DNA of 64,000 nt, from assembly GCF_001907675.1 (NCBI RefSeq), contig NZ_MPNT01000002.1, positions 307,319 to 371,318 on the forward strand. The letters run 5' to 3'. Position 1 is the stretch's first letter. Every line of letters starts with the position of its first letter. The notes under the pieces were generated by a model, which was not told the origin of the DNA, did not search any database, and worked only from the letters and a program-made list of their open reading frames with translations. This stretch comes from Mycobacterium paraffinicum. Its GTDB lineage: Bacteria > Actinomycetota > Actinomycetes > Mycobacteriales > Mycobacteriaceae. A program made the position numbers and the translations under genes. Below, piece after piece: positions 1 to 64,000 of this stretch.

Positions 1-1
1 C

Positions 2-2146
2 CTGGCCGCCGCGTATGAGCTCGGCCGCCGGGCCCTGCAAGAGGAAGTCAGCCTGCTCGCGATCATCGAGCGTCACGTCCAGCTGATCCTCCAGCTGGCC
101 AAGGACATCCAGGTCGACGCGCCGATAGCGCTGGAGTTCTTGTTGCAGATGCTGGTCCCGCTCGACATCGCCACGCGGGGGTTCCTGGACGGCACCCGGC
201 GCTTCGCCCGCGAGCGCGCCCGCGCCGAGGGGCTGGCCGACCGTGACAGATTCCGAACCGCGGTGGTGAATTCGTTGCAGGAGGGATTCTTCGTCGCCGA
301 TCACGAGGGCTCCGTGATCGAGATGAACAGTGCTCTGATCGAGATTCTGGGTTATCCCGCGGAGGGTCTGCCCTACCGGTGGCCGCACCCGTGGTTGGTC
401 GACCAAAAGGGCGCCAGCCAGCAACAGGCGCTAGTTCAAAGCATCGGTGCCACCGCCTACGAGACACCCATTCGGCACCGCGACGGGCACCTGGTCTGGG
501 TGACGGTCAGCATCAATGCCGTTCAGGGCAGCGGCAGCGACCAGGACGTCTTTGTGGGGACGATGCGTGACATCACCGCCGAAAGGGCTTTCGCCGCAAG
601 GGAAAGCGCGGTCCTGCGCCTGGCGACTGCGGTGGCGGTCGCCAAGAGCGTGGATGAGCTGCTGTCCATCACGCTGGACGAGTGCAGCACGGCAATCGAC
701 GTCCAGCGCGTGGTCGCGATCTCCTGGCCGACCGGCGAGGGTGAACCGACCGTGCAGGTAGCGGGCGAGCCGTCCCAAATACCTTGGCGCAGCCTGGATC
801 CATGGCTGCGCCGTACGTTTGAGGACGCCCGCCATCAATTGCCGCTGACGGCGAAAACGGTCGAACGGCCCGAGAATCCGGGCAAGGCACAGGGTTTGGT
901 GGCGGTGCTATCCGGCGCGGGTGACCTGGCGTTGTGGTTGGAACTGCGCTCGCCACGCTGGGTCAGCGCCGAAGACCGGCTGCTGGTCACGGTCCTCATC
1001 GGACACCTCAGCCTGGCGATGCAACACGTCCGCCAATTCGAGAGCGCCCGCGAGACGTCGCTGACCTTGCAACGTGCCCTGCTGCCGACGATGGAGCCAC
1101 CGCCGGGCTTCGCCGTGCGTTACGAGCCCGCCATCCCGCCGTTGGAGATCGGCGGCGACTGGTATGACGTGCTGCCGATCGGCAGCCACCGCATCGGCAT
1201 CGTGGTCGGCGACTGCGTGGGCCGTGGCCTGCCGGCGGCCGCGGTCATGGGTCAGCTGCGCAGCTCGGCGCGGGCGCTGCTGATCAACGGGGCCGAGCCC
1301 GCCCTGTTGCTCGAACAGCTGGACTCCGCGGCCTCGCTCATCCCGAACGCGTACTGCACCACCGTCTTCCTGGCCATCCTGGACACCGAATCCGGGGTCC
1401 TGCAGTACAGCAACGCCGGCCACATGCCCGCCCTGCTGGTGGGCCCGGAACCCGGCACGACCGCGATGTTGACCGACGCGGCGTCGGTGCCGCTGGCCGT
1501 GCGCCGCCCGGAACCCCGCCCGCAGGCCAGCCGCGTGCTGCCGACCGGGTCCACCCTGATGTTGTTCACCGACGGGTTGGTGGAGCGCAAGCACGAATCC
1601 ATCGACGACGGAATCGACCGGGCCGCAGCGGTCCTGGTGAAGACGACGACGCTGCCGCTGGATTCCGTCGCCGATGCGGTTTTGCGTGAGTTGGCGCCTC
1701 CGGCTGGGTATGACGACGATGTGGCAATGGTGATCTACCGGCACCAGCAGTCCCCCCTGCGGATCGAATCCGAGGCCAGCGCAGAGCGATTGGTCGGCAT
1801 CCGGCATCGATTGGCCGATTGGCTGAACAGCGCGGACGTGCCCGACGAAATGGCCGCCGACATCGTGCTCGTGGTCAACGAGGCGTGTACGAACTGCGTC
1901 GAACACGCGTACTCCGGACAACCGTCGGGCACGATGTCCCTCGACGTCGAGCTCGCAAACGACGAGATCCGCGCGCGGATCGCCGACCAAGGCTCGTGGA
2001 AGACGCCGGCCGCCGACCCGGGCAACGGGGGCCGGGGCCTGTTGCTGATGAGGGCGCTCAGCAACGAGATGGAAATGGACTGCACCCCGACCGGCACTAC
2101 GGCCACAGTCACCTTTCGCGTGCCCAGCGAGCCCGGCCGGGAGTGA
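2..2146 (+). CDS. PAS/GAF/SpoIIE phosphatase with anti-sigma-type ATPase domain (5' truncated)
   Basis: Partial gene: the frame is open from the first bases of the window, so the ATG at 140 is internal. In order, the visible 714 residues hold a helical N-terminal segment like RsbU/RsbRD (about 1-80), a PAS domain (about 85-195), a GAF-like domain (about 205-355), a SpoIIE/PP2C phosphatase domain with metal-binding motifs GGDWYD, GDCVGRG and YDDDVAM (about 365-575), and an RsbW-like HATPase with N-box NEACTNCVEHAY and G-box GGRGLLLM (about 580-710). Such proteins sense a signal and set sigma-factor activity by dephosphorylating an anti-anti-sigma factor and/or acting as its kinase. No STAS domain follows, so its substrate must be encoded elsewhere. 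The architecture resembles M. tuberculosis Rv1364c without the C-terminal STAS part. The specific sigma factor cannot be told. Confidence 0.9.
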   Translation: MAAAYELGRRALQEEVSLLAIIERHVQLILQLAKDIQVDAPIALEFLLQMLVPLDIATRGFLDGTRRFARERARAEGLADRDRFRTAVVNSLQEGFFVADHEGSVIEMNSALIEILGYPAEGLPYRWPHPWLVDQKGASQQQALVQSIGATAYETPIRHRDGHLVWVTVSINAVQGSGSDQDVFVGTMRDITAERAFAARESAVLRLATAVAVAKSVDELLSITLDECSTAIDVQRVVAISWPTGEGEPTVQVAGEPSQIPWRSLDPWLRRTFEDARHQLPLTAKTVERPENPGKAQGLVAVLSGAGDLALWLELRSPRWVSAEDRLLVTVLIGHLSLAMQHVRQFESARETSLTLQRALLPTMEPPPGFAVRYEPAIPPLEIGGDWYDVLPIGSHRIGIVVGDCVGRGLPAAAVMGQLRSSARALLINGAEPALLLEQLDSAASLIPNAYCTTVFLAILDTESGVLQYSNAGHMPALLVGPEPGTTAMLTDAASVPLAVRRPEPRPQASRVLPTGSTLMLFTDGLVERKHESIDDGIDRAAAVLVKTTTLPLDSVADAVLRELAPPAGYDDDVAMVIYRHQQSPLRIESEASAERLVGIRHRLADWLNSADVPDEMAADIVLVVNEACTNCVEHAYSGQPSGTMSLDVELANDEIRARIADQGSWKTPAADPGNGGRGLLLMRALSNEMEMDCTPTGTTATVTFRVPSEPGRE

Positions 2147-2183
2147 CGGCGCACCGTTTGTGGCCCGCGGATAGCGGGTAGTC

Positions 2184-3209
2184 GTGGGCGTGACCCGCGC
2201 ATCCATCTCCATCGAACCCGCCCTCCCGGCGGCGCACGGGCCGTTGTCGACCGCGGTCCGGCGCGCCCTGACCGGGCCGCCGTCGCATGACCACCTGACC
2301 CGCATCGGCGCGTCCGTTCGCGACTCGAACCCGTACGGGTTGGATCTGCAACTGGCGCTGTGCATGTGCTACGAGTTGCACTACCGGGGCTTCGCGGGCG
2401 TGGACCCCGGCTGGGAGTGGAACCCGGCGCTACTGGCGCTGCGCGGCGAACTGGAGCGCGTTTTCCTGGCCGGTGTGCACCGCGACGTCGGACCCATCGC
2501 ATCGGATCACACGGCGGCCGCCGAGATGGACGCCATTTCGGTCGAACCGGTCGACGGCACCGGACCCTCGTATTACCTGCGCGACAGCGGCACCTGGCAG
2601 CAGATGCGCGAATACTTCGTGCACCGGTCGGTGTATCACCTCAAGGAGGGTGATCCGCACGCGTGGGCGATCCCGCGTCTGACGGGTGTCGCGAAAGCGG
2701 CTTTCGTGGCAATCGAATTCGACGAGTACGGCGCCGGTCAGGGCCCCCGGCTGCACCAGCAGCTTTTCGCCGATTTGATGGCGGCCGCGAACTTGGACGC
2801 CACGTATCTGGCCTACGCGGACGCCGTCCCCGCCGAAGCTCTGGCGGCGGTCAACCTCATGTCACTGTTCGGGCTGCACCGCGAGCTGCGTGGCGCGGCG
2901 ATCGGGCACTTCGCGTCGACCGAGATCACCTCGCCGCCGGGGTCCCGCCGAATGGTGCAGGCGCTGCAGCGCGTGGGCGCACCGGCGGCCTGCGTCGAGT
3001 TCTATGCCGAGCACGTCGAGGCCGACGCGGTGCACGAACACGTCGTGCGCATCGATGTGGTCGGCGACCTGGTCGCCCGGGAGCCGCAGCTCGATCGCGA
3101 CATCGTGTTCGGGATCCGCGCGCATGCCGCGGTCGAAAACCGTTTGGCCGATGCGGTTATGGCGTCGTGGCAGCAGGGTCGGACGTCGTTGCGGCGGCCG
3201 CTGAACTAG
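2184..3209 (+). CDS. Iron-containing redox enzyme family protein (haem-oxygenase-like di-iron fold)
   Basis: 341 residues from a GTG start; no good Shine-Dalgarno is visible and a later start is possible. The protein fits the 'iron-containing redox enzyme' / haem-oxygenase-like di-iron oxidase family. It carries the signature EFDEYGAG followed by H (about residue 178 on) and a downstream acidic/His segment AEHVEADAVHE that would supply further iron ligands. Members such as UndA, BesC and SznF use a di-iron centre and O2 to cleave or hydroxylate small molecules; the substrate here is unknown. It begins 37 nt after the phosphatase gene. It runs tail-to-tail into the CDGSH gene with a 53-nt antisense overlap, an unusually intimate convergent arrangement for two iron proteins. 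Confidence 0.8.
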   Translation: MGVTRASISIEPALPAAHGPLSTAVRRALTGPPSHDHLTRIGASVRDSNPYGLDLQLALCMCYELHYRGFAGVDPGWEWNPALLALRGELERVFLAGVHRDVGPIASDHTAAAEMDAISVEPVDGTGPSYYLRDSGTWQQMREYFVHRSVYHLKEGDPHAWAIPRLTGVAKAAFVAIEFDEYGAGQGPRLHQQLFADLMAAANLDATYLAYADAVPAEALAAVNLMSLFGLHRELRGAAIGHFASTEITSPPGSRRMVQALQRVGAPAACVEFYAEHVEADAVHEHVVRIDVVGDLVAREPQLDRDIVFGIRAHAAVENRLADAVMASWQQGRTSLRRPLN

Positions 3210-3405
3210 CGGTCCGCTGCGCCAGCTTCCGGCATCGCCGATGGCTGGTGTCGCACAGGGGATAGTTCTCGCTGCGCCGACAGGTGCAAATCGCCACCAT
3301 GAACCGGTCGGACTCGACGACCTCCCCGTTCGGCATCTCGATGCGCACCGGGCCGGACACCAGCACCGGCCCGCCGGCAACCACCTGGACGCGGGTGGCG
3401 GTCAC
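3157..3405 (-). CDS. CDGSH iron-sulfur domain protein
   Basis: 82 residues if started at GTG 3405, which overlaps the methyltransferase stop codon (GTGA). The longer frame from 3555 lies inside that gene and is not needed. The [2Fe-2S] motif C-x-C-x8-CDxSH is clear: C40, C42, C51, H55. CDGSH (mitoNEET-type) proteins hold a labile, redox-active cluster with 3-Cys/1-His ligation and can transfer electrons or clusters. The C-terminal tail is Ala/Thr-rich and overlaps the di-iron oxidase gene on the other strand. Translational coupling to the methyltransferase and contact with the oxidase gene suggest a shared role, but no substrate can be inferred. Confidence 0.85.
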   Translation of the reverse strand: MTATRVQVVAGGPVLVSGPVRIEMPNGEVVESDRFMVAICTCRRSENYPLCDTSHRRCRKLAQRTASSAAAATTSDPAATTP

Positions 3406-4091
3406 CGCTTGTCCGCCCGGATCACGATCAGTTCCTCTTCCCGGAGGCCGCGCGGTATCAGGCCGACGCTTTCCAACCACGTCGCGCGCGCCGCCATCAC
3501 CGGACCGAACGGTATCCACTTGCGGGCAACGACTCTCGCGTCCATCCCCGCCCACTTCAGGGAATCCAGGGATTGCTGAACGCCGGCCAGCGCCGAGTGC
3601 ACGAGCAGCAGGGAGCCGCCGTCACACAACAACTTCGGCGCCGCCTCGCACAGCGGATCCAACACCATCCGGCCATCCGGGCCGGCGTTCCAGGCCCACG
3701 ACGGGCCCGCGCTGGGGCCGATGTACTCCGTGTCGCCGCGCGGCGGGGTGGGCACATACGGCGGGTTCGACACCACGACGTCGAACGGCGCGCAGTCAAG
3801 CGCATCGCTCCAGGTGCCCTTGCGCACATCGACATTCACGCCGACAGCGGCCGCGTTGCTGCGAGTGCAGCCCACCGCATGCGGGCAGATGTCGAAGGCC
3901 GTCACGTCGGCGCCGCCCATCTCGGCGGCGGCGATCGCCACGAATCCGCTGCCAGTACATACGTCGAGGACTCGCCGCCCCGGAATGAGAGCGCTTTCCT
4001 GCATCACATTTACCAGAAATCGGGAATCGTCCTGGGGCTGATACACGTTCGAAGCAGCCGAGACAGCGGGTCCTGGATATGTTGTGGTCAA
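3402..4091 (-). CDS. HemK2/MTQ2-family class I SAM methyltransferase
   Basis: 229 residues. The SAM-binding glycine motif VLDVCTGSG (residues 41-49), an acidic residue after strand 2 (AFDICP) and the catalytic NPPY tetrapeptide (109-112) are all present. NPPY marks enzymes that methylate a planar amide or amine nitrogen, such as release-factor glutamine (HemK/PrmC) or adenine. The protein is shorter than PrmC and lacks its N-terminal helical domain, matching the archaeal/eukaryotic HemK2-like group. It ends with a 4-nt GTGA overlap into the CDGSH gene, so the two are probably co-translated. The target is unknown. The 98 bases upstream (4092-4189) hold no gene. Confidence 0.85.
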   Translation of the reverse strand: MTTTYPGPAVSAASNVYQPQDDSRFLVNVMQESALIPGRRVLDVCTGSGFVAIAAAEMGGADVTAFDICPHAVGCTRSNAAAVGVNVDVRKGTWSDALDCAPFDVVVSNPPYVPTPPRGDTEYIGPSAGPSWAWNAGPDGRMVLDPLCEAAPKLLCDGGSLLLVHSALAGVQQSLDSLKWAGMDARVVARKWIPFGPVMAARATWLESVGLIPRGLREEELIVIRADKR

Positions 4092-4189
4092 CTTTGGCCT
4101 TTCGACAGATCGCCGCGGCGATCACTCTTGGCCTGTGTAATGCCCGCAAACCGTTGCCTTCAAACGGCGTGGGGAAAGGGCGATCTCCG

Positions 4190-4744
4190 CTAACCGGTGG
4201 GCGCGTGCGCGAATTGCTTGACGATGGTCGCGCAGAACGCCGGCAGGTCCGACGGTGAGCGACTCGAGATCAAATTACCGTCGACGACGACCTCCTCATC
4301 GACCACGTTCGCACCCGCGTTGCGGAGGTCGGTGCGAATGGACGGATACGACGTGAGCGTCCTGCCCTCCGCCACCCCGGCTTCCACCAGCGTCCACGGA
4401 CCGTGACAGATTGCGGCGACCGGCTTTCCGGAAGCGACGAAGTCACGCACGAACGAGACCGCTGAGCTATCCACGCGTAGCTTGTCCGGGTTCACCGTGC
4501 CGCCCGGAAGCACCAGGCCATCGAATTCAGACGGCGAAACGTCCGACACCGCGCGGTCGACGCTGAAAGTTCCGGCCGGCTCGAGGTCGTGGTTACGGGC
4601 CTGGATTTCGCCGCTCTTCAACGAAAGAAGCTCAACTTGGGCACCGGCCTCTTTCAGGGCGGCGCGGGGCTGTTCGAGTTCGACCTTCTCCACGCCGTCG
4701 GCCGCCAGAATCGCGACCTTCTTGCCCTGCAATTCATTTGCCAT
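4190..4744 (-). CDS. DJ-1/PfpI family protein (type 1 glutamine amidotransferase-like)
   Basis: 184 residues. It has the DJ-1/PfpI fold with a nucleophile elbow AICHGPW (C113-H114) and an upstream acidic residue in the VEKVELEQP segment (about residue 19-26), as in PfpI/YhbO-type stress proteins, which are reported to act as glyoxalase/deglycase or protease-like enzymes. The start is supported by a strong AGAGGGGAA ribosome-binding site about 8 nt upstream of ATG 4744. It lies 34 nt downstream of the alcohol dehydrogenase gene on the same strand, so it may be the third gene of the SRPBCC-adh-pfpI operon. A detoxification role for reactive carbonyls fits both neighbours but is inference. Confidence 0.88.
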   Translation of the reverse strand: MANELQGKKVAILAADGVEKVELEQPRAALKEAGAQVELLSLKSGEIQARNHDLEPAGTFSVDRAVSDVSPSEFDGLVLPGGTVNPDKLRVDSSAVSFVRDFVASGKPVAAICHGPWTLVEAGVAEGRTLTSYPSIRTDLRNAGANVVDEEVVVDGNLISSRSPSDLPAFCATIVKQFAHAPTG

Positions 4745-4778
4745 AGCTATTCCCCTCTGGTTATTTCACTAACTTTCA

Positions 4779-5951
4779 TTACGTCGGGTTGAGGATCACC
4801 TTGGTGCAGCGATCCTCCTTGTTCTTGAAGATTTCGTAGCCGTGGGGCGCCTGGTCGAGGGTCAAATGGTGGCTGACAACAATGGTCGGGTCGATGTCAC
4901 CGTTGCGTATCCGCTCCAATAGCGGGCGCATGTAGCGGTGCACGTGACACTGGCCGGTCTTGATGGTCAACGACCGGTTCATGACCGCCCCGATGGGGAA
5001 TTTGTCCATCAGGCCGCCGTACACCCCGATGATCGAAAGGGTGCCGCCGTTGCGGCAGCTCATCGCCGCCTCCCGGATGGCATGCGGGCGTTCGGTTTCC
5101 AGGCGGGTGGCCTGCTTGACCCGGTCGTAGGCATCCACGGGGGCGGATCCACTGCGCGCCTCCATGCCGACGGCGTCGATGCAATGGTCGGGTCCCCGAC
5201 CGGCGGTGAGGTCGCGCAATTCCTCGAGCACCGACGTCTCGGCGAAGTTGACCGGCACGGCGCCGATTTTCTGGGCAAGCTCCAGGCGATATGGAACCCG
5301 GTCGACCACAATAACTTTCGAGGCCCCCAGCAGGTAGGCGCTCATGATCGCGAACAGGCCGACCGGTCCGGCGCCCCACACCGCCACGACGTCACCGGGG
5401 GTGATGTCACACATGTCCGCGCCCATGTAGCCCGTCGGCAGGATGTCCGACAGGAACAGCACCTGCTCGTCGGTCAGGTCGTCTTCGATCTTCAGCGGCC
5501 CGACGTCGGCGAATGGCACCCGCGCGTATTCGGCTTGGCCGCCGGCGAAACCGCCGAGCATGTGCGAATAGCCGAACAGCCCCGCTGGCGAGTGGCCCAT
5601 GAATTTCTCGGCGATGCCGGCGTTGGGGTTGGAGTTCTCGCACAGCGAGTACAGGTCACGCCGGCAGGCCGAGCACGCCCCGCACGCGATCGGGAACGGA
5701 ACCACCACCCGGTCGCCGACGGCCAGGTTGGTGACCCCCTTGCCGACTTCGACCACTTCGCCCATGAATTCGTGTCCGAGCACATCGCCGTGTTTCACGG
5801 TGGGGATGTAACCGTCGTAGAGGTGCAAGTCCGACCCGCAGATCGCCGTCGAGGTGATGCGCACGATGGCGTCGCGATCGTTGAGGATCTTCGGGTCCGG
5901 GACCGACTCCACTTGGACACTGTTGCGGCCCGCCCAGACGGTGGCCTTCAT
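4779..5951 (-). CDS. Zinc-dependent alcohol/formaldehyde-type dehydrogenase
   Basis: 390 residues from ATG 5951, which overlaps the upstream SRPBCC stop codon (ATGA). This is an MDR-superfamily enzyme. The catalytic zinc ligands C38 and H60-E61 and four structural-zinc cysteines (C90, C93, C96, C104) are present. A Rossmann motif GAGPVGLF lies about residue 185. The length, the [20 protein letters not shown] region and the C-terminal [15 protein letters not shown] segment place it near the glutathione-independent formaldehyde dehydrogenase-like ADHs. NAD(P)-dependent oxidation of an alcohol or hydrated aldehyde is expected; the substrate is not determined. The large upstream extension seen in the same frame (to 6707) is antisense noise inside the SRPBCC gene. 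Confidence 0.9.
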
Positions 5952-6877
5952 GCGCTGGCTCCTTTGTTCGGTTGCGCGGGCTGCTGATGCATCTGCCGGG
6001 CCGCCGCCGTGCCCTCGGGAGACCCGTCGGAACGCAACACCTGCCCGGTTTCGAGGATTTGCTTGAAGCGGCGCAGGTCGTCGTTGACTTGCTGCTCGGG
6101 GGATTCCCCGAACAGGCTCGCCGCCGCCTTGCCGAACAGGCCGCCCGGGATGTGGTAGCCGATCCTGACGCGAATTTCGGTGCCGTCGCCGGTGGCGGTG
6201 GGCGTGAACTCGACGCTGCCACCGTTCTCGATCACCGAGCCCGGCAGCGACTGCCACGCGATTCGCCTGTTCGTGTCGTCCTCGGTGATCTGCGCGTCCC
6301 ACTCCACCGAGCGGCCGGCCGGGGCGTTGGCGACCCAATGCGACTGCCCGTCGGTCGTCGGCGTCACCGACTTCAGGTGGTGCATGAAGCGGGGCAGGTT
6401 CTCGAGGTCCCGCCAGAAGCGGTACACCTCCTCGGGCGTGCGCCGCACGGTGACCGCGGCCCGCAGGGTGCGATGCCGGGAACCAGTCACGTGCCGGCCG
6501 CCGCCGTTGACCGTGCGCAGCGCCGTGTAGAGGTCGAGCCCGCCGATGCCGGCGAGCGCGACGGCCGAGATGGTGCCCTGCCGCCGCCGTCCCGGGCCGC
6601 GGGCGGCCACTCCGGCCACCAGCAGCGCCATGTCCAGGACGTCGCCGGCCACCCGGGTCCAGACCAGCTTGTCGGAACCGCCCAGCAGCGCCGCGCCATG
6701 GCCGCATTCCCGCGCGCCCAGCGCGCGGATGACCCGGCGCGACCGAGCCGTGTCGTCGACACCGGCGAGCGCAGCAACCTTTCCGGGGGCCACCAACTCG
6801 CTCAAGCCCAGCCCGAAACTGGCGCCGCTGAGAGCCTTGACCAACGCGGAGGTGGTGTTCGCGTTTCGATCGCCCAT
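5948..6877 (-). CDS. SRPBCC (START-like) family protein with N-terminal membrane region
   Basis: 309 residues. The first ~130 residues are hydrophobic with two or three likely membrane segments (around [13 protein letters not shown] and [14 protein letters not shown]). From about residue 145 a polyketide-cyclase/START-like (SRPBCC) domain follows: the [20 protein letters not shown] segment is typical of the COG5637/'cyclase-dehydrase' group. These domains bind hydrophobic ligands; no catalytic role can be assigned. The gene overlaps the dehydrogenase gene by 4 nt, so the two are translationally coupled. The 179 bases upstream (6878-7056) contain no gene and presumably hold the operon promoter, but no confident -10/-35 was seen. 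Confidence 0.85.
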
Positions 6878-7056
6878 CGTCAGCTCTTTCTGCCTTGCGG
6901 CGAACTCATCTCGGGCAAAGTCGCTGCAAGACAGCTGCTTTGCAGGTCAGCGGGCACTCGGCGTCGCTTGCCGGTGTTCGCGTGGCACAGCAACCCGTAC
7001 GGCCGACGCGCGCGATGGAAGCCGGATACCCGGGCAGCTACCGCCCAAACGCGGGA

Positions 7057-8043
7057 TCACTTTGCCGCGTCACGCAGCGCTTCAAGCAAAGGTTCGGCGG
7101 CTTTGGAGAGGAAGAGGTCCTGCGATTCGCCGCCCACCTGGACGAGTGCGACGTCGGTGAATCCGGCCTCCCAGTAGGGCCGGACGGCCTCGACGATCGC
7201 GTCGAGGTCCGGCCCGCAGGGGATGGACTCGGCGACGTCTTCGGGGCGGACGAACTGGGTCGCGCCGGCGAAGCCCGCCGGCGTCGGCAGATCGGCGTTG
7301 ACCTTCCAGCCGCCGGCGAACCAACGGAACTGGTCGTGGGCGCGTTGGATGGCGGCGTCGCGGTCGGGGTCCCAGCACACCGGGATCTGTCCGACCACAC
7401 GGCCGCCGCCGGCCAGATTGGCGGCCTGCCGCGCCGCGTGCCAGGCGTCGACGAGTTCCCCGTCGGGCTCGACCGCCACGAAGTGGTCGGCCAGCCGGGC
7501 GAATCTCTCGATGGCCTTGGCGCCGCCCATCGCCACCGCGATGCCGACCGGGACATCGGGCACGTCCCACAGGCGTGCGGAATCGACGTGGAAGTACTCG
7601 CCGGTGAAGTTCACCAGTTGGCCGCCGAACAGCTCGCGGATGACCTTGATGGCCTCGCGCAGCATGTCCTGCCGGCGCTCGACGGTCGGCCAGCCCTTGC
7701 CCACGATGTGCTCGTTGAGGTTCTCGCCGCTGCCCAGGCCCAGGGTGAACCGTCCGTCGGACAGGATCTGCACGGTGGCGGCCTGCTGGGCGACGATCGC
7801 CGGGTGATAGCGCATCGCCGGGCAGGTCACGTAGGTGTAGAGGTCCACCCGTTCGGTGGCGTGCGCCACCGCCCCCAGCACGGTCCAGGCGTTGGGCGCA
7901 TGTCCCTGCGAGGTCAGCCAGGGGGAGAAGTGGTCGCTGCACACCTCGAAGTCGAAACCGCACTCTTCGGCCGAAACGGCTTGCCGTACAAGGTCTTTGG
8001 GTCCACTCTGCTCGGTCATCAAAGTGTAGCCAAAATTTGTCAT
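7057..8043 (-). CDS. LLM-class F420-dependent oxidoreductase
   Basis: 328 residues from ATG 8043. Luciferase-like monooxygenase fold with features of the TIGR03557-type F420 group, close to F420-dependent glucose-6-phosphate dehydrogenase: SDHFSPW near residue 40, the LGSGENLNEHIVG loop near residue 105, and a C-terminal ...DVALVQVG segment. It would use coenzyme F420, abundant in mycobacteria, for hydride transfer to or from an unknown substrate. The longer frame up to 8604 is antisense to nrfD and was rejected. It lies 89 nt downstream of nrfD on the same strand, so it could be a distal member of the formate dehydrogenase operon or be transcribed separately. Confidence 0.9.
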   Translation of the reverse strand: MTNFGYTLMTEQSGPKDLVRQAVSAEECGFDFEVCSDHFSPWLTSQGHAPNAWTVLGAVAHATERVDLYTYVTCPAMRYHPAIVAQQAATVQILSDGRFTLGLGSGENLNEHIVGKGWPTVERRQDMLREAIKVIRELFGGQLVNFTGEYFHVDSARLWDVPDVPVGIAVAMGGAKAIERFARLADHFVAVEPDGELVDAWHAARQAANLAGGGRVVGQIPVCWDPDRDAAIQRAHDQFRWFAGGWKVNADLPTPAGFAGATQFVRPEDVAESIPCGPDLDAIVEAVRPYWEAGFTDVALVQVGGESQDLFLSKAAEPLLEALRDAAK

Positions 8044-8132
8044 ACCCCTGTAGTTACCCCGGTCCGCCGGGCCCAAACCGCGCCCGGATGTAATGGGAGA
8101 AACGGGGTCGCGGATCGCGAGCGGGCGAGCGG

Positions 8133-9218
8133 TCAGCCCGCGGTGGTGATCGAGTCCCCCGTGACGCCGGCCGCGCGACGCGCCTCGAGCCGGCGCTTCT
8201 GCGGTTCGATCGTGTAGCGGGGGTCGCGCGTGGACTCCAGCCCCGCCTCGAAGAAACCGAACCGCAGCATCGCCGACGCCGATAGCAACGCCAGGCCGGA
8301 CAGGGCGGCGACACCGCGATGGCCCCCGCCCAGCAACGCGCCCAAACCGCCGACGGCGGCCAGCCGTTCGCTCCAGGCCAACAGCCGGCCGGGCCTGCCG
8401 TGGTGCAGCGGCTCCCTGGTCACCGGGTCCATCCGGTACTCGGTGAACCTGGCGGAGATCAGGTCGCCGACCGCGCCGATGACGGCCAGCGTGCGGGCGG
8501 GGCGGGCTTCGGCGACCGGGGTGGTGATCATCGCCAGTCCCGACGCGGCCAGGCTCGCCGAGCTGACGAACACGAACGGCAGGTCCCGGTAGGCGGCGTT
8601 CCACGTCGGGGTCGCGGTGTCGGTGAGCAGCACCGCGGTGTAGACCGCGAGGGGCGGAGAGAACACGGCGGCTTCCAATCCGGCCGGTCCCTCGACGGCG
8701 CGCAGAACGGGCCGCAACGGGCCCAACGGGATTCGCTCACCGGTCATCCGGTCGACCTCGGAGGCGGCCGCGACGCCCATGCCCAGGCTGAACAAGCTGA
8801 GGATCCACGATCCGATGCTCATCGGCGAGGTCAGTTTGACCGTCCGCAACATGTTCACGAAGCGCTCCGGCCGGCCTAGGTCTTTCACCAGCGCGACCGC
8901 GCCCAACATCACCGCTATCAGAGCGGACAGTCTCGTGTTGCGGCGCAACGTGTCCCGGCCGGTGAGCTGGGCGCCGGCCGCGAGCAGGCCCGACCCTCCC
9001 GCGACGCCGCCCAAGAACAGGTAGGCGGCGACCTCGTGTCCCCACGGCGCGGGCTTGACCACCGGACGCCCGTAGTACGAGCTGAATTCGACTTCGGGGA
9101 CCATCGGCATCTCGCGCGACCCGTCGCCCCCACCCCGGCGGCCCGCCCGCCTGCCTTTGCGACGCTTGCCACCGGCGGGCTCCGGGGGGCGGAGGCTGTC
9201 GTATTCCGAAGTGCTCAT
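8133..9218 (-). CDS. nrfD: NrfD-family membrane subunit of formate dehydrogenase
   Basis: 361 residues from ATG 9218. After a basic Arg/Gly/Lys-rich N-terminus (about 1-35) comes the NrfD/PsrC polytopic region with roughly eight membrane helices (for example AAYLFLGGVAGGSGLLAAGAQ and LIAVMLGAVALVKDLGRP). NrfD subunits anchor molybdopterin oxidoreductases and exchange electrons with menaquinone without haem, in place of the cytochrome b subunit (FdnI) of the E. coli enzyme. It begins 7 nt after the fdhB stop codon, so fdhA-fdhB-nrfD form one three-subunit enzyme. The basic N-terminus should face the cytoplasm. Confidence 0.9.
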   Translation of the reverse strand: MSTSEYDSLRPPEPAGGKRRKGRRAGRRGGGDGSREMPMVPEVEFSSYYGRPVVKPAPWGHEVAAYLFLGGVAGGSGLLAAGAQLTGRDTLRRNTRLSALIAVMLGAVALVKDLGRPERFVNMLRTVKLTSPMSIGSWILSLFSLGMGVAAASEVDRMTGERIPLGPLRPVLRAVEGPAGLEAAVFSPPLAVYTAVLLTDTATPTWNAAYRDLPFVFVSSASLAASGLAMITTPVAEARPARTLAVIGAVGDLISARFTEYRMDPVTREPLHHGRPGRLLAWSERLAAVGGLGALLGGGHRGVAALSGLALLSASAMLRFGFFEAGLESTRDPRYTIEPQKRRLEARRAAGVTGDSITTAG

Positions 9219-9225
9219 GGGCCTT

Positions 9226-10197
9226 TCACCGATCCTTCCAGAAGGCCAGCGCCGCGGCGGCGAACATGCCCGCCGCGGCAATGCCCGCCCTCTTGAACAT
9301 CTGCGGCAGGTCGGCCGTGCACACCCGCGGGTCGGGCGGCAGCCCGTAGACCTCCGGCTCGTCAAGCAACAGGAAGATCGAGCCGGTGCCACCCACGCCG
9401 TCGCGCTCGTTGGCGCCGTAGAGGCGCGCCTCCGTCTGGCCCTGGGCGTGCAGCCGCGCGACCCGTTCCCGGGCCGTGGCCACCAGGTCGTCGTGGTCAC
9501 CGAACTTGATCGACGTCGTCGGGCAGGTCTTGGCGCAGGCCGGAATCTGGTCTTCGACGAGCCGGTCGTAACAGAGGGTGCACTTCTGGGCCACCCCGGT
9601 CACGGGTTTCTCGGCCGGACGATCGGGGCGCTGCGCCGGCGTGGTGTAGGTGCCGTCGCTGCGACGCTCCACCACGCCGAACGGGCAACCCGCGACGCAG
9701 GTGCCGCACCCGTTGCAGACGTCGTCCTGCACGACGACGGTGCCGAATTCGGTGCGGAACAGCGCGCCCGTCGGGCAGACGTCAAGGCAGCCGGCGTGCG
9801 TGCAGTGCTTGCACACGTCCGACGACATCAGCCAGCGGAATTCCGGAGTGTCCGGCGGCGTGAGGTCCGGCGCCGGCGCGGCACCGGGGAGCGCCGGCAT
9901 GCCCAAATCGGTTAGGGCGCGGCCGGATTCGCGTGCCTCCTCGATCCGGTCGCGGCCCTGCTCGACGAAGGCGACGTGGCGCCAGGTGCTGGCGCCCAGC
10001 GCTCCGGTGTTGTCGTAGGACGAACCCAGCAGCTCCAGGTCGCCGTCGCGCGGGTTGCGGTTCCACTCCTTGCAGGCGACCTCGCAGGCCTTGCAGCCGA
10101 TGCAGATCGAGGTGTCGGTGAAGAATCCCTTGCGCGGCTTGGGTTCGACCCAACCGGCGTCCCGCGTCGGGTCGGTCGGTCCGCTTAGCTTACCCAT
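9226..10197 (-). CDS. fdhB: Formate dehydrogenase beta subunit, four [4Fe-4S] ferredoxin-like protein
   Basis: 323 residues from ATG 10197, inside the last 8 nt of fdhA; the longer frame to 10257 is not needed. Four cysteine clusters typical of FdnH/FdoH/HybA-type electron-transfer subunits are visible: CIGCKACEVACKEWN, CKHCTHAGCLDVCPTG, CNGCGTCVAGCPFG, and CTLCYDRL with CAKTCPT. One hydrophobic helix near the C-terminus (RAGIAAAGMFAAAALAFW) resembles the single anchor of FdnH. It passes electrons from the molybdenum/Sec site to the NrfD quinone site. No signal peptide is present; in this enzyme class the beta subunit travels with alpha. Confidence 0.93.
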   Translation of the reverse strand: MGKLSGPTDPTRDAGWVEPKPRKGFFTDTSICIGCKACEVACKEWNRNPRDGDLELLGSSYDNTGALGASTWRHVAFVEQGRDRIEEARESGRALTDLGMPALPGAAPAPDLTPPDTPEFRWLMSSDVCKHCTHAGCLDVCPTGALFRTEFGTVVVQDDVCNGCGTCVAGCPFGVVERRSDGTYTTPAQRPDRPAEKPVTGVAQKCTLCYDRLVEDQIPACAKTCPTTSIKFGDHDDLVATARERVARLHAQGQTEARLYGANERDGVGGTGSIFLLLDEPEVYGLPPDPRVCTADLPQMFKRAGIAAAGMFAAAALAFWKDR

Positions 10198-13100
10198 CGG
10201 CTTGCCCCTCCCAGACGCCGTCGCTGATCCGCACGTTGCCCGTCTCGGTGGTGGCACCCGCGCGGGACTGATATTCGGCGATCAGGCGCAACAGGTCTTC
10301 GCCCTGCGGCCGCCGCCCGGGGCGGATGTCGCACGAGCCGGCCTTCGATTCCTGGATCTGCACGTTGGGGTCGAGCGTGATGCCGAGCAGGTCGTTGGCG
10401 GCGTCCCCGCTGACCACGGCGTCGCCGCCGACGCCCCAGTGGTACGGCAGCCCGATCTGGTGCACGGTGTGGCCGTTGATCACCAGCGGTGCAACGCGTT
10501 TGGTGACCAACACCCTGGCCTCGATGGCCGCGCGCGGCGAGATGATCGTCGCCCACCCGTAGGGCTCAAGACCGCGCTCGGCCGCCAGCTCCGGCGAAAC
10601 CTCGCAGAACATCTCCGGCTGCAGCTCCGACAGGTAGGGCAGCCACCGGCTCATCCCGCCGGCGGTGTGATGCTCGGTGAGCCGGTAGGTGGTGAACACG
10701 TACGGATACACGTCGGCCCCGGGCTCGCCGGCGCTGGGTGCGCTGAGATTGTCCTTGCGTGGGAAGGTGATTCGCCCCGGATTGCGCTGCTGCGGGTACA
10801 ACGCGTTCGCGACGGGCGACTCCTGCGGTTCGTAATGCGTGGGCAGTGGCCCGTCGACCACACCCTTCGGCGCGAACAACCAGCCCTTGCCGTCGGCCTG
10901 CATGATGAACGGGTCGTCGCCGGCCAACGCGTCCGGGCCGCCGATGTCCGGGTCCGGCCGGACGTGCGGGGCGCGGTCGACGGGAAAGTCGGGCACGTCG
11001 TCGCCCACCCAGCGGGCGCGCTGCTCGTCCCACCAGATGTAGCGCTTGCGCTCGCTCCACGGCTTACCGTCCGGGTCGGCCGACGCCCGGTTGTACAGGA
11101 TCCGCCGGTCGGCGGGCCACGCCCAACCCCACTCCGACTGGCTCGGGCTCGGACCGCCCAGTGGCGCTCGGCGTGCGGCCTGGTTGACACCCTCGGCGTA
11201 CACGCCCGAGTAGATCCAGCACCCGCACGATGTCGATCCGTCGGCACCCAGCTCGGTGTATCCCGGCACTGGCTGGCCGGCTTTGGGGCCGGTGAGGTAG
11301 CAGCCGCTGATCTCGGCCAGCACCGCGGTGGCGTCGGGTTCGCCGTGCTCGTCGGTGGGATAGTCCCAGGTCAGATCGAGCAGTGGCCGGTCGCGCTCGT
11401 CGGTGGACCCGGCCAGCCGCTGGCGGATTCGATTGCCCAGCTCGACGAAGAACTGCAGTTCGCTCTGGCAGTCGCCGGGTGGATCGACCGCCTTGTGCCG
11501 CCACTGGACGAGGCGTTGGGTCTGGGTGAAGGAGCCGGCCTTCTCGACGTGCGTCGCGGCCGGGAAGAAGAACACCTCGGTCTCGATCTCTTCGGTCTTC
11601 AGCTCGCCGGAGGCGATCTCCGGTCCGTCCTTCCAGAAGGTGGCCGACTCGATGAGGTTGAGATCGCGTACCACCAACCATTTCAGGTGCGACATGCCCA
11701 TGCGCTGCATCCGGCCGTGGGCCGACCCGACGGCAGGGTTCTGGCCGAGCAGGAAGTATCCGTCGACATCGCCCTCGAGCATCGACATGACCGTCTGATA
11801 GGTGCCGTGCGGCCCGGACAGTCGCGGCAGATAGTCGTAAGCCCAGTCGTTGTCCGCACGGGCGGCGTCACCCCACCATGCCTTGAGCAGGCTGACCATG
11901 TAAGTGTCGGCGTCGGCCCAGAAGCCTTTCTGGTTCTTCGGCCCGACGGCCTTCATGTAGTCGCGGAAGGTGTCGTGGACGCCGGCCTTGGGCATCGACA
12001 GGTAGCCGGGCAGCAGGTTGAACAGCGTGGGGATGTCGGTGGACCCTTGGATCGTGGCGTGCCCGCGCAGCGCCATGATGCCGCCGCCCGGGCGGCCGAC
12101 GTTGCCCAGCAGTAGCTGCAGAATCGTTGCGGTGCGGATGAATTGGGCACCCAGGGTGTGCTGCGTCCAGCCGACGGCATAGGCGAAACAGGTGGTGCGC
12201 TCGCGGCCGGAGTTCTCCGTGACAGCTCTCGCCAGGTAATCGAAGTCCTCGAGGCTGATACCGCAGACGTCGCGCACCATCTCGGGCGTGTAGCGGGCGT
12301 AGTGCCGCTTGACAATCTGGAACACCGTTCGGGGATGCTGCAGGGTCTCGTCGCGAACCACGCGAGCGTGCGGCAAGGGTGGACCACCGCTGCCGTGCGC
12401 ATCGCCGGCGGCTCGGGCGGAGGCGCTGGCGCCGCGCTCCTGGCGGCGCTCGTCCTCTTCCTGTCCGGCGTACGCCCAGGTCGATGAGTCGTACTGTCCG
12501 GTCTCGGGGTCGTAACCGGAGAACAGGCCACCCAAATCCTCTGTGTCGCGGTAATTCTCGTTTATCAAGGTGGCCGCGTTGGTGTAAGCCAGGACGTACT
12601 CGGAGAACCACAGCTCGCGAGAGATGACGTAATTGATCAGGGCGCCGAGCAGCACCACGTCCGAGCCGGCCCTGATCGGGATCTGCTTGTCCGAGACCGC
12701 CGAAGTGCGGGTGAAGCGCGGATCGACGTGAATCACCTTGGCGCCCCGCGCTTTCGCTTCCTCGACCCATTGGAAGCCGACGGGATGACACTCGGCCATG
12801 TTGGAGCCCTGGATGACGATGCAGTCGGCGTTGGCCATGTCTTGCAGTGTTTGGGTGGCGCCACCGCGCCCGAAGGAGGCCCCCAGACCGGGAACCGTGG
12901 AGCTGTGTCAAATACGGGCTTGATTCTCGATCTGGATGGCGCCGGCGGCGGTGAAGAGCTTCTTGATGACGTAATTCTCTTCGTTGTCCAGTGTGGCGCC
13001 CCCGAGTGCGGCGATCTTCATGGTGCGCCGCAACGGATGGCCCTTCTGGTCGATGTCCTGCCAGGCGTGGCGGCGGGCTTCGACGAAGCGGTCGGCCACC

Positions 13101-13477
13101 ATGTCGATGGCGGTGTCCAGCTCGAGGGGCTGCCATTCGGTCGCCCGCGGCGGGCGGTAGAGCACCCGCAGCTGCCGGCCCGGCGAGTTGACCAGCTGTT
13201 CGCTGGCAGCGCCCTTGGGGCACAAGCGGCCTCGCGAGATCGGCGAGTCCGGGTCACCCTCGATCTGGACCACGCGCTCGTCCTTGACATACACCTTCTG
13301 CCCGCAGCCGACGGCGCAGTAGGGACAGATGCTCTGGACCACGCGGTCGGCCGTCGTCGTGCGCGGCGTGACGGCGCGGGTCCGTTTCGAGGTGACGGCC
13401 GACCCACGGCCGAGCTTGTCCGGTGAACGCAGCTGACGCACGACGGGCCACTCAAGGAAGAGCTTGCGCATAGCCAT
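10190..13477 (-). CDS. fdhA: Selenocysteine-containing formate dehydrogenase alpha subunit
   Basis: One gene of 1,095 residues read through an in-frame UGA at 12910-12908; conventional calling gives two pieces (12908-13531 and 10190-12838). The reading is NQARI-Sec-HSSTVPGLG, exactly where formate dehydrogenases H, N and O carry catalytic Sec (or Cys), here residue 190. An N-terminal [4Fe-4S] site C51-x2-C54-x3-C58 ... C86 precedes it; molybdopterin-binding regions and a C-terminal molydopterin-dinucleotide domain follow. It oxidises formate to CO2 (or the reverse) with an Mo/W-bis-MGD cofactor. The start is ATG 13477, or ATG 13471, which has an AGAGG site 8 nt upstream. No twin-arginine signal is seen in the first 45 residues, so the active site may face the cytoplasm. 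selD lies 50 nt upstream. Confidence 0.95.
12870..12910 (-). promoter_or_regulatory. SECIS element and UGA-Sec codon in fdhA
   Basis: The UGA codon (12910-12908) is followed, after the same spacing as in E. coli fdhF, by a hairpin. GG-UU-CCC, loop GGUCU (12889-12885), then GGG and GGCC cover 12896-12878. The GGUCU apical loop and the unpaired U in the 5' arm are the features SelB binds in the E. coli element, and here the loop starts 18 nt after the UGA. The codons remain coding (HSSTVPGLG), as bacterial SECIS elements lie inside the reading frame. Seen directly: the sequence and pairings. Known: the comparison element. Inferred: SelB binding. Confidence 0.85.
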
Positions 13478-13527
13478 GGCCTCTACCTTAGTGTGCGCGC
13501 CCGAAACTCCGCCCGCGTCGGAACCCC

Positions 13528-14520
13528 TCAATGGACGACGATCGTGTGCTCGCCCCGCGGCACCAGCTCACCGATCACGGTCGCGCCCGGGATCTCGCCG
13601 GCGATCAGCAGCCCGCCCGAGGTCTGGGCGTCGGCGAGCAGCAGGGCGTCCTCCTCGCCGACGCCGGACAGGTCGACGTGCGGGGCCACCCAGTCGAGGT
13701 TGCGCCGCGTGCCCCCGCTGACGTAGCCGGCCACCAGCGCCTCCCGCGCGCCGTCCAGGTAGGGCACCGCCGCGGCGTCGACGATCGCCGTCACGCCGCT
13801 GGCGCGGGCGAGCTTGTGCAGGTGCCCGAGCAGCCCGAATCCCGTTATGTCCGTGGCGCATTCGACCCCGGCCGCCAGCGCCGCGGCGGACGCGTCGGCG
13901 TTCAAGGTGGTCATCGCGTCGATCGCCTGCTCGAAGCGCTCCCCGGTGGCCTTGTGCCTGCTGTTCAGGACGCCCACCCCGAGCGGCTTGGTCAGCGACA
14001 GCGGCGTCCCGGGTTTGCCGGAGTCGTTGCGCAGCAACCGGTTCGGGTCCGCGATCCCGGTGACGGCCAGGCCGTATTTTGGCTCCGGGTCGTCGACGCT
14101 GTGCCCGCCGGCGAGGTGGCAGCCGGCCAGCCCGCAGACGTCCAGGCCGCCGCGCAGCGTCTCGGCCGCCAGCTCGAACGGCAGTACGTCGCGCGGCCAG
14201 CCCAGCAGGTTGACCGCCACCACGGGACGCCCGCCCATCGCGTAGACGTCGGAGAGCGCGTTGGTGGCGGCGATGCGTCCCCAGTCGTAGGCGTCGTCCA
14301 CCACGGGCGTGAAGAAGTCGGTCGTCGCGATCAGCGCCGTGCCGCCCTCGAGGCGCACCACGCACGCGTCGTCGCCGTGGTCCAGGCCGACCAGCAACTC
14401 GCCGACCGGGTCGCGCGGCGCGCTCGCCCCCACTCCGCGGACGATGTCCTCCAGCTCACCGGGCGGGATCTTGCACGCGCACCCGCCGCCGTGGGCGTAC
14501 TGCGTCAGTCGATAGGCCAC
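13528..14520 (-). CDS. selD: Selenide, water dikinase
   Basis: 330 residues from GTG 14520; upstream in-frame residues (to 14643) run through the tRNA-Sec gene on the other strand and were rejected. The N-terminal active-site loop reads HGGGCACKIPP: Cys14 and Lys17 match the catalytic Cys17 and Lys20 of E. coli SelD, so this is a cysteine, not a Sec, version. The AIRS/PurM-type ATP-binding domains follow (for example ALIATTDFFTPVVDD, about residue 70). It makes selenophosphate from selenide and ATP for SelA. It is the first gene of the minus-strand selD-fdhA-fdhB-nrfD unit and diverges from tRNA-Sec with only 27 bases between. Confidence 0.95.
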   Translation of the reverse strand: MAYRLTQYAHGGGCACKIPPGELEDIVRGVGASAPRDPVGELLVGLDHGDDACVVRLEGGTALIATTDFFTPVVDDAYDWGRIAATNALSDVYAMGGRPVVAVNLLGWPRDVLPFELAAETLRGGLDVCGLAGCHLAGGHSVDDPEPKYGLAVTGIADPNRLLRNDSGKPGTPLSLTKPLGVGVLNSRHKATGERFEQAIDAMTTLNADASAAALAAGVECATDITGFGLLGHLHKLARASGVTAIVDAAAVPYLDGAREALVAGYVSGGTRRNLDWVAPHVDLSGVGEEDALLLADAQTSGGLLIAGEIPGATVIGELVPRGEHTIVVH

Positions 14521-14547
14521 GCGTCCATACTTGTCCCTATGGTCCGA

Positions 14548-14642
14548 GGAGGCGTGTCCGGTCTGGTGACCGGCGCGGTCTTCAAAACCGTCGAACGGCA
14601 GACGCTGCCGCTGGCGGGTTCGATTCCCGTCCGCCTCCGCCA
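14548..14642 (+). tRNA. selC: tRNA-Sec (anticodon TCA), CCA encoded
   Basis: 95 nt including an encoded CCA. The acceptor strands GGAGGCG (14548-14554) and CGCCTCC (14632-14638) pair perfectly, with discriminator G. The anticodon loop CTTCAAA carries TCA at 14582-14584 on a GCGGT/ACCGT stem. A long variable arm GGCAG-ACG-CTGCC and a T arm GCGGG-TTCGATT-CCCGT follow. The size, extended variable arm and UGA-reading anticodon are diagnostic of bacterial tRNA-Sec, which SerRS charges with serine and SelA converts to Sec. selA starts 18 nt downstream, so the tRNA is probably cut from a selC-selA-selB transcript. Confidence 0.95.
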
Positions 14643-14660
14643 TACTTCGTCGAGCCCGGC

Positions 14661-15941
14661 ATGAGCGACCCGCGCCGGCGGGTGCCGGGCACCGACACCC
14701 TGCTCGCCGACCCTCGCCTGGTCGAAGCCCAGCGGGTGCTGGGCCGAGCGCTGGTCAAATCGGTGGTCGCCGAGGCGCAGCAGCGGGCCCGCGCCGGGGA
14801 GATCGACCCCGAGAGCGTCGCCGAGCACGCCGTCGCCGCCCTTCCGGCCACCGCGTCGAGCCTGCGTCCCGTCATCAACGCCACCGGCGTGGTGGTGCAC
14901 ACCAACCTGGGCCGGGCGCCGCTGTCGCGGGCCGCCGTAGACGCGGTGGTCGCCGCGGCCGGGACCACGGACGTCGAGCTGGACCTCGCGACGGGCCGCC
15001 GCGGCCGCCGGGGCCGGGCCGCCCTGGCCGCGCTGTCGCGGGCGGTGCCCACCGCCGGCGCCGTGCACGTCGTCAACAACAACGCCGCCGCCCTGCTGCT
15101 GACGGCCCTGACGCTGGCCCCGGGGAAGGAGATCGTGCTCAGCCGCGGCGAGCTGGTCGAGATCGGCGACGGGTTCCGCATCCCCGAGCTGCTGGCCTCC
15201 GCCGGATCGCGGCTGCGCGAGGTCGGCACCACCAACCGCACCAGCCTTCGCGACTACGCCGAGGCGATCGGGCCGCAGACCGGCTTCGTCCTGAAGGTGC
15301 ACCCGTCCAACTTCCACGTCACCGGGTTCACGTCGGCGGTCGGCGTCGCGGAGTTGGCGAAGCTGGGTGTGCCCGTGGTGGTCGACATCGGTTCCGGGCT
15401 GCTGTCTCCGCACCCGGTGCTGCCCGACGAGCCCGACGCCACGTCGACGCTGCGCGACGGCGCGGACCTGGTCACCGCGAGCGGCGACAAACTGCTCGGC
15501 GGCCCGCAGGCCGGCCTGCTGCTGGGCGACGCCGAACTCATCGAGCGGCTGCGCCGCCACCCGGCGGCACGCGCGCTGCGCGTCGACAAACTCACCCTCG
15601 CCGCGCTGGAAGCCACCCTGACGGGCCCGCCGCCGCCGGTGGCCGAGGCGTTGGTCGCCGACCTGAACGGGTTGCGAGCGCGCGCCGCCGCGCTGGCCGC
15701 CGCGCTGCCGGGCGCCGAGGCGGTGGATTGTGTCGCGGCCGTCGGCGGGGGCGGCGCCCCGGACGTGCGGCTGCCGAGCGCCGCCGTGAGCCTGCCCGAG
15801 TCCTACGCCGCCGCCCTGCGCGCCGCCAGCCCGCCCGTCGTCGGGCGGCTGGAGGCGGGCCGCTGCCTGCTCGACCTGCGCACGGTGGCGCCGGAGGACG
15901 ACGAGCGGCTGGCGGCGGCGGTGCGGGCATGTTCGTCCTAG
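14661..15941 (+). CDS. selA: L-seryl-tRNA(Sec) selenium transferase
   Basis: 426 residues. PLP-dependent fold-type I enzyme with the SelA signatures RPVINATGVVVHTNLGRAPL (about residue 73), VVDIGSGLL, and the PLP lysine in TASGDKLLGGPQAG (Lys277). It replaces the hydroxyl of Ser-tRNA(Sec) with selenium from selenophosphate. The length is slightly below the E. coli enzyme (463), with a short N-terminal domain. It starts 18 nt after tRNA-Sec and overlaps selB by 13 nt, so the three form one unit. This gene and selB look even more GC-rich than the flanking genes, with long GCC/GGC runs; a composition scan would quantify that. Confidence 0.95.
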   Translation: MSDPRRRVPGTDTLLADPRLVEAQRVLGRALVKSVVAEAQQRARAGEIDPESVAEHAVAALPATASSLRPVINATGVVVHTNLGRAPLSRAAVDAVVAAAGTTDVELDLATGRRGRRGRAALAALSRAVPTAGAVHVVNNNAAALLLTALTLAPGKEIVLSRGELVEIGDGFRIPELLASAGSRLREVGTTNRTSLRDYAEAIGPQTGFVLKVHPSNFHVTGFTSAVGVAELAKLGVPVVVDIGSGLLSPHPVLPDEPDATSTLRDGADLVTASGDKLLGGPQAGLLLGDAELIERLRRHPAARALRVDKLTLAALEATLTGPPPPVAEALVADLNGLRARAAALAAALPGAEAVDCVAAVGGGGAPDVRLPSAAVSLPESYAAALRAASPPVVGRLEAGRCLLDLRTVAPEDDERLAAAVRACSS

Positions 15942-17638
15942 CCACCGCCGGGCACGTCGACCACGGCAAGTCGACCCTGCTGCACCGGCTCACCGGCATG
16001 TGGCCCGACCGGCTGGCGGAGGAGCGCCGCCGCGGCCTGACGATCGACCTCGGCTTCGCGTGGACGGAGATCGGCGGCCGGCAGCTGGCTTTCGTCGACG
16101 TGCCCGGCCACGAACGGTTCGTGGCGAACATGCTCGCCGGCGTCGGCGCGGTCCCGGCGGTCCTGTTCGTCGTCGCCGCCACCGAGGGCTGGATGCCGCA
16201 GTCCGACGAGCACCTCGCGGCGCTGGACGCCCTCGGGGTCCGCCACGCGCTGCTGGTGATCAGCAAGGCCGACCTCGCCGACCCGGGACCGGCGATCGAG
16301 CAGGCCCGCGAACGGTTCGCGGCCACGTCGCTCGCCGACGCCCCCGTCGCGATCGGCACCGACCTCGACCGGGTGCGCGCCGAGCTGCTGGCGCTGACCG
16401 ACCGGCTGCCGGTCCCGGACCCCGCCGCCGACGTGCGGCTGTGGGTGGACCGCAGCTTCACCGTCCGGGGCGCGGGCACCGTCGTAACCGGCACCCTGGC
16501 CGCGGGCACGGTACGGGTGGGCGACGAGCTGGAGCACGCCGGCCGGCGCGTGACGGTCCGCGGGGTGCAATCGCTGGGCCGCGACCAGGCGGCGGTCGGC
16601 CCGGTGGCGCGCGTCGCGCTGAACCTGCGGGGGGTCGACCGCCAGCACATCGGCCGCGGCGACACCGTCCGGACGCCGGGTGTGTGGCTGGATACGGCGG
16701 AGGTCGACGTCGCGCTGCGGTCGCCGGGGGCGCTGCACCGGCAGCTGGTCCTGCACCTCGGGTCGGCGGCCGTGCCGGTGCAGGTCCGTCCGCTCGGGGC
16801 GGCCGCGGCCCGGCTGCGGCTACCGAGGCCCCTGCCGCTGCGCGTCGGGGACGTCGGGCTGCTGCGCGACCCCGGCGAGCACCGGATCGCCGCCGGCATC
16901 GAAGTGCTCGACGTCCGGCCGCCGGCGCTGCGCCGCCGGGGCGCCGCGCGCGAGCGGGCCGCGGAGCTGGCGACCGGCGCAACTCGGCCGCCCGCCTGCG
17001 CGCGGGCGGCCGAGTTGCGGGCGATGGGCCTGCCGCTCGCCGGCCAGCGGGTGGGCGACTGGGTGGTGGATCCCGAATGGTGGGCCGGGCGGCGCGAGCG
17101 CGCGACCGCGGCGGTGCGGCTCTGGGCGGACGACCACGACGTCGCGGCGGGGATGCCGCTGGAGACGCTGCGGCAGCGGGCCGGGCTGCCCGCCGCCGAA
17201 TTGTTGCCGAAGCTGCTCGAGGGCACCGGGCTTCAGGTGGCCGACGGGATGGTTCGTTCGCCGGGCGCCGGCCTGCCGGCCCGCGTCGACAAGGCCGTGC
17301 GCACCGTCGAGGAGTGGCTGGCCGCCGAGCCCTTTCGGGCGCCGGAGGCCGACGAACTGGCCGAGCTCAAGCTCGGTCCCCGGGAGCTGGCGGCGGCGGT
17401 GCGCGCCGGGCGGCTGGCCCGGATCGCCGACGGCGTCGTGCTCGGGGCCGGCGCCTTGGAGCGGGCGGCCGTCGTCCTCGCGGGGCTACCGCAGCCGTTC
17501 ACCGTCAGCGACGCGCGCCGCGCGCTCGGCACCACCCGCCGGGTCGCGATCCCGCTGCTGGAGCAGCTCGACGCCCGGCGGGTGACCAGGCGAGCCCCGG
17601 ACGGCACCCGGGTCGTGCTGGCTACAGCCGCTCCTTGA
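15929..17638 (+). CDS. selB: Selenocysteine-specific translation elongation factor
   Basis: 569 residues from ATG 15929, giving the expected N-terminus MFVLATAGHVDHGKST; the longer frame from 15728 is inside selA. G1 (GHVDHGKST, 8-16), DVPGHE and SKAD motifs define an EF-Tu-like GTPase that binds Sec-tRNA(Sec). beta-Barrel domains follow, then winged-helix modules from about residue 350 to the end (for example MPLETLRQRAGLP and QPFTVSDARRAL), which bind the SECIS hairpin. E. coli SelB is 614 residues, so this one is modestly shorter. It overlaps selA by 13 nt, and its 3' end overlaps yqeY on the other strand by 17 nt. Confidence 0.95.
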   Translation: MFVLATAGHVDHGKSTLLHRLTGMWPDRLAEERRRGLTIDLGFAWTEIGGRQLAFVDVPGHERFVANMLAGVGAVPAVLFVVAATEGWMPQSDEHLAALDALGVRHALLVISKADLADPGPAIEQARERFAATSLADAPVAIGTDLDRVRAELLALTDRLPVPDPAADVRLWVDRSFTVRGAGTVVTGTLAAGTVRVGDELEHAGRRVTVRGVQSLGRDQAAVGPVARVALNLRGVDRQHIGRGDTVRTPGVWLDTAEVDVALRSPGALHRQLVLHLGSAAVPVQVRPLGAAAARLRLPRPLPLRVGDVGLLRDPGEHRIAAGIEVLDVRPPALRRRGAARERAAELATGATRPPACARAAELRAMGLPLAGQRVGDWVVDPEWWAGRRERATAAVRLWADDHDVAAGMPLETLRQRAGLPAAELLPKLLEGTGLQVADGMVRSPGAGLPARVDKAVRTVEEWLAAEPFRAPEADELAELKLGPRELAAAVRAGRLARIADGVVLGAGALERAAVVLAGLPQPFTVSDARRALGTTRRVAIPLLEQLDARRVTRRAPDGTRVVLATAAP

Positions 17639-18086
17639 CCGCCGCCGACAATCGGGCTCCGTCGGCCTTGCCGGCCGCGATCGCGGTGGCCGCCTTCATC
17701 ACCAAGCCCATCTGCTTCATGCTCGGGCGCTCGCCGATCTCCTCGGCGACCTGGGCGATCGCGGTGTCGGCGACGTCGGCCAGTTCCGCTTCGGTGAGCG
17801 GCGTGGGCAGATATTCGTCGATGATCCGGGCTTCGGCGTGCTCGTTGGCGGCGAGCTCCCCGCGGCCGTTCTGCGTGTAGATCTCCGCCGATTCGGCACG
17901 TTTGCGGGACTCCCGCGCCAGCACCTTGATCACTTCGTCGTCGGAGAGGTCCCTGGCCTGTTTGCCGGAGACTTCCTCGGTTTGGATCGCGGCGAGCAGT
18001 AAGCGCAGCGTCGCCGTGCGCAGCTTGTCCTTGCTCTTCATCGCGTCGGTCAGGTCGGCCCGCAGCCTGGATTTGAGTTCGGCCAT
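17622..18086 (-). CDS. GatB/YqeY domain-containing protein
   Basis: 154 residues from ATG 18086, opening MAELKSRLRADLTDAMKSKD; the longer frame to 18197 lacks support. The whole protein is a YqeY domain, related to the C-terminal tail domain of the amidotransferase subunit GatB, with conserved ADTAIAQV and ERPSMKQMGLVMKA segments. Stand-alone YqeY proteins may bind tRNA, but their role is not established. It is the orthologue by position of M. tuberculosis Rv3688c and marks the left end of the conserved gene order. Its 3' end overlaps selB tail-to-tail by 17 nt, so the sel locus abuts conserved DNA with no spacer. Confidence 0.9.
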   Translation of the reverse strand: MAELKSRLRADLTDAMKSKDKLRTATLRLLLAAIQTEEVSGKQARDLSDDEVIKVLARESRKRAESAEIYTQNGRGELAANEHAEARIIDEYLPTPLTEAELADVADTAIAQVAEEIGERPSMKQMGLVMKAATAIAAGKADGARLSAAVKERL

Positions 18087-18157
18087 GCCAGAGACGCTAC
18101 GCGCCGACCACCCGGCCACAATTGAGAAATGCCCGGACCACCGACAGGATGGAGCCC

Positions 18158-18202
18158 ATGACGAACGACGGGCCCGCCCGCAAACAACGCGGAACACGGT
18201 GA
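18158..18202 (+). other. Possible 14-codon leader ORF upstream of the Pro-rich membrane protein gene
   Basis: An ATG at 18158 preceded by GGAG opens a 14-codon frame whose TGA (18200-18202) overlaps the GTG start of the next gene (GTGA). This is the same coupling device used through the following operon, and it could help translation re-start at a GTG that has no clear ribosome-binding site of its own. There is no homology evidence; the main alternative is chance. Confidence 0.3.
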
Positions 18203-19386
18203 CCGCGCCGCCCCCTGGCTATCCGGTTGGCCCGCCACCGGCTTACGGCCCCCCACCCGGCTACGGCCCCCCACCCGGCTACGGCCCCCCACCCGGCTAC
18301 GGCCCCCCGCCCGGCTACGGCCCGCCACCCGGCTACGGCCCGCCACCGGGCTACGGTCCGCCGCCGGGATACGGGCCACCGCCCGGGTCGCAATACGGCC
18401 CGCCGCAACTTGCTCCCGGCGCGGCCAAGCCCGGCATCATCCCGCTGCGGCCGCTGACCCTGGGCGACATCTTCAACGGCGCGGTCGGCTACGTCCGGGC
18501 CAATCCGAAAGCGACGCTGGGGCTGACCGCCATCGTCGTGGTGGCGATTCAGATCATCACCAAGGCCGCCTTCTTCGGACCGTTGGCGGCCTACGGCAAG
18601 CTGACGACCGATCGGGCCGATCAGCTGACCACCGGCGTCATCGGCGCGTGGTTGACGTCGGTGGGTGCGGGCGCGGTGGTGGCCTGGCTGGGCGGCATGT
18701 TGCTGTCCGGGATGCTCACCGTCATCGTCGGGCGCGCGGTGTTCGGCACGCCGATCACCATGGGGGAAACCTGGGCCAAGATCCGTGGCCGGCTGCTGCC
18801 CCTGCTCGGTCTTGCGGCGCTGGAGGGGGCCGCGCTGGCGGTCATCGCCGGCCTGGTGGCGGTGATCATCGGGGTGCTGGCGGCCATTGGCCGCGCCGCG
18901 GCGGTGGTGGTCTTGGGTCTGCCGCTGACGCTGGCCGTCATCGCGTTGCTGGTGTACCTGTACACCGTGGTCTCGTTCGCGCCCGTGCTGATCGTGCTGG
19001 AGCGGCTGCCCGTCCTGGACGCCATCACCCGATCCTTCAGGCTGGTCCGCAACGGCTTCTGGCGGGTGCTCGGCATCCGGCTGCTCACCTTCCTGGTGAC
19101 CTCCGTCGTCGGCGGGGCGGTCGCGGTGCCGTTCAACATCGTCAGCCAGTTCTTCATGATCACCTCGTCCACCGCCGCCTTCCTGGTGAGCACCGCGATC
19201 GCTTCGGTGGGCGGCGCGATCGGCGAGATCATCACCGCCCCGTTCAACGCCGGGGTCATCGCGCTGCTGTACACGGATCGCCGGATGCGGGCCGAGGCAT
19301 TCGATCTGGTGCTGCAGACCGGCGCCGCCGGCGGGCCGTACGCCGGCGCCTCCACCGACAACCTCTGGCTGACCCGGCCGGTCTGA
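18199..19386 (+). CDS. Pro/Gly/Tyr-rich integral membrane protein (Rv3689-like)
   Basis: 395 residues from GTG 18199. Residues ~5-65 are a tandem GYGPPP repeat, then come about six membrane helices in a glycerophosphodiester phosphodiesterase membrane-domain-like arrangement (for example TLGLTAIVVVAIQIITKAAF near 110 and LTLAVIALLVYLYTVV near 250). The order matches Rv3689, the first gene of the Rv3689-Rv3693 block. The Pro/Gly/Tyr tail at the cytoplasmic N-terminus resembles those of several actinobacterial envelope proteins, where it may mediate protein-protein contacts. Function unknown. It lies 9 nt before the DUF4129 gene. Confidence 0.85.
   Translation: MTAPPPGYPVGPPPAYGPPPGYGPPPGYGPPPGYGPPPGYGPPPGYGPPPGYGPPPGYGPPPGSQYGPPQLAPGAAKPGIIPLRPLTLGDIFNGAVGYVRANPKATLGLTAIVVVAIQIITKAAFFGPLAAYGKLTTDRADQLTTGVIGAWLTSVGAGAVVAWLGGMLLSGMLTVIVGRAVFGTPITMGETWAKIRGRLLPLLGLAALEGAALAVIAGLVAVIIGVLAAIGRAAAVVVLGLPLTLAVIALLVYLYTVVSFAPVLIVLERLPVLDAITRSFRLVRNGFWRVLGIRLLTFLVTSVVGGAVAVPFNIVSQFFMITSSTAAFLVSTAIASVGGAIGEIITAPFNAGVIALLYTDRRMRAEAFDLVLQTGAAGGPYAGASTDNLWLTRPV
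18237..18386 (+). repeat. 18-bp tandem repeat encoding GYGPPP
   Basis: About eight near-identical 18-bp units of the type GGCTACGGCCCNCCNCCC lie head-to-tail within the first 65 codons of the Pro-rich membrane protein. The first units are identical and later ones differ mainly at third codon positions, as expected for a coding minisatellite. The copy number is likely variable between strains. Confidence 0.9.
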
Positions 19387-19395
19387 GGATAGCCA

Positions 19396-20049
19396 GTGCC
19401 CTCCATCGACATCGACCGCGATGCCGCGCATCAGGCCGCCCAGGACGAGCTGAACAAGCCGATGTATTCCAAGGGCTCGGCCGGACATCAGATGGCCGAA
19501 TGGATCAACGAGCTCATCTACCGGCTGCTGCAGAAGACCGCCTCCTTCCCCGGCGGGTGGCTCACGGCCATGGTGCTTTTCATCATGCTGGCGATCGCAT
19601 TGGCGGTCGCCATCCATGTCGCGCGGCGCACCATGCGCACCAACCGCGGCGGCGACTATCAGTTGTTCGAAGCCGCGCAGCTCACGGCGGCCCAGCATCG
19701 TGCGACGGCCGAAGACTATGCGGCGCAAGGAGAATGGGCCGCGGCGATTAGGCACCGGCTGCGAGCGGTCGCCCGCCAGCTCGAGGAGACCGGCGTGTTG
19801 AACCCGGCTCCCGGCCGAACCGCCAACGAACTGGCCGTCGACGCCGGTGCCGCGCTACCCCATCTCTCAGGCGAATTAGCCCAAGCCGCAACGGCGTTCA
19901 ACGACGTGACCTACGGTGAGCAACCCGGAACCCAGAGCGCATACCAGATGATCGCCGATCTCGACGACCACCTGCGCTCCCGCTCTGCGGCCGTTCCCGT
20001 GGGGCCGGGGCGACCCGCCGCGGCCGACTCGTGGGCGCAGGTGCGGTGA
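19396..20049 (+). CDS. DUF4129 domain membrane protein (Rv3690-like)
   Basis: 217 residues from GTG 19396. A short N-terminal segment, one membrane helix (about residues 56-76, WLTAMVLFIMLAIALAVAIH) and a soluble C-terminal DUF4129 region with the typical RHRLRAVARQLEETGVL...PGRTANELA motif. DUF4129 proteins are standard partners of MoxR/DUF58 operons. Its TGA overlaps the ATG of the next gene (TGATG). Probably part of a membrane complex assembled or regulated by the MoxR ATPase; the exact role is unknown. Confidence 0.88.
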   Translation: MPSIDIDRDAAHQAAQDELNKPMYSKGSAGHQMAEWINELIYRLLQKTASFPGGWLTAMVLFIMLAIALAVAIHVARRTMRTNRGGDYQLFEAAQLTAAQHRATAEDYAAQGEWAAAIRHRLRAVARQLEETGVLNPAPGRTANELAVDAGAALPHLSGELAQAATAFNDVTYGEQPGTQSAYQMIADLDDHLRSRSAAVPVGPGRPAAADSWAQVR

Positions 20050-21194
20050 TGGCAACCACCACGCGCCCCCATCCAGCGAGCCCGACGGCGTTGCAGCGCT
20101 GGCGATCCTGGCGCTGGGTGATCCTAACCCTGATCGTGCTCGCCGTCATCGCCGGCGTCGATGCCTATCTGACCGCGCCGCGTCCCGGAGCGCGGATGGA
20201 TCCGGCGTCGACGGAACCCGACGGCGCCCACGCGCTGGTGGCGCTACTGCGCGGCGGCGGGGTCGACGTCGTTGTCGCCGACAGCATTGCCGATGTCGAA
20301 CGGGCGGCGCGTCCCGACGCACTGATCCTGGTGGCGCAAAGCCAATACCTGACCGAGTCGCTCCTGGACCGGCTCTCCAGGGCGCCCGGGGATCTGCTGC
20401 TGGTGGAACCGACCTCCCGAACCCGCGAGGCGCTGATGCCCGGCCTGCGCGTCTCGGCGGCCGACACCTTCGACACCGACCCCGATTGCACGCTGCGCGA
20501 GGCGACCCGCGCCGGGCCGGTGCGATTCGGCCCCAGCGACACCTACCGCGCCACCGACGACCGACCGCTAACCCGTTGCTACGGCGGCGCGCTCGTCCGC
20601 TTCCGGGACGGCGGGCGGACCGTCACCGCGGTCGGCAGCACCGACTTCCTGACCAACGGCGCCCTGTTGCAGGCGGGCAACGCCGCCCTGGCGATGAACC
20701 TCGCGGGCGCCCGGCCCCGGCTCGTCTGGTACGCGCCCCACCGGATCGAGGGCGAAGCGCCGCCGCCCGGCTCGATCGCGGACCTGGTCCCGCAGAGCGT
20801 GACGTGGATCGTCTGGCAACTGTGCCTCGTCGTGCTGCTGGTCGCCCTGTGGCGCGGCCGGCGGCCCGGCCCGCTGGTCGCCGAGGAACTGCCCGTCGTG
20901 GTGCGCGCGTCGGAGACCGTCGAGGGCCGCGGCCGGCTCTACCGGTCCCGCCGGGCGCGCGACCGCGCCGCGGCGGCGCTGCGCACCGCCACACTGCAGC
21001 GGCTGCTGCCCCGGCTCGGTCTGAACACCGGCGCGTCGGCGCCCGCGGTGGCGGGCGCGGTGGCCGCCCGCAGCGGGGCGGATCCGGCGTTCGTGTCCTA
21101 CCAACTATTCGGTCCGCCCCCGGCGACCGACAACGACCTGTTACAACTTGCCCGTGCGCTCGACGACATCGAAAGGCAGGTCACACGGACGTGA
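20049..21194 (+). CDS. DUF4350 domain membrane protein (Rv3691-like)
   Basis: 381 residues from ATG 20049, overlapping the previous stop codon. N-terminal helix (WRWVILTLIVLAVIAGVDAYL, about 22-42), a periplasmic-side DUF4350 domain with TEPDGAHALVALLRGGGVDV, a second helix WIVWQLCLVVLLVALW (about 255-270) and a basic cytoplasmic tail. DUF4350 has a glutamine-amidotransferase-like fold in some predictions, but no catalytic triad can be defended here. Its stop overlaps the moxR GTG start (GTGA). Confidence 0.87.
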   Translation: MATTTRPHPASPTALQRWRSWRWVILTLIVLAVIAGVDAYLTAPRPGARMDPASTEPDGAHALVALLRGGGVDVVVADSIADVERAARPDALILVAQSQYLTESLLDRLSRAPGDLLLVEPTSRTREALMPGLRVSAADTFDTDPDCTLREATRAGPVRFGPSDTYRATDDRPLTRCYGGALVRFRDGGRTVTAVGSTDFLTNGALLQAGNAALAMNLAGARPRLVWYAPHRIEGEAPPPGSIADLVPQSVTWIVWQLCLVVLLVALWRGRRPGPLVAEELPVVVRASETVEGRGRLYRSRRARDRAAAALRTATLQRLLPRLGLNTGASAPAVAGAVAARSGADPAFVSYQLFGPPPATDNDLLQLARALDDIERQVTRT

Positions 21195-22174
21195 CGCAGA
21201 CCCCCTCCCCCGCGGAGACCACCCCCACCGCTGAGTCGGCACGAGACGCCCTGCTGGCGCTGCGCGGCGAGCTCGCCAAGGCCGTCGTCGGACAGGAAGG
21301 GGTGGTCAGCGGCCTGGTGATCGCGCTGCTGTGTCGCGGACACGTGCTGCTGGAAGGCGTTCCGGGCGTGGCCAAGACGCTGCTGGTGCGGGCGCTGGCG
21401 GCCGCACTGCAGCTGGAGTTCAAGCGGGTGCAGTTCACCCCCGACCTGATGCCCGGCGACGTCACCGGCTCGCTGGTGTACGACGCGCGCACCGCCGCGT
21501 TCGAGTTCCGGCCCGGCCCGGTGTTCACCAATCTGCTGCTGGCCGACGAGATCAACCGCACCCCGCCGAAAACGCAGGCCGCGCTGCTCGAGGCCATGGA
21601 GGAGCGCCAGGTCAGCGTGGAAGGCGTGGCCCGGCCCCTGCCCGACCCGTTCATCGTCGCCGCGACCCAGAACCCCGTCGAATACGAGGGCACCTATCAG
21701 CTGCCCGAAGCGCAGCTGGATCGTTTCCTGCTGAAACTGAATGTGACTCTGCCGCCGCGGGATTCGGAGATCGCCATCCTCAGCCGGCACGCCCACGGCT
21801 TCGATCCGCGCGACCTGTCGGCCATCAAGCCGGTGGCCGGGCCGGCGGAACTGGCGGCCGGGCGCGACGCCGTGCGGCACGTGCTGGTCGCCGACGAGGT
21901 GCTGGGCTACATCGTCGACATCGTCGGGGCCACCCGTTCGTCGCCCGCCCTGCAGTTGGGCGTCTCGCCGCGTGGGGCGACGGCGTTGCTCGGCACGGCC
22001 CGTTCCTGGGCCTGGCTGTCCGGCCGCAACTACGTCACCCCCGACGACGTGAAGGCCATGGCCCGTTCGACGCTGCGGCACCGCGTGATGCTGCGCCCCG
22101 AGGCCGAACTCGAAGGGGCCACCCCCGACGGTGTCCTCGACGGCATCCTGGCCTCGGTCCCGGTGCCCCGCTAG
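21191..22174 (+). CDS. moxR2: MoxR-family AAA+ ATPase
   Basis: 327 residues from GTG 21191 (VTQTPSPAETTP...). Walker A GVPGVAKT lies near residue 56, Walker B LLLADEINRTP near 116, and sensor motif AATQNPVEYEGTY follows. MoxR AAA+ proteins act as chaperones that remodel or activate partner proteins, usually a von Willebrand-type DUF58 protein encoded next door, as here. It is the positional orthologue of Rv3692, annotated moxR2. Start and stop codons overlap both neighbours (GTGA and TAGTG), so the block is translationally coupled. Confidence 0.93.
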   Translation: MTQTPSPAETTPTAESARDALLALRGELAKAVVGQEGVVSGLVIALLCRGHVLLEGVPGVAKTLLVRALAAALQLEFKRVQFTPDLMPGDVTGSLVYDARTAAFEFRPGPVFTNLLLADEINRTPPKTQAALLEAMEERQVSVEGVARPLPDPFIVAATQNPVEYEGTYQLPEAQLDRFLLKLNVTLPPRDSEIAILSRHAHGFDPRDLSAIKPVAGPAELAAGRDAVRHVLVADEVLGYIVDIVGATRSSPALQLGVSPRGATALLGTARSWAWLSGRNYVTPDDVKAMARSTLRHRVMLRPEAELEGATPDGVLDGILASVPVPR

Positions 22175-23496
22175 TGGTCCTGACCGGACGCACTGGGCTG
22201 GTCGCGCTGACGTGCGTCCTGCCCATCGCGCTTTCCCCTTGGCCGGCAAGGACTTTCGGCGTCCTACTGGTCGCGCTCTTGAGCGTGGTGGCTGTGGACA
22301 TCGCGCTGGCGGCCAGTCCCCGCAAGCTGCGCTACATCCGGTCGCCGGATCGCTCCGCCCGGCTCGCTCAGCAGGTCGACGTCGGGCTGCTGATCCACAA
22401 CGACGGCCGGCGGCGGTTGCGCGGCCAGGTTCGCGACGCCTGGCCGCCCAGCGCGGGCGCGCGACCCCGCATCCATCCCGTCAGCATCCCCGCCGGACAG
22501 CACCAACACGTCCAGTCCCAACTGCGGCCCGTCCGCCGCGGCGAGCAGCGCGCGGCGGTGGTCACCGCCCGCTCCATCGGCCCGCTCGGGCTGGCGGGAC
22601 GTCAGGGGTCGCAAGCGGTGCCGGGCCTGCTTCGGGTGCTGCCGCCCTTCCTGTCCCGCAAGCACCTGCCGGCGCGGCTGGCCAAACTCCGGGAGATCGA
22701 CGGGCTGCTGCCGACGCTGATCCGCGGGCAGGGGACCGAATTCGACTCGCTGCGCGAGTATGTCGTCGGTGACGACGTGCGGTCGATCGACTGGCGCGCC
22801 ACCGCGCGGCGAGCCGACGTCGTCGTCCGCACCTGGCGTCCCGAACGCGACCGGCGCGTGGTGATCGTGCTGGACACCGGGCGCACCGCGGCGGGCCGGG
22901 TGGGCGTCGACCCGACGGCCGCCGACCCCGCGGGCTGGCCCCGGCTGGACTGGTCGATGGATGCCGCGCTGCTGCTGGCGGCGCTCGCGTCGCGGGCCGG
23001 CGACCACGTCGACTTCCTCGCCCACGACCGGGTCACCCGGGCCGGCGTTTTCGGGGCGTCGCGCACCGAGCTGCTCGCGCACCTCGTGGAGGCGATGGCC
23101 CCCCTGCAACCGGCCCTGCTCGAACCCGATTGGACCGCAATGGTTTCCGCCATCGCGCGGCGTGCCCGCCGGCGCTCTCTTGTGGTGCTGCTGACCGACC
23201 TCAACGCGACCGCCCTCGACGAGGGCCTGCTGCCGGTGCTGCCGCAGTTATCGGCGAAACACCACCTGCTTGTTGCGGCCGTCGCGGACCCGCGTGTCGA
23301 CCAAATGGCCGCCGGGCGTTCGGATCCCGCCGCCGTCTACGACGCGGCGGCCGCCGAGCGATCGCGCAATGACCGCCGCGCGATCGCCACGCGGCTACGC
23401 CGCAGCGGGGTGGAGGTGGTCGACGCCCCGCCCGCCGAGCTGTCGCCCGCCCTGGCCGACCGCTACCTGGCGATGAAGGCCACCGGCCGGCTTTAG
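22174..23496 (+). CDS. DUF58 domain (vWA-like) membrane-anchored protein
   Basis: 440 residues from GTG 22174, overlapping the moxR TAG. Two N-terminal membrane helices (LVALTCVLPIALSPWPARTFGVLLVALLS region) are followed by the DUF58 signature FDSLREYVVGDDVRSIDW (about residue 190) and a vWA-like domain beginning VVIVLDTGRT with a later LVVLLTDLN strand. DUF58 proteins are the usual clients or partners of MoxR; the pair resembles the BatA-type aerotolerance and surface-protein systems. Positional match to Rv3693. It ends 13 nt from the convergent SpoIIM gene. Confidence 0.92.
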   Translation: MVLTGRTGLVALTCVLPIALSPWPARTFGVLLVALLSVVAVDIALAASPRKLRYIRSPDRSARLAQQVDVGLLIHNDGRRRLRGQVRDAWPPSAGARPRIHPVSIPAGQHQHVQSQLRPVRRGEQRAAVVTARSIGPLGLAGRQGSQAVPGLLRVLPPFLSRKHLPARLAKLREIDGLLPTLIRGQGTEFDSLREYVVGDDVRSIDWRATARRADVVVRTWRPERDRRVVIVLDTGRTAAGRVGVDPTAADPAGWPRLDWSMDAALLLAALASRAGDHVDFLAHDRVTRAGVFGASRTELLAHLVEAMAPLQPALLEPDWTAMVSAIARRARRRSLVVLLTDLNATALDEGLLPVLPQLSAKHHLLVAAVADPRVDQMAAGRSDPAAVYDAAAAERSRNDRRAIATRLRRSGVEVVDAPPAELSPALADRYLAMKATGRL

Positions 23497-23519
23497 CCCG
23501 CAATCGGCTTTAGCCGGTG
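23481..23519. terminator. Convergent-gene repeat/hairpin between DUF58 and SpoIIM genes
   Basis: CGGCTTTAGCC occurs twice (23488-23498 and 23505-23515). The first copy supplies the DUF58 TAG stop, the second the SpoIIM TAA stop on the other strand. Outer arms CACCGGC and GCCGGTG can pair across the element. It looks like a compact bidirectional terminator without a U tract; function inferred from position only. Confidence 0.45.
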
Positions 23520-24502
23520 GGGACCACGTCGGGCGCGTCCTCGATGTCACCGGTCTCACCGGCCCGCGTGGCGCGGCGACCGAAGTACACGATGTAGGCG
23601 AGGAACGCCGCCTCGGCGATGACCCCGATGCCGACCCGAACGAAAGTCGGCAGCGGCGACGGCGTGACCAGCGCCTCGATCAGCCCCGAGACCAACAGCA
23701 CGCCGGCCAGCCCGATGGCGACCGAGACGACGGCGCGGCCCTGTTCGGCGAGCACCTGCCCGCGTGGCCGGTCGCCGGGCGCGATCACCGACCACCCCAG
23801 CCGCATGCCGGCGGCCCCCGCCAGGAACACCGCCGTGAGCTCCAGCAGCCCGTGCGGTATCAGCAGCCCCAGCAGCAGGCCGCCCTTGCCGGCCTGAAAC
23901 ATCAGCCCGGAGATCAAGCCCAGGTTCGCGGCGTTCTGGAAGAGCACGAACGGAATCGGCAGTCCCAGTAGAACCGACGACGCGATGCACTGCGCCGATA
24001 CCCAGGAGTTGTTGACCCAGATCTGCAGGGCGAATGCGGCCGCGGGATGTTCGCTGTAGTAGGCGGCGATGTCGTGGTTGACCAATTGTTCGATGTCACT
24101 GGGGGTTCCAGCGGCCGACTGCACCTCCGGATTGCCGGCCACCCAGAAACCGATGACCACGGCCACGGCGTAGAACGCCACCGCGGTGCCCAGCCACCAC
24201 CGCCACGACCGGTAGGCGACCACCGGAAAGGACACCGTCCAAAACCGCACGAAGGTACTGCTCAACGGCGCATGAGCACCGGTCACCACGGAGCGGGCGC
24301 GCGCGACCAGGCTCGAGAGCCGACCGATCAACAGCGAGTCCGACGACGCGGAGCGCAACGTCGACAGGTGGGTGGACACCCGCTGGTACAGCTCCACCAG
24401 TTCGTCGACCTCGGCGCCCGTCAGCGACCGACGTTTCCCGACCAGCCGGTCCAGGCGGTCCCAGGTGCCGCGATGGGCCAGCACGAATGCGTCGACGTCC
24501 AC
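23510..24502 (-). CDS. Stage II sporulation protein M (SpoIIM)-family membrane protein
   Basis: 330 residues from GTG 24502 (VDVDAFVLAHRGTWDRL). The N-terminal cytoplasmic part is helical and basic, followed by five or six membrane helices carrying the SpoIIM-type motif PHGLLELTAVFLAGAAGMRLG. Actinobacteria do not make endospores; here the family is found with RDD and MoxR/DUF58 genes and is thought to act in cell-envelope processes. Positional match to Rv3694c. It is divergent from the RDD gene with 36 bases between, which must contain both promoters or form one shared control region. Confidence 0.9.
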   Translation of the reverse strand: MDVDAFVLAHRGTWDRLDRLVGKRRSLTGAEVDELVELYQRVSTHLSTLRSASSDSLLIGRLSSLVARARSVVTGAHAPLSSTFVRFWTVSFPVVAYRSWRWWLGTAVAFYAVAVVIGFWVAGNPEVQSAAGTPSDIEQLVNHDIAAYYSEHPAAAFALQIWVNNSWVSAQCIASSVLLGLPIPFVLFQNAANLGLISGLMFQAGKGGLLLGLLIPHGLLELTAVFLAGAAGMRLGWSVIAPGDRPRGQVLAEQGRAVVSVAIGLAGVLLVSGLIEALVTPSPLPTFVRVGIGVIAEAAFLAYIVYFGRRATRAGETGDIEDAPDVVPTG

Positions 24503-24538
24503 CCTGCGCAGCCTAATCGCCCTGTACCGTTCGGTGTT

Positions 24539-25438
24539 ATGTCGGAGGTGGTGACCGGCGACGCGGTCGTGCTCGACGTGCAAATCGCCCAGTTGCCGGT
24601 GCGGGCGTTGAGCGCACTGATCGATATCGCCGTGATGGTCGTCTGCTATCTGCTCGGACTGATGTTGTGGGCCGCCACGCTGACCCAGTACGACTCCGCG
24701 TTGAGCACCGCCGTGCTGCTCATTTTCACGGTGCTGGTGCTCGTCGGCTATCCGGTGACGCTCGAAACGGCAACGCGCGGGCGCTCGGTCGGCAAGATCG
24801 CGCTGGGCCTGCGCGTGGTGTCCGACGACGGCGGCCCAGAACGGTTCCGGCAGGCCCTGTTTCGGGCCTTGGCCGCGGTGGTGGAGATCTGGATGCTGTT
24901 CGGGAGTCCGGCGGTCATCTGCAGCATCCTGTCGCCGAAGGCCAAGCGGATCGGCGATATCTTTGCCGGCACGGTGGTGGTGAACGAACGCGGGCCCCGG
25001 CTGGGTCCGCCGCCGGTGATGCCGCCTTCGCTGGCCTGGTGGGCATCGTCGCTGCAACTGTCCGGCCTGTCTCCCGGCCAGGCCGAGGTTGCCCGCCAAT
25101 TTCTTTCGCGTGCAACGCAACTCGACCGCCAGCTACGCCTCCAGATGGCATACCGCATCGCCGGCGACGTGGTGTCCCGCATCGCGCCGCCGCCCCCACC
25201 CGGCGCCCCGCCGGAGCTGGTGCTCGCCGCCGTGCTCGCCGAACGGCACCGCCGCGAATTGGCCCGGCTGCGTCCGGCAATGCCGCAGCCGGCCCCCGCG
25301 CCGTGGCCATCCTGGCCGCCGGCGCCACCCCAACAGCCGCCGGCGCCACGCCAACAGGCCGTCCCGCGGCCGGACCCGGGTGCGTCGCAGCAGGCCCCAT
25401 CGAATCCCGCCCCGGGCGGTTTCTCGCCGCCGAGCTGA
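24539..25438 (+). CDS. RDD family membrane protein with Pro-rich tail (Rv3695-like)
   Basis: 299 residues from ATG 24539 (MSEVVTGDAVVLDV). The RDD domain has the conserved Arg in LPVRALSALIDIAVMVVC, the Asp-containing later helix, and RGRSVGKIALGLRVV; three membrane helices. The C-terminal ~70 residues are Pro/Gln-rich (PAPAPWPSWPPAPPQQ). RDD proteins are poorly characterised; some act in ion transport. Divergent partner of the SpoIIM gene. Confidence 0.9.
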   Translation: MSEVVTGDAVVLDVQIAQLPVRALSALIDIAVMVVCYLLGLMLWAATLTQYDSALSTAVLLIFTVLVLVGYPVTLETATRGRSVGKIALGLRVVSDDGGPERFRQALFRALAAVVEIWMLFGSPAVICSILSPKAKRIGDIFAGTVVVNERGPRLGPPPVMPPSLAWWASSLQLSGLSPGQAEVARQFLSRATQLDRQLRLQMAYRIAGDVVSRIAPPPPPGAPPELVLAAVLAERHRRELARLRPAMPQPAPAPWPSWPPAPPQQPPAPRQQAVPRPDPGASQQAPSNPAPGGFSPPS

Positions 25439-25446
25439 CGGTTGCG

Positions 25447-25848
25447 CTAGCCGGAGACGCTCGCCGCCATGAGCAGGACGTCGACGATCAGCAGCGCCCA
25501 ACCGAACAGGGGAACCGCGACGCCGCCGCGAAGCTTGGCGGTGAACAGGGAGATGACGATCACCACGACGGCGACCGCGGGGGCCCCGTAGAAGGCGACC
25601 CCGAAATTGATTCCCCCGTGGCCCAGGTTGGGGCAACTGCGGTCGGCGCACCCGTCGGTGCTCATCACCGCGCCCAGCGCGAAAAGCATCACGATGGCGG
25701 CAGCGGGCACCGTGGCCAGCGCCAGCGCCCAGTTGACCCACGGCCACACGTTGCGGCTGCCACTTCTGGGACCGCTGCCGCCCTGCGCGGGGCCGGTCGC
25801 GCCGGAGGTTCCGCCGCCTACCGCGAGGTTGGAGTCGTCAGCGTTCAT
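25447..25848 (-). CDS. Hypothetical three-helix membrane protein
   Basis: 133 residues, not recognised. A Gly/Ser-rich N-terminus (about 1-35) is followed by three hydrophobic helices (WALALATVPAAAIVMLFALG; FGVAFYGAPAVAVVVIVISLF; VPLFGWALLIVDVLLMAAS). Between helices 1 and 2 lies a Cys-x6-Cys loop (CADRSCPN region) that would be extracytoplasmic and could form a disulfide. It converges on the RDD gene with an 8-nt gap. Confidence 0.7.
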   Translation of the reverse strand: MNADDSNLAVGGGTSGATGPAQGGSGPRSGSRNVWPWVNWALALATVPAAAIVMLFALGAVMSTDGCADRSCPNLGHGGINFGVAFYGAPAVAVVVIVISLFTAKLRGGVAVPLFGWALLIVDVLLMAASVSG

Positions 25849-25975
25849 CCCAGAGTTCCTACCCGCCGCCTGTCACGCGCAAACCGGACTGGGCACGCCG
25901 GTGCGGCCGCCGAACCGCAGGTCATGGGGGTTCACACCGCCCGTTCGGCCGCACCCGTTGCATCGCGATCGTTTC

Positions 25976-25992
25976 CGATATATCGTGATACT
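25976..25992. promoter_or_regulatory. AT-rich palindrome upstream of the PadR gene
   Basis: CGATATATCG (25976-25985) is a perfect 10-bp palindrome, overlapped by TATCGTGATA (25981-25990), itself TATC-GT-GATA. In such GC-rich surroundings this AT-rich dyad, 50 nt upstream of the PadR start, is a strong candidate operator for autoregulation. The rest of 25849-26042 holds no gene. Confidence 0.55.
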
Positions 25993-26042
25993 TCGTAGCG
26001 CACGGACGGTGCGCGACTCCCGAGAACGTAAGGACTACAACC

Positions 26043-26750
26043 ATGAGCAACCCATTCACGCCACCCAGCGGACCGTTCGCCGGTCAAGGCTTCGGCTTCG
26101 GCGCCGGCCCGGTGCAACGGCGCGCCCTGCACGGCGCCAGGCGCCAGGCCCGGCGCGATTTCTTCGAACACCTCCGCGACCACGCGGGGGACCAGGGGTT
26201 CAACCCCGGCTTCGGCCCCGGGTTCGGCCCGGGTTTCGGCCCCGGATTCGGTCCGGGTTTCGGTTTCGGCCCGGGCGGCCGGCGCGGCGGATGGCGGCGC
26301 GGCGGCCCCGGTCGCGGCAAGCGCGGTGATGTCCGCGCCGCCATCCTGGCGCTGCTCGCCGAGCGGCCGATGCACGGCTACGAGATGATCCAGCAGATCG
26401 CCGAACGCAGTAATGGGCTCTGGAAGCCCAGCCCCGGTTCGGTCTACCCGACACTGCAGTTGCTGACCGACGAGGGCCTGATCACCGCGAGCGAGAGCGA
26501 GGGCAGCAAAAAGCTGTTCGAGCTGACCGACGAGGGCCGCGCGGCGGCCGAGAAGGTCGAGACCCCGCCGTGGGACGAGATCGCCGAAGGGGCCGACCCG
26601 GGTCACATGAACCTGCGGGCGGCCATCGGCCAACTGTTCGGCGCGGTCGCGCAGTCCGCGCACACCGCCACCGCCGAGCAGCAGCAGCGCATCGTCGAGA
26701 TCCTCAACAACGCGCGACGCGAGGTCTACGGCATCCTGGGCGAAGACTGA
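26043..26750 (+). CDS. PadR-family transcriptional regulator with Gly/Phe-rich N-terminal extension
   Basis: 235 residues. Residues ~1-90 are a low-complexity Gly/Phe/Pro/Arg region containing about five GFGPGF-type units. The PadR winged helix then starts at about 95 (RAAILALLAERPMHGYEMIQQIAERS) with the family motif SPGSVYPTLQLLTDEGLI, and a C-terminal dimerisation helix ends the protein. PadR proteins usually repress transport or detoxification genes, but none is adjacent, so the nearest candidate target is its own promoter. Typical PadR proteins lack such an extension (100-180 residues), so the extra part is notable. Confidence 0.9.
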   Translation: MSNPFTPPSGPFAGQGFGFGAGPVQRRALHGARRQARRDFFEHLRDHAGDQGFNPGFGPGFGPGFGPGFGPGFGFGPGGRRGGWRRGGPGRGKRGDVRAAILALLAERPMHGYEMIQQIAERSNGLWKPSPGSVYPTLQLLTDEGLITASESEGSKKLFELTDEGRAAAEKVETPPWDEIAEGADPGHMNLRAAIGQLFGAVAQSAHTATAEQQQRIVEILNNARREVYGILGED

Positions 26751-26762
26751 GCCCAGGCCACA

Positions 26763-26809
26763 CAGCGGACCCTGGATCAGGTTACGTCGACCCAGCCCAG
26801 GGTCCGCTG
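26763..26809. terminator. Perfect 13-bp inverted repeat between padR and glpK 3' ends
   Basis: CAGCGGACCCTGG (26763-26775) and CCAGGGTCCGCTG (26797-26809) are exact reverse complements separated by 21 nt. The right arm encodes the QRTLG near the GlpK C-terminus; the left arm lies in the intergenic gap. The element can fold in transcripts from both converging genes. There is no U tract, as usual for mycobacterial terminators. Confidence 0.7.
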
Positions 26810-28294
26810 CACCGCCTTGCGCCAACCCTCGTAGCCGGCGGCGCGCTGTTCGTCGCTCCAGGCCGGCGTCCACCGCTTGTCCTCATGCCAATTCGCCCGC
26901 AGGTCGGACGGATCGGCCCAGAAGCCCACCGCCAGACCCGCCGCGTACGCCGCGCCGAGCGCGGTCGTCTCGGCGACCACCGGCCGCACCACGTCGACCC
27001 CCAGGACGTCGGCCTGAATCTGCATGCAGAGGTCGTTGGCGGTGATCCCGCCGTCCACCTTCAACACCTCAAGGCGCACACCGGAATCCGCCGCCATCGC
27101 GTCCACCACGTCGCGGCTTTGGTAGCAGATCGCCTCCAGCGTCGCGCGGGCGAGGTGTGCGTTGGTGTTGAACCGCGACAGCCCCACGATCGCGCCGCGG
27201 GCGTCGGATCGCCAATAGGGCGCGAACAGCCCGGAGAATGCCGGGACGAAGTACACCCCGCCGTTGTCGGCGACCTGACGCGCCAATGACTCGCTTTGCG
27301 CGGCGCCGCTGATGATGCCCAACTGGTCGCGCAGCCACTGCACAGCGGCCCCGGTGACCGCGATCGAACCCTCAAGCGCGTAAACGGGTTTGGCGTCGCC
27401 GAACTGGTAGCAGACGGTGGTCAGCAGCCCGTTGTTCGATCGCACGATCGTCTCGCCGGTGTTGAGCAGCAAGAAGTTTCCGGTGCCGTAGGTGTTTTTC
27501 GCCTCGCCCTCCGATAGGCACACCTGGCCCACCATCGCCGCGTGCTGGTCGCCGAGGACCCCGGTGATTGGCACCTCGCCACCGACCGGCCCGGTTTGTG
27601 CGGAGACGCCGTACGGCCGAGGCGACGACGACGGCGCGATCGCGGGCAGCATCGCTCGCGGGATGGCGAAGAACGACAGCAGCTCGTCGTCCCAGTCGAG
27701 GGTTTCGAGGTCCATCAGCATGGTCCGGCTGGCGTTGGTCACGTCGGTTACGTGCACGCCGCCGCGCGGGCCGCCGGTCAGATTCCACAGCACCCAGGTG
27801 TCCGGGGTGCCGAACAGGGCGTCGCCGCTTTCGGCGGCCGCCCGCACCCCGTCGACGTTCTCCAGGATCCACTGCAATTTGCCGCCGGAGAAGTAGGTCG
27901 CCGGCGGCAGGCCCGCCCTGCGGCGGATCACGTCTCCGCGGCCGTCGCGCTCCAGCGCCGACGCGATGCGGTCGGTGCGGGTGTCCTGCCAGACGATGGC
28001 GTTGTAATAGGGCCGCCCGGTGCGCCGATTCCATACCAGCGTGGTTTCGCGTTGGTTTGTGATGCCAAGCGCGGCAATGTCTTTGGCGGTCAAGTTGGCG
28101 CGGTTCAGCACCGACATCAGCACCGAGGAGGTGCGCTCCCAGATTTCGACCGGGTCGTGCTCGACCCAGCCCGCGCGGGGCAGGATCTGTTCGTGCTCGA
28201 GCTGATGGCGGGCCACCTCGGCACCGTCGTGGTCGAAGATCATGCAACGCGTGCTGGTGGTTCCCTGGTCGATGGCGGCGACGAACTCGGGCAC
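26777..28294 (-). CDS. glpK: Glycerol kinase
   Basis: 505 residues, full length for the family. FGGY kinase with N-terminal phosphate-binding motif [16 protein letters not shown], substrate region [26 protein letters not shown] (glycerol site), and the C-terminal ATP motif [18 protein letters not shown]. It phosphorylates glycerol to glycerol-3-phosphate. Positional orthologue of Rv3696c. It diverges from the GCS2-family gene with 85 bases between. Confidence 0.97.
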
Positions 28295-28379
28295 GTCAGG
28301 AGTTCATCATGGTCTGCCCGTCTCGACAAGCTCGCCACCTAGCTTGCGTTACCGACGGCTACCCTGTTGCATCGGCGGT

Positions 28380-29852
28380 GTGGGCGAAGAGGTCAAGCGC
28401 ACCACGTACAACAGCGCGCATCGGCGGGAATACCGGCGCAAGCTCCAGTTGTGCCTGGACGCCTTCGCGGCGATGCTGGCACAGTCGCGCTTTGACTCCG
28501 ACCAGCCGCTCACCGGCATGGAGATCGAGTGCAACCTGGTCGACGCCGATTACCAGCCGGCGATGTCGAACCGCGACGTGCTGGACGCCATCGGGGACCC
28601 GGCGTTTCAGCCGGAATTGGGCGCGTACAACATCGAATTCAACGTGCCGCCCCACGCCCTGCCCGGGCATACCGCGCTGGACCTGGAAGGCGAGGTGCGG
28701 GCCAGCCTGAACGACGCCGAGACCAAGGCCGGCCTGGGCGGGGCGCACATCGTGATGATCGGAATCCTGCCGACGCTGATGCCCGAACACCTGGCCACCG
28801 GCTGGATGAGCGACTCGCGGCGGTACGCCGCGCTCAACGACTCGATCTTCACCGCCCGCGGCGAGGACATCCCGATCGACATCTCCGGCCCCGAACCGCT
28901 GAGCTGGCAGGCCGTGTCGATAGCACCCGAATCCGCCTGCACCAGCATCCAATTGCACCTGCAGGTCGCGCCGGAGACGTTCGCCGCCAACTGGAACGCG
29001 GCCCAGGCGGTGGCCGGGCCGCAGCTGGCGCTGGGCGCCAATTCGCCGTACTTCTTCGGCCACCAGCTATGGTCCGAGACGCGCATCGAGCTGTTCACGC
29101 AGTCCACCGACACCCGGCCCGAGGAGCTGAAGTCCCAGGGCGTGCGGCCGCGGGTGTGGTTCGGCGAAAGGTGGATCTCCTCGGTGCTCGACCTGTACCA
29201 GGAGAACATCCGCTACTTCCCGCCCCTGCTGCCCGAGGTGTCCGACGAGGACCCGCTCGCCGAGCTGGCCGCCGGGCGGGCACCTCGGCTGTCCGAGATG
29301 CGGCTGCACAGCGGCACCGTGTACCGGTGGAACCGGCCGGTCTACGACGTGGTCGACGGGCGCCCGCACCTGCGGCTGGAGAATCGGGTCTTGCCGGCCG
29401 GCCCGACCGTGGTGGACATGCTGGCGAATTCGGCCTTCTTCTACGGCCTGTTACGCAGGCTTTCGGAGGACCACGATCCGGTCTGGGCGAGCATGGATTT
29501 CGCTGCGGCGCAAGCGAATTTCCTCGAGGCCGCGCGCAACGGCATCGACGCCCGGTTGCACTGGCCGGGTTTGGGCGACGTGCGGGCCACCACGCTGGTC
29601 CTCGACACGCTACTGCCGATCGCCGACGAGGGACTGCAACGCTGGGGCGTGGACGCGGAGGTGCGGGACCGATTCCTGGGGGTCATCGAGGGCCGCGCGA
29701 AGACGGGCCGCAACGGCGCCAGCTGGCAGGTGTCGACCGTGCGCGCGCTGGAAGACACCGGAATGCCCCGGCCCGCGGCACTGGCCGAGATGCTGCGCAG
29801 GTACTGCGAGCACATGCACGCCAACGAACCGGTGCACACCTGGGAGTCGTGA
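28380..29852 (+). CDS. GCS2-family glutamate-cysteine ligase-like protein (Rv3698-like)
   Basis: 490 residues if started at GTG 28380 (VGEEVKRTTYNSAHRREYRR); the open frame extends upstream to 28242 into glpK antisense, so the start is inferred. Carboxylate-amine ligase fold of the GCS2 type: GMEIECNLVD near residue 43, YNIEFNVPPHALPG, and the metal/ATP-site segment TSIQLHLQVAP. Homologues catalyse ATP-dependent gamma-glutamyl or similar amide bonds. Mycobacteria use mycothiol rather than glutathione and EgtA is encoded separately below, so the substrate of this second ligase-like enzyme is open. Confidence 0.82.
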   Translation: MGEEVKRTTYNSAHRREYRRKLQLCLDAFAAMLAQSRFDSDQPLTGMEIECNLVDADYQPAMSNRDVLDAIGDPAFQPELGAYNIEFNVPPHALPGHTALDLEGEVRASLNDAETKAGLGGAHIVMIGILPTLMPEHLATGWMSDSRRYAALNDSIFTARGEDIPIDISGPEPLSWQAVSIAPESACTSIQLHLQVAPETFAANWNAAQAVAGPQLALGANSPYFFGHQLWSETRIELFTQSTDTRPEELKSQGVRPRVWFGERWISSVLDLYQENIRYFPPLLPEVSDEDPLAELAAGRAPRLSEMRLHSGTVYRWNRPVYDVVDGRPHLRLENRVLPAGPTVVDMLANSAFFYGLLRRLSEDHDPVWASMDFAAAQANFLEAARNGIDARLHWPGLGDVRATTLVLDTLLPIADEGLQRWGVDAEVRDRFLGVIEGRAKTGRNGASWQVSTVRALEDTGMPRPAALAEMLRRYCEHMHANEPVHTWES

Positions 29853-30554
<702 letters not shown>

Positions 30555-30557
30555 TCC

Positions 30558-31706
30558 TCAATCCGACGTCGCCGCAGTAGCGGCGATCAGCGCCTCGGCG
30601 AAGGTCTCGATGTCCTCGGCCGTGGTGTCGACGTGCGGCGAGATCCGCAGCACCGGACCGGCCAGCTGCAGGGGCGCCCGCTGCACGCCGACGAAGGTGG
30701 TCAGGATCCGCCGCTCCGCGAGCAACCAGGACTGCACCGCTTGCGGGTCGGCGCCGTCGACGGGGGCCAGCGTGGTGATGGCGCTGGGCTCGTCGACCTC
30801 TTCGACCACCGCCCAGCCGGCCACATCGGCCAGCACCCGGCGGCTCTCGGCGCCCAGCTCGGCCAGCCGCGCACGCACGGTCTCCGGCCCGTAGGCCAAA
30901 TGCTCGCCCAGCGCCAGCGAAAACCCAAGCCGCGCAGCGACGTTTGCTTCACCGAACTCGAGCTGCTGGGCCACCGAGAACGACCCCGCGAGCCAATCCG
31001 GCGCCGCCAGCCGCGGCTGCAGGCCCTCCAGTAGCTCGCGGCGCACCGCGAGGGCCCCGACGCCGCGCGGCCCGGCGAACCACTTGCGCGACGACGCGTA
31101 GGTGGCGTCGGCGCCGACCGCGCAGTCCACCTGGCCCAGGGCCTGGGCGGCGTCGACGACCAGCGGCAGCCCCAACTCCCGGCACAGCCGCACCACCATC
31201 GACAGCGGTTGCACCACACCGCTGTGGCTGCCGACCGCGGTCAGGTGCACCAGATCGGGCGGGTCGGCCTCCAGCGCCAGCGCCGCGTCGTCGAGCGCCA
31301 GCCGGCCGTCCTCGAGCGTCGGCAGCAGCTGCCGGTCGAATCCATGGGCGGCCAGCAGCGCCAGGTTGGGGCCGTACTCGCCGGGCAGGCACGCCACCCG
31401 GCGGCGGTCCGCCGGCCAGGCGCCGAGCAGGAGGTCCAGGGCGTTCACGGAGCCCGTGGTGAACACCACCTCCGCGTCGGGCATGCCGGCCAGCGCGGCG
31501 AACGCCACCCGCCCGGCGTCGAGCGCGGGTGCGGCGGCCTCGGCCGCGACGTAGCCGCCGACTTCGGACTCGTTGCGCGCGTGCTGGGCGGCGGCGTCGA
31601 TCACGGCAAGGCTTTGACGCGAACAGGCCGCGCTGTCCAGGTGCAGCCCGGCCACCGGCAGGCGGGCCGCCCGCCATCGGTCGGCCAGCGAACCCGCGGG
31701 CGTCAC
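30558..31706 (-). CDS. egtE: Ergothioneine biosynthesis PLP-dependent C-S lyase
   Basis: 382 residues from GTG 31706, overlapping the egtD stop (GTGA). Aminotransferase class V fold; the PLP lysine lies in [16 protein letters not shown], with [13 protein letters not shown] upstream for the PLP Asp. EgtE removes pyruvate and ammonia from the hercynyl-cysteine sulfoxide to release ergothioneine, the last pathway step. Assignment rests on operon position (fifth of egtABCDE) and family. Matches Rv3700c by order. Confidence 0.93.
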
Positions 31707-32668
31707 TTCACGGCCAACGACAACCCGAAGTCACCCGCGGCGTCCGTCCACCACCGGGTGGGACGCAGTGCCACGCCGGCCAATTCGGCGCTCACCCCGT
31801 CCGGGCGGAACTTGCACGATACTTCGGTGAGCATCTCCTCACCGGCCGCGAAATCGACGGTCAGGTCCAGCGCGTCGACGCGGACCCGCTGGGCGTGGCT
31901 GGAGCGCAACCACATTTCGATGCGTTCCTCCTGGGCGTTCCAGCGCGCCACGTGCTGGTAGGCCTCGACATCGAAGTCCGCGTCAAGTTGCCGGTTGATC
32001 ACCGCCAGCACATTGCGATTGAACGCCGCGGTCACCCCGGCCGAGTCGTCGTAGGCCCGCACCAGCCGGTCGGTGTCCTTGACCAAGTCGGTCCCCAGCA
32101 ACAGGCTGTCGCCGGGCCGCATCTGGGCGGACAGGCTCGAGAGGAACTCCGCGCGCGGTGCGGGTGTCAGGTTGCCGATGGTGGACCCCAGGAATACGAA
32201 CAGGCGGCGCCCGCCGGCCGGGATCTCGGTCAGGTGTTCCTCGAAATCGCCGCAGACGGCGTTGATTTCGACGCCCACGTATTCCCGTTGGATGGCCGCC
32301 GCGGCCGTCGAAAGGATGCCCGCGTCGACGTCGAACGGGACGAATCGGCGCAACGATCCGCGTTCGCGCAGCGCGTCCAGCAGCAGCCGGGTCTTCTCCG
32401 AGGTTCCACTGCCAAGCTCCACCAGGGTGTCGGCGTCGCTGACCGCCGCGATTTCGGCCGACCGGGCGCGCAGGATCTCCGCCTCGGCGCGGGTCGGATA
32501 GTACTCGGGCAGCCGGGTGATCTGATCGAACAAGTGGCTGCCCAACGAATCGTAGAACCATTTGGGCGGCAACGACTTCGGCGTCTGCTGCAGGCCGTCG
32601 AACACATCCCGACGCAGGGCCTGGTATGCGGAGTCGGCGGCCAGGTGGTTGGACAGTGTCAGCGTCAT
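31703..32668 (-). CDS. egtD: L-histidine N-alpha-trimethyltransferase
   Basis: 321 residues, the same length as the M. tuberculosis enzyme. DUF2260/EgtD methyltransferase with [16 protein letters not shown] (histidine-binding region with the conserved Tyr), SAM motif [19 protein letters not shown], and [14 protein letters not shown]. It methylates histidine three times to hercynine, the committed step. Start ATG 32668 overlaps the egtC stop (ATGA). Confidence 0.97.
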
Positions 32669-33378
32669 CGATAGCCTTCCGAGTGATCCAGCGGGGTCAG
32701 CGCGACTCCCGTCGCGGTGACCTCGACGAGGTGGCGGTCCGGCACTTCCTCCCAGCCGGGGTCGTCGTCGTAGGGCTCGCTGGCCAGAACGATGCCGTCG
32801 GCGCGCCGCAGGATCGACAGCGTGTCTCCCCAGGCCGTCGCCAGCAGGCGAGAGCCGTTGGCGGCCAGGATGTTGAGCCGGGCGTTCGGGTCGGCCGCCG
32901 CCACCTCGCTGATGGTCTCGCCCAGCTCGTCCAGGCCACGCTCGAAGATGGCCGCCGCGAGTAGTGCACTGTCGCAAACCGATTCGGCCTGCGAGGTGCC
33001 AGACAACACGGCGCGGTCGACGACGCCGTTGTGCGACAGCAACCACTGGCCGTCGGTGAACGGCGCCGTCGCGCTGGCGTCGATCGGCATGCCGACCGTC
33101 GCCGAACGCACGGCGGCGACCACGCAGTGGCTGCGCAGCGCCGCCGCGACGGACTCGAACGACACGTCACCCCACAGCGGTGCCTGGCTGCGCCAGCGGC
33201 GGGGTACTTGGCCTCCCGCGGAAGCGTCGAAAAACCCGACGCCCCAACCGTCGGCGTTGAGCAGGCCGTGCTTCTGCCGGCGCGGGGCATACGACTGGAC
33301 CCGCAGGCCGTACGGTGGATCCAGCACCAGCGAGGAGACGGTGACATCGGCCCCGAGCCAGCCCAGGTGGCGGCACAT
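32665..33378 (-). CDS. egtC: Gamma-glutamyl hercynylcysteine sulfoxide hydrolase
   Basis: 237 residues. Class II glutamine-amidotransferase/Ntn-hydrolase: the catalytic Cys2 follows the initiator (MCRHLGWLG), and DGWGVGF and HNGVVD motifs line the site. It removes glutamate from the EgtB product. Overlaps egtB and egtD by 4 nt each. Confidence 0.96.
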
Positions 33379-34721
33379 CAGGCGAAGTCCTCGACGTCCC
33401 AAGCCAACCGGACGCCGGAGAAGATCTGGCGCCGGATCGGGTGGTCCCAATTGCGGAAGCTGGGCCGCAGGATGCTGGGCTCCACCGCCCATGAACCGCC
33501 GCGCAGCACCCGATAGTCCCCGTCGAAGAACGGCTGCGAGTAGCGCTCGTAGATCATCGGGACGAAACCGGGCCACGGCCGCAGCGGGGACGTGGTCCAC
33601 TCCCACACGTCGCCGAGCATCTGCTCGGCCCCGTACGCCGAGGCGCCGGCCGGGTAGGCGCCGACGGGAGCCGGGCGCAACGCCGCGCCACCCAGGTTGG
33701 CCAGGGCGTCGGACGGCGGCTGCGACCCCCAGGGGTAGCGGCGGCGGCTGTCGGTGGCCGGATCCCACGCGCAGGCCTTCTCCCACTCGATCTCGGTCGG
33801 CAGCCGGGCGCCGGCCCACGCCGCGTACGCCTCGGCCTCGAAGTAGGTGACGTGCTGAACGGGTTCGTCGGCCGGGATGTCTTCGACGTGACCGAACCGC
33901 GTGCGCGTGCGTGTGTCGGGGCTCCAGAACTGCGGCGCCGTCAGGCCGGCGCGCTGGCGATGCTCCCAGCCGCGCTCTGACCACCAGCGTGGCTGCCGGT
34001 ATCCACCGTCTTCGACGAAGTGCCGCCACTCGCCGTTGGTGACCGGCACCCGGCCGATCCGAAACGCGGGCACGTCGACGACGTGGGCGGGCCGCTCGTT
34101 GTCCAACGAGTACGGTTCGCTCACCGCGTCCACGCCCAACACGAACGGGCCGGCGGGCACCAGGACCGAGGTGCCGGCGACGCCGGGGCGACCGGGCGGC
34201 AAGGCCACTGTGTCGCGCAGCAGCGGGGCGCCGCTGCGCAGGCTCAACGCCTGCAACATGGTTTCGTCGTGCTGGTTCTCATGGCTGATGACCAACGCGA
34301 ACGGGAAGCTGTCGGCCTCCTCGGGCAGGGCGTCGAGGGCGTCGAGGGCCGCTGACCGCACCGTCCGGCAATATGCCCGCGCGCGGTCCGGCGGCAGCAG
34401 CGGCAGCTCGACCCGGCTCGCACGGGAGTGCACGAAGGCGTCGTAGAGGCCCTCGACCGCGGGCGGCAACATGCCCGGCCGGGCGGGGTCACCGGCCCGC
34501 AGCAGCCAGAACTCCTCCTGCTGACCGATGTGCGCGAGGTCCCACACCAGCGGACTCATCAGGGGGTCGTACTGCCGGTACAGCTCGGCGTCGTCAAACT
34601 CGACCAGCCGCAACGTTCGCGTCCGCGCCCGCGCTAAATCGTCGGCAAGGCTTGCCCGGCCTGACGATCGCAAGCGCGGCGCTGCCGTGCGCAGCGGGTC
34701 GGAATCGTCAGCGGAAGTCAC
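33378..34721 (-). CDS. egtB: Ergothioneine biosynthesis sulfoxide synthase
   Basis: 447 residues. N-terminal DinB-like domain with iron ligands ([16 protein letters not shown] near residue 60 and [12 protein letters not shown] near 155) and a C-terminal formylglycine-generating-enzyme/sulfatase-modifying-type domain ([40 protein letters not shown]). This non-haem iron enzyme uses O2 to join gamma-glutamylcysteine sulfur to hercynine. Overlaps egtA and egtC by 4 nt. Confidence 0.96.
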
Positions 34722-35977
34722 AGCCCCCCTTGTGCCAGGCGCGCCACGGTGGGCGCGATGCCGTGCTGGATCACCTGATCGGAGAAGTCGTCACCGGGAC
34801 ATCGGCATCGCTCGACGGCGTCGAGCAACCATTGCATCGACTCCCTGAGTTCGGGCGGCGCCAGCTCGGCGGCGACGGCCACGCACTTGTTGGCCGCGGC
34901 GTACAGCCGCCGGTCACGCAGGCCCACCCGGGCCGCGGTGTCCCAGGCGGTGGCCACCGGCTCGACCGCCTCGGCCGCTATGTCGGCCGCGGCCGGGTTG
35001 TCGAGCAGGGCCGTCAGCGTGAACACCACGGCTGGCCAGAACTCGTCCGGCACGCTGTCGAGATAGCGGATTTCCAGCCATTGCCGCGGGCGCACCGGCG
35101 GAAACAGGGTGGTCAGGTGGTATTCCAAGTCGGCCACGGTAGGGCGGCGATCGCCGAGCAACACCCGCCCGTCCACCCAGTCGGCAAAGGGCACCCAATG
35201 GGTGACCGCGGCGGCGTCCGGGGCGTGCACCAGCATCACCGGGGCCTTGAGCGCGTAGCGCGCCCAGTCGGTGCCGGGTTCGTCGCCACTGGCGCCCAGG
35301 ACCGGCCCGCAGCGCGCCGAGTCCATCTGGCCCCATACCCACTGCCGGGTGGAGGCCCATCCGGTGAACTCGCCACGCAGCATCGGAGAGTTCGCGGCGA
35401 TCGCGATCATGGTGGGCCCCAGCGCGTGCGCCAACCGCACCCGCGCCGCCCAGCCGGCCCGCGGCCCGGCGTCCAGGTTGACCTGAATGGACGCCGTGGA
35501 CGTCATCATGGCCGAGCCCGCGTCGCCCGAGCGGCTGGACGCGAAGAACTCCTCCATCGCGCGGTAACGCGCGCCCGGATTGATGCGCTTGGGCGGGCGC
35601 AGCGGATCCGCTCCGAGGAACACCAGACCCAGCCCGGCGTCGGCGAACGCCGACCGCAACACGGACTGGTCGCGCCGCATCCCCTCGATGGCGCCGACCA
35701 CACCGTCGGCCGGTGGACCGGACAGCTCCACGGCCCCGCCGGGCTCCACCGTGATCCGGCTGCCGCCCGGCAGGTCGGGCAAGCCCGCCAACACCTCGCC
35801 GATCTCGGCCCAGCCGGGCCTGCGGTGCGGGTCGGCCGGGTCGTGGCAGTGGGCCTCCAACTCGAGACCCACGCGGCCCACCGGGGAGTCCGCCAGGCAG
35901 CCGTCGGCGATATAGCTCGCGGCGGCCTGGGAGTCGGTCATCTCGGCGCCCGCGGTAGTGATAGCGGCGAACGTCAT
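34718..35977 (-). CDS. egtA: Glutamate-cysteine ligase of the ergothioneine pathway
   Basis: 419 residues from ATG 35977, supported by an AAGGGA ribosome-binding site; the frame to 36040 is less likely. GCS2-family ligase with [14 protein letters not shown] near residue 37 and [15 protein letters not shown] in the ATP/metal site. It makes gamma-glutamylcysteine, the EgtB co-substrate. First gene of egtABCDE; all four junctions have 4-nt start/stop overlaps, so the pathway is synthesised as a coupled set. 35978-36144 holds no gene. Confidence 0.94.
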
Positions 35978-36144
35978 ATCACTATCCCTTCGGGCCTGAG
36001 CAAGCCTGAACACGCGTCCGCGGGCCTGTCTCCCCACCAAACGAAGGGGACGGTAACCGCCACTTCTTCATCTAGCAGATGGCTCCGACATATTCCCGAT
36101 CGCGCCGATTTTCAAGCCTGCCCGACCCGGCTCCGGACCCCCGC

Positions 36145-36798
36145 TCACTGACCCAGCGCATTCTGCATCGCCCCGGCCAGCACGTTGACCGCCGGCCCGG
36201 CGTTGCCAGATTGGCAGACTTTGGCCTGCAACAATACGTTTTCGCGCAGTCTGGTTTGATTGAAGCACCGCCGATCGGTGCCGGCTTCCTGCTTGGTCCA
36301 GTTCGCGTCGGCCGGACCGGGTGGCCCACCGTCGAACGACCACACCTGGGTGGCCCCGTTGTCCAGGTGCATCGCGGTGGTCTGCCCCGAGCAGCCGACC
36401 GTGCGATCCACCAGGCGGTGGAAAGCGCGACCCGCGGCGTCGTCGGTGGCAAACACCCCGACGGCCTGCTTGACGAAGTGCGTCTGGTCGTTGGCCGACG
36501 TCTGGGTGACGGCACCGTTGAACGATGCGAGGTCAGGGTCGTTGTACACCTCGGGCAACCCGATGTCGGCCCAGTTGTTGCACACCGGGACGTCCACCCA
36601 GTCGCCCTGCACCGGCTGGGTGAACACCGATTCCCAGCCCATCGGGCCGCCCACGATGTTGCCTACCGACCCCTTGCCCAGGACGGCGTAGTTCACCACC
36701 CCCGGGTCCGACGGGTGGGCGGTCGCGACGGGGAGCGCGACCGCGCCCCCGATGGCCAGGCCGATGGTGATCGCGGCCGCGCGAACCCGCATGGTCAT
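36145..36798 (-). CDS. Secreted/anchored PknH-type sensor-domain protein (Rv3705c-like)
   Basis: 217 residues. N-terminal signal or anchor helix AAAITIGLAIGGAVALPVATA (about 6-26). The mature part resembles the PknH extracellular sensor domain (VTQTSANDQTHFVKQAVGVF), with four cysteines (VPVCNNW, VGCSGQT, RRCFNQT, AKVCQSG) that in PknH-like folds form two disulfides. No kinase domain is attached; such stand-alone domains are common in mycobacteria and presumably bind an envelope ligand. Confidence 0.85.
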   Translation of the reverse strand: MTMRVRAAAITIGLAIGGAVALPVATAHPSDPGVVNYAVLGKGSVGNIVGGPMGWESVFTQPVQGDWVDVPVCNNWADIGLPEVYNDPDLASFNGAVTQTSANDQTHFVKQAVGVFATDDAAGRAFHRLVDRTVGCSGQTTAMHLDNGATQVWSFDGGPPGPADANWTKQEAGTDRRCFNQTRLRENVLLQAKVCQSGNAGPAVNVLAGAMQNALGQ

Positions 36799-36831
36799 TC
36801 AATCGATCATGCCAGGACGGCGGTGCGTTGG

Positions 36832-38280
36832 TCAGCCCCCGTTGCCGCGCACGCCCTCTTCGACCTTCTTGCCGAGGTCGGGGTCGACGTTGCGCCAGTA
36901 CTCGAACACCCGCGACAGCACCGGCTCCTTAACACCCTTGGAGACGTGGCCGATGATGTTGTGCGCCAACCGATCCCGGGCCGCATCGTCGAGGACGTCG
37001 CGAACCATGGTGCCGGCCTGACCCCAGTCGTCGTCCTCGGCGTGCAGGGTGTAGGCGGCGCGCACCATGTCGCCGTCGGCGTGCCAGCGCACCTCGGCGG
37101 CGCGCGCCGGGTCGGCGTGCGGTCCGCCGTAGGAGTTGGGCGCATAGACGGGATCGGACACGTTCTTCACCCGCATCGCCCCGTCCTTGGAGTAGCTGTT
37201 CACCTCGACCCTCGGTTCGTTGACCGGGATCTGCCGATAATTGGCCCCCAGCCGGGCGCGATGCGCGTCGGAGTAGGAGAAGCCGCGGGCCTGCAGCATC
37301 TTGTCCGGGCTCAGCCCGGTGCCCGGCACGGTGTTGTTCGGCTCGAAGGCCGCCTGCTCGATCTCAGTGTGGTAATCGGTGACGTTGCGGTTCAGCGTCA
37401 TCTTGCCGACATCGATCAGCGGGTAGTCGCCGTGCGGCCACACCTTGGTCAGGTCGAACGGGTTGAACCGATAAGTCCGGGCCTCTTCGTACGGCATGAT
37501 CTGCATCTTCAGCGTCCAGCTGGGATGGTTGCCGCCCTCGATCGCCTCGTAGAGGTCGCGCTGGTGGTAATCGCCGTCCTCGCCGGCCAGCCGGTCCGCG
37601 TCCTCCTGGGGCAGGAAGTCGATGCCCTGATCGGTGATGAAATGGTATTTCACCCAGAAGATTTCGCCGCCGGCGTTGATCCAGCTGTACGTGTGGCTGC
37701 TGTAGCCGTTCATGTGCCGCCACGACTTCGGGATGCCCCGGTCGCCCATCAGCCAGGTCACCTGATGCGCGGACTCCGGTGAAAGCGTCCAGAAGTCCCA
37801 CTGCATGTTGTGGTCGCGCACATTGCTTGCCTGCAAACGCTTTTGAGACCGGATGAAGTGCTGGAACTTCATCGGGTCGCGCATGAAGAAGACCGGGGTG
37901 TTGTTGCCGACCAGGTCGAAATTGCCTTCGCTGGTGTAGAACTTGAGCGCGAAGCCACGCGGGTCACGCCACGTGTCCGGGCTGCCGCGTTCGCCGGCGA
38001 CGGTGGAGAACCGGGCCAGCATGTCCGTCTTGGTGCCGGGCTGAAAGACCGCCGCCCTGGTGTATTTGCTGACGTCGTTGGTGACCTCGAAGGTACCGAA
38101 AGCGCCGCCGCCCTTCGCGTGCGGCTGACGTTCCGGGATGCGTTCCCGGTTGAATTGGGCCATCTGCTCGATCAGGTAATGGTCCTGCAGCAGGATCGGG
38201 CCGTCGGGACCGATGGTCAACGACCGGTCGTCACTGGGCGCAGCGATGCCGGCATCTGTGGTGGTGAAACGCTCCGTCAT
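36832..38280 (-). CDS. Haem catalase, small-subunit (clade 3) type
   Basis: 482 residues, typical of clade 3 monofunctional catalases. The distal His lies in [19 protein letters not shown], the Asn in [16 protein letters not shown], and the proximal haem-ligand Tyr in [21 protein letters not shown] ribosome-binding site precedes ATG 38280. It degrades hydrogen peroxide. It sits between the Rv3705c-like gene and the Rv3706c-like Pro-rich genes, a spot where I recall no catalase in M. tuberculosis, so it looks like a lineage-specific insertion next to the ergothioneine (redox) operon. Confidence 0.95.
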
Positions 38281-38390
38281 GTCGCTATCTCCTCGTTTGG
38301 TGGGCTGCCCTCGGGCATTGGCGACGAATACTTCTGCGCGCCAATAACTATGCTCCTTTTCTGGACCACGTCAAGAAACGCATGGTCGGG

Positions 38391-38855
38391 TTACGGACGC
38401 GGCGCCGGCGCGGCGGGGGTTGGGCTGACCGCGCTCGCCGGTGGCTGGCCCGGGCCGCTCAGACCCGGTCCGCCGGCCGGTCCGCCGGGGCCGCCCGGAC
38501 CGCCCGGGGGCATGGGCACGATCAGCCCCGGGCCGCCATAGCCCCACTGGCCGCTTGGGCCGGGGCCCCAGGGCCCGTTGCCCGGTCCGGGGCCATACGG
38601 GCCGTTGCCCGGTCCGGGGCCAGCACCCGGTCTGAACATCGGGCCGTGGTGATAGTGGCAGTGGTGGTAATGGCCGTACACGAACGCACCGACGAAGAAC
38701 ACCGTCGAGATGATGAAGACAATGCCGGCGACGATGATCACCCACGCCGCGGCCGTGTAGAGCGCCGGCGGCTTCACTCGTTCTGCGGGCGGGGGCGCGG
38801 GTGCGGTGGCGGCGGCGGGAGTCGGCGGCGGGGTCGGTTCGGGTGTCTCGGTCAT
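38391..38855 (-). CDS. Pro/Gly-rich single-pass membrane protein (paralogue A)
   Basis: 154 residues from ATG 38855 (MTETPEPTPPPTP). A Pro/Ala-rich cytoplasmic N-terminus, one membrane helix (AAAWVIIVAGIVFIISTVFFVGAFVYG), a short His/Tyr cluster (GHYHHCHYHHGP), then a collagen-like Gly/Pro tail with GPGPGNGP units. The first helix and the layout match the next gene, so they are tandem paralogues (compare the Pro-rich Rv3706c). Function unknown; the His cluster could bind metal. Confidence 0.75.
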   Translation of the reverse strand: MTETPEPTPPPTPAAATAPAPPPAERVKPPALYTAAAWVIIVAGIVFIISTVFFVGAFVYGHYHHCHYHHGPMFRPGAGPGPGNGPYGPGPGNGPWGPGPSGQWGYGGPGLIVPMPPGGPGGPGGPAGGPGLSGPGQPPASAVSPTPAAPAPRP

Positions 38856-39014
38856 GCCTTGAATAGTGCCCGGCGCCACTGTGGGCATAACAGGTTCGCC
38901 GCAGAAAACTTGCTGTGAATCGGTGGGCGGTGGCCAGTTGCCGGTGACAAAACGACGCGCAGCCCGGTGCTCTCGCGGGCACCGGGCTGCTGGTTGTTCA
39001 GTGTGGGGGTTGGA

Positions 39015-39392
39015 CTACGGCGTCCTGGACGGGGCGACCGACGTCGGGATCTGGCTCGGGCCGGGGGCGCCGGGGGTCACCGCGCCGGGTCCGCCCTGCT
39101 GGATGCCGGCCGGTCCACCCTGCTGGGCACCCGGGCCACCCATGCGGTGCGGGTGCATCCACGCCGCGTGGTGCTTGTGGTGGTGATGGCCGTGGTGGCC
39201 GCCGCGGTGGCCAAGGATGAAGCCGGTGAAGAAGATGACCGCGACGATGAACACGATCCCGGCGACGATGGCGACCCAGGCGGCCAGTTGAAAGACGCGC
39301 GGGGCTCGGTAGGCCGGGGCTGCTTCGGCGGCAGCCGCCGGGACGGTTGCGGTCGAGGACCGCGTGGTGGGGGTTTCAGACGTTTCACTCAT
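39015..39392 (-). CDS. His/Gly/Pro-rich single-pass membrane protein (paralogue B)
   Basis: 125 residues. Ala/Thr/Ser-rich N-terminus, membrane helix QLAAWVAIVAGIVFIVAVIFF, then a dense histidine stretch (HRGGHHGHHHHKHHAAWMHPH, 10 His in about 20 residues) and a Gly/Pro/Gln tail. Tandem paralogue of the previous gene with the same order of parts; the intervening 159 bases hold no gene. The histidine cluster would be extracytoplasmic and suggests metal binding, which is inference. Confidence 0.75.
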   Translation of the reverse strand: MSETSETPTTRSSTATVPAAAAEAAPAYRAPRVFQLAAWVAIVAGIVFIVAVIFFTGFILGHRGGHHGHHHHKHHAAWMHPHRMGGPGAQQGGPAGIQQGGPGAVTPGAPGPSQIPTSVAPSRTP

Positions 39393-39466
39393 GAGACAAA
39401 TGATGAAGCCGTTAACAATAGTTGCGGCTATGCATCACTTATGCAGCAGCTGTGAGGATTCGGCGC

Positions 39467-40615
39467 TCAGCCGGCGTCCGGCTTGAACGGGTTGACCGCG
39501 AACTGGATCACCCGGTACGGGGCGGCCACCCGCGCGCGGGTGTCCCACTGGCTGACGAAGATTCGCAGCTCGTCGAGCGTGGAACCGGGCGAGATGTAGC
39601 CGCCGTACGGTTGCGCGAGCCGGTTGTCATCCGGCGGCGGCAGGCTTTCCGCCGGGTCGGGCCACTCGTCGTGCTGGACCACCGTGGTGACCGGGGCGTC
39701 GCCGAGGGACGTCGGGTCGTCGGCGACGCGGACCTCCATGTTGCCCGTGACGGCGTTGAAGTAGGACAGCACCGCCTTGCCGTCGATTTGCCGGATGCAC
39801 ATCTCGCCGACCGCTTCCGGCCACAGCGGCGTGGGCGGCTTGCCCCAGCCGCCGCCCGGCCCGGCCGCCCACCCCTGCCACCGGGACCGGTCGGTGAACG
39901 ATTGCGGGGTGGCCCGATAGAGCACGACGGGATCCCTGCGGGTGAAGCTGTCGGCCACGATGTACACCCAGCCGGTCGGCGAATCCGGGGTGGGAATGGG
40001 GTCGTAGTAACCGCTGATCTGCGTCTGCGAGCCGCCCTGGTAGGCGGCGGGCCGACGCGAGCCGGGGATGGTCTGCCATCCGGCCCGCGCGGGCTCCGCC
40101 GTCACCAGCCGGGAGGTCTGCGGTTCCAGGTTCTTCGTCGTCGTCACCATCACGTAGTTACGCCGGTTGATCTGGACCACCCCGGCGGGCAGCTGCGAGG
40201 CGCCAGGCGGGGCCGGATCCGCCAACAGCGGTTTGCTGATGCCGGTGACGCCGGTGTAGCGCACCCCGGCCGGGTCGTCGACGGACGCGGTGTCCACATG
40301 AAGCGCCACCGGCGCGTACCAGCCGCCGAACCCGACGCCCTGGCCGGCGAAGCTATCGCCGCACACCTGCAACAACTCCGCGGGGAACTCGACGAACTCA
40401 CAGAGGTCGGTCGCGCCGACGCCGTAGTCCCCGGTGGGTGTGCCGGTGCCGGCGGTGGGGCCGATCCGCAACACCTGACCGGGCGCCAGCGGCCCCACGA
40501 TGGGCTCGGGTTGCGGCGCCGGTGGATCGGCGTGCGCGAGCCAAAAGCCTTGCGGCGCAATCAACGTCAATGCAAGCGAGCACCGCGCGATCAGTCGAGT
40601 ATGGGCGGCGCTCAC
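39467..40615 (-). CDS. Secreted DUF4185 domain protein (Rv3707c-like)
   Basis: 382 residues with an N-terminal signal peptide (LIARCSLALTLIAPQGFWLAHA, cleavage likely after about residue 29). The remainder is a DUF4185 beta-propeller-like domain, related to glycosidase folds: GTPTGDYGVGATDLCEF, GWVYIVADSFTRRDPVVLYR, and LDELRIFVSQWDTRARVAAPY. Homologues include an alpha-D-arabinofuranosidase-like group, but no catalytic residues are assigned here. It ends 8 nt after asd starts being read on the same strand, and is probably distal in the ask-asd transcript. Confidence 0.85.
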   Translation of the reverse strand: MSAAHTRLIARCSLALTLIAPQGFWLAHADPPAPQPEPIVGPLAPGQVLRIGPTAGTGTPTGDYGVGATDLCEFVEFPAELLQVCGDSFAGQGVGFGGWYAPVALHVDTASVDDPAGVRYTGVTGISKPLLADPAPPGASQLPAGVVQINRRNYVMVTTTKNLEPQTSRLVTAEPARAGWQTIPGSRRPAAYQGGSQTQISGYYDPIPTPDSPTGWVYIVADSFTRRDPVVLYRATPQSFTDRSRWQGWAAGPGGGWGKPPTPLWPEAVGEMCIRQIDGKAVLSYFNAVTGNMEVRVADDPTSLGDAPVTTVVQHDEWPDPAESLPPPDDNRLAQPYGGYISPGSTLDELRIFVSQWDTRARVAAPYRVIQFAVNPFKPDAG

Positions 40616-40622
40616 CCGCTTC

Positions 40623-41657
<1,035 letters not shown>

Positions 41658-42176
41658 TTACCTACCCGTCCCCGCGTACACGGTCGCCGACTCCTCGCCG
41701 CCGAGCCCGAACGCCTCATGCAACGCCACGACGGCCTTGTCTAGTTCGGTGTCGCGGCACAGGACCGAGATCCGGATCTCGGAGGTGGAGATCAGTTCGA
41801 TGTTGACGCCGACGGCGGCCAGGGCCTCACAGAAGGTCGCGGTGACGCCGGGGTGGCTGCGCATGCCCGCGCCGATCAGCGACACCTTGCCGATGTGGTC
41901 GTCGTAGAGCAGCTGGGTGAACCCGATCTCGTCCTTGAGCGCGTCCAGCTTGGCCACCGCCGTGGGCCCGCTGTCCCGCGAGCAGGTGAAGGTGATGTCG
42001 GTCTTGCCGTCCTCCACCTTCGAGACGTTCTGCAACACCATGTCGATGTTCACGTCGGCGTCCGCGACGGCCCGGAAGACCCGCGCCGCGTAGCCGGGGA
42101 TGTCCGGTATGCCGACGACGGTCACCTTCGCCTCGCTGCGGTCGTGCGCGACTCCGGTCAGGATGGGGTCTTCCAT
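41658..42176 (-). CDS. ask: Aspartate kinase beta (regulatory) subunit, internal start
   Basis: Met250 of Ask (ATG 42176, [17 protein letters not shown]) is preceded 7 nt upstream by AAGGA. It lies at the same place as the internal start used to make the beta subunit in Corynebacterium glutamicum (alpha2beta2 enzyme). The product, 172 residues, is just the ACT regulatory domains. Seen: start codon and ribosome-binding site. Known: the corynebacterial case. Inferred: use here. Confidence 0.7.
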
Positions 42177-42923
42177 GGCTATGTCCTTGATCGATCCGAC
42201 GACGACGGTGCCGGGTTTGTCCGAGTACGACGAGCGCACGTGCACCGGAATGTTGTAGCGGCGGGCGTATTCCACGCAGCGCAGCATCAGCACCTTCGCG
42301 CCGCAGGCCGCCATCTCGAGCATCTCTTCGAAGGTCACCGTGTCCAACCGGCGCGCGTTGTGCACGATTCGCGGGTCCGCGGTGAAGATGCCGTCCACGT
42401 CCGTATAGATCTCGCAGACGTCGGCGTGCAGGGCCGCGGCCAGCGCCACCGCGGTGGTGTCCGAGCCGCCGCGGCCCAACGTCGTGACGTCCCGGGTGTC
42501 CTGGCTGACGCCCTGGAATCCGGCGACCAGCACGATGCGGCCCTCGTCGAGCGCGGCCTGCAGCCGCCCGGGGGTGACCTCGATGATCTTCGCGTTGCCG
42601 TGGGTGCCGGTGGTGATGACCCCGGCCTGCGAGCCGGTGAACGAGCGCGCCTCCGCGCCCAGCGATTCGATCGCCATGGCCACCAGCGCGTTGGAGATCC
42701 GTTCGCCGGCGGTCAGCAGCATGTCGAGTTCCCGCGGCGGCGGGGCCGGGCACACCTGCTGGGCCAGGTCCATCAGGTCATCGGTGGTGTCGCCCATGGC
42801 GGAGACCACGACGACGACGTCGTTCCCCTGCTTCTTGGTCGCGACGATGCGTTCGGCGACGCGGCGGATCCGGTCGGCGTCGGCCACCGATGATCCGCCG
42901 TACTTCTGCACGACCAGCGCCAC
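41658..42923 (-). CDS. ask: Aspartate kinase (alpha subunit; also encodes beta)
   Basis: 421 residues from GTG 42923 ([18 protein letters not shown]), the same length as M. tuberculosis Ask; the frame to 42971 was rejected. Kinase domain ([36 protein letters not shown]) followed by two ACT domains for lysine/threonine feedback (residues ~265-421). An in-frame internal start (42176) gives the beta subunit. It diverges from leuA over a ~287-bp control region. Confidence 0.96.
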
Positions 42924-43081
42924 GTTATGTTTCCCGCAATCTTCCCGCCCTTGGGCACGTTTTAAGTCCACAACAGAATACGTGGCTGCACATAACGGTT
43001 TACGCCCCGATGCTGACCGCCACAGCCTGCGGTTTTGTCATGATTTTCGGCGATTTTCCTCCCGGGCGCCAATCGCGGTAG

Positions 43082-45091
<2,010 letters not shown>

Positions 45092-45099
45092 GGCGCAGG

Positions 45100-46758
45100 T
45101 CAGCTCGCGCGGCCATTGCGCCGAGCCGATACCCAGCGGCGAACGGCGGTTCGCGGCGGCCTCGGGAAATAGGGCATCAGATGCCGGGTCCGTTCCGTGT
45201 CTTCGTTGAGATCGTGCAGCCGCGCGGTGAGCAAATCCTTCATCAGCAGATGGCCCTGGTCGGTGCCATCCGGCGACAACACCCTCAGCGGCCTGCCGTC
45301 CGATTCGGCGAAGACATTTGCGGCGTGCCGCAACGTGGCCTGGGCGCTTATCGTGCCGCCCGCGGGTGCGGCAGGCGGCCCGGAACGCGCCACCTCGGCG
45401 ACCAGAAATGCCTCCAGCGGGTCGGTGGTGTAGTCGCGGGTCAGGTGCATGCCGCTGCGGGCGATCTTTTCGGTGAGCACCGAACGCGCCAGCAACAGAA
45501 CGGAGATCACGTACGCGGTGACGGTAGCGATGATCACCGGAAGCATCGCGGGCCAAGCGCGGGTGAGCTCCAGGGTGAACATGATGGCCGTCAGCGGCGC
45601 CCGCATGATGCCGCACACCACGCCGGCCAGGCCCAACATCGCCCAAAAGCCAGGAAACACGGGCGGCAGCCAGTGCCCGACAAAGGCTCCGAGTGCGCTG
45701 CCGATCATGAACACGGGGGCGAATACCCCGCCCGAGGTCCCCGAGCCGAGTGACAGACCCCAAATCGCGGTCTTCACCACGAGAATGCCGACGATCAGCG
45801 ACAGCCCGGCGTGCCCGGAGAGAAGTGAACCGATCACGTTGTAACCGACTCCGAGGGCGCGCGGTTCGATCAACCCGCCGATGCCAATGATCAGACCACC
45901 GATCGCCGGCCACCACATCCAATGGATTGGCAGACGCGGAAAGGCGCCCTCGGCCCAGTAGACCAAGTGCGTCGCACCGATGGCCACCGCGGCGCCGGCG
46001 ATCCCGACCACGACCGCCAAAGCATCAATGGACCAAGGAATTTCGGCTGACCAAGTAGTGACGGGGAATACCGGTGCGCTGCCCAGGATCAGCAGTCGCA
46101 CCACGGTGGCAACGGCGACCGAGCCGGCGACGGGTACCAGGCTGCGCGGCCGGAATTCGAACAGCAGCAACTCGACCGCCAGCAAGATGGACGCCAGCGG
46201 AGCGTTGAAGGTGGCTGCGATGCCACCGGCGGCGCCGGAGGCGAGCAGAATCTTTCGCTCGTCCGCGGTCAGATGCAAGAACTGGGCGACAACCGAACCC
46301 GTCGCGCCGCCCGTCATGACGATGGGGCCCTCGGCACCGAACGGCCCGCCCGTACCGATACTGATCGCCGCCGAGATCGGTTTCAGGATCGCCACTTTGG
46401 GCTCGACACGGCTGCTACCGGTGAGGATCACCTCGATCGTCTCGGGCATGCCGTGGCCGCGAACCTGATCGGACCCGTACCGAGCCATCAGACCGATGAC
46501 CAAACCGCCTGCGACGGGGGCGCCCAGGATCAGCCACCACGGATGCTGATTAGCGGCGGGCGACACTAGGGCATCCGAGACTCGTTGATAGAAAACAAGA
46601 TTGGTGACGAGTCCGATCAGCTGGAGCAGACACCACGCCACTCCCGCCGATAGTGCGCCGACGAACAGCGCGATGCCGGTGATCAGCAACACCCGCCGGT
46701 CGACGGCGAAATCGGCCAACGGTCCACTCACTGAGTGCTTTGTCCTCACTGCTGGCAT
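45100..46758 (-). CDS. ClC-family chloride channel/transporter
   Basis: 552 residues, about 10-12 membrane helices. Selectivity-filter motifs are visible: GTGGPFGAEGPIV (the GxFGxEGP type, near residue 137) and GSGTSGGVFAPVF (GSGxSGG, near 350). Downstream of the channel core (~450-552) a cytoplasmic region holds a CBS-like segment (FAESDGRPLRVLSPDG...). It moves Cl- or exchanges Cl-/H+. The GSGTS-type filter argues against the fluoride-specific CLC-F group. Confidence 0.92.
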   Translation of the reverse strand: MPAVRTKHSVSGPLADFAVDRRVLLITGIALFVGALSAGVAWCLLQLIGLVTNLVFYQRVSDALVSPAANQHPWWLILGAPVAGGLVIGLMARYGSDQVRGHGMPETIEVILTGSSRVEPKVAILKPISAAISIGTGGPFGAEGPIVMTGGATGSVVAQFLHLTADERKILLASGAAGGIAATFNAPLASILLAVELLLFEFRPRSLVPVAGSVAVATVVRLLILGSAPVFPVTTWSAEIPWSIDALAVVVGIAGAAVAIGATHLVYWAEGAFPRLPIHWMWWPAIGGLIIGIGGLIEPRALGVGYNVIGSLLSGHAGLSLIVGILVVKTAIWGLSLGSGTSGGVFAPVFMIGSALGAFVGHWLPPVFPGFWAMLGLAGVVCGIMRAPLTAIMFTLELTRAWPAMLPVIIATVTAYVISVLLLARSVLTEKIARSGMHLTRDYTTDPLEAFLVAEVARSGPPAAPAGGTISAQATLRHAANVFAESDGRPLRVLSPDGTDQGHLLMKDLLTARLHDLNEDTERTRHLMPYFPRPPRTAVRRWVSARRNGRAS

Positions 46759-46843
46759 GGACGACGCCGCTATGCGGTCATCGTTTTAAGATCGGGCCCC
46801 CAGGCGCCACGCGCAGGAGGCGTTTGCGGCCCCGCGCCGGCCT

Positions 46844-46890
46844 GCTGATGGTAACCATTAGCCTCTGGGCAACACCTGGAGAGTTCCAGG
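46844..46890. promoter_or_regulatory. Two inverted repeats upstream of the ClC gene
   Basis: GCTGATGGTAACCATTAGC (46844-46862) is a near-perfect dyad (GCT.ATGGT / ACCAT.AGC). CCTGGA-GAGT-TCCAGG (46876-46891) is a second short hairpin. They lie between the TetR stop and the ClC start, so the first may be an operator for ClC and the second may serve as a TetR terminator. Position-based inference; nothing else is seen in 46759-46944. Confidence 0.4.
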
Positions 46891-46944
46891 GTTTCCGCTG
46901 AGAACTTGCTGGAAGCGACCCGCGATCGGGCGGGCACCCGCGGG

Positions 46945-47508
46945 CTAGGCGGGGAAGTACGCGCGCAGCAGCCGATCCACCAACTCGGCGGGATCGTCGG
47001 CCCCGGGAAGCGTGAGACTGCTGAACGCATAGCCGTTGAGCAATCGGCTCAGCTCGTCCATCTGGTCCGGTGTCGGAGTGAAGCCCGCGGCCTCGAGGAT
47101 CAGCGTCGCGGACTTCACCGCGGCGGCCTGCAGGTCTTTGAGGAACGGCCGCAACTCGGGCCGACGCGTACCCTCCATGAACAGCTCGAACCGCGCCAGC
47201 GTGTACCTGCGGGCCTGCTCGTCAGGCAATGAAAGCAGTTGCTTTATGAGGGCTTTGACGCCGTCGCGATCGAGTGATCCGACCGCGCTTCGCAACAACT
47301 CGACGCGTTGCCAATGCAGGTCGACGGTGCGGGCCGCCGTGGCCTCGAGCAGGGCCTGGCGGGTCCGGAAGTAGTTGGAGGTCGTGCCCGCGGGCAGGCC
47401 CGCCCGGTCGTCGACCTGCCGATGCGTCAGACCCCCGACGCCCACGTCGGCGAGGATGTCGATCGCGGCGTCGAGCAGCTGGGCGCGGCGCTCCGGGTTG
47501 GGCGGCAT
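46945..47508 (-). CDS. TetR-family transcriptional regulator
   Basis: 187 residues from ATG 47508, overlapping the upstream membrane-protein stop (ATGA). N-terminal helix-turn-helix AAIDILADVGVGGLTHRQVDDRAGLPAGTTSNYF is typical of TetR; the C-terminal ligand domain is divergent (ELRPFLKDLQAAAVK...). Second gene of a two-gene operon whose promoter region carries two matching inverted repeats, so it most likely represses its own operon. Confidence 0.92.
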   Translation of the reverse strand: MPPNPERRAQLLDAAIDILADVGVGGLTHRQVDDRAGLPAGTTSNYFRTRQALLEATAARTVDLHWQRVELLRSAVGSLDRDGVKALIKQLLSLPDEQARRYTLARFELFMEGTRRPELRPFLKDLQAAAVKSATLILEAAGFTPTPDQMDELSRLLNGYAFSSLTLPGADDPAELVDRLLRAYFPA

Positions 47509-47957
47509 CAGTTCTGGAAGCGCAGTCGCCAGAACATCGTCAGGAACGCCGGATAGACGACGATCAGGAGCAGGTAGCTGAACCACATCGGGAACCAGCT
47601 CACGAACGTGAGGTCCTTGATCACGTAGTCGAGGTAGATGTGCAGCGGCACGCTGCCGGCGATGTAAACCACCGATGCGGTGAACAGCGCCCGGTGCCGC
47701 TTGTTGGCGTACCGGACGTGCCGCCACACCAGGATGCCGGTGATCCCGGCGTAGGTCATCGGCACGAGCAGGAGCCGGTCGTTGGTCAGTGTTGCGGCGT
47801 GCTGCAGGGTGAGGGCGTCGCCGAAGAGCACGCGGTATAGATGCAGGGCGAATCCGAGGGAGATGGTCAGCATGGCCGCCGGGCGGAAGAAAAAGCCGTG
47901 GCGGCGATAGGACCCCCACCGCGATCGCGTATCTACTACATCGGTAGTGGTGCTCAT
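47508..47957 (-). CDS. Hypothetical four-helix membrane protein coupled to TetR
   Basis: 149 residues, function not recognised. Four hydrophobic helices (AAMLTISLGFALHLYRVLFG; LLVPMTYAGITGILVW; ALFTASVVYIAGSVPLHIYL; WFSYLLLIVVYPAFLTMFW) with short loops. Translationally coupled to the downstream TetR gene, so it is probably its regulated target. The 5' end of this gene contains the second of two operator-like repeats. Confidence 0.8.
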   Translation of the reverse strand: MSTTTDVVDTRSRWGSYRRHGFFFRPAAMLTISLGFALHLYRVLFGDALTLQHAATLTNDRLLLVPMTYAGITGILVWRHVRYANKRHRALFTASVVYIAGSVPLHIYLDYVIKDLTFVSWFPMWFSYLLLIVVYPAFLTMFWRLRFQN

Positions 47958-47986
47958 GCTGCGACGGTAGCACTACGAGCGTAGTG
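47934..47986. promoter_or_regulatory. Tandem TetR operators (yACTAC-N4-GTAGTG, two copies)
   Basis: CACTACGAGCGTAGTG (47971-47986) is a near-perfect dyad 14 bp upstream of the start codon. TACTACATCGGTAGTG (47934-47949), inside the first codons, has the same half-sites and the same 4-nt centre. The two are 37 bp apart centre to centre. Repeated, matched dyads at the promoter of a TetR operon strongly indicate autoregulation. Confidence 0.75.
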
Positions 47987-47999
47987 GTGCAAGGATGGC

Positions 48000-48992
48000 T
48001 CAGAAAAGCGCGAGCTGCTGGTCGACCGTGGTGGTGTCGGTGAACTCCTCCATGCTGGTGCCGCCGACGACCGCGCGGATGGAGGCCATGAACTGCGCGT
48101 CGGAGACCACCGGCACCCCGAGCTGCTTGGCCAGATAGCCCTTGCCCTGATCCGGGGCCGGGTCGTTGCAGACCACCAGCGAGGTCTCCCCGTCGACGGC
48201 GTCGCTATAGGCCAGCCCGGCGTGCAGGATGCGTTCGACCAGTTCCTCGTGGGTGCGGCCGACTTCGGCCGCCAGGGCCACCCGCATGCCCTGCACCAGC
48301 GGCCGGCCCGACACGTAGAGCCCGGGATTGAGATACGGGCAAGGCATCCGCGAGGCCAGCACCTTCAACGGACGCAGCTCGTCGTGGGTGACGCGCCCGT
48401 TCGGCCACCGGCGCCGGGTCACCGGATGCACCGGCAGCCAGATGTCGCGCTCGCGCGCCCGCTTGAGCGCCGACTCCAGCACACCGGTCAGGACCAGCGC
48501 GTCGTCGAAGGCGTCGTGCGGCCGTTCCTGGGTGACGCCCCAGTGCGCCGCGAGGGTCTCCAAGCGCAGGTTGTCGATGCCGAGATCCAACCGCCGGGCC
48601 AGCTCGACGGTGCACATGACGGAGTCGATCGGGAGCTCGGCCTCGGCAAGCTCGGCTTCCGCGGCCAGGAACGCGTAGTCGAACGCGACGTTGTGGGCCA
48701 CCAGCGTGCGGCCGTCCAGCACCTTGACCACGTCGTCGACGACGTCGGCGAACTGCGGCTGGTCTTCCAGCATGGCCGCCGTCAGGCCGTGCACGTGGGT
48801 TGGGCCTGGGTCCACGCCGGGGTTGAGCAGGCTGACGACGGATTGCTCCACGCGGCCGTCGGCGTCGAGGCCCAGTACCGCCAGGCTGATGACACGCGCC
48901 TGACCGGGCCGAAATCCCGACGTCTCGACGTCGATGACGGCCCAACCCCCGTCCGGCTCGCTGGCCGGCCGCCCCCAGGACACCCGGTTCAT
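48000..48992 (-). CDS. dnaQ: DnaQ-like 3'-5' exonuclease with BRCT domain (Rv3711c-like)
   Basis: 330 residues. The DEDDh exonuclease motifs are AVIDVETSGF (about 19), HNVAFDYAFLAAE (about 98) and HDAFDDALVL (about 160), in proofreading-subunit style. A C-terminal BRCT-like domain (GMRVALAAEVGRTHEELVERILHAGL...SLVVCNDP, about 235-310) follows, as in other actinobacterial DnaQ-BRCT proteins. In mycobacteria, replication proofreading is done by the DnaE1 PHP domain, so this protein probably has a repair role. Confidence 0.9.
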   Translation of the reverse strand: MNRVSWGRPASEPDGGWAVIDVETSGFRPGQARVISLAVLGLDADGRVEQSVVSLLNPGVDPGPTHVHGLTAAMLEDQPQFADVVDDVVKVLDGRTLVAHNVAFDYAFLAAEAELAEAELPIDSVMCTVELARRLDLGIDNLRLETLAAHWGVTQERPHDAFDDALVLTGVLESALKRARERDIWLPVHPVTRRRWPNGRVTHDELRPLKVLASRMPCPYLNPGLYVSGRPLVQGMRVALAAEVGRTHEELVERILHAGLAYSDAVDGETSLVVCNDPAPDQGKGYLAKQLGVPVVSDAQFMASIRAVVGGTSMEEFTDTTTVDQQLALF

Positions 48993-49124
48993 GTCGACAG
49001 GATGGCACGTCGGACCGACATCACCGGGTCGCTGCGCCGCCGTGTCGGTCGCTGAATTCGGTGAGGGCGACCCGCAGCACCCGGCGCTCTGCGCCGCGCT
49101 TGCGATCGCCCTTAAACTGCGCGG

Positions 49125-50354
49125 GTGGTCACCACCCGTGCACGCCTTGCGCTCGCCGCGGGAGCGAGCGCGCGCTGGGCATCGCGGGTGACCGGGCGCG
49201 GCGCCGGCGCCATGATCGGCGGCCTGATCGCGATGACCCTGGACCGCTCGGTCCTACGTCAGCTGGCGGCCGGACGGCGCACCGTCGTCGTCACCGGAAC
49301 CAACGGCAAGTCGACCACCACCCGGATGACCGCCGCCGCGCTCGGCACGCTGGGTTCGGTGGCCACGAACGCCGAAGGCGCGAACATGGACGCCGGGCTG
49401 GTGGCCGCGCTGGCGGCGAACCGCGAGGCGCCGCTGGCGGCCCTGGAGGTCGACGAGATGCACGTGCCGCACGTCTCCGACGCCGTCGAGCCCGCCGTCG
49501 TCGTGCTGCTCAACCTGTCGCGCGACCAGCTGGACCGGGTCGGCGAGATCAACGTCATCGAACGCACCCTGCGCGCCGGGTTGGCCCGGCACCCGAACGC
49601 CGTCGTCGTCGCCAACTGCGACGACGTGCTCATGACGTCGGCGGCCTATGACAGCCCGAACGTGGTGTGGGTGGCCGCGGGCGGCTCCTGGGCGAACGAC
49701 TCGGTCAGCTGCCCGCGCAGCGGCGAGGTGATCGTCCGTGACAAAGGGCATTGGTATTCCACCGGCGCCGACTTCAAGCGGCCCAGCCCGCAGTGGTGGT
49801 TCGACGACGAGACGCTGTACGGGCCCGACGGGCTGGCGCTGCCGATGCGGTTGGCGCTGCCGGGCGCGGTCAACCGCGGCAATGCCGCCCAGGCCGTCGC
49901 CGCCGCCGTCGCGCTGGGCGCCGACCCCGCGAAAGCGGTGGCGGCCGTGTCGAGCGTCGACGAGGTCGCCGGGCGCTACCGGACCGTCCGCGTCGGCGAC
50001 CACGACGCGCGCATCCTGCTGGCCAAGAATCCGGCCGGCTGGCAGGAGGCGCTGTCGATGGTCGACAAAGGGGCGGCCGGGGTCGTCATCTCGGTCAACG
50101 GGCAGGTGCCCGACGGCGAAGACCTGTCCTGGCTCTGGGACGTGCGCTTCGAGCACTTCGAGAACACCGCCGTCGTAGCCGCCGGGGAGCGGGGCACCGA
50201 CCTCGCGGTGCGCCTCGGCTACGCGGGCGTCGACCACACCCTGGTGCACGACACCGTGGCCGCCATCGCGTCCTGCCCGCCGGGACAGGTCGAGGTCGTC
50301 GCCAACTACACCGCCTTCCTTCAGCTGCAACGGGCGTTGGCGCGCCATGGCTGA
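49125..50354 (+). CDS. murT: Lipid II isoglutaminyl synthase, Mur-ligase-like subunit
   Basis: 409 residues from GTG 49125. Mur ligase central domain with ATP loop VTGTNGKSTTTRMTAA (about residue 57) and a C-terminal DUF1727 region. With GatD it amidates the alpha-carboxyl of D-Glu in lipid II to D-isoglutamine, essential for cross-linking. It overlaps gatD by 8 nt, as expected for a two-subunit enzyme. The mycobacterial form can lack some zinc-ribbon cysteines of staphylococcal MurT; none are evident in the first 120 residues. Confidence 0.93.
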   Translation: MVTTRARLALAAGASARWASRVTGRGAGAMIGGLIAMTLDRSVLRQLAAGRRTVVVTGTNGKSTTTRMTAAALGTLGSVATNAEGANMDAGLVAALAANREAPLAALEVDEMHVPHVSDAVEPAVVVLLNLSRDQLDRVGEINVIERTLRAGLARHPNAVVVANCDDVLMTSAAYDSPNVVWVAAGGSWANDSVSCPRSGEVIVRDKGHWYSTGADFKRPSPQWWFDDETLYGPDGLALPMRLALPGAVNRGNAAQAVAAAVALGADPAKAVAAVSSVDEVAGRYRTVRVGDHDARILLAKNPAGWQEALSMVDKGAAGVVISVNGQVPDGEDLSWLWDVRFEHFENTAVVAAGERGTDLAVRLGYAGVDHTLVHDTVAAIASCPPGQVEVVANYTAFLQLQRALARHG

Positions 50355-51066
50355 TACATCGTCCTTTTCGAAGGTGCGGATCGGGCTGGTGCTGCCCGAC
50401 GTGATGGGCACCTACGGCGACGGCGGCAACGCGCTGGTGCTGCGCCAGCGCCTGCGGTTGCGGGGCATCGCCGCCGAGATCGTCGAGATCACGCTGGCCG
50501 ACCCGGTGCCGGACTCGCTGGACCTCTACACCCTGGGCGGGGCCGAGGACTACGCGCAGCGCTTGGCCACCAAGCACCTGATCAAGCACCCCGGCCTGCA
50601 GCGCGCCGCCGAGCGGGGAGCGCCCGTGCTGGCGATCTGCGCCGCCGTCCAGGTGCTCGGGCGATGGTACGAGACGTCGGCGGGTGAACGGGTCGACGGC
50701 GTGGGCCTGCTCGATGCCACCACCTCGCCGCAGGAGGTTCGCACCATTGGCGAACTGATCACCAAGCCGCTGCTGCCGGGTCTGTCCCAACGGCTCACCG
50801 GTTTCGAGAACCACCGGGGCGGAACGGTTCTGGGCCCGGCCGCGTCGCCGCTGGGCGCGGTGGCCAAGGGCGCGGGCAACCGGGCGGGCGACGGCTTCGA
50901 CGGCGCGGTGCAAGGCAGCGTCGTGGCCACCTACATGCACGGCCCCTGCCTGGCCCGCAATCCCGAGCTGGCCGACCTGCTGTTGAGCAAGGTGGTGGGT
51001 GAGCTGGCGCCGCTGGAGCTGCCCGAGGTGGAGTTGTTGCGCCGGGAGCGGTTGGCGGCGCGCTGA
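50347..51066 (+). CDS. gatD: Lipid II isoglutaminyl synthase, glutaminase subunit
   Basis: 239 residues. Class I (triad) glutamine amidotransferase of the CobB/CobQ-like type: oxyanion/strand YTLGGAEDYAQRLA, nucleophile Cys in PVLAICAAVQVLG (about residue 95), and a C-terminal His in GSVVATYMHGPCLARNP. It supplies ammonia from glutamine to MurT. Annotated cobQ2 in older genomes. Confidence 0.93.
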   Translation: MADTSSFSKVRIGLVLPDVMGTYGDGGNALVLRQRLRLRGIAAEIVEITLADPVPDSLDLYTLGGAEDYAQRLATKHLIKHPGLQRAAERGAPVLAICAAVQVLGRWYETSAGERVDGVGLLDATTSPQEVRTIGELITKPLLPGLSQRLTGFENHRGGTVLGPAASPLGAVAKGAGNRAGDGFDGAVQGSVVATYMHGPCLARNPELADLLLSKVVGELAPLELPEVELLRRERLAAR

Positions 51067-51067
51067 C

Positions 51068-51505
51068 GTGCGGAATGACATCCCGAGAATCAGCCGGCCC
51101 GGGTTGGCGGGCGGCGGCGCCCTGCTGGTCGCGGCCGCGTTGATGACGCCGGTGCCAGCGCACGCCACCCCGGAGGTGCCGAGCGGTCGTTACACCGTGC
51201 TCTATACCGACAGCGACAAGTCGACCACGTGGCTTTTCGCCCCCTGCGGGTCGGACTGCACGCTGGCGACCTCGCAGGACGGCGGGACGTTCGTCATCAG
51301 CTGGGAGTTCGACCTCGCGAACGGACGCTGGACACACAGCGGCGCGACGCAGGCGCCGTGCGCGAACGGAACATCGGTCCCGGCGACCGTCGACTACAGC
51401 TTCGACGCCGTGTCGCTTGCCGGTGAGGGCCGGACGACCACGTCCGACGGGTGTGGCGGTCCCGGCTCGACGGTCACCCGGCCGTTCCGACTGACCAAGA
51501 CCTGA
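51068..51505 (+). CDS. Secreted hypothetical protein (Rv3714c-region spacer gene)
   Basis: 145 residues from GTG 51068, 1 nt after the gatD stop. A signal peptide is clear: basic start, hydrophobic GLAGGGALLVAAALMTPVPAHA, cleavage after about residue 34. The mature 110 residues are Ser/Thr/Gly-rich with four Cys (APCGSDCTLA; QAPCANGT; SDGCGGPG), probably two disulfides, and a beta-rich look, as in many small mycobacterial secreted proteins of unknown function. It converges on recR with a 6-nt gap. Confidence 0.8.
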   Translation: MRNDIPRISRPGLAGGGALLVAAALMTPVPAHATPEVPSGRYTVLYTDSDKSTTWLFAPCGSDCTLATSQDGGTFVISWEFDLANGRWTHSGATQAPCANGTSVPATVDYSFDAVSLAGEGRTTTSDGCGGPGSTVTRPFRLTKT

Positions 51506-51511
51506 GCAACC

Positions 51512-52123
51512 TCAGACCATCGCCCGGCGACCCGCGAGCGCGCGGCCCAGCGTCAGTTCGTCGGCGAACTCCAGGTCCCCGCCCATCGGCAGCCCGGACG
51601 CGATCCGTGTCACGGTCAGCCCCGGGATGTCGCGCAGCATCCGAACCAGGTAGGTGGCGGTGGCCTCGCCCTCGGTGTTCGGGTCGGTGGCGATGATCAC
51701 CTCGCTGATGTCGACGTCGTCGACCCGCTCCCCGATCCGGCTCAGCAGCTCGCGGATCCGCAACTGCTCGGGCCCCACCCCGGACAACGGATCCAGCGCG
51801 CCGCCCAGCACGTGGTAGCGGCCACGGAACTCGCGGGTGCGCTCGACGGCCTGCACATCCTTGGGCTCCTCGACGACGCAGACCAGCGAGCCGTCCCGCC
51901 GGGGATCCGAACAGATCCTGCACCGCTCGTTGTCGGAGACGTTGCCGCACACCGCACAGAACCGCACGCCGTCGCGGACCTTGCCCAGCGCCGCGGTCAA
52001 CCGGTCGATGTCCGGCGGCTCGACCGACAACAGATGGAAGGCGATGCGCTGGGCGCTCTTGGGCCCGATGCCCGGCAACTTGCCGAGCTCGTCGATCAAA
52101 TCCTGGACCGGTCCTTCAAACAT
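51512..52123 (-). CDS. recR: Recombination mediator RecR
   Basis: 203 residues. Helix-hairpin-helix [20 protein letters not shown] at the N-terminus, zinc finger [16 protein letters not shown] (C-x2-C ... C-x2-C), Toprim domain beginning [12 protein letters not shown], and Walker-like EGEATATYL. It helps load RecA with RecO in gap repair. It lies 10 nt downstream of ybaB on the same strand, the standard bacterial pairing. Confidence 0.97.
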
Positions 52124-52133
52124 GCTGGAGGTT

Positions 52134-52475
52134 CTATACCGCCGGCGCCGGCGGCTGTCCCGGCGGCGGCCCGCCGAAACCGCCGGCCAGGGCCCCCAGT
52201 CGCTCCTGGGCCATCCGGGTGACCTGCGTGGAGGCGTCGGCCATGGCGCCGACGATCAAGTCCTGCAGCGTCTCGACGTCGCCGGGGTCGACCACCTTGG
52301 GGTCGATCTGCACCGCGACCACCTCGCCGCTGCCCTTCACCGTCACCCTGACCAAGCCACCGCCGGCCTGTCCGTGTATCTCGGCGTTGGCGAGCTGTTG
52401 CTGGGCCTCCATCAACTTCTGCTGCATCTGCTGCGCCTGGGCGAGCAGCGCCGACATGTCGCCTCCGGGTTGCAT
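52134..52475 (-). CDS. YbaB/EbfC nucleoid-associated protein
   Basis: 113 residues. Central YbaB/EbfC domain ([28 protein letters not shown]... [12 protein letters not shown]) after a Met/Gln-rich helix, with a Gly/Pro tail. These small dimeric proteins bind DNA and are commonly co-transcribed with recR; the start is ATG 52475. Confidence 0.95.
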
Positions 52476-52573
52476 GACAGTCCCCTCGCATCTTGGTCTC
52501 GAGTTGGTTTCGCCTGCGTGTGTCCGGCGATTCGAAACACCCAGCGTAGACCGCGCAAGGCTACCTTTGCGCC

Positions 52574-53347
52574 GTGGACCTTCGAGTGAGCAGGCGTGTC
52601 GGCATCAGGATGGTCATCGGTGTGCTGGTTGCCGCTTCGGCGGCGATCACCCCGGCCGCGACCCCGGCCGCGTGGGCGGTCCCGTCCAACATCGCCGGCA
52701 TGGTGGTCTTCATCGACCCCGGCCACAACGGTTCCAACGACGCGTCCATCAGCCGCCAGGTGCCAACCGGTCGCGGTGGCACCAAGGACTGCCAGGCGAG
52801 CGGAACGTCGACCAACAGCGGCTATCAGGAACACACCTTCACCTGGGACACGGCGCTGCGGGTCCGTGCGGAGTTGAACGCCCTGGGCGTCCGCACCGCG
52901 ATGGCGCGCGGCAACGACACCGGGCTGGGACCGTGCGTCGACGAGCGCGCCAACATGGCCAACGCGCTGCACCCCAACGCGGTCCTGAGCATCCACGCCG
53001 ACGGCGGACCCGCGTCCGGCCGTGGATTCCACGTCAACTACTCGGCCCCGCCGCTGAACCAGGTGCAGGCCGGGCCGTCGGTGCAGTACGCCCGGATCAT
53101 GCGCGACCAGATGCAGGCGTCCGGGATTCCGCCCGCCAATTACATCGGCCAGAGCGGGCTGTACGGGCGCTCGGATCTTGCCGGGCTGAACTTGGCGCAG
53201 TACCCGTCGATCCTGGTCGAGTGCGGCAACATGAAGAACCCCGCCGACTCGGCGCTGATGGAGTCGGCCGAGGGCAGACAGAAATACGCCGACGCGATGG
53301 TCCGCGGCGTCGCGGGCTTCCTGGCCTCTCAGGGCCAGGCGCGCTAG
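52574..53347 (+). CDS. ami1: N-acetylmuramoyl-L-alanine amidase (Ami1-type)
   Basis: 257 residues with an N-terminal signal peptide ([19 protein letters not shown], cleavage about residue 34). Amidase_3 zinc domain: [13 protein letters not shown] (first Zn His), the Glu in [13 protein letters not shown], and SIHADGG (third ligand). It cuts the bond between muramic acid and stem peptide, aiding daughter-cell separation. Positional orthologue of Rv3717 and the last gene matching the M. tuberculosis order in this window. Confidence 0.95.
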
Positions 53348-53868
53348 GCCCCGACGCCGGCCGCCTCCCCGGCCGGCGCCATTGCCCGGTAATCGGGGCC
53401 GCCTGAGCAAGCGCGGCGTAACGCCGGGCTAACACACTTGTCACCCAGAAGAATTTGCCTCAACGCGCCGCGCGCCGAGATGACCTTCTGTAGGGTCTGT
53501 TTTACGCATGTCGACTTGCGGTGTGGGAGAACCGATGATCAGTCCGTCGACAACGACAAGGACAACTCGTGTGTCGCGGCCGACGACCGGCGCGCGACGG
53601 CGTCTGACCGGCCTTCGGCAAGATCCCGCCCCACTGCCGAACAGTGGGAAACGCGGCCATCCCCGTTGCACGTCTCCGCCCAGCTCGAGTTCGGGGCGCC
53701 CTCGCACGGACGGGCGGTTCGGCCTCGGGGTAACCACCGGCGCCACAGTCGGCCCTCATTTGCTTAGGCGTCAATTCAGCAAAGCACCCCAGCCGATGGT
53801 CGAGGCCGCCGAACGATCGGGATTCGTACGCACTCACCGCCCCGGCGGATAAGAGGGGGTGGACGGCC
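53348..53868. other. 521-bp gap between ami1 and the PKS gene
   Basis: This is the boundary between the conserved core and the PKS-NRPS locus. A 105-codon ORF (53535-53852) has a plausible GGGAGA ribosome-binding site but is a Ser/Thr/Arg/Pro-rich sequence with no recognisable domain, so I list it only as possible. A small GGCGTAACGCC dyad at about 53413-53423 is the only structure noticed. No tRNA or integrase was seen. Presumably it holds the PKS promoter. Confidence 0.5.
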
Positions 53869-56800
53869 GTGGAGACATCGGATTTCACTTCCACTGCTGT
53901 TATCGGCATGGCCTGCCGATTGCCGGGGGGCATCGACTCTCCCGAGCGGTTGTGGGAGGCCCTGCTGCGCGGGGATGACCTCGTCACCGAGGTGCCCCCG
54001 GACCGATGGGACGCCGACGAGTATTACGACCCCCAGCCGGGCGTGCCCGGCCGCTCGGTGACGAAGTGGGGCGGCTTCCTCGACGACGTCGCCGGCTTCG
54101 ATTGCGAATTCTTCGGGATTAGCGAGCGCGAAGCCATCGCGATCGACCCGCAGCACCGGCTGCTGCTGGAAACCTCATGGGAGGCCATGGAGCACGCCGG
54201 CCTCACCCCAGAGACCATGGCCGACTCGCTCACCGGCGTGTTCGTGGGGCTGACTCACGGCGACTACCAACTCCTGGCTGCCGACGCGCACGCCGTGGAG
54301 GGGCCGTATGGATTCTCCGGCAGCAGCTTCAGTTTGGCGTCCGGACGCATTGCGTATGCGTTGGGCGTGCACGGCCCCGCGGTCACGGTGGACACCGCTT
54401 GTTCGTCCGGTCTGACGGCGGTGCACCTGGCCTGTCGCAGCCTCGGCGACGGTGAAAGCGACCTCGCGCTGGCGGGCGGCGTGACCGTGATCCTTGATCC
54501 ACGGAAGTTCGTCGCGGGCTCCGCGGAAGGCATGCTGTCCCCCACCGGAAGGTGTCACGCGTTTGACGTCGAGGCGGACGGGTTCGCGTCCTCCGAAGGC
54601 TGTGTCGTGTTGCTGCTCAAGCGATTAGCCGACGCACTGCGTGACGGTGACCGGATTTTGGCGGTCATCCGCGGCACCGCCACCAACCAAGACGGCCACA
54701 CCGTCAACATCGCCACCCCCTCGGTCGCGGCGCAAACCGCGGTGTATCGGGCGGCGTTGGCAGCCGCGGGCGTCGACGCCGCCAGCATCGGCATGGTCGA
54801 GGCCCACGGCACCGGCACGCCGATCGGCGACCCGATCGAATACACCAGCCTGACCGACGTGTACGGCATCGACGGCGCGTGCGCGCTGGGCGCGGTGAAA
54901 ACCAATTTCGGGCATGCCCAGGCGGCGGCCGGCGCGCTGGGGCTGATGAAAGCGGTCCTGGCCCTGCACCACGGCGTGGTGCCCCAGAATCTGCACTTCA
55001 CCAAGCTGCCCGAGCAGCTGGCCGCCATCGAGACCAAACTGTTTGTGCCGCAGACGGTTACGCCGTGGCCACGCGATGCCGGTCGTCCCCGGCGGGCGGC
55101 GGTGTCGTCGTACGGGCTTTCCGGCACCAACGCTCACGCGATCGTCGAGCAGGCACCCGAACCCGCTGCCGCGGGGACCGTTTCGGTTGAATCGCCGAGG
55201 ACCGACCCCCTGATGTTCCCGCTGTCGTCCAGCACGCCCGACGAGCTGCGCCGCTCCGCCGGCAGGCTGGCCGATTGGCTGGCAGCAAACGCGGACGTGC
55301 GGTTACCGGATCTGGCCTACACCCTGGCCCGTCGGCGCGTGCACCGCCCGGTGCGCGGCGCCGTCATTGCGGGCAACCACCCGGAACTGATTGCGGCACT
55401 GCGGGAGATGGCCGCCGGCGAAGGTCCGTACCCCGCCGCGACCGGGCACGACGACCGGGGGCCGGTGTGGGTGTTCTCGGGGCAGGGATCACAGTGGACC
55501 CAGATGGGCGCCGAATTGCTGACCACAGAGCCGGTTTTCGCCGCAACCGTCGCCGAGGCCGAGCCTCTGATCGCGCACGAAGCCGGATTCTCGGTGACCG
55601 AGGCGATGACCGCGGCGCAGACCGTCACCGGCATCGACCGAATCCAGCCGACCCTGTTCACCATGCAAGTCGCGCTCGCCGCCACCTTGCGCTCGTACGG
55701 GGCGCGCCCGGGCGCGGTCATCGGCCATTCCCTCGGCGAGGTCGCCGCCGCCGTCGTCGCCGGTGCCTTGTCGCTGGAAGACGGAGCGCGCGTCATTTGC
55801 CGGCGTTCGCGGCTGATGTCCCGCATCGCCGGATCCGGTGCGATGGCATCGGTGGAACTTCCTGCCCAGCAAGTGCTTTCGGAGTTCATCACCCGCGGCA
55901 TCGACGACGCGGTGGTGGCGGTGGTCGCCTCGCCGCAGTCCACGGTGATCGGCGGGGCCACCCAAACCGTTCGCGATCTGGTCGCATCCTGGGAGCTGCA
56001 CGAGGTGTTGGCCCGCGAGATCGCCGTCGACGTCGCGTCGCATTCCCCACAGGTGGATCCGATCCTCGACGACCTGGCGGACGCGCTTGCCGACCTCCAG
56101 CCGATGCCGCCGGAAATCCCCTTCTACTCGGCGACCCTGTACGACGCGCGTGAGCGGCCGGTGTGCGATGCCGACTACTGGGTGCAGAACCTCCGCCAGA
56201 TGGTGCGGTTCGCCCCGGCGGTGCGGGCCGCGTTGGAGGAGGGACACCGGGTGTTCGCGGAATTGTCTCCCCACCCGCTGCTCACCCACGCGATCGAGCA
56301 GACCGCCCGCAGTCTGGACATGCCGCTGGCCGCCCTAGCGGTCATGCGCCGCGGCCAAGCACTGCCATTCGGGCTGCGCGGCTTCGTAGCCGACCTGCAC
56401 TGCGCCGGTGCCGCCGTGGACTTCTCGGTGCTCAACCCCGACGGCCGGCTCGTGGACGCGCCGCTGCCGACGTGGGCCCACCGGCAGCTGTTGTTGCGCC
56501 GCGTCGATTCCGAATCCCCGGCGCACGGCCGGAGCATTTCGGTTCACCCGCTGTTGGGTGCCCACGTGCGCTTGCTGGAGGAACCGGAACGCCACGTCTG
56601 GCAGGCCGAGGCGGGCACCTCCGCCCAACCCTGGCTGGACGATCACCGCATCCGCAACGTTCCGGTGCTGCCGGCGGCGGCGTACTGCGAGATGGCGCTG
56701 GGCGCCGCGAGCGTCGTGCTCGGCGACGACGCCGAGGTCGGTGATCTGCGTTTCGAGCGCGCGCTGCTGCTCGATGAGCAAACCACGGTCAGCGCCTCGG

Positions 56801-59800
56801 CGTCCGCGTCAGCACCGGATGTCGTTGAGTTCGCGGTGGCGACCAAACAGCAGGGGCGGCACGCGACGGCAGTCCTCCGCGCCGCCGGCCCTCAGCAGCC
56901 GGCCACGCGGGACATGCTCGCGCTGCTGGCCGCCCACCCGCACCGCGAGGACGGCGCCGAGGTGCGCCGGCGCCTGGACCGGCGCGGCGTTCAGTATGGC
57001 CAGGCGTTCAGCGGATTGGTCGCGCTGCGCAGCGGCGACCAGGCGCCCGATACCGTGCTCGCCGAGGTCGCGCTGCCCAGTCAAATCCGTTCGCGGCAAG
57101 AGGGTTACGCGGTACACCCGGCGCTGCTGGACGCGTGCTTCCAATCCATCGCCGCCCACCCGAAGGTGCAGGCGCTCGACGATGACGCGCTGGCGTTGCC
57201 GCTCGGGATCGGGGCACTGCGTCTCCACCGTGCCACCCGGAGCGCCCGCTACTGCTACACCCGGGTAACTCACGCTGATCTGGCTGGAGTCGAGGCCGAT
57301 CTCGACATGCTCGATGAGCATGGGACGACTCTTCTTTCCGTGCAGGGGCTGCGGTTGGGCGCGAGGGCAGCCGACAACGGCGACGCCGACCGGCTGCTTT
57401 CCGAACGGCTGCTGACGATCGACTGGCGGCAGCGCGAGCTGCCCGACGGCCACCACGTGACCGCCGGGACGTGGTTGTTGATCACCACCGCAGGTGACCT
57501 CGGTGCCGCGTTGACCGATGCCCTGAAAGGACTTGGTGCGCAGTGCATCACGATGTGCTGGCCAGCGCACGCCGACCACGATGCGACGGCACAACAGCTT
57601 CGAGATCACCTGCGGACGGGTGGATTCAGCGGAATGGTGGTTCTGACCGGACCCAGTAACGGCGGTGCCGCCGACCAGTCCGCGCGCCTGGGCTGTGAGT
57701 CGGTGCAGCATTTGGTCCGCATCACCCGCGGTCTGCCTGACTTCCCGGGCGAACTCCCGCGGCTCTATGTCGTGACCCGCAACGCCCAGGCTGTGGTCGC
57801 CGCCGACGTGCCGGACCTGGAGCAGGGTGGGCTGCGTGGTCTGGTGCGGGTGATCGGCACCGAGAATCCGCACCTGCGGGTCACCCAGATCGACATGGAC
57901 CATGCCACCGACCCCGAACAGCTGGCCCGGCAACTGCTTGGCGGCTCGCGAGAGGACGAGACCGCGTGGCGCCAGGGCGCCTGGTACGCCGCGCGCCTGT
58001 CCCGCACCCCGCTGCTCCCCGAAGAGCGACGAACCACACTCGTGGACCCGGGGCGCGACGGGATCCGTCTGCAGATCCCTACGACCGGGGACCTTGCGTC
58101 GATGGAAGTCGTTTTCCACGAACGGCGTTCGCCGGGGCCCGGGGAGATCGAAGTCGCGGTCAGCGCCGCCGGCCTAAGCTACCCCGACGTGCTGGCCGCG
58201 CTGGGCCACGACCCCCACCGCGGGCTGGGCACCGATTTCGCCGGGGTGGTCACCGCGGTCGGAGAAGGCGTCGCGGACCACAACGTGGGCGATCGAGTCG
58301 GCGGGCTGTGCGGCGGTGGCTCTTGGGGCACCTTCATCACGTGCGATGCGCGCCTGGCGGTCGCGCTGCCGGCTGGACTGTCCGACGGGCAGGCGGCCGC
58401 GGTACCGACCGCGCACGCCACCGCGTATCACGGCTTGCATGAGCTGGCCCACATCAAGCCCGGTGATCGCGTCTTGATCCACTCCGCGACCGGTGGGGTG
58501 GGACAGGCGGCGATCGCGATCGCCCGCGCGGCGGGCGCCGAAATCTTCGCCACCGCGGGCAGTGAGGCGCACCGGCAACTTCTGCGGGACAGGGGCGTTG
58601 GCCACGTCTACGACTCGCGCAGCACCGACTTCGCCGACCTGATACGTCGCGACACCGACGGCCGCGGCGTGGACGTCGTGCTCAACTCGGCGTCCGGTGC
58701 CACCCAACGGGCCGGACTCGAATTGCTCGCGCCGGGCGGCCGATTCATCGACATCAGCCGGCGCGAGGCCGCGCTGGGACAAATCCCCGCACGCAACATC
58801 GCTTTCCACAACGTCGACATGGCGCTGCTGTCCGCCAGTGAGCCGGACCGCGTGCGCGCCCTACTGACCACGGTGTATCGCTTGATCGCCGACGGGACAC
58901 TGCCGGTGCCGGACACCACGCACCACCCGCTTGCGGACGCGGACAACGCGATTCGCCTCGTGGCGGCCGCCCGGCACACCGGCAAGCTCGTCCTCGACAT
59001 GCCGCGAAGCGGTGTGCGGCGTGTGCCGGTGCCGCCGGCGCAGGCCCCGGTCTTCCGCCGCGACGGCGCCTACATCGTGACCGGCGGGCTTGGGGGGCTT
59101 GGCCTGTTTCTGGCCGGGAAGTTGGCGACCGCCGGGTGCGGACGCATCGTGCTGTGCTCCCGGTCGCGGCCGACGCCAGAAGCCATGGAAACGATCGCGC
59201 GCATCGGGGCGGCCGGCACCGACGTCGCGGTCGAGTGCGGTGACATCGCCGAACCCTCCACCGCGCGCCGCCTGGTGGACACCGCGACCGCCACGGGGCT
59301 CCCGGTGCGGGGCGTACTCCACGCGGCGGCAGTGGTAGACGACGCCATCCTGAGCAACATCACCGCGGAGCTAGCCGAGCGTGATTGGAGGCCAAAGGTT
59401 TACGGCGCATGGCACCTCCACGCAGCCACCATCGACCAGCCGTTGGACTGGTATTGCTCGTTTTCCTCGGCTGCCGCCCTAGTGGGTTCTCCCGGCCAGG
59501 GCGCCTACGCGGCGGCCAATAGCTGGCTGGACGCCTTCACCCACTGGAGGCGGGCTCAGGGCCGGCCGGCGACCGCCATCGCCTGGGGCCCCTGGGCCCA
59601 GATCGGGCGTGCCACCGCCCTGGCGGAGAGTTCGGACGTCGCGATCCGGCCCGACGAGGGCGCGTACGCGTTCGAAACACTGGTGCGTCACGACCGGGCC
59701 TACACCGGCTACGCACCGATCACGGGCGCTTCGTGGCTGCAACTGCTGGCCGAGCGCAGCCCGTTCGCTGAAGCGTTTCGCCCTGTCGGAAATGCAACGG

Positions 59801-60087
59801 GCACAGGCAGACTGCGCGCCGAGCTGAACGGACTGCCCAAGGACGAGTGGCCCACCTCGCTGCGACGCCTGATCTCCGATCAGGTCAGCTTGATTCTGCG
59901 TCGTAGCGTCGATCCCGATCGGCCGCTGTCCGGATACGGCCTGGATTCACTCGGTGCGCTCGAACTACGCACCCGAATTGAAACCGAAACGGGGGTTCGC
60001 ATCCCGTCCGCCGACATCTCCACCATCACGATTCGTGGTCTGGCGGGCCTGTTGTGCGAAAAGCTGGCACCCGCGGAAGTCGCCTGA
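53869..60087 (+). CDS. Highly reducing type I polyketide synthase (mycocerosic acid synthase-like)
   Basis: 2,072 residues from GTG 53869 with AGAGGGGG upstream. One complete module: KS (about 10-430, active Cys178 in DTACSSG), AT (about 530-850, Ser621 in GHSLGE), DH (about 885-1170, His926 in [12 protein letters not shown]), ER (about 1400-1720, [11 protein letters not shown] near 1540), KR (about 1735-1930, VTGGLGGLG at 1737 and YAAANS near 1880), and ACP (Ser2027 in [12 protein letters not shown]). The order and sequence closely follow mycobacterial MAS/Pks2/Pks5-type iterative enzymes, which extend fatty acyl starters with methylmalonyl-CoA to multimethyl-branched acids. No thioesterase is present; the chain is probably handed to the NRPS that starts 16 nt downstream. 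AT specificity was not decided. Confidence 0.95.
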
Positions 60088-60103
60088 TCTCGGGGGGTGA
60101 TGG

Positions 60104-63100
60104 ATGCAACTTGACGAGCGTGCGCTTCCCCTGACACAGGGGCAGTTGGATATCTGGCTGGCGCAGGAGACGGGCCGCTCCGCCACCGACTGGCAACTTG
60201 GCCTCTTCGTCAAGATCACCGGGCGCGTGGAGCGCAAGCCCCTCGAGTGGGCGATCCGCCGGGCGCTGCGGGAGGCCGAACCCGTCAGGGCGGCAATCCT
60301 TTCCGAGGACGGCCAGGTCCTGCAGCAAGCGCTTGACGATCCCGAGGTCGACCTCGCGTTCCACGACCTGCGCGGCTCGGACAATGCCGTGCGGGATGCC
60401 CAGGAAATCGCGGCGTCAATTCAGCGCACACCCATGCCATTCACCGGACCGTTGTTCAGATTCGCGCTCTTTCAGACGGGTGTCAACGAATTCTATTGGT
60501 TCACCTGCTGTCACCACATCGTCGCCGACGCATCGGGCATTGCGCTCGTCGGCCATCGGATCGCGACCATCTACTCCGCGGTCATCTCGGGCGCGCCCAT
60601 GCCGTCACCGTTCTTCGGCTCGCTGGCGGATTTGGTCAGATGCGAGTCGGAGTACGAAGCGTCGACCGATTACGCCGAGGATGAAGCGTACTGGTCTCGG
60701 AATCTCCCATCCCACGACGAACCGGATCGGCGGTTCCGGCGGGCGAATGAGGGCGGTCCGTACCGTTCCTCCGCCCCGATCCAGCTGGATCCTGCGGTCC
60801 TTCGCCGAGTCGAAGAGTTGTCCCACGCCTGGGAAATGCCTCGGTCATCGGTCATCACCGCCGCATGCGCCCTGTTGGTGCGCGCGTGGAGTGGCAACGG
60901 TACGGAGGTGGTGCTCGACTTCCCGGTGAGCAGGCGGGTTACCCCGGAATCGAAGACGATTCCCGGCATGGTCTCCGGCGTCGTTCCGCTGGTGTTGAAA
61001 CTCTCGCCGCAATGCACGGTCAGCGACCTCTGCCGGCATGTCGATGCGCGAATACGAGAGGCATTGCGCCACCAGCGTTTTCCCGTGCGCGGGCTGGAGC
61101 GCAAGGTACGTTCCGGCGACCCTCGGCAGTCCGCCCAGCGAGTGAGCGTCAACTTCCTTCCCGCGGTGCTCGCCTTGGACTTCGGTGGTCTGGCGGCTTC
61201 GGCGTCATATACCAATTCCGGTCTCGCCGACGGCTTCGGGTTGTTCTTCTCGGCCGTCGGAGATCAACTGCTGTTCGGCGTCGAGGGTGCTGGGCAGCCG
61301 TTTGCGGGCTTCACCGCCGCCGACCTGGCTGAACGCTTGATGCGGGTGCTGGCGGCGATGACCGGCGATCCCGAACGTCGGCTGTTGTCGATCGACCCGT
61401 GCAGCGCCGACGAGTACACGCGGATCGATGGATGGGGCAACCGGTCGATGCTGACCCAGCCCGCACCCGAACCGGTGTCGATTCCGGACCTGTTCGCCGG
61501 CCAGGTGTCGCGCGCGCCGGCGGCCGTAGCGCTGGTCTTCGAGGGCCGCTCGATGACCTACCGGGAACTCGACGAGGCCGCTAATCGGCTGGCCCACTTC
61601 CTGGTCGGTCGGGGCGCGGGCCCCGGGCAGAGCGTGGCTCTGCTGCTCGCGCGTTCGCCTGCTGCCGTCATCGCGATGCTTGCGGTGCTCAAGACCGGGG
61701 CGGCGTATCTGCCGATCGATCCGGGGCTGCCGGACGCACGGATCGAGTTCATGCTGGCCGACGCCACCCCGATTGCCGTCGTGACGACGGCGGACATGGG
61801 GTCGCGGCTGGACGGGTGCGAGCCGACCGTCGTCGACATCGCCGACCCGCGCATCGACACTCAACCCGGTACCGCATTGCCGGCGCCCACGCCCGACGAC
61901 ATCGCCTACCTCATCTACACCTCCGGCACGACCGGTGTTCCGAAAGGTGTTGCCGTCTCCCACCACAACCTGACGCAGCTGTTGAAATCGCTCAACCCGT
62001 CGGGACAGGTCTGGGCGCAGTGGCATTCGTTGGCCTTCGACGCCTCTGTCGAAGAGATCTGGAGCGCTCTGCTGTTCGGGGGCCGGCTGGTGGTGGTGCC
62101 CGAGTCGGTGGCCCGCTCACCGGACGACTTCCGCGCCTTGCTGGTCGGCGAACAGGTCGGGATGCTGAGCCAAACGCCGTCAGCGCTGGCGGCCCTGCCC
62201 GCCGAAAGCTTCGGAGCGGCAACACTACTGGTGGCCGGCGAGGCCTGCCCTCCCGAGGTCGTCGATCGATGGGCGCAGAACCACACTGTGATCAACGGCT
62301 ACGGCCCCACCGAAACCACCGTGTGCGCGACCAGGAGTGCACCTTTGGCACCGGACTCGGGCACACCGCCGATCGGGGCGCCGGTACCCGGGGCGGCGGC
62401 GTTCGTCCTCGACCAGTGGTTACGCCCGGTACCGGTCGATGTGGTCGGCGAGCTATATGTTGCGGGCCGCGGCGTGGGCGTCGGCTATTGGCGCCGGGCC
62501 AGCCTAACCGCTTCACGCTTTGTCGCCTGCCCGTTCGGATCACCCGGAGCGCGCATGTATCGCACCGGGGACCTGGTGCGCTGGGACGCCGACGGGCAGC
62601 TGCACTACGTCGGCCGCGCCGACGAGCAAGTCAAAATCCGCGGGTATCGCATCGAACTCGGCGAGGTTCGGGCCGCGTTGGCCGCACTGGACGGGGTCGA
62701 CCAGGCGGCGGTGATCACCCGTGAAGACCAACCCGGCGCCCCGCGCCTGGTCGGCTACGTCACCGGGACGGTCGACACGGCCGGCGCGCGCGCCGCGCTG
62801 GCCGAGCGACTGCCGAGCTATATGGTGCCGGCCGCGGTGATTGTGATGGACGCGCTGCCGCTCACGATCAACGGAAAACTCGACAAGCGTGCCCTTCCCG
62901 CGCCGGAATACTTTGACGCCAACAGATTTCGTGCCCCGGTCACCGCCATGGAAGAGGTGCTGGCCGGCGCCTTTGCGGAGGTGCTCGGCCTCGACCGGGT
63001 CGGGGTCGACGAGTCGTTCTTCGACCTGGGCGGTGATTCACTATCGGCGATGCGCCTCGTCACCGCCATCAACAAATCCTTGAAAGCCGGCCTGTCGTTA

Positions 63101-64000
63101 CGCGCGTTGTTTGACGCGCCCACGGTGGCACTTTTGGCGCCCCGCCTCAATCACGACGGGGCCGGACGCGAGCCACTGGTGGCGGGCGACCGGCCCGTGG
63201 TCATCCCACTTTCGTTCGCCCAGAGCCGGTTGTGGTTCCTCGAGCAATGGCGGGACCGCGCCGCGACCTACAACATGCCCACCGCGTTCCGGATCAGCGG
63301 GCCCTTGAACGTCGAGGCCCTCGGCGCGGCCCTCGACGACGTCATCGGCCGCCACGAGTCCCTGCGCACGGTGTTCCCCGACGCCGACGGTGTCCCGTTC
63401 CAGCAGGTGTTGCCGGCCCGACCCGGGATGTGGCACCGCGGGGACGCTGCGGTGGTGTCGTTGCCGGAGCACGACGTGGCGGCCGAGTTGATGGCCCTGG
63501 CCGATCACCGATTCGATCTGTCGACCGACATCCCCATTCGCGTGCAGATCTACTCGGTCGGCCCGGAGCAACATGTGGTCGGAATCGTGCTGCACCATAT
63601 CGCCTTTGATGGACTTTCACTGGCGCCGATGGTGCGGGACATCGGCGGGGCGTATCGGGCGCGGGAGCAGGGGCGGGCACCGGATTGGGTCGAGTTGCCG
63701 GTGCAGTATGCGGATTACACGTTGTGGCAGCGGGCTCAGTTCGGTGATCTCGATGACGGCGACGGTTCGATCGGCCGCCAGTTTGCGTATTGGGAGGATG
63801 CGCTGGCGGGGATGCCGGAGCGGTTGGAGTTGCCGACGGATCGGCCCTATCCGGCGGTGGCCGATCAGCGTGGGGCGACGGTGGTGGTGGAGTGGCCGGC
63901 GGAGTTGCAGCACCAGGTGGTCGTACAGCCGGCGCAGCTGCCCCTCGGGGTCATCGATCAACTCCTCATAGCGCAGTTCGTAAAAGCGCGAGGGGTCGAC
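60104..64000 (+). CDS. Non-ribosomal peptide synthetase, C-A-T-C... (3' end outside window, or disrupted near 63,920)
   Basis: Open from ATG 60104 (GGGGGG site 5-10 nt upstream) to the window edge, at least 1,299 residues. C1 (about 5-440) has HHIVADA at 137-143. The A domain (about 455-900) has [13 protein letters not shown] near 605, GYGPTET near 731, YRTGDLVRW, and a C-terminal Lys in NGKLDKR. The T domain carries [12 protein letters not shown] (Ser979). C2 starts about 1030 with HHIAFDG near 1164. A leading C domain right after a PKS suggests N-acylation of the first amino acid by the polyketide. Family resemblance stops after [10 protein letters not shown] (63,919); the residues beyond are not C-domain-like, although the frame stays open. 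Confidence 0.9.
63914..64000 (-). pseudogene. Sulfotransferase-like fragment on the opposite strand (partial)
   Basis: Read on the minus strand from the window edge, the last ~87 bases give [18 protein letters not shown] followed by [11 protein letters not shown]. This is the [10 protein letters not shown]...DP...L signature near the C-terminus of sulfotransferase-family (PF13469-type) proteins. Past 63,914 the frame turns into antisense of the NRPS. Either a sulfotransferase gene was cut by a rearrangement into the NRPS, or the assembly joined two loci. Only about 29 residues support it. Confidence 0.5.

Follow-up and report, generated by a model that had tools for sequence, protein, structure and literature searches.

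The window analysed here is a stretch of 64,000 nucleotides from Mycobacterium paraffinicum, in which genes for decoding selenocysteine (Sec) lie next to an operon for a formate dehydrogenase (FDH). The features are given below; type-I and type-II decoders, type-A and type-B FDH, and islands I and II are defined further on.

7057 to 7887, minus strand: Luc, a luciferase-like monooxygenase (PF00296) bordering the chromosomal site on the left; start tentative
8133 to 9218, minus strand: fdhC, NrfD-type membrane subunit, type A (PF03916); start predicted
9226 to 10197, minus strand: fdhB, 4Fe-4S subunit, type A (PF13247 and others)
10190 to 13477, minus strand: fdhA, Sec FDH alpha subunit, type A (Pfam, a single TGA read through, kinship with island II); probable start at 13477, with 13471 as a possible alternative
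11136 to 13109, minus strand: recombined tract within fdhA, with island-II-like alleles; both flanking ends resemble the decoder siblings
12878 to 12896, minus strand: predicted SECIS hairpin with a 7-bp stem and GGUCU loop (pattern, covariation, covariance model)
12908 to 12910, minus strand: in-frame UGA read as Sec, U209 of P0001 (fdhA reading frame)
13528 to 14520, minus strand: selD, Cys form, decoder type I (PF00586/PF02769, tree); GTG start predicted at 14520
14548 to 14642, plus strand: selC, tRNA-Sec (UCA), type I (Rfam RF01852, 78.9 bits)
14661 to 15941, plus strand: selA, type I (PF03841, tree)
15929 to 17638, plus strand: selB, type I (PF00009 and SelB-wing_3); start predicted
17622 to 18086, minus strand: yqeY (PF09424), right edge of the site

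That selD, tRNA-Sec, selA and selB lie beside an fdh operon, as the original prediction had it, is borne out by tRNA calls, Rfam and Pfam. Pfam recognizes SelA, the GTP_EFTU and SelB wing domains of SelB and the AIRS domains of SelD, as well as the Molybdopterin, Fe4S4 and dinucleotide-binding domains of FdhA, the 4Fe-4S domains of FdhB and the NrfD domain of FdhC. The Sec-decoding gene set is complete in the window (selA, selB, selC and selD), and so is that of a three-subunit membrane-anchored Sec FDH, comprising a molybdopterin alpha subunit with a Sec ligand, a 4Fe-4S beta subunit and an NrfD-type membrane subunit. SelD was said to be of the Cys form, and it does contain HGGGCACK, the motif that we take to place a cysteine at the catalytic position. 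The arrangement as two divergent units 27 bp apart holds for selC and the predicted GTG start of selD, and the 17-nt overlap of selB and yqeY is found at 17622–17638. FdhD, which we take to be the FDH maturation factor, is encoded by a single copy in each of nine Mycobacterium genomes and lies outside the block in all seven that carry FDH, so that the description of the island as self-contained applies to decoding but not to FDH maturation. The G+C content reaches the window maximum in selA and selB (∼75–77%), and is ∼66–70% in fdhA and 69.5% over the whole window. The deviation is not uniform and gives no clear sign of a single foreign island defined by composition, a reading that was set aside.

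The need of the alpha subunit for Sec decoding is supported by the one in-frame TGA of fdhA and a SECIS scoring 57.1 bits with a covariance model trained on the window sequence and its relatives; the second-best score in the window is 7.6 bits. The codon at this site is TGA in 166 of 169 loci and TGC in the other three, which come from genomes without SelA. In the stem, 94.6% of cells are paired; the covariation score is equalled by 1 of 500 shuffles, or by 132 of 500 when covariation is counted as pairs changed on both sides. The SECIS region of the window has a nucleotide identity of 0.96–1.00 to those of 12 mycobacterial type-B genes, for which the whole-gene 8-codon mean is ∼0.69, and of 0.83–0.96 to those of seven island-II type-A genes, which is unexceptional for those genes. 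The identity is 0.71 in L032, one of five outgroup genes, and 0.62 in the three Cys genes, where the region is eroded. As the hairpin is inside a conserved protein stretch, part of its conservation reflects coding constraint. By sequence and structure, it is a probable SECIS for UGA decoding.

FdhA was also proposed to be the only Sec protein. It is the sole strong SECIS match in 27 of 27 SelA-positive genomes by the covariance model (53.7–63.7 bits), with next-best matches of at most 20.5 bits there and of up to 22.5 bits in 11 SelA-negative genomes; this scoring took 150 of the ∼4,000–6,500 first-look candidates per genome, and SECIS elements of differing kinds would escape it. An exact SECIS pattern matched fdhA in 50 of 50 SelA-positive genomes, with five extra matches, and gave two matches in 20 SelA-negative genomes. 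These five extra matches are background, since the reversed control pattern gave as many or more (eight in the 50 genomes and three in the 20). With both kinds of extra match at background level, a second selenoprotein in the SelA-positive relatives was set aside, in keeping with the proposal. An MT0536-like protein has been put forward as a second candidate selenoprotein in M. avium paratuberculosis (PMC1242214).

Two types of Sec island are found in Mycobacterium. In island I, selD on the minus strand is followed by selC-selA-selB-fdhABC on the plus strand, with type-B FDH; in island II, fdhABC (plus) precedes selD (minus) and selC-selA-selB (plus), with type-A FDH. The SelB proteins of the two islands are ∼50% identical. 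The window combines the two as a hybrid (I+A), with an island I decoder at the island I site and an island II FDH on the opposite side of selD. Its SelB is 48–51% identical to type-II SelB (20 island-II loci), and its selC 72–76% identical to the seven type-II tRNAs compared in Mycobacterium. The full-length identity of its fdhC is 75–97% in mycobacterial hybrid and island-II loci versus 43–52% in mycobacterial type-B loci. Among the 150 places listed for each protein in 396 genomes, identities to the window fall into two classes with a gap between them, both for FdhA (77–97% and 63–66%) and for SelA (78–96% and 59–64%). Among these matches, 129 genomes appear for both proteins, and the pairings are I+B in 55, II+A in 40, I+A in 33 and II+B in a single genome, the reverse hybrid G280. 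The survey of named genomes covers the best 80 of 222.

The distribution across mycobacteria is that of a presence/absence trait: all 168 SelA-bearing genomes out of the 396 carry FdhA. FdhA without SelA occurs in 10 genomes, of which three have Cys forms, G102 has a deletion and G123 is cut by a contig end and was rejected as a SelA loss; the others are G091, G150, G157, G298 and G312. When 18 double-match genomes were re-searched for two decoders per genome, the extra SelA matches were fragments of type-I SelA, and a second decoder in these genomes was set aside; the second FdhA of G143 and that of G202 have no TGA. SelA is matched by 149 plasmid records, and none of the 30 matches listed is mycobacterial; the actinobacterial plasmid SelA among those 30 are 60–69% identical.

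The layout of I+B loci is Luc-selD-selC-selA-selB-fdhABC(B)-yqeY (L005, L163, L172, L173 and L174; L176 shows the yqeY side only), and that of hybrids, at the same Luc/yqeY site, is Luc-fdhCBA(A)-selD-selC-selA-selB-yqeY. The neighbour of yqeY is selB in hybrids, fdhC in the six I+B loci and Luc at empty sites. In a sample of 50 genomes searched, 44 had yqeY; besides G102 and G123, 18 SelA-negative loci were read, and 12 of these have an empty yqeY-Luc site with 187–316 bp between the matches. No Luc or yqeY match was found in 20 of 20 island-II loci read over stretches of 16–20 kb. The identities of Luc and yqeY follow that of the decoder, and the FDH operon of hybrids lies in the opposite orientation to the one it has in island II. 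Some hybrids have an extra 2.2 kb between selB and yqeY. This segment holds an unrelated ORF and no FDH-B remnants in L025 and L154, and one weak FDH-B match in L019 (33% over 57 residues, E 0.006). G102 retains selC, selD and the UGA-bearing fdhABC but has a deletion that removes the greater part of selA and selB.

Quick maximum-likelihood trees with SH-aLRT support only were built from 76 rows hand-picked from the fetched loci, with several island-II-like loci (including L186, L193 and L199) omitted; each tree has 73 inner branches, and support is below 80 for 22 of them in the sel tree and for 17 in the FDH tree. On the SelD/A/B tree, all 25 hybrids group with the 19 I+B rows, whereas on the FdhA/B tree they group with island II. 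Constraining the hybrids to I+B on the FDH tree costs 1537 lnL (p-AU 0.00023), and constraining them to II+A on the sel tree costs 1434 lnL (p-AU 2e-14). The hybrids are non-monophyletic on the FDH tree (four changes), three changes are needed on the sel tree, and L014 and L141 are set apart. M. scrofulaceum is nested among the hybrids on the decoder tree, yet it has type-B FDH. The path length between L141 (G273) and island-II L118 is 1.685 on the sel tree and 0.095 on the FDH tree, and the FDH/sel distance ratio of L005 and L173 is 0.283, compared with a minimum of 0.343 in 153 control pairs. On these trees, the sel and fdh genes of the window have separate histories, an outcome that the original prediction had named as one that would refute it.

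The fdhA of the window is itself a mosaic, in which ∼2 kb round the Sec codon is island-II-like and the ends are like the decoder siblings. Within codons 150–900, limits chosen after inspecting a first scan, 87 of 102 decided sites are island-II-like (four are neither), and outside them 49 of 56 are sibling-like. In a best-segment permutation test free of those limits, 0 of 5000 permutations scored as high (p 2e-4).

We argue, with a probability of about 0.85, that the block is a chimeric Sec system in which the FDH of island II has replaced a type-B FDH under an island I decoder. That one island of sel and FDH genes has instead been inherited, transferred and lost as a unit would agree with the co-occurrence of FdhA with every SelA, the empty sites, the island I order repeated in Amycolatopsis and Streptomyces loci, the island II order repeated in family- and class-level draws, and the published whole-trait transfers with fdhA (PMC1794560, PMC5029168). 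It is rejected for the hybrids by both AU tests, however, and the mosaic fdhA, the type-B FDH of M. scrofulaceum within the hybrid decoder clade, the reverse hybrid and the loss of only most of selA and selB in G102 further argue against it; we consider it very improbable. What stands of the original interpretation is one selenoprotein with its decoder as a presence/absence trait, while transfer or loss of the whole trait at once is not supported. As the trees alone give no direction, the decoder could have been replaced beneath a resident island-II FDH. The site of the hybrids between Luc and yqeY, genes matched in 0 of 20 island-II loci within the 16–20 kb read, the agreement of Luc and yqeY identities with the decoder, and the inverted FDH operon make such a replacement quite unlikely.

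Alternatively, both FDH operons could have flanked an ancestral decoder and been lost differentially, with no transfer. FDH-A is at the selD side in hybrids and FDH-B at the selB side in I+B, so that they could have coexisted; M. scrofulaceum and L173, the latter being one of two I+B rows placed with the hybrids on the decoder tree, have FDH-B that group together; and G909, from the class-level draw, has both FDH types. Against this, both Sec FDH types occur together in 0 of 18 re-examined genomes and in 0 of 12 in another check, and the FDH of L141 and L118 are close despite their distant decoders. The ratio for L005 and L173, lower than in all control pairs, makes their FDH too close for descent, which is a modest argument, and the mosaic tract requires recombination anyway. 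We find differential loss unlikely.

Under the preferred reading of an FDH replacement, the decoder selD-selC-selA-selB would be of island I descent at the island I site between Luc and yqeY, and is regarded as resident because of its location and because the flanking genes follow sel identity. An island-II FDH operon would have been inserted beside selD, displacing the type-B FDH found between selB and yqeY in relatives; the swap probably ran in this direction, and the alleles point to the probable donors. Later recombination in fdhA would then have replaced ∼2 kb round the Sec codon by an island-II allele. The chimeric system probably works. By homology, SelD would supply selenophosphate, SelA would turn Ser-tRNA-Sec into Sec-tRNA-Sec, and SelB would carry the latter to the UGA flagged by the hairpin, giving an FDH alpha subunit with a probable role in formate oxidation into the respiratory chain. 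Separate ancestral systems appear to have supplied the decoder kit and the enzyme, which would make the latter a swappable cartridge and not a fellow traveller of the kit. The near-identical SECIS of both mycobacterial FDH types could explain this swappability. It is conceivable, at about even odds, that decoder and selenoprotein are separate modules in actinobacteria with the SECIS as a frozen adaptor, the FDH operon or the Sec-codon core of fdhA recombining between organisms with divergent SelB (∼50%) and tRNA-Sec (∼75%) while selection keeps the hairpins interchangeable.

All four pairings of two decoders and two FDHs occur in Mycobacterium, with one pairing represented by a single genome, which makes it testable whether SelB-SECIS recognition is generic across distant SelB. 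G102 offers a case of trait decay in which a UGA-bearing fdhA outlasts most of selA and selB, and Sec-free relatives offer Cys-for-Sec FDHs with eroded SECIS.

A. chiangmaiensis, which we take to belong to the genus Actinomycetospora, is another actinobacterium in which sel genes are linked to those of a membrane-bound Sec FDH. In strain DSM 45062, formate removal is Se-dependent and the FDH1 cluster includes SelA and SelB; it differs from the window in having three Sec FDHs, and the part of the report available describes no swap (PMC7176365). Corynebacterium aurimucosum has a fdnG-fdxH...selD-selA-selB region, where Sec FDH genes are likewise clustered with selA, selB, selC and selD and gene numbers correspond to the island II order; the sections available mention no mismatch of decoder and FDH, whereas the window joins an island I decoder to an inverted FDH operon (PMC2830990). 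In M. marinum, selA (MMAR_5190) and fdhA/fdhB (MMAR_5194, MMAR_5195) are similarly linked and were lost in the sister lineage M. ulcerans, which is treated there as trait loss, with origin left undiscussed in the available text (PMC3434033). Some Yersinia pestis strains have a selB pseudogene and resemble G102 in that the decoder is broken and the FDH UGA retained, but by a frameshift in selB instead of a deletion across selA and selB (PMC1273633). In the whole-trait transfers reported, FDH is also the sole selenoprotein and adjoins the sel genes, but the decoder is inferred to have travelled with fdhA, as opposed to their separate histories in the window (PMC1794560, PMC5029168). Where such surveys, in the parts available, portray Sec use as a trait gained or lost and able to travel with fdhA, the present loci reveal natural mix-and-match within one genus.

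The selenocysteine (Sec) block of the window combines decoding genes (selD, selC, selA, selB) and a formate dehydrogenase (FDH) operon that belong to different lineages. Every gene of the block is backed by a Pfam or RNA search:

within 8133-17638, minus strand: fdhC, fdhB, fdhA and selD (Pfam searches)
within 8133-17638, plus strand: selC, selA and selB (Pfam and RNA searches)
flanks of the block: Luc, a luciferase-like gene, on one side and yqeY on the other (Pfam)

The fdhA frame has 1114 codons with a single TGA (U209) and likely starts at codon 20 or 22, and SelD is a Cys form. The spacings in the original prediction, 27 bp between the divergent units and a 17-nt overlap with yqeY, are correct in window coordinates. 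The G+C content of the window peaks at selA/selB (14661-17638), reaching 0.774 in 15001-17000 compared with 0.695 overall.

Among the 150 matches listed for each, both proteins fall into two classes, drawn by identity to the window, with an empty gap in between: FdhA of type A (77-97%) and type B (63-66%), and SelA of type I (78-96%) and type II (59-64%). The 129 genomes listed for both proteins pair them as I+B in 55, II+A in 40, I+A in 33 and II+B in one. Island I (I+B) has the order selD(-), then selC selA selB fdhABC(+), which is shared with several Amycolatopsis and Streptomyces loci. Island II (II+A) has the order fdhABC(+) selD(-), then selC selA selB(+), repeated in ten loci drawn at family or class level (L185, L186, L191, L192, L195, L197-L201); judged by gene numbers, Corynebacterium aurimucosum also has this order (PMC2830990). 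In 20 island-II loci, the identities to the window are 48-51% for SelB, 66-71% for SelD and 57-63% for SelA, and the tRNA-Sec of seven type-II mycobacterial loci is 72-76% identical to that of the window. One genome of the class-level draw, G909, has both FDH types, 75% and 64% identical to the window (G909:C18, G909:C4; L188, L189), and its selB, selC and selD adjoin the type-B-like operon.

The window is a hybrid, with a type-I decoder and a type-A FDH. In I+B genomes the site reads Luc - selD - selC - selA - selB - fdhABC(B) - yqeY (L163, L172, L173, L174 and L005 of M. scrofulaceum; the yqeY side is visible in L176), while in hybrids, the window included, it reads Luc - fdhCBA(A) - selD - selC - selA - selB - yqeY, with the FDH operon in the same direction as selD and flipped relative to island II. 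On quick maximum-likelihood trees of 76 hand-picked rows, made without bootstrap, SelD/A/B puts all 25 hybrids in a single group with 19 I+B rows (support 100) and keeps island II separate, and FdhA/B puts the hybrids with island II (support 100). Forcing the hybrids with I+B on the FDH tree (p-AU 0.00023, lnL loss 1537) or with II+A on the sel tree (p-AU 2e-14, lnL loss 1434) was rejected. With the two trees in conflict, transfer of the whole trait together, as originally proposed, is not supported for the window. Insertions are also seen at hybrid loci: in G200 (L153, L154) a later one splits the block, leaving type-A FDH and type-I decoder about 24 kb apart, a membrane-like ORF of about 720 codons lies between selB and yqeY in L025:12982-15162 and L154:12063-14222 (no comparable long ORF was found in the like-sized gap of L019, about 12962-15200), and an insert of about 2.6 kb with a ParA-like ORF (KGGVGKTT) separates fdhA from selD in L009:6324-8755.

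Exchange is also visible inside fdhA. We compared the window with its siblings by decoder (L002, L009, L006, L144, L147) and with island-II alleles (L118, L119, L120, L122, L125), and showed that codons 0-150 and 900-1114 are sibling-like at 49 of 56 decided sites, whereas codons 150-900 are island-II-like at 87 of 102. The best island-II-like segment, 11136-13109 (permutation p 0.0002; 0/5000 as high), includes both the Sec codon and the SECIS hairpin, and plain identity scans show the same conflict. Elsewhere, hybrid L141 and island-II L118 differ by 0.095 in FDH and 1.685 in decoder. The decoder tree nests M. scrofulaceum among hybrids, in a group of ten rows with support 99, and along the locus it is hybrid-like in decoder and flanks; its FDH alone differs, being type B and closest to that of L173, with an FDH/decoder distance ratio of 0.283, lower than in all 153 control pairs. 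It is likely, with modest support, that its FDH was swapped back to type B. G280 is a reverse hybrid, with a type-II decoder and an unlinked type-B FDH 4.6 Mb away on a 5.6-Mb contig.

How such swapping could work is suggested by the SECIS. The sequence 3' of the fdhA TGA is able to fold as a hairpin whose stem has 7 bp and whose loop is GGUCU. Across 21 distinct sequences, hand-picked from the loci read and including that of the window, 94.6% of base-pair cells are kept, falling to 69% or less with shifted partners; the covariation score was matched by 1 of 500 shuffles, and the changes on both sides of two pairs were equalled by 132 of 500. Nucleotide identity of this region to the window is 0.96-1.00 in 12 mycobacterial type-B genes (gene mean about 0.69), 0.83-0.96 in seven island-II genes, 0.71-0.96 in five outgroup genes, and 0.62 in three Cys homologues whose genomes lack SelA; in these homologues, codons for shared residues are identical at just 2 of 6. 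This likeness is due in part to conserved protein sequence. That the hairpin is nearly identical across FDH types and eroded in Cys genes suggests, at the sequence level, a signal common to the two decoders, with SelB-I and SelB-II perhaps each accepting either FDH gene, and the likeness could be why FDH swapping can work.

The SECIS at fdhA (57.1 bits; runner-up 7.6) is the sole strong one in the window, where the original prediction likewise saw FdhA as the only Sec protein; relatives are alike within the reach of the SECIS model. A survey of 396 genomes from the genus to which M. scrofulaceum belongs found FdhA in 178 and SelA in 168: both in 168, FdhA alone in 10, SelA alone in none and neither in 218. 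The exact SECIS pattern matches fdhA in 50 of 50 SelA-positive genomes. Its matches outside fdhA occur at a similar rate in these (5 in 50) and in SelA-negative genomes (2 in 20), below a reversed-pattern control (8 and 3). A covariance model, scoring only 150 candidates per genome, gave one strong match in each of 27 SelA-positive genomes, with remaining scores no better than in 11 SelA-negative genomes. Since FdhA accompanies every SelA and no second SECIS rises above background, FDH looks like the reason the decoder is kept, within reach of the model used.

Loss of the trait need not be in one step either. An empty site, with yqeY 187-316 bp from Luc, was found in 12 of 18 SelA-negative loci read (adjacency absent in 6), and is compatible both with loss and with never having had the block, without separating the two. 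Within the genus, L202, L203 and L204 (G015, G060, G098; genomes without SelA) carry TGA-less FdhA relatives with Cys (QARVCHS), and G143:C123 and G202:C44 are TGA-less FdhA genes in addition to a Sec FDH. UAG-coded Sec occurs in actinobacteria; class-wide, TAG was seen somewhere within the frame in FdhA matches of G705:C70 and G1026:C7 (full length, TGA absent), G741:C260 (in pieces, TGA absent) and G1008:C195 (TAG and TGA).

Linkage of a Sec FDH with sel genes is already known in mycobacteria: it occurs in M. marinum (MMAR_5190/5194/5195), and M. ulcerans has lost it (PMC3434033). Selenoproteins predicted in M. avium paratuberculosis include FdhA and an MT0536-like protein (PMC1242214), UGA is described as Sec in four other mycobacterial strains (PMC4524478), and a selenoprotein was proposed for M. 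smegmatis (MSMEG_0567, MSMEG_0571) because of a gene resembling selD and a SECIS prediction (PMC6039565). Surveys describe the whole Sec trait as transferred together with fdhA (PMC1794560, PMC5029168). In the accessible parts of the open-access literature, including a 2026 review (PMC13188914), we found no mention of a decoder/FDH mismatch in mycobacteria, an absence that proves little. In G102 (L207), fdhABC with its UGA, selD and selC are still there, and all that is left of selA and selB is a 108-codon fusion joining residues 1-75 of SelA to the end of SelB (L207:7975-8301). Sec decoding was apparently lost here ahead of its user gene, and therefore loss need not take the whole trait together, as had been envisaged. 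With its broken decoder beside a UGA-bearing FDH, G102 resembles some Yersinia pestis strains, in which selB is a pseudogene and the FDH UGA remains (PMC1273633).
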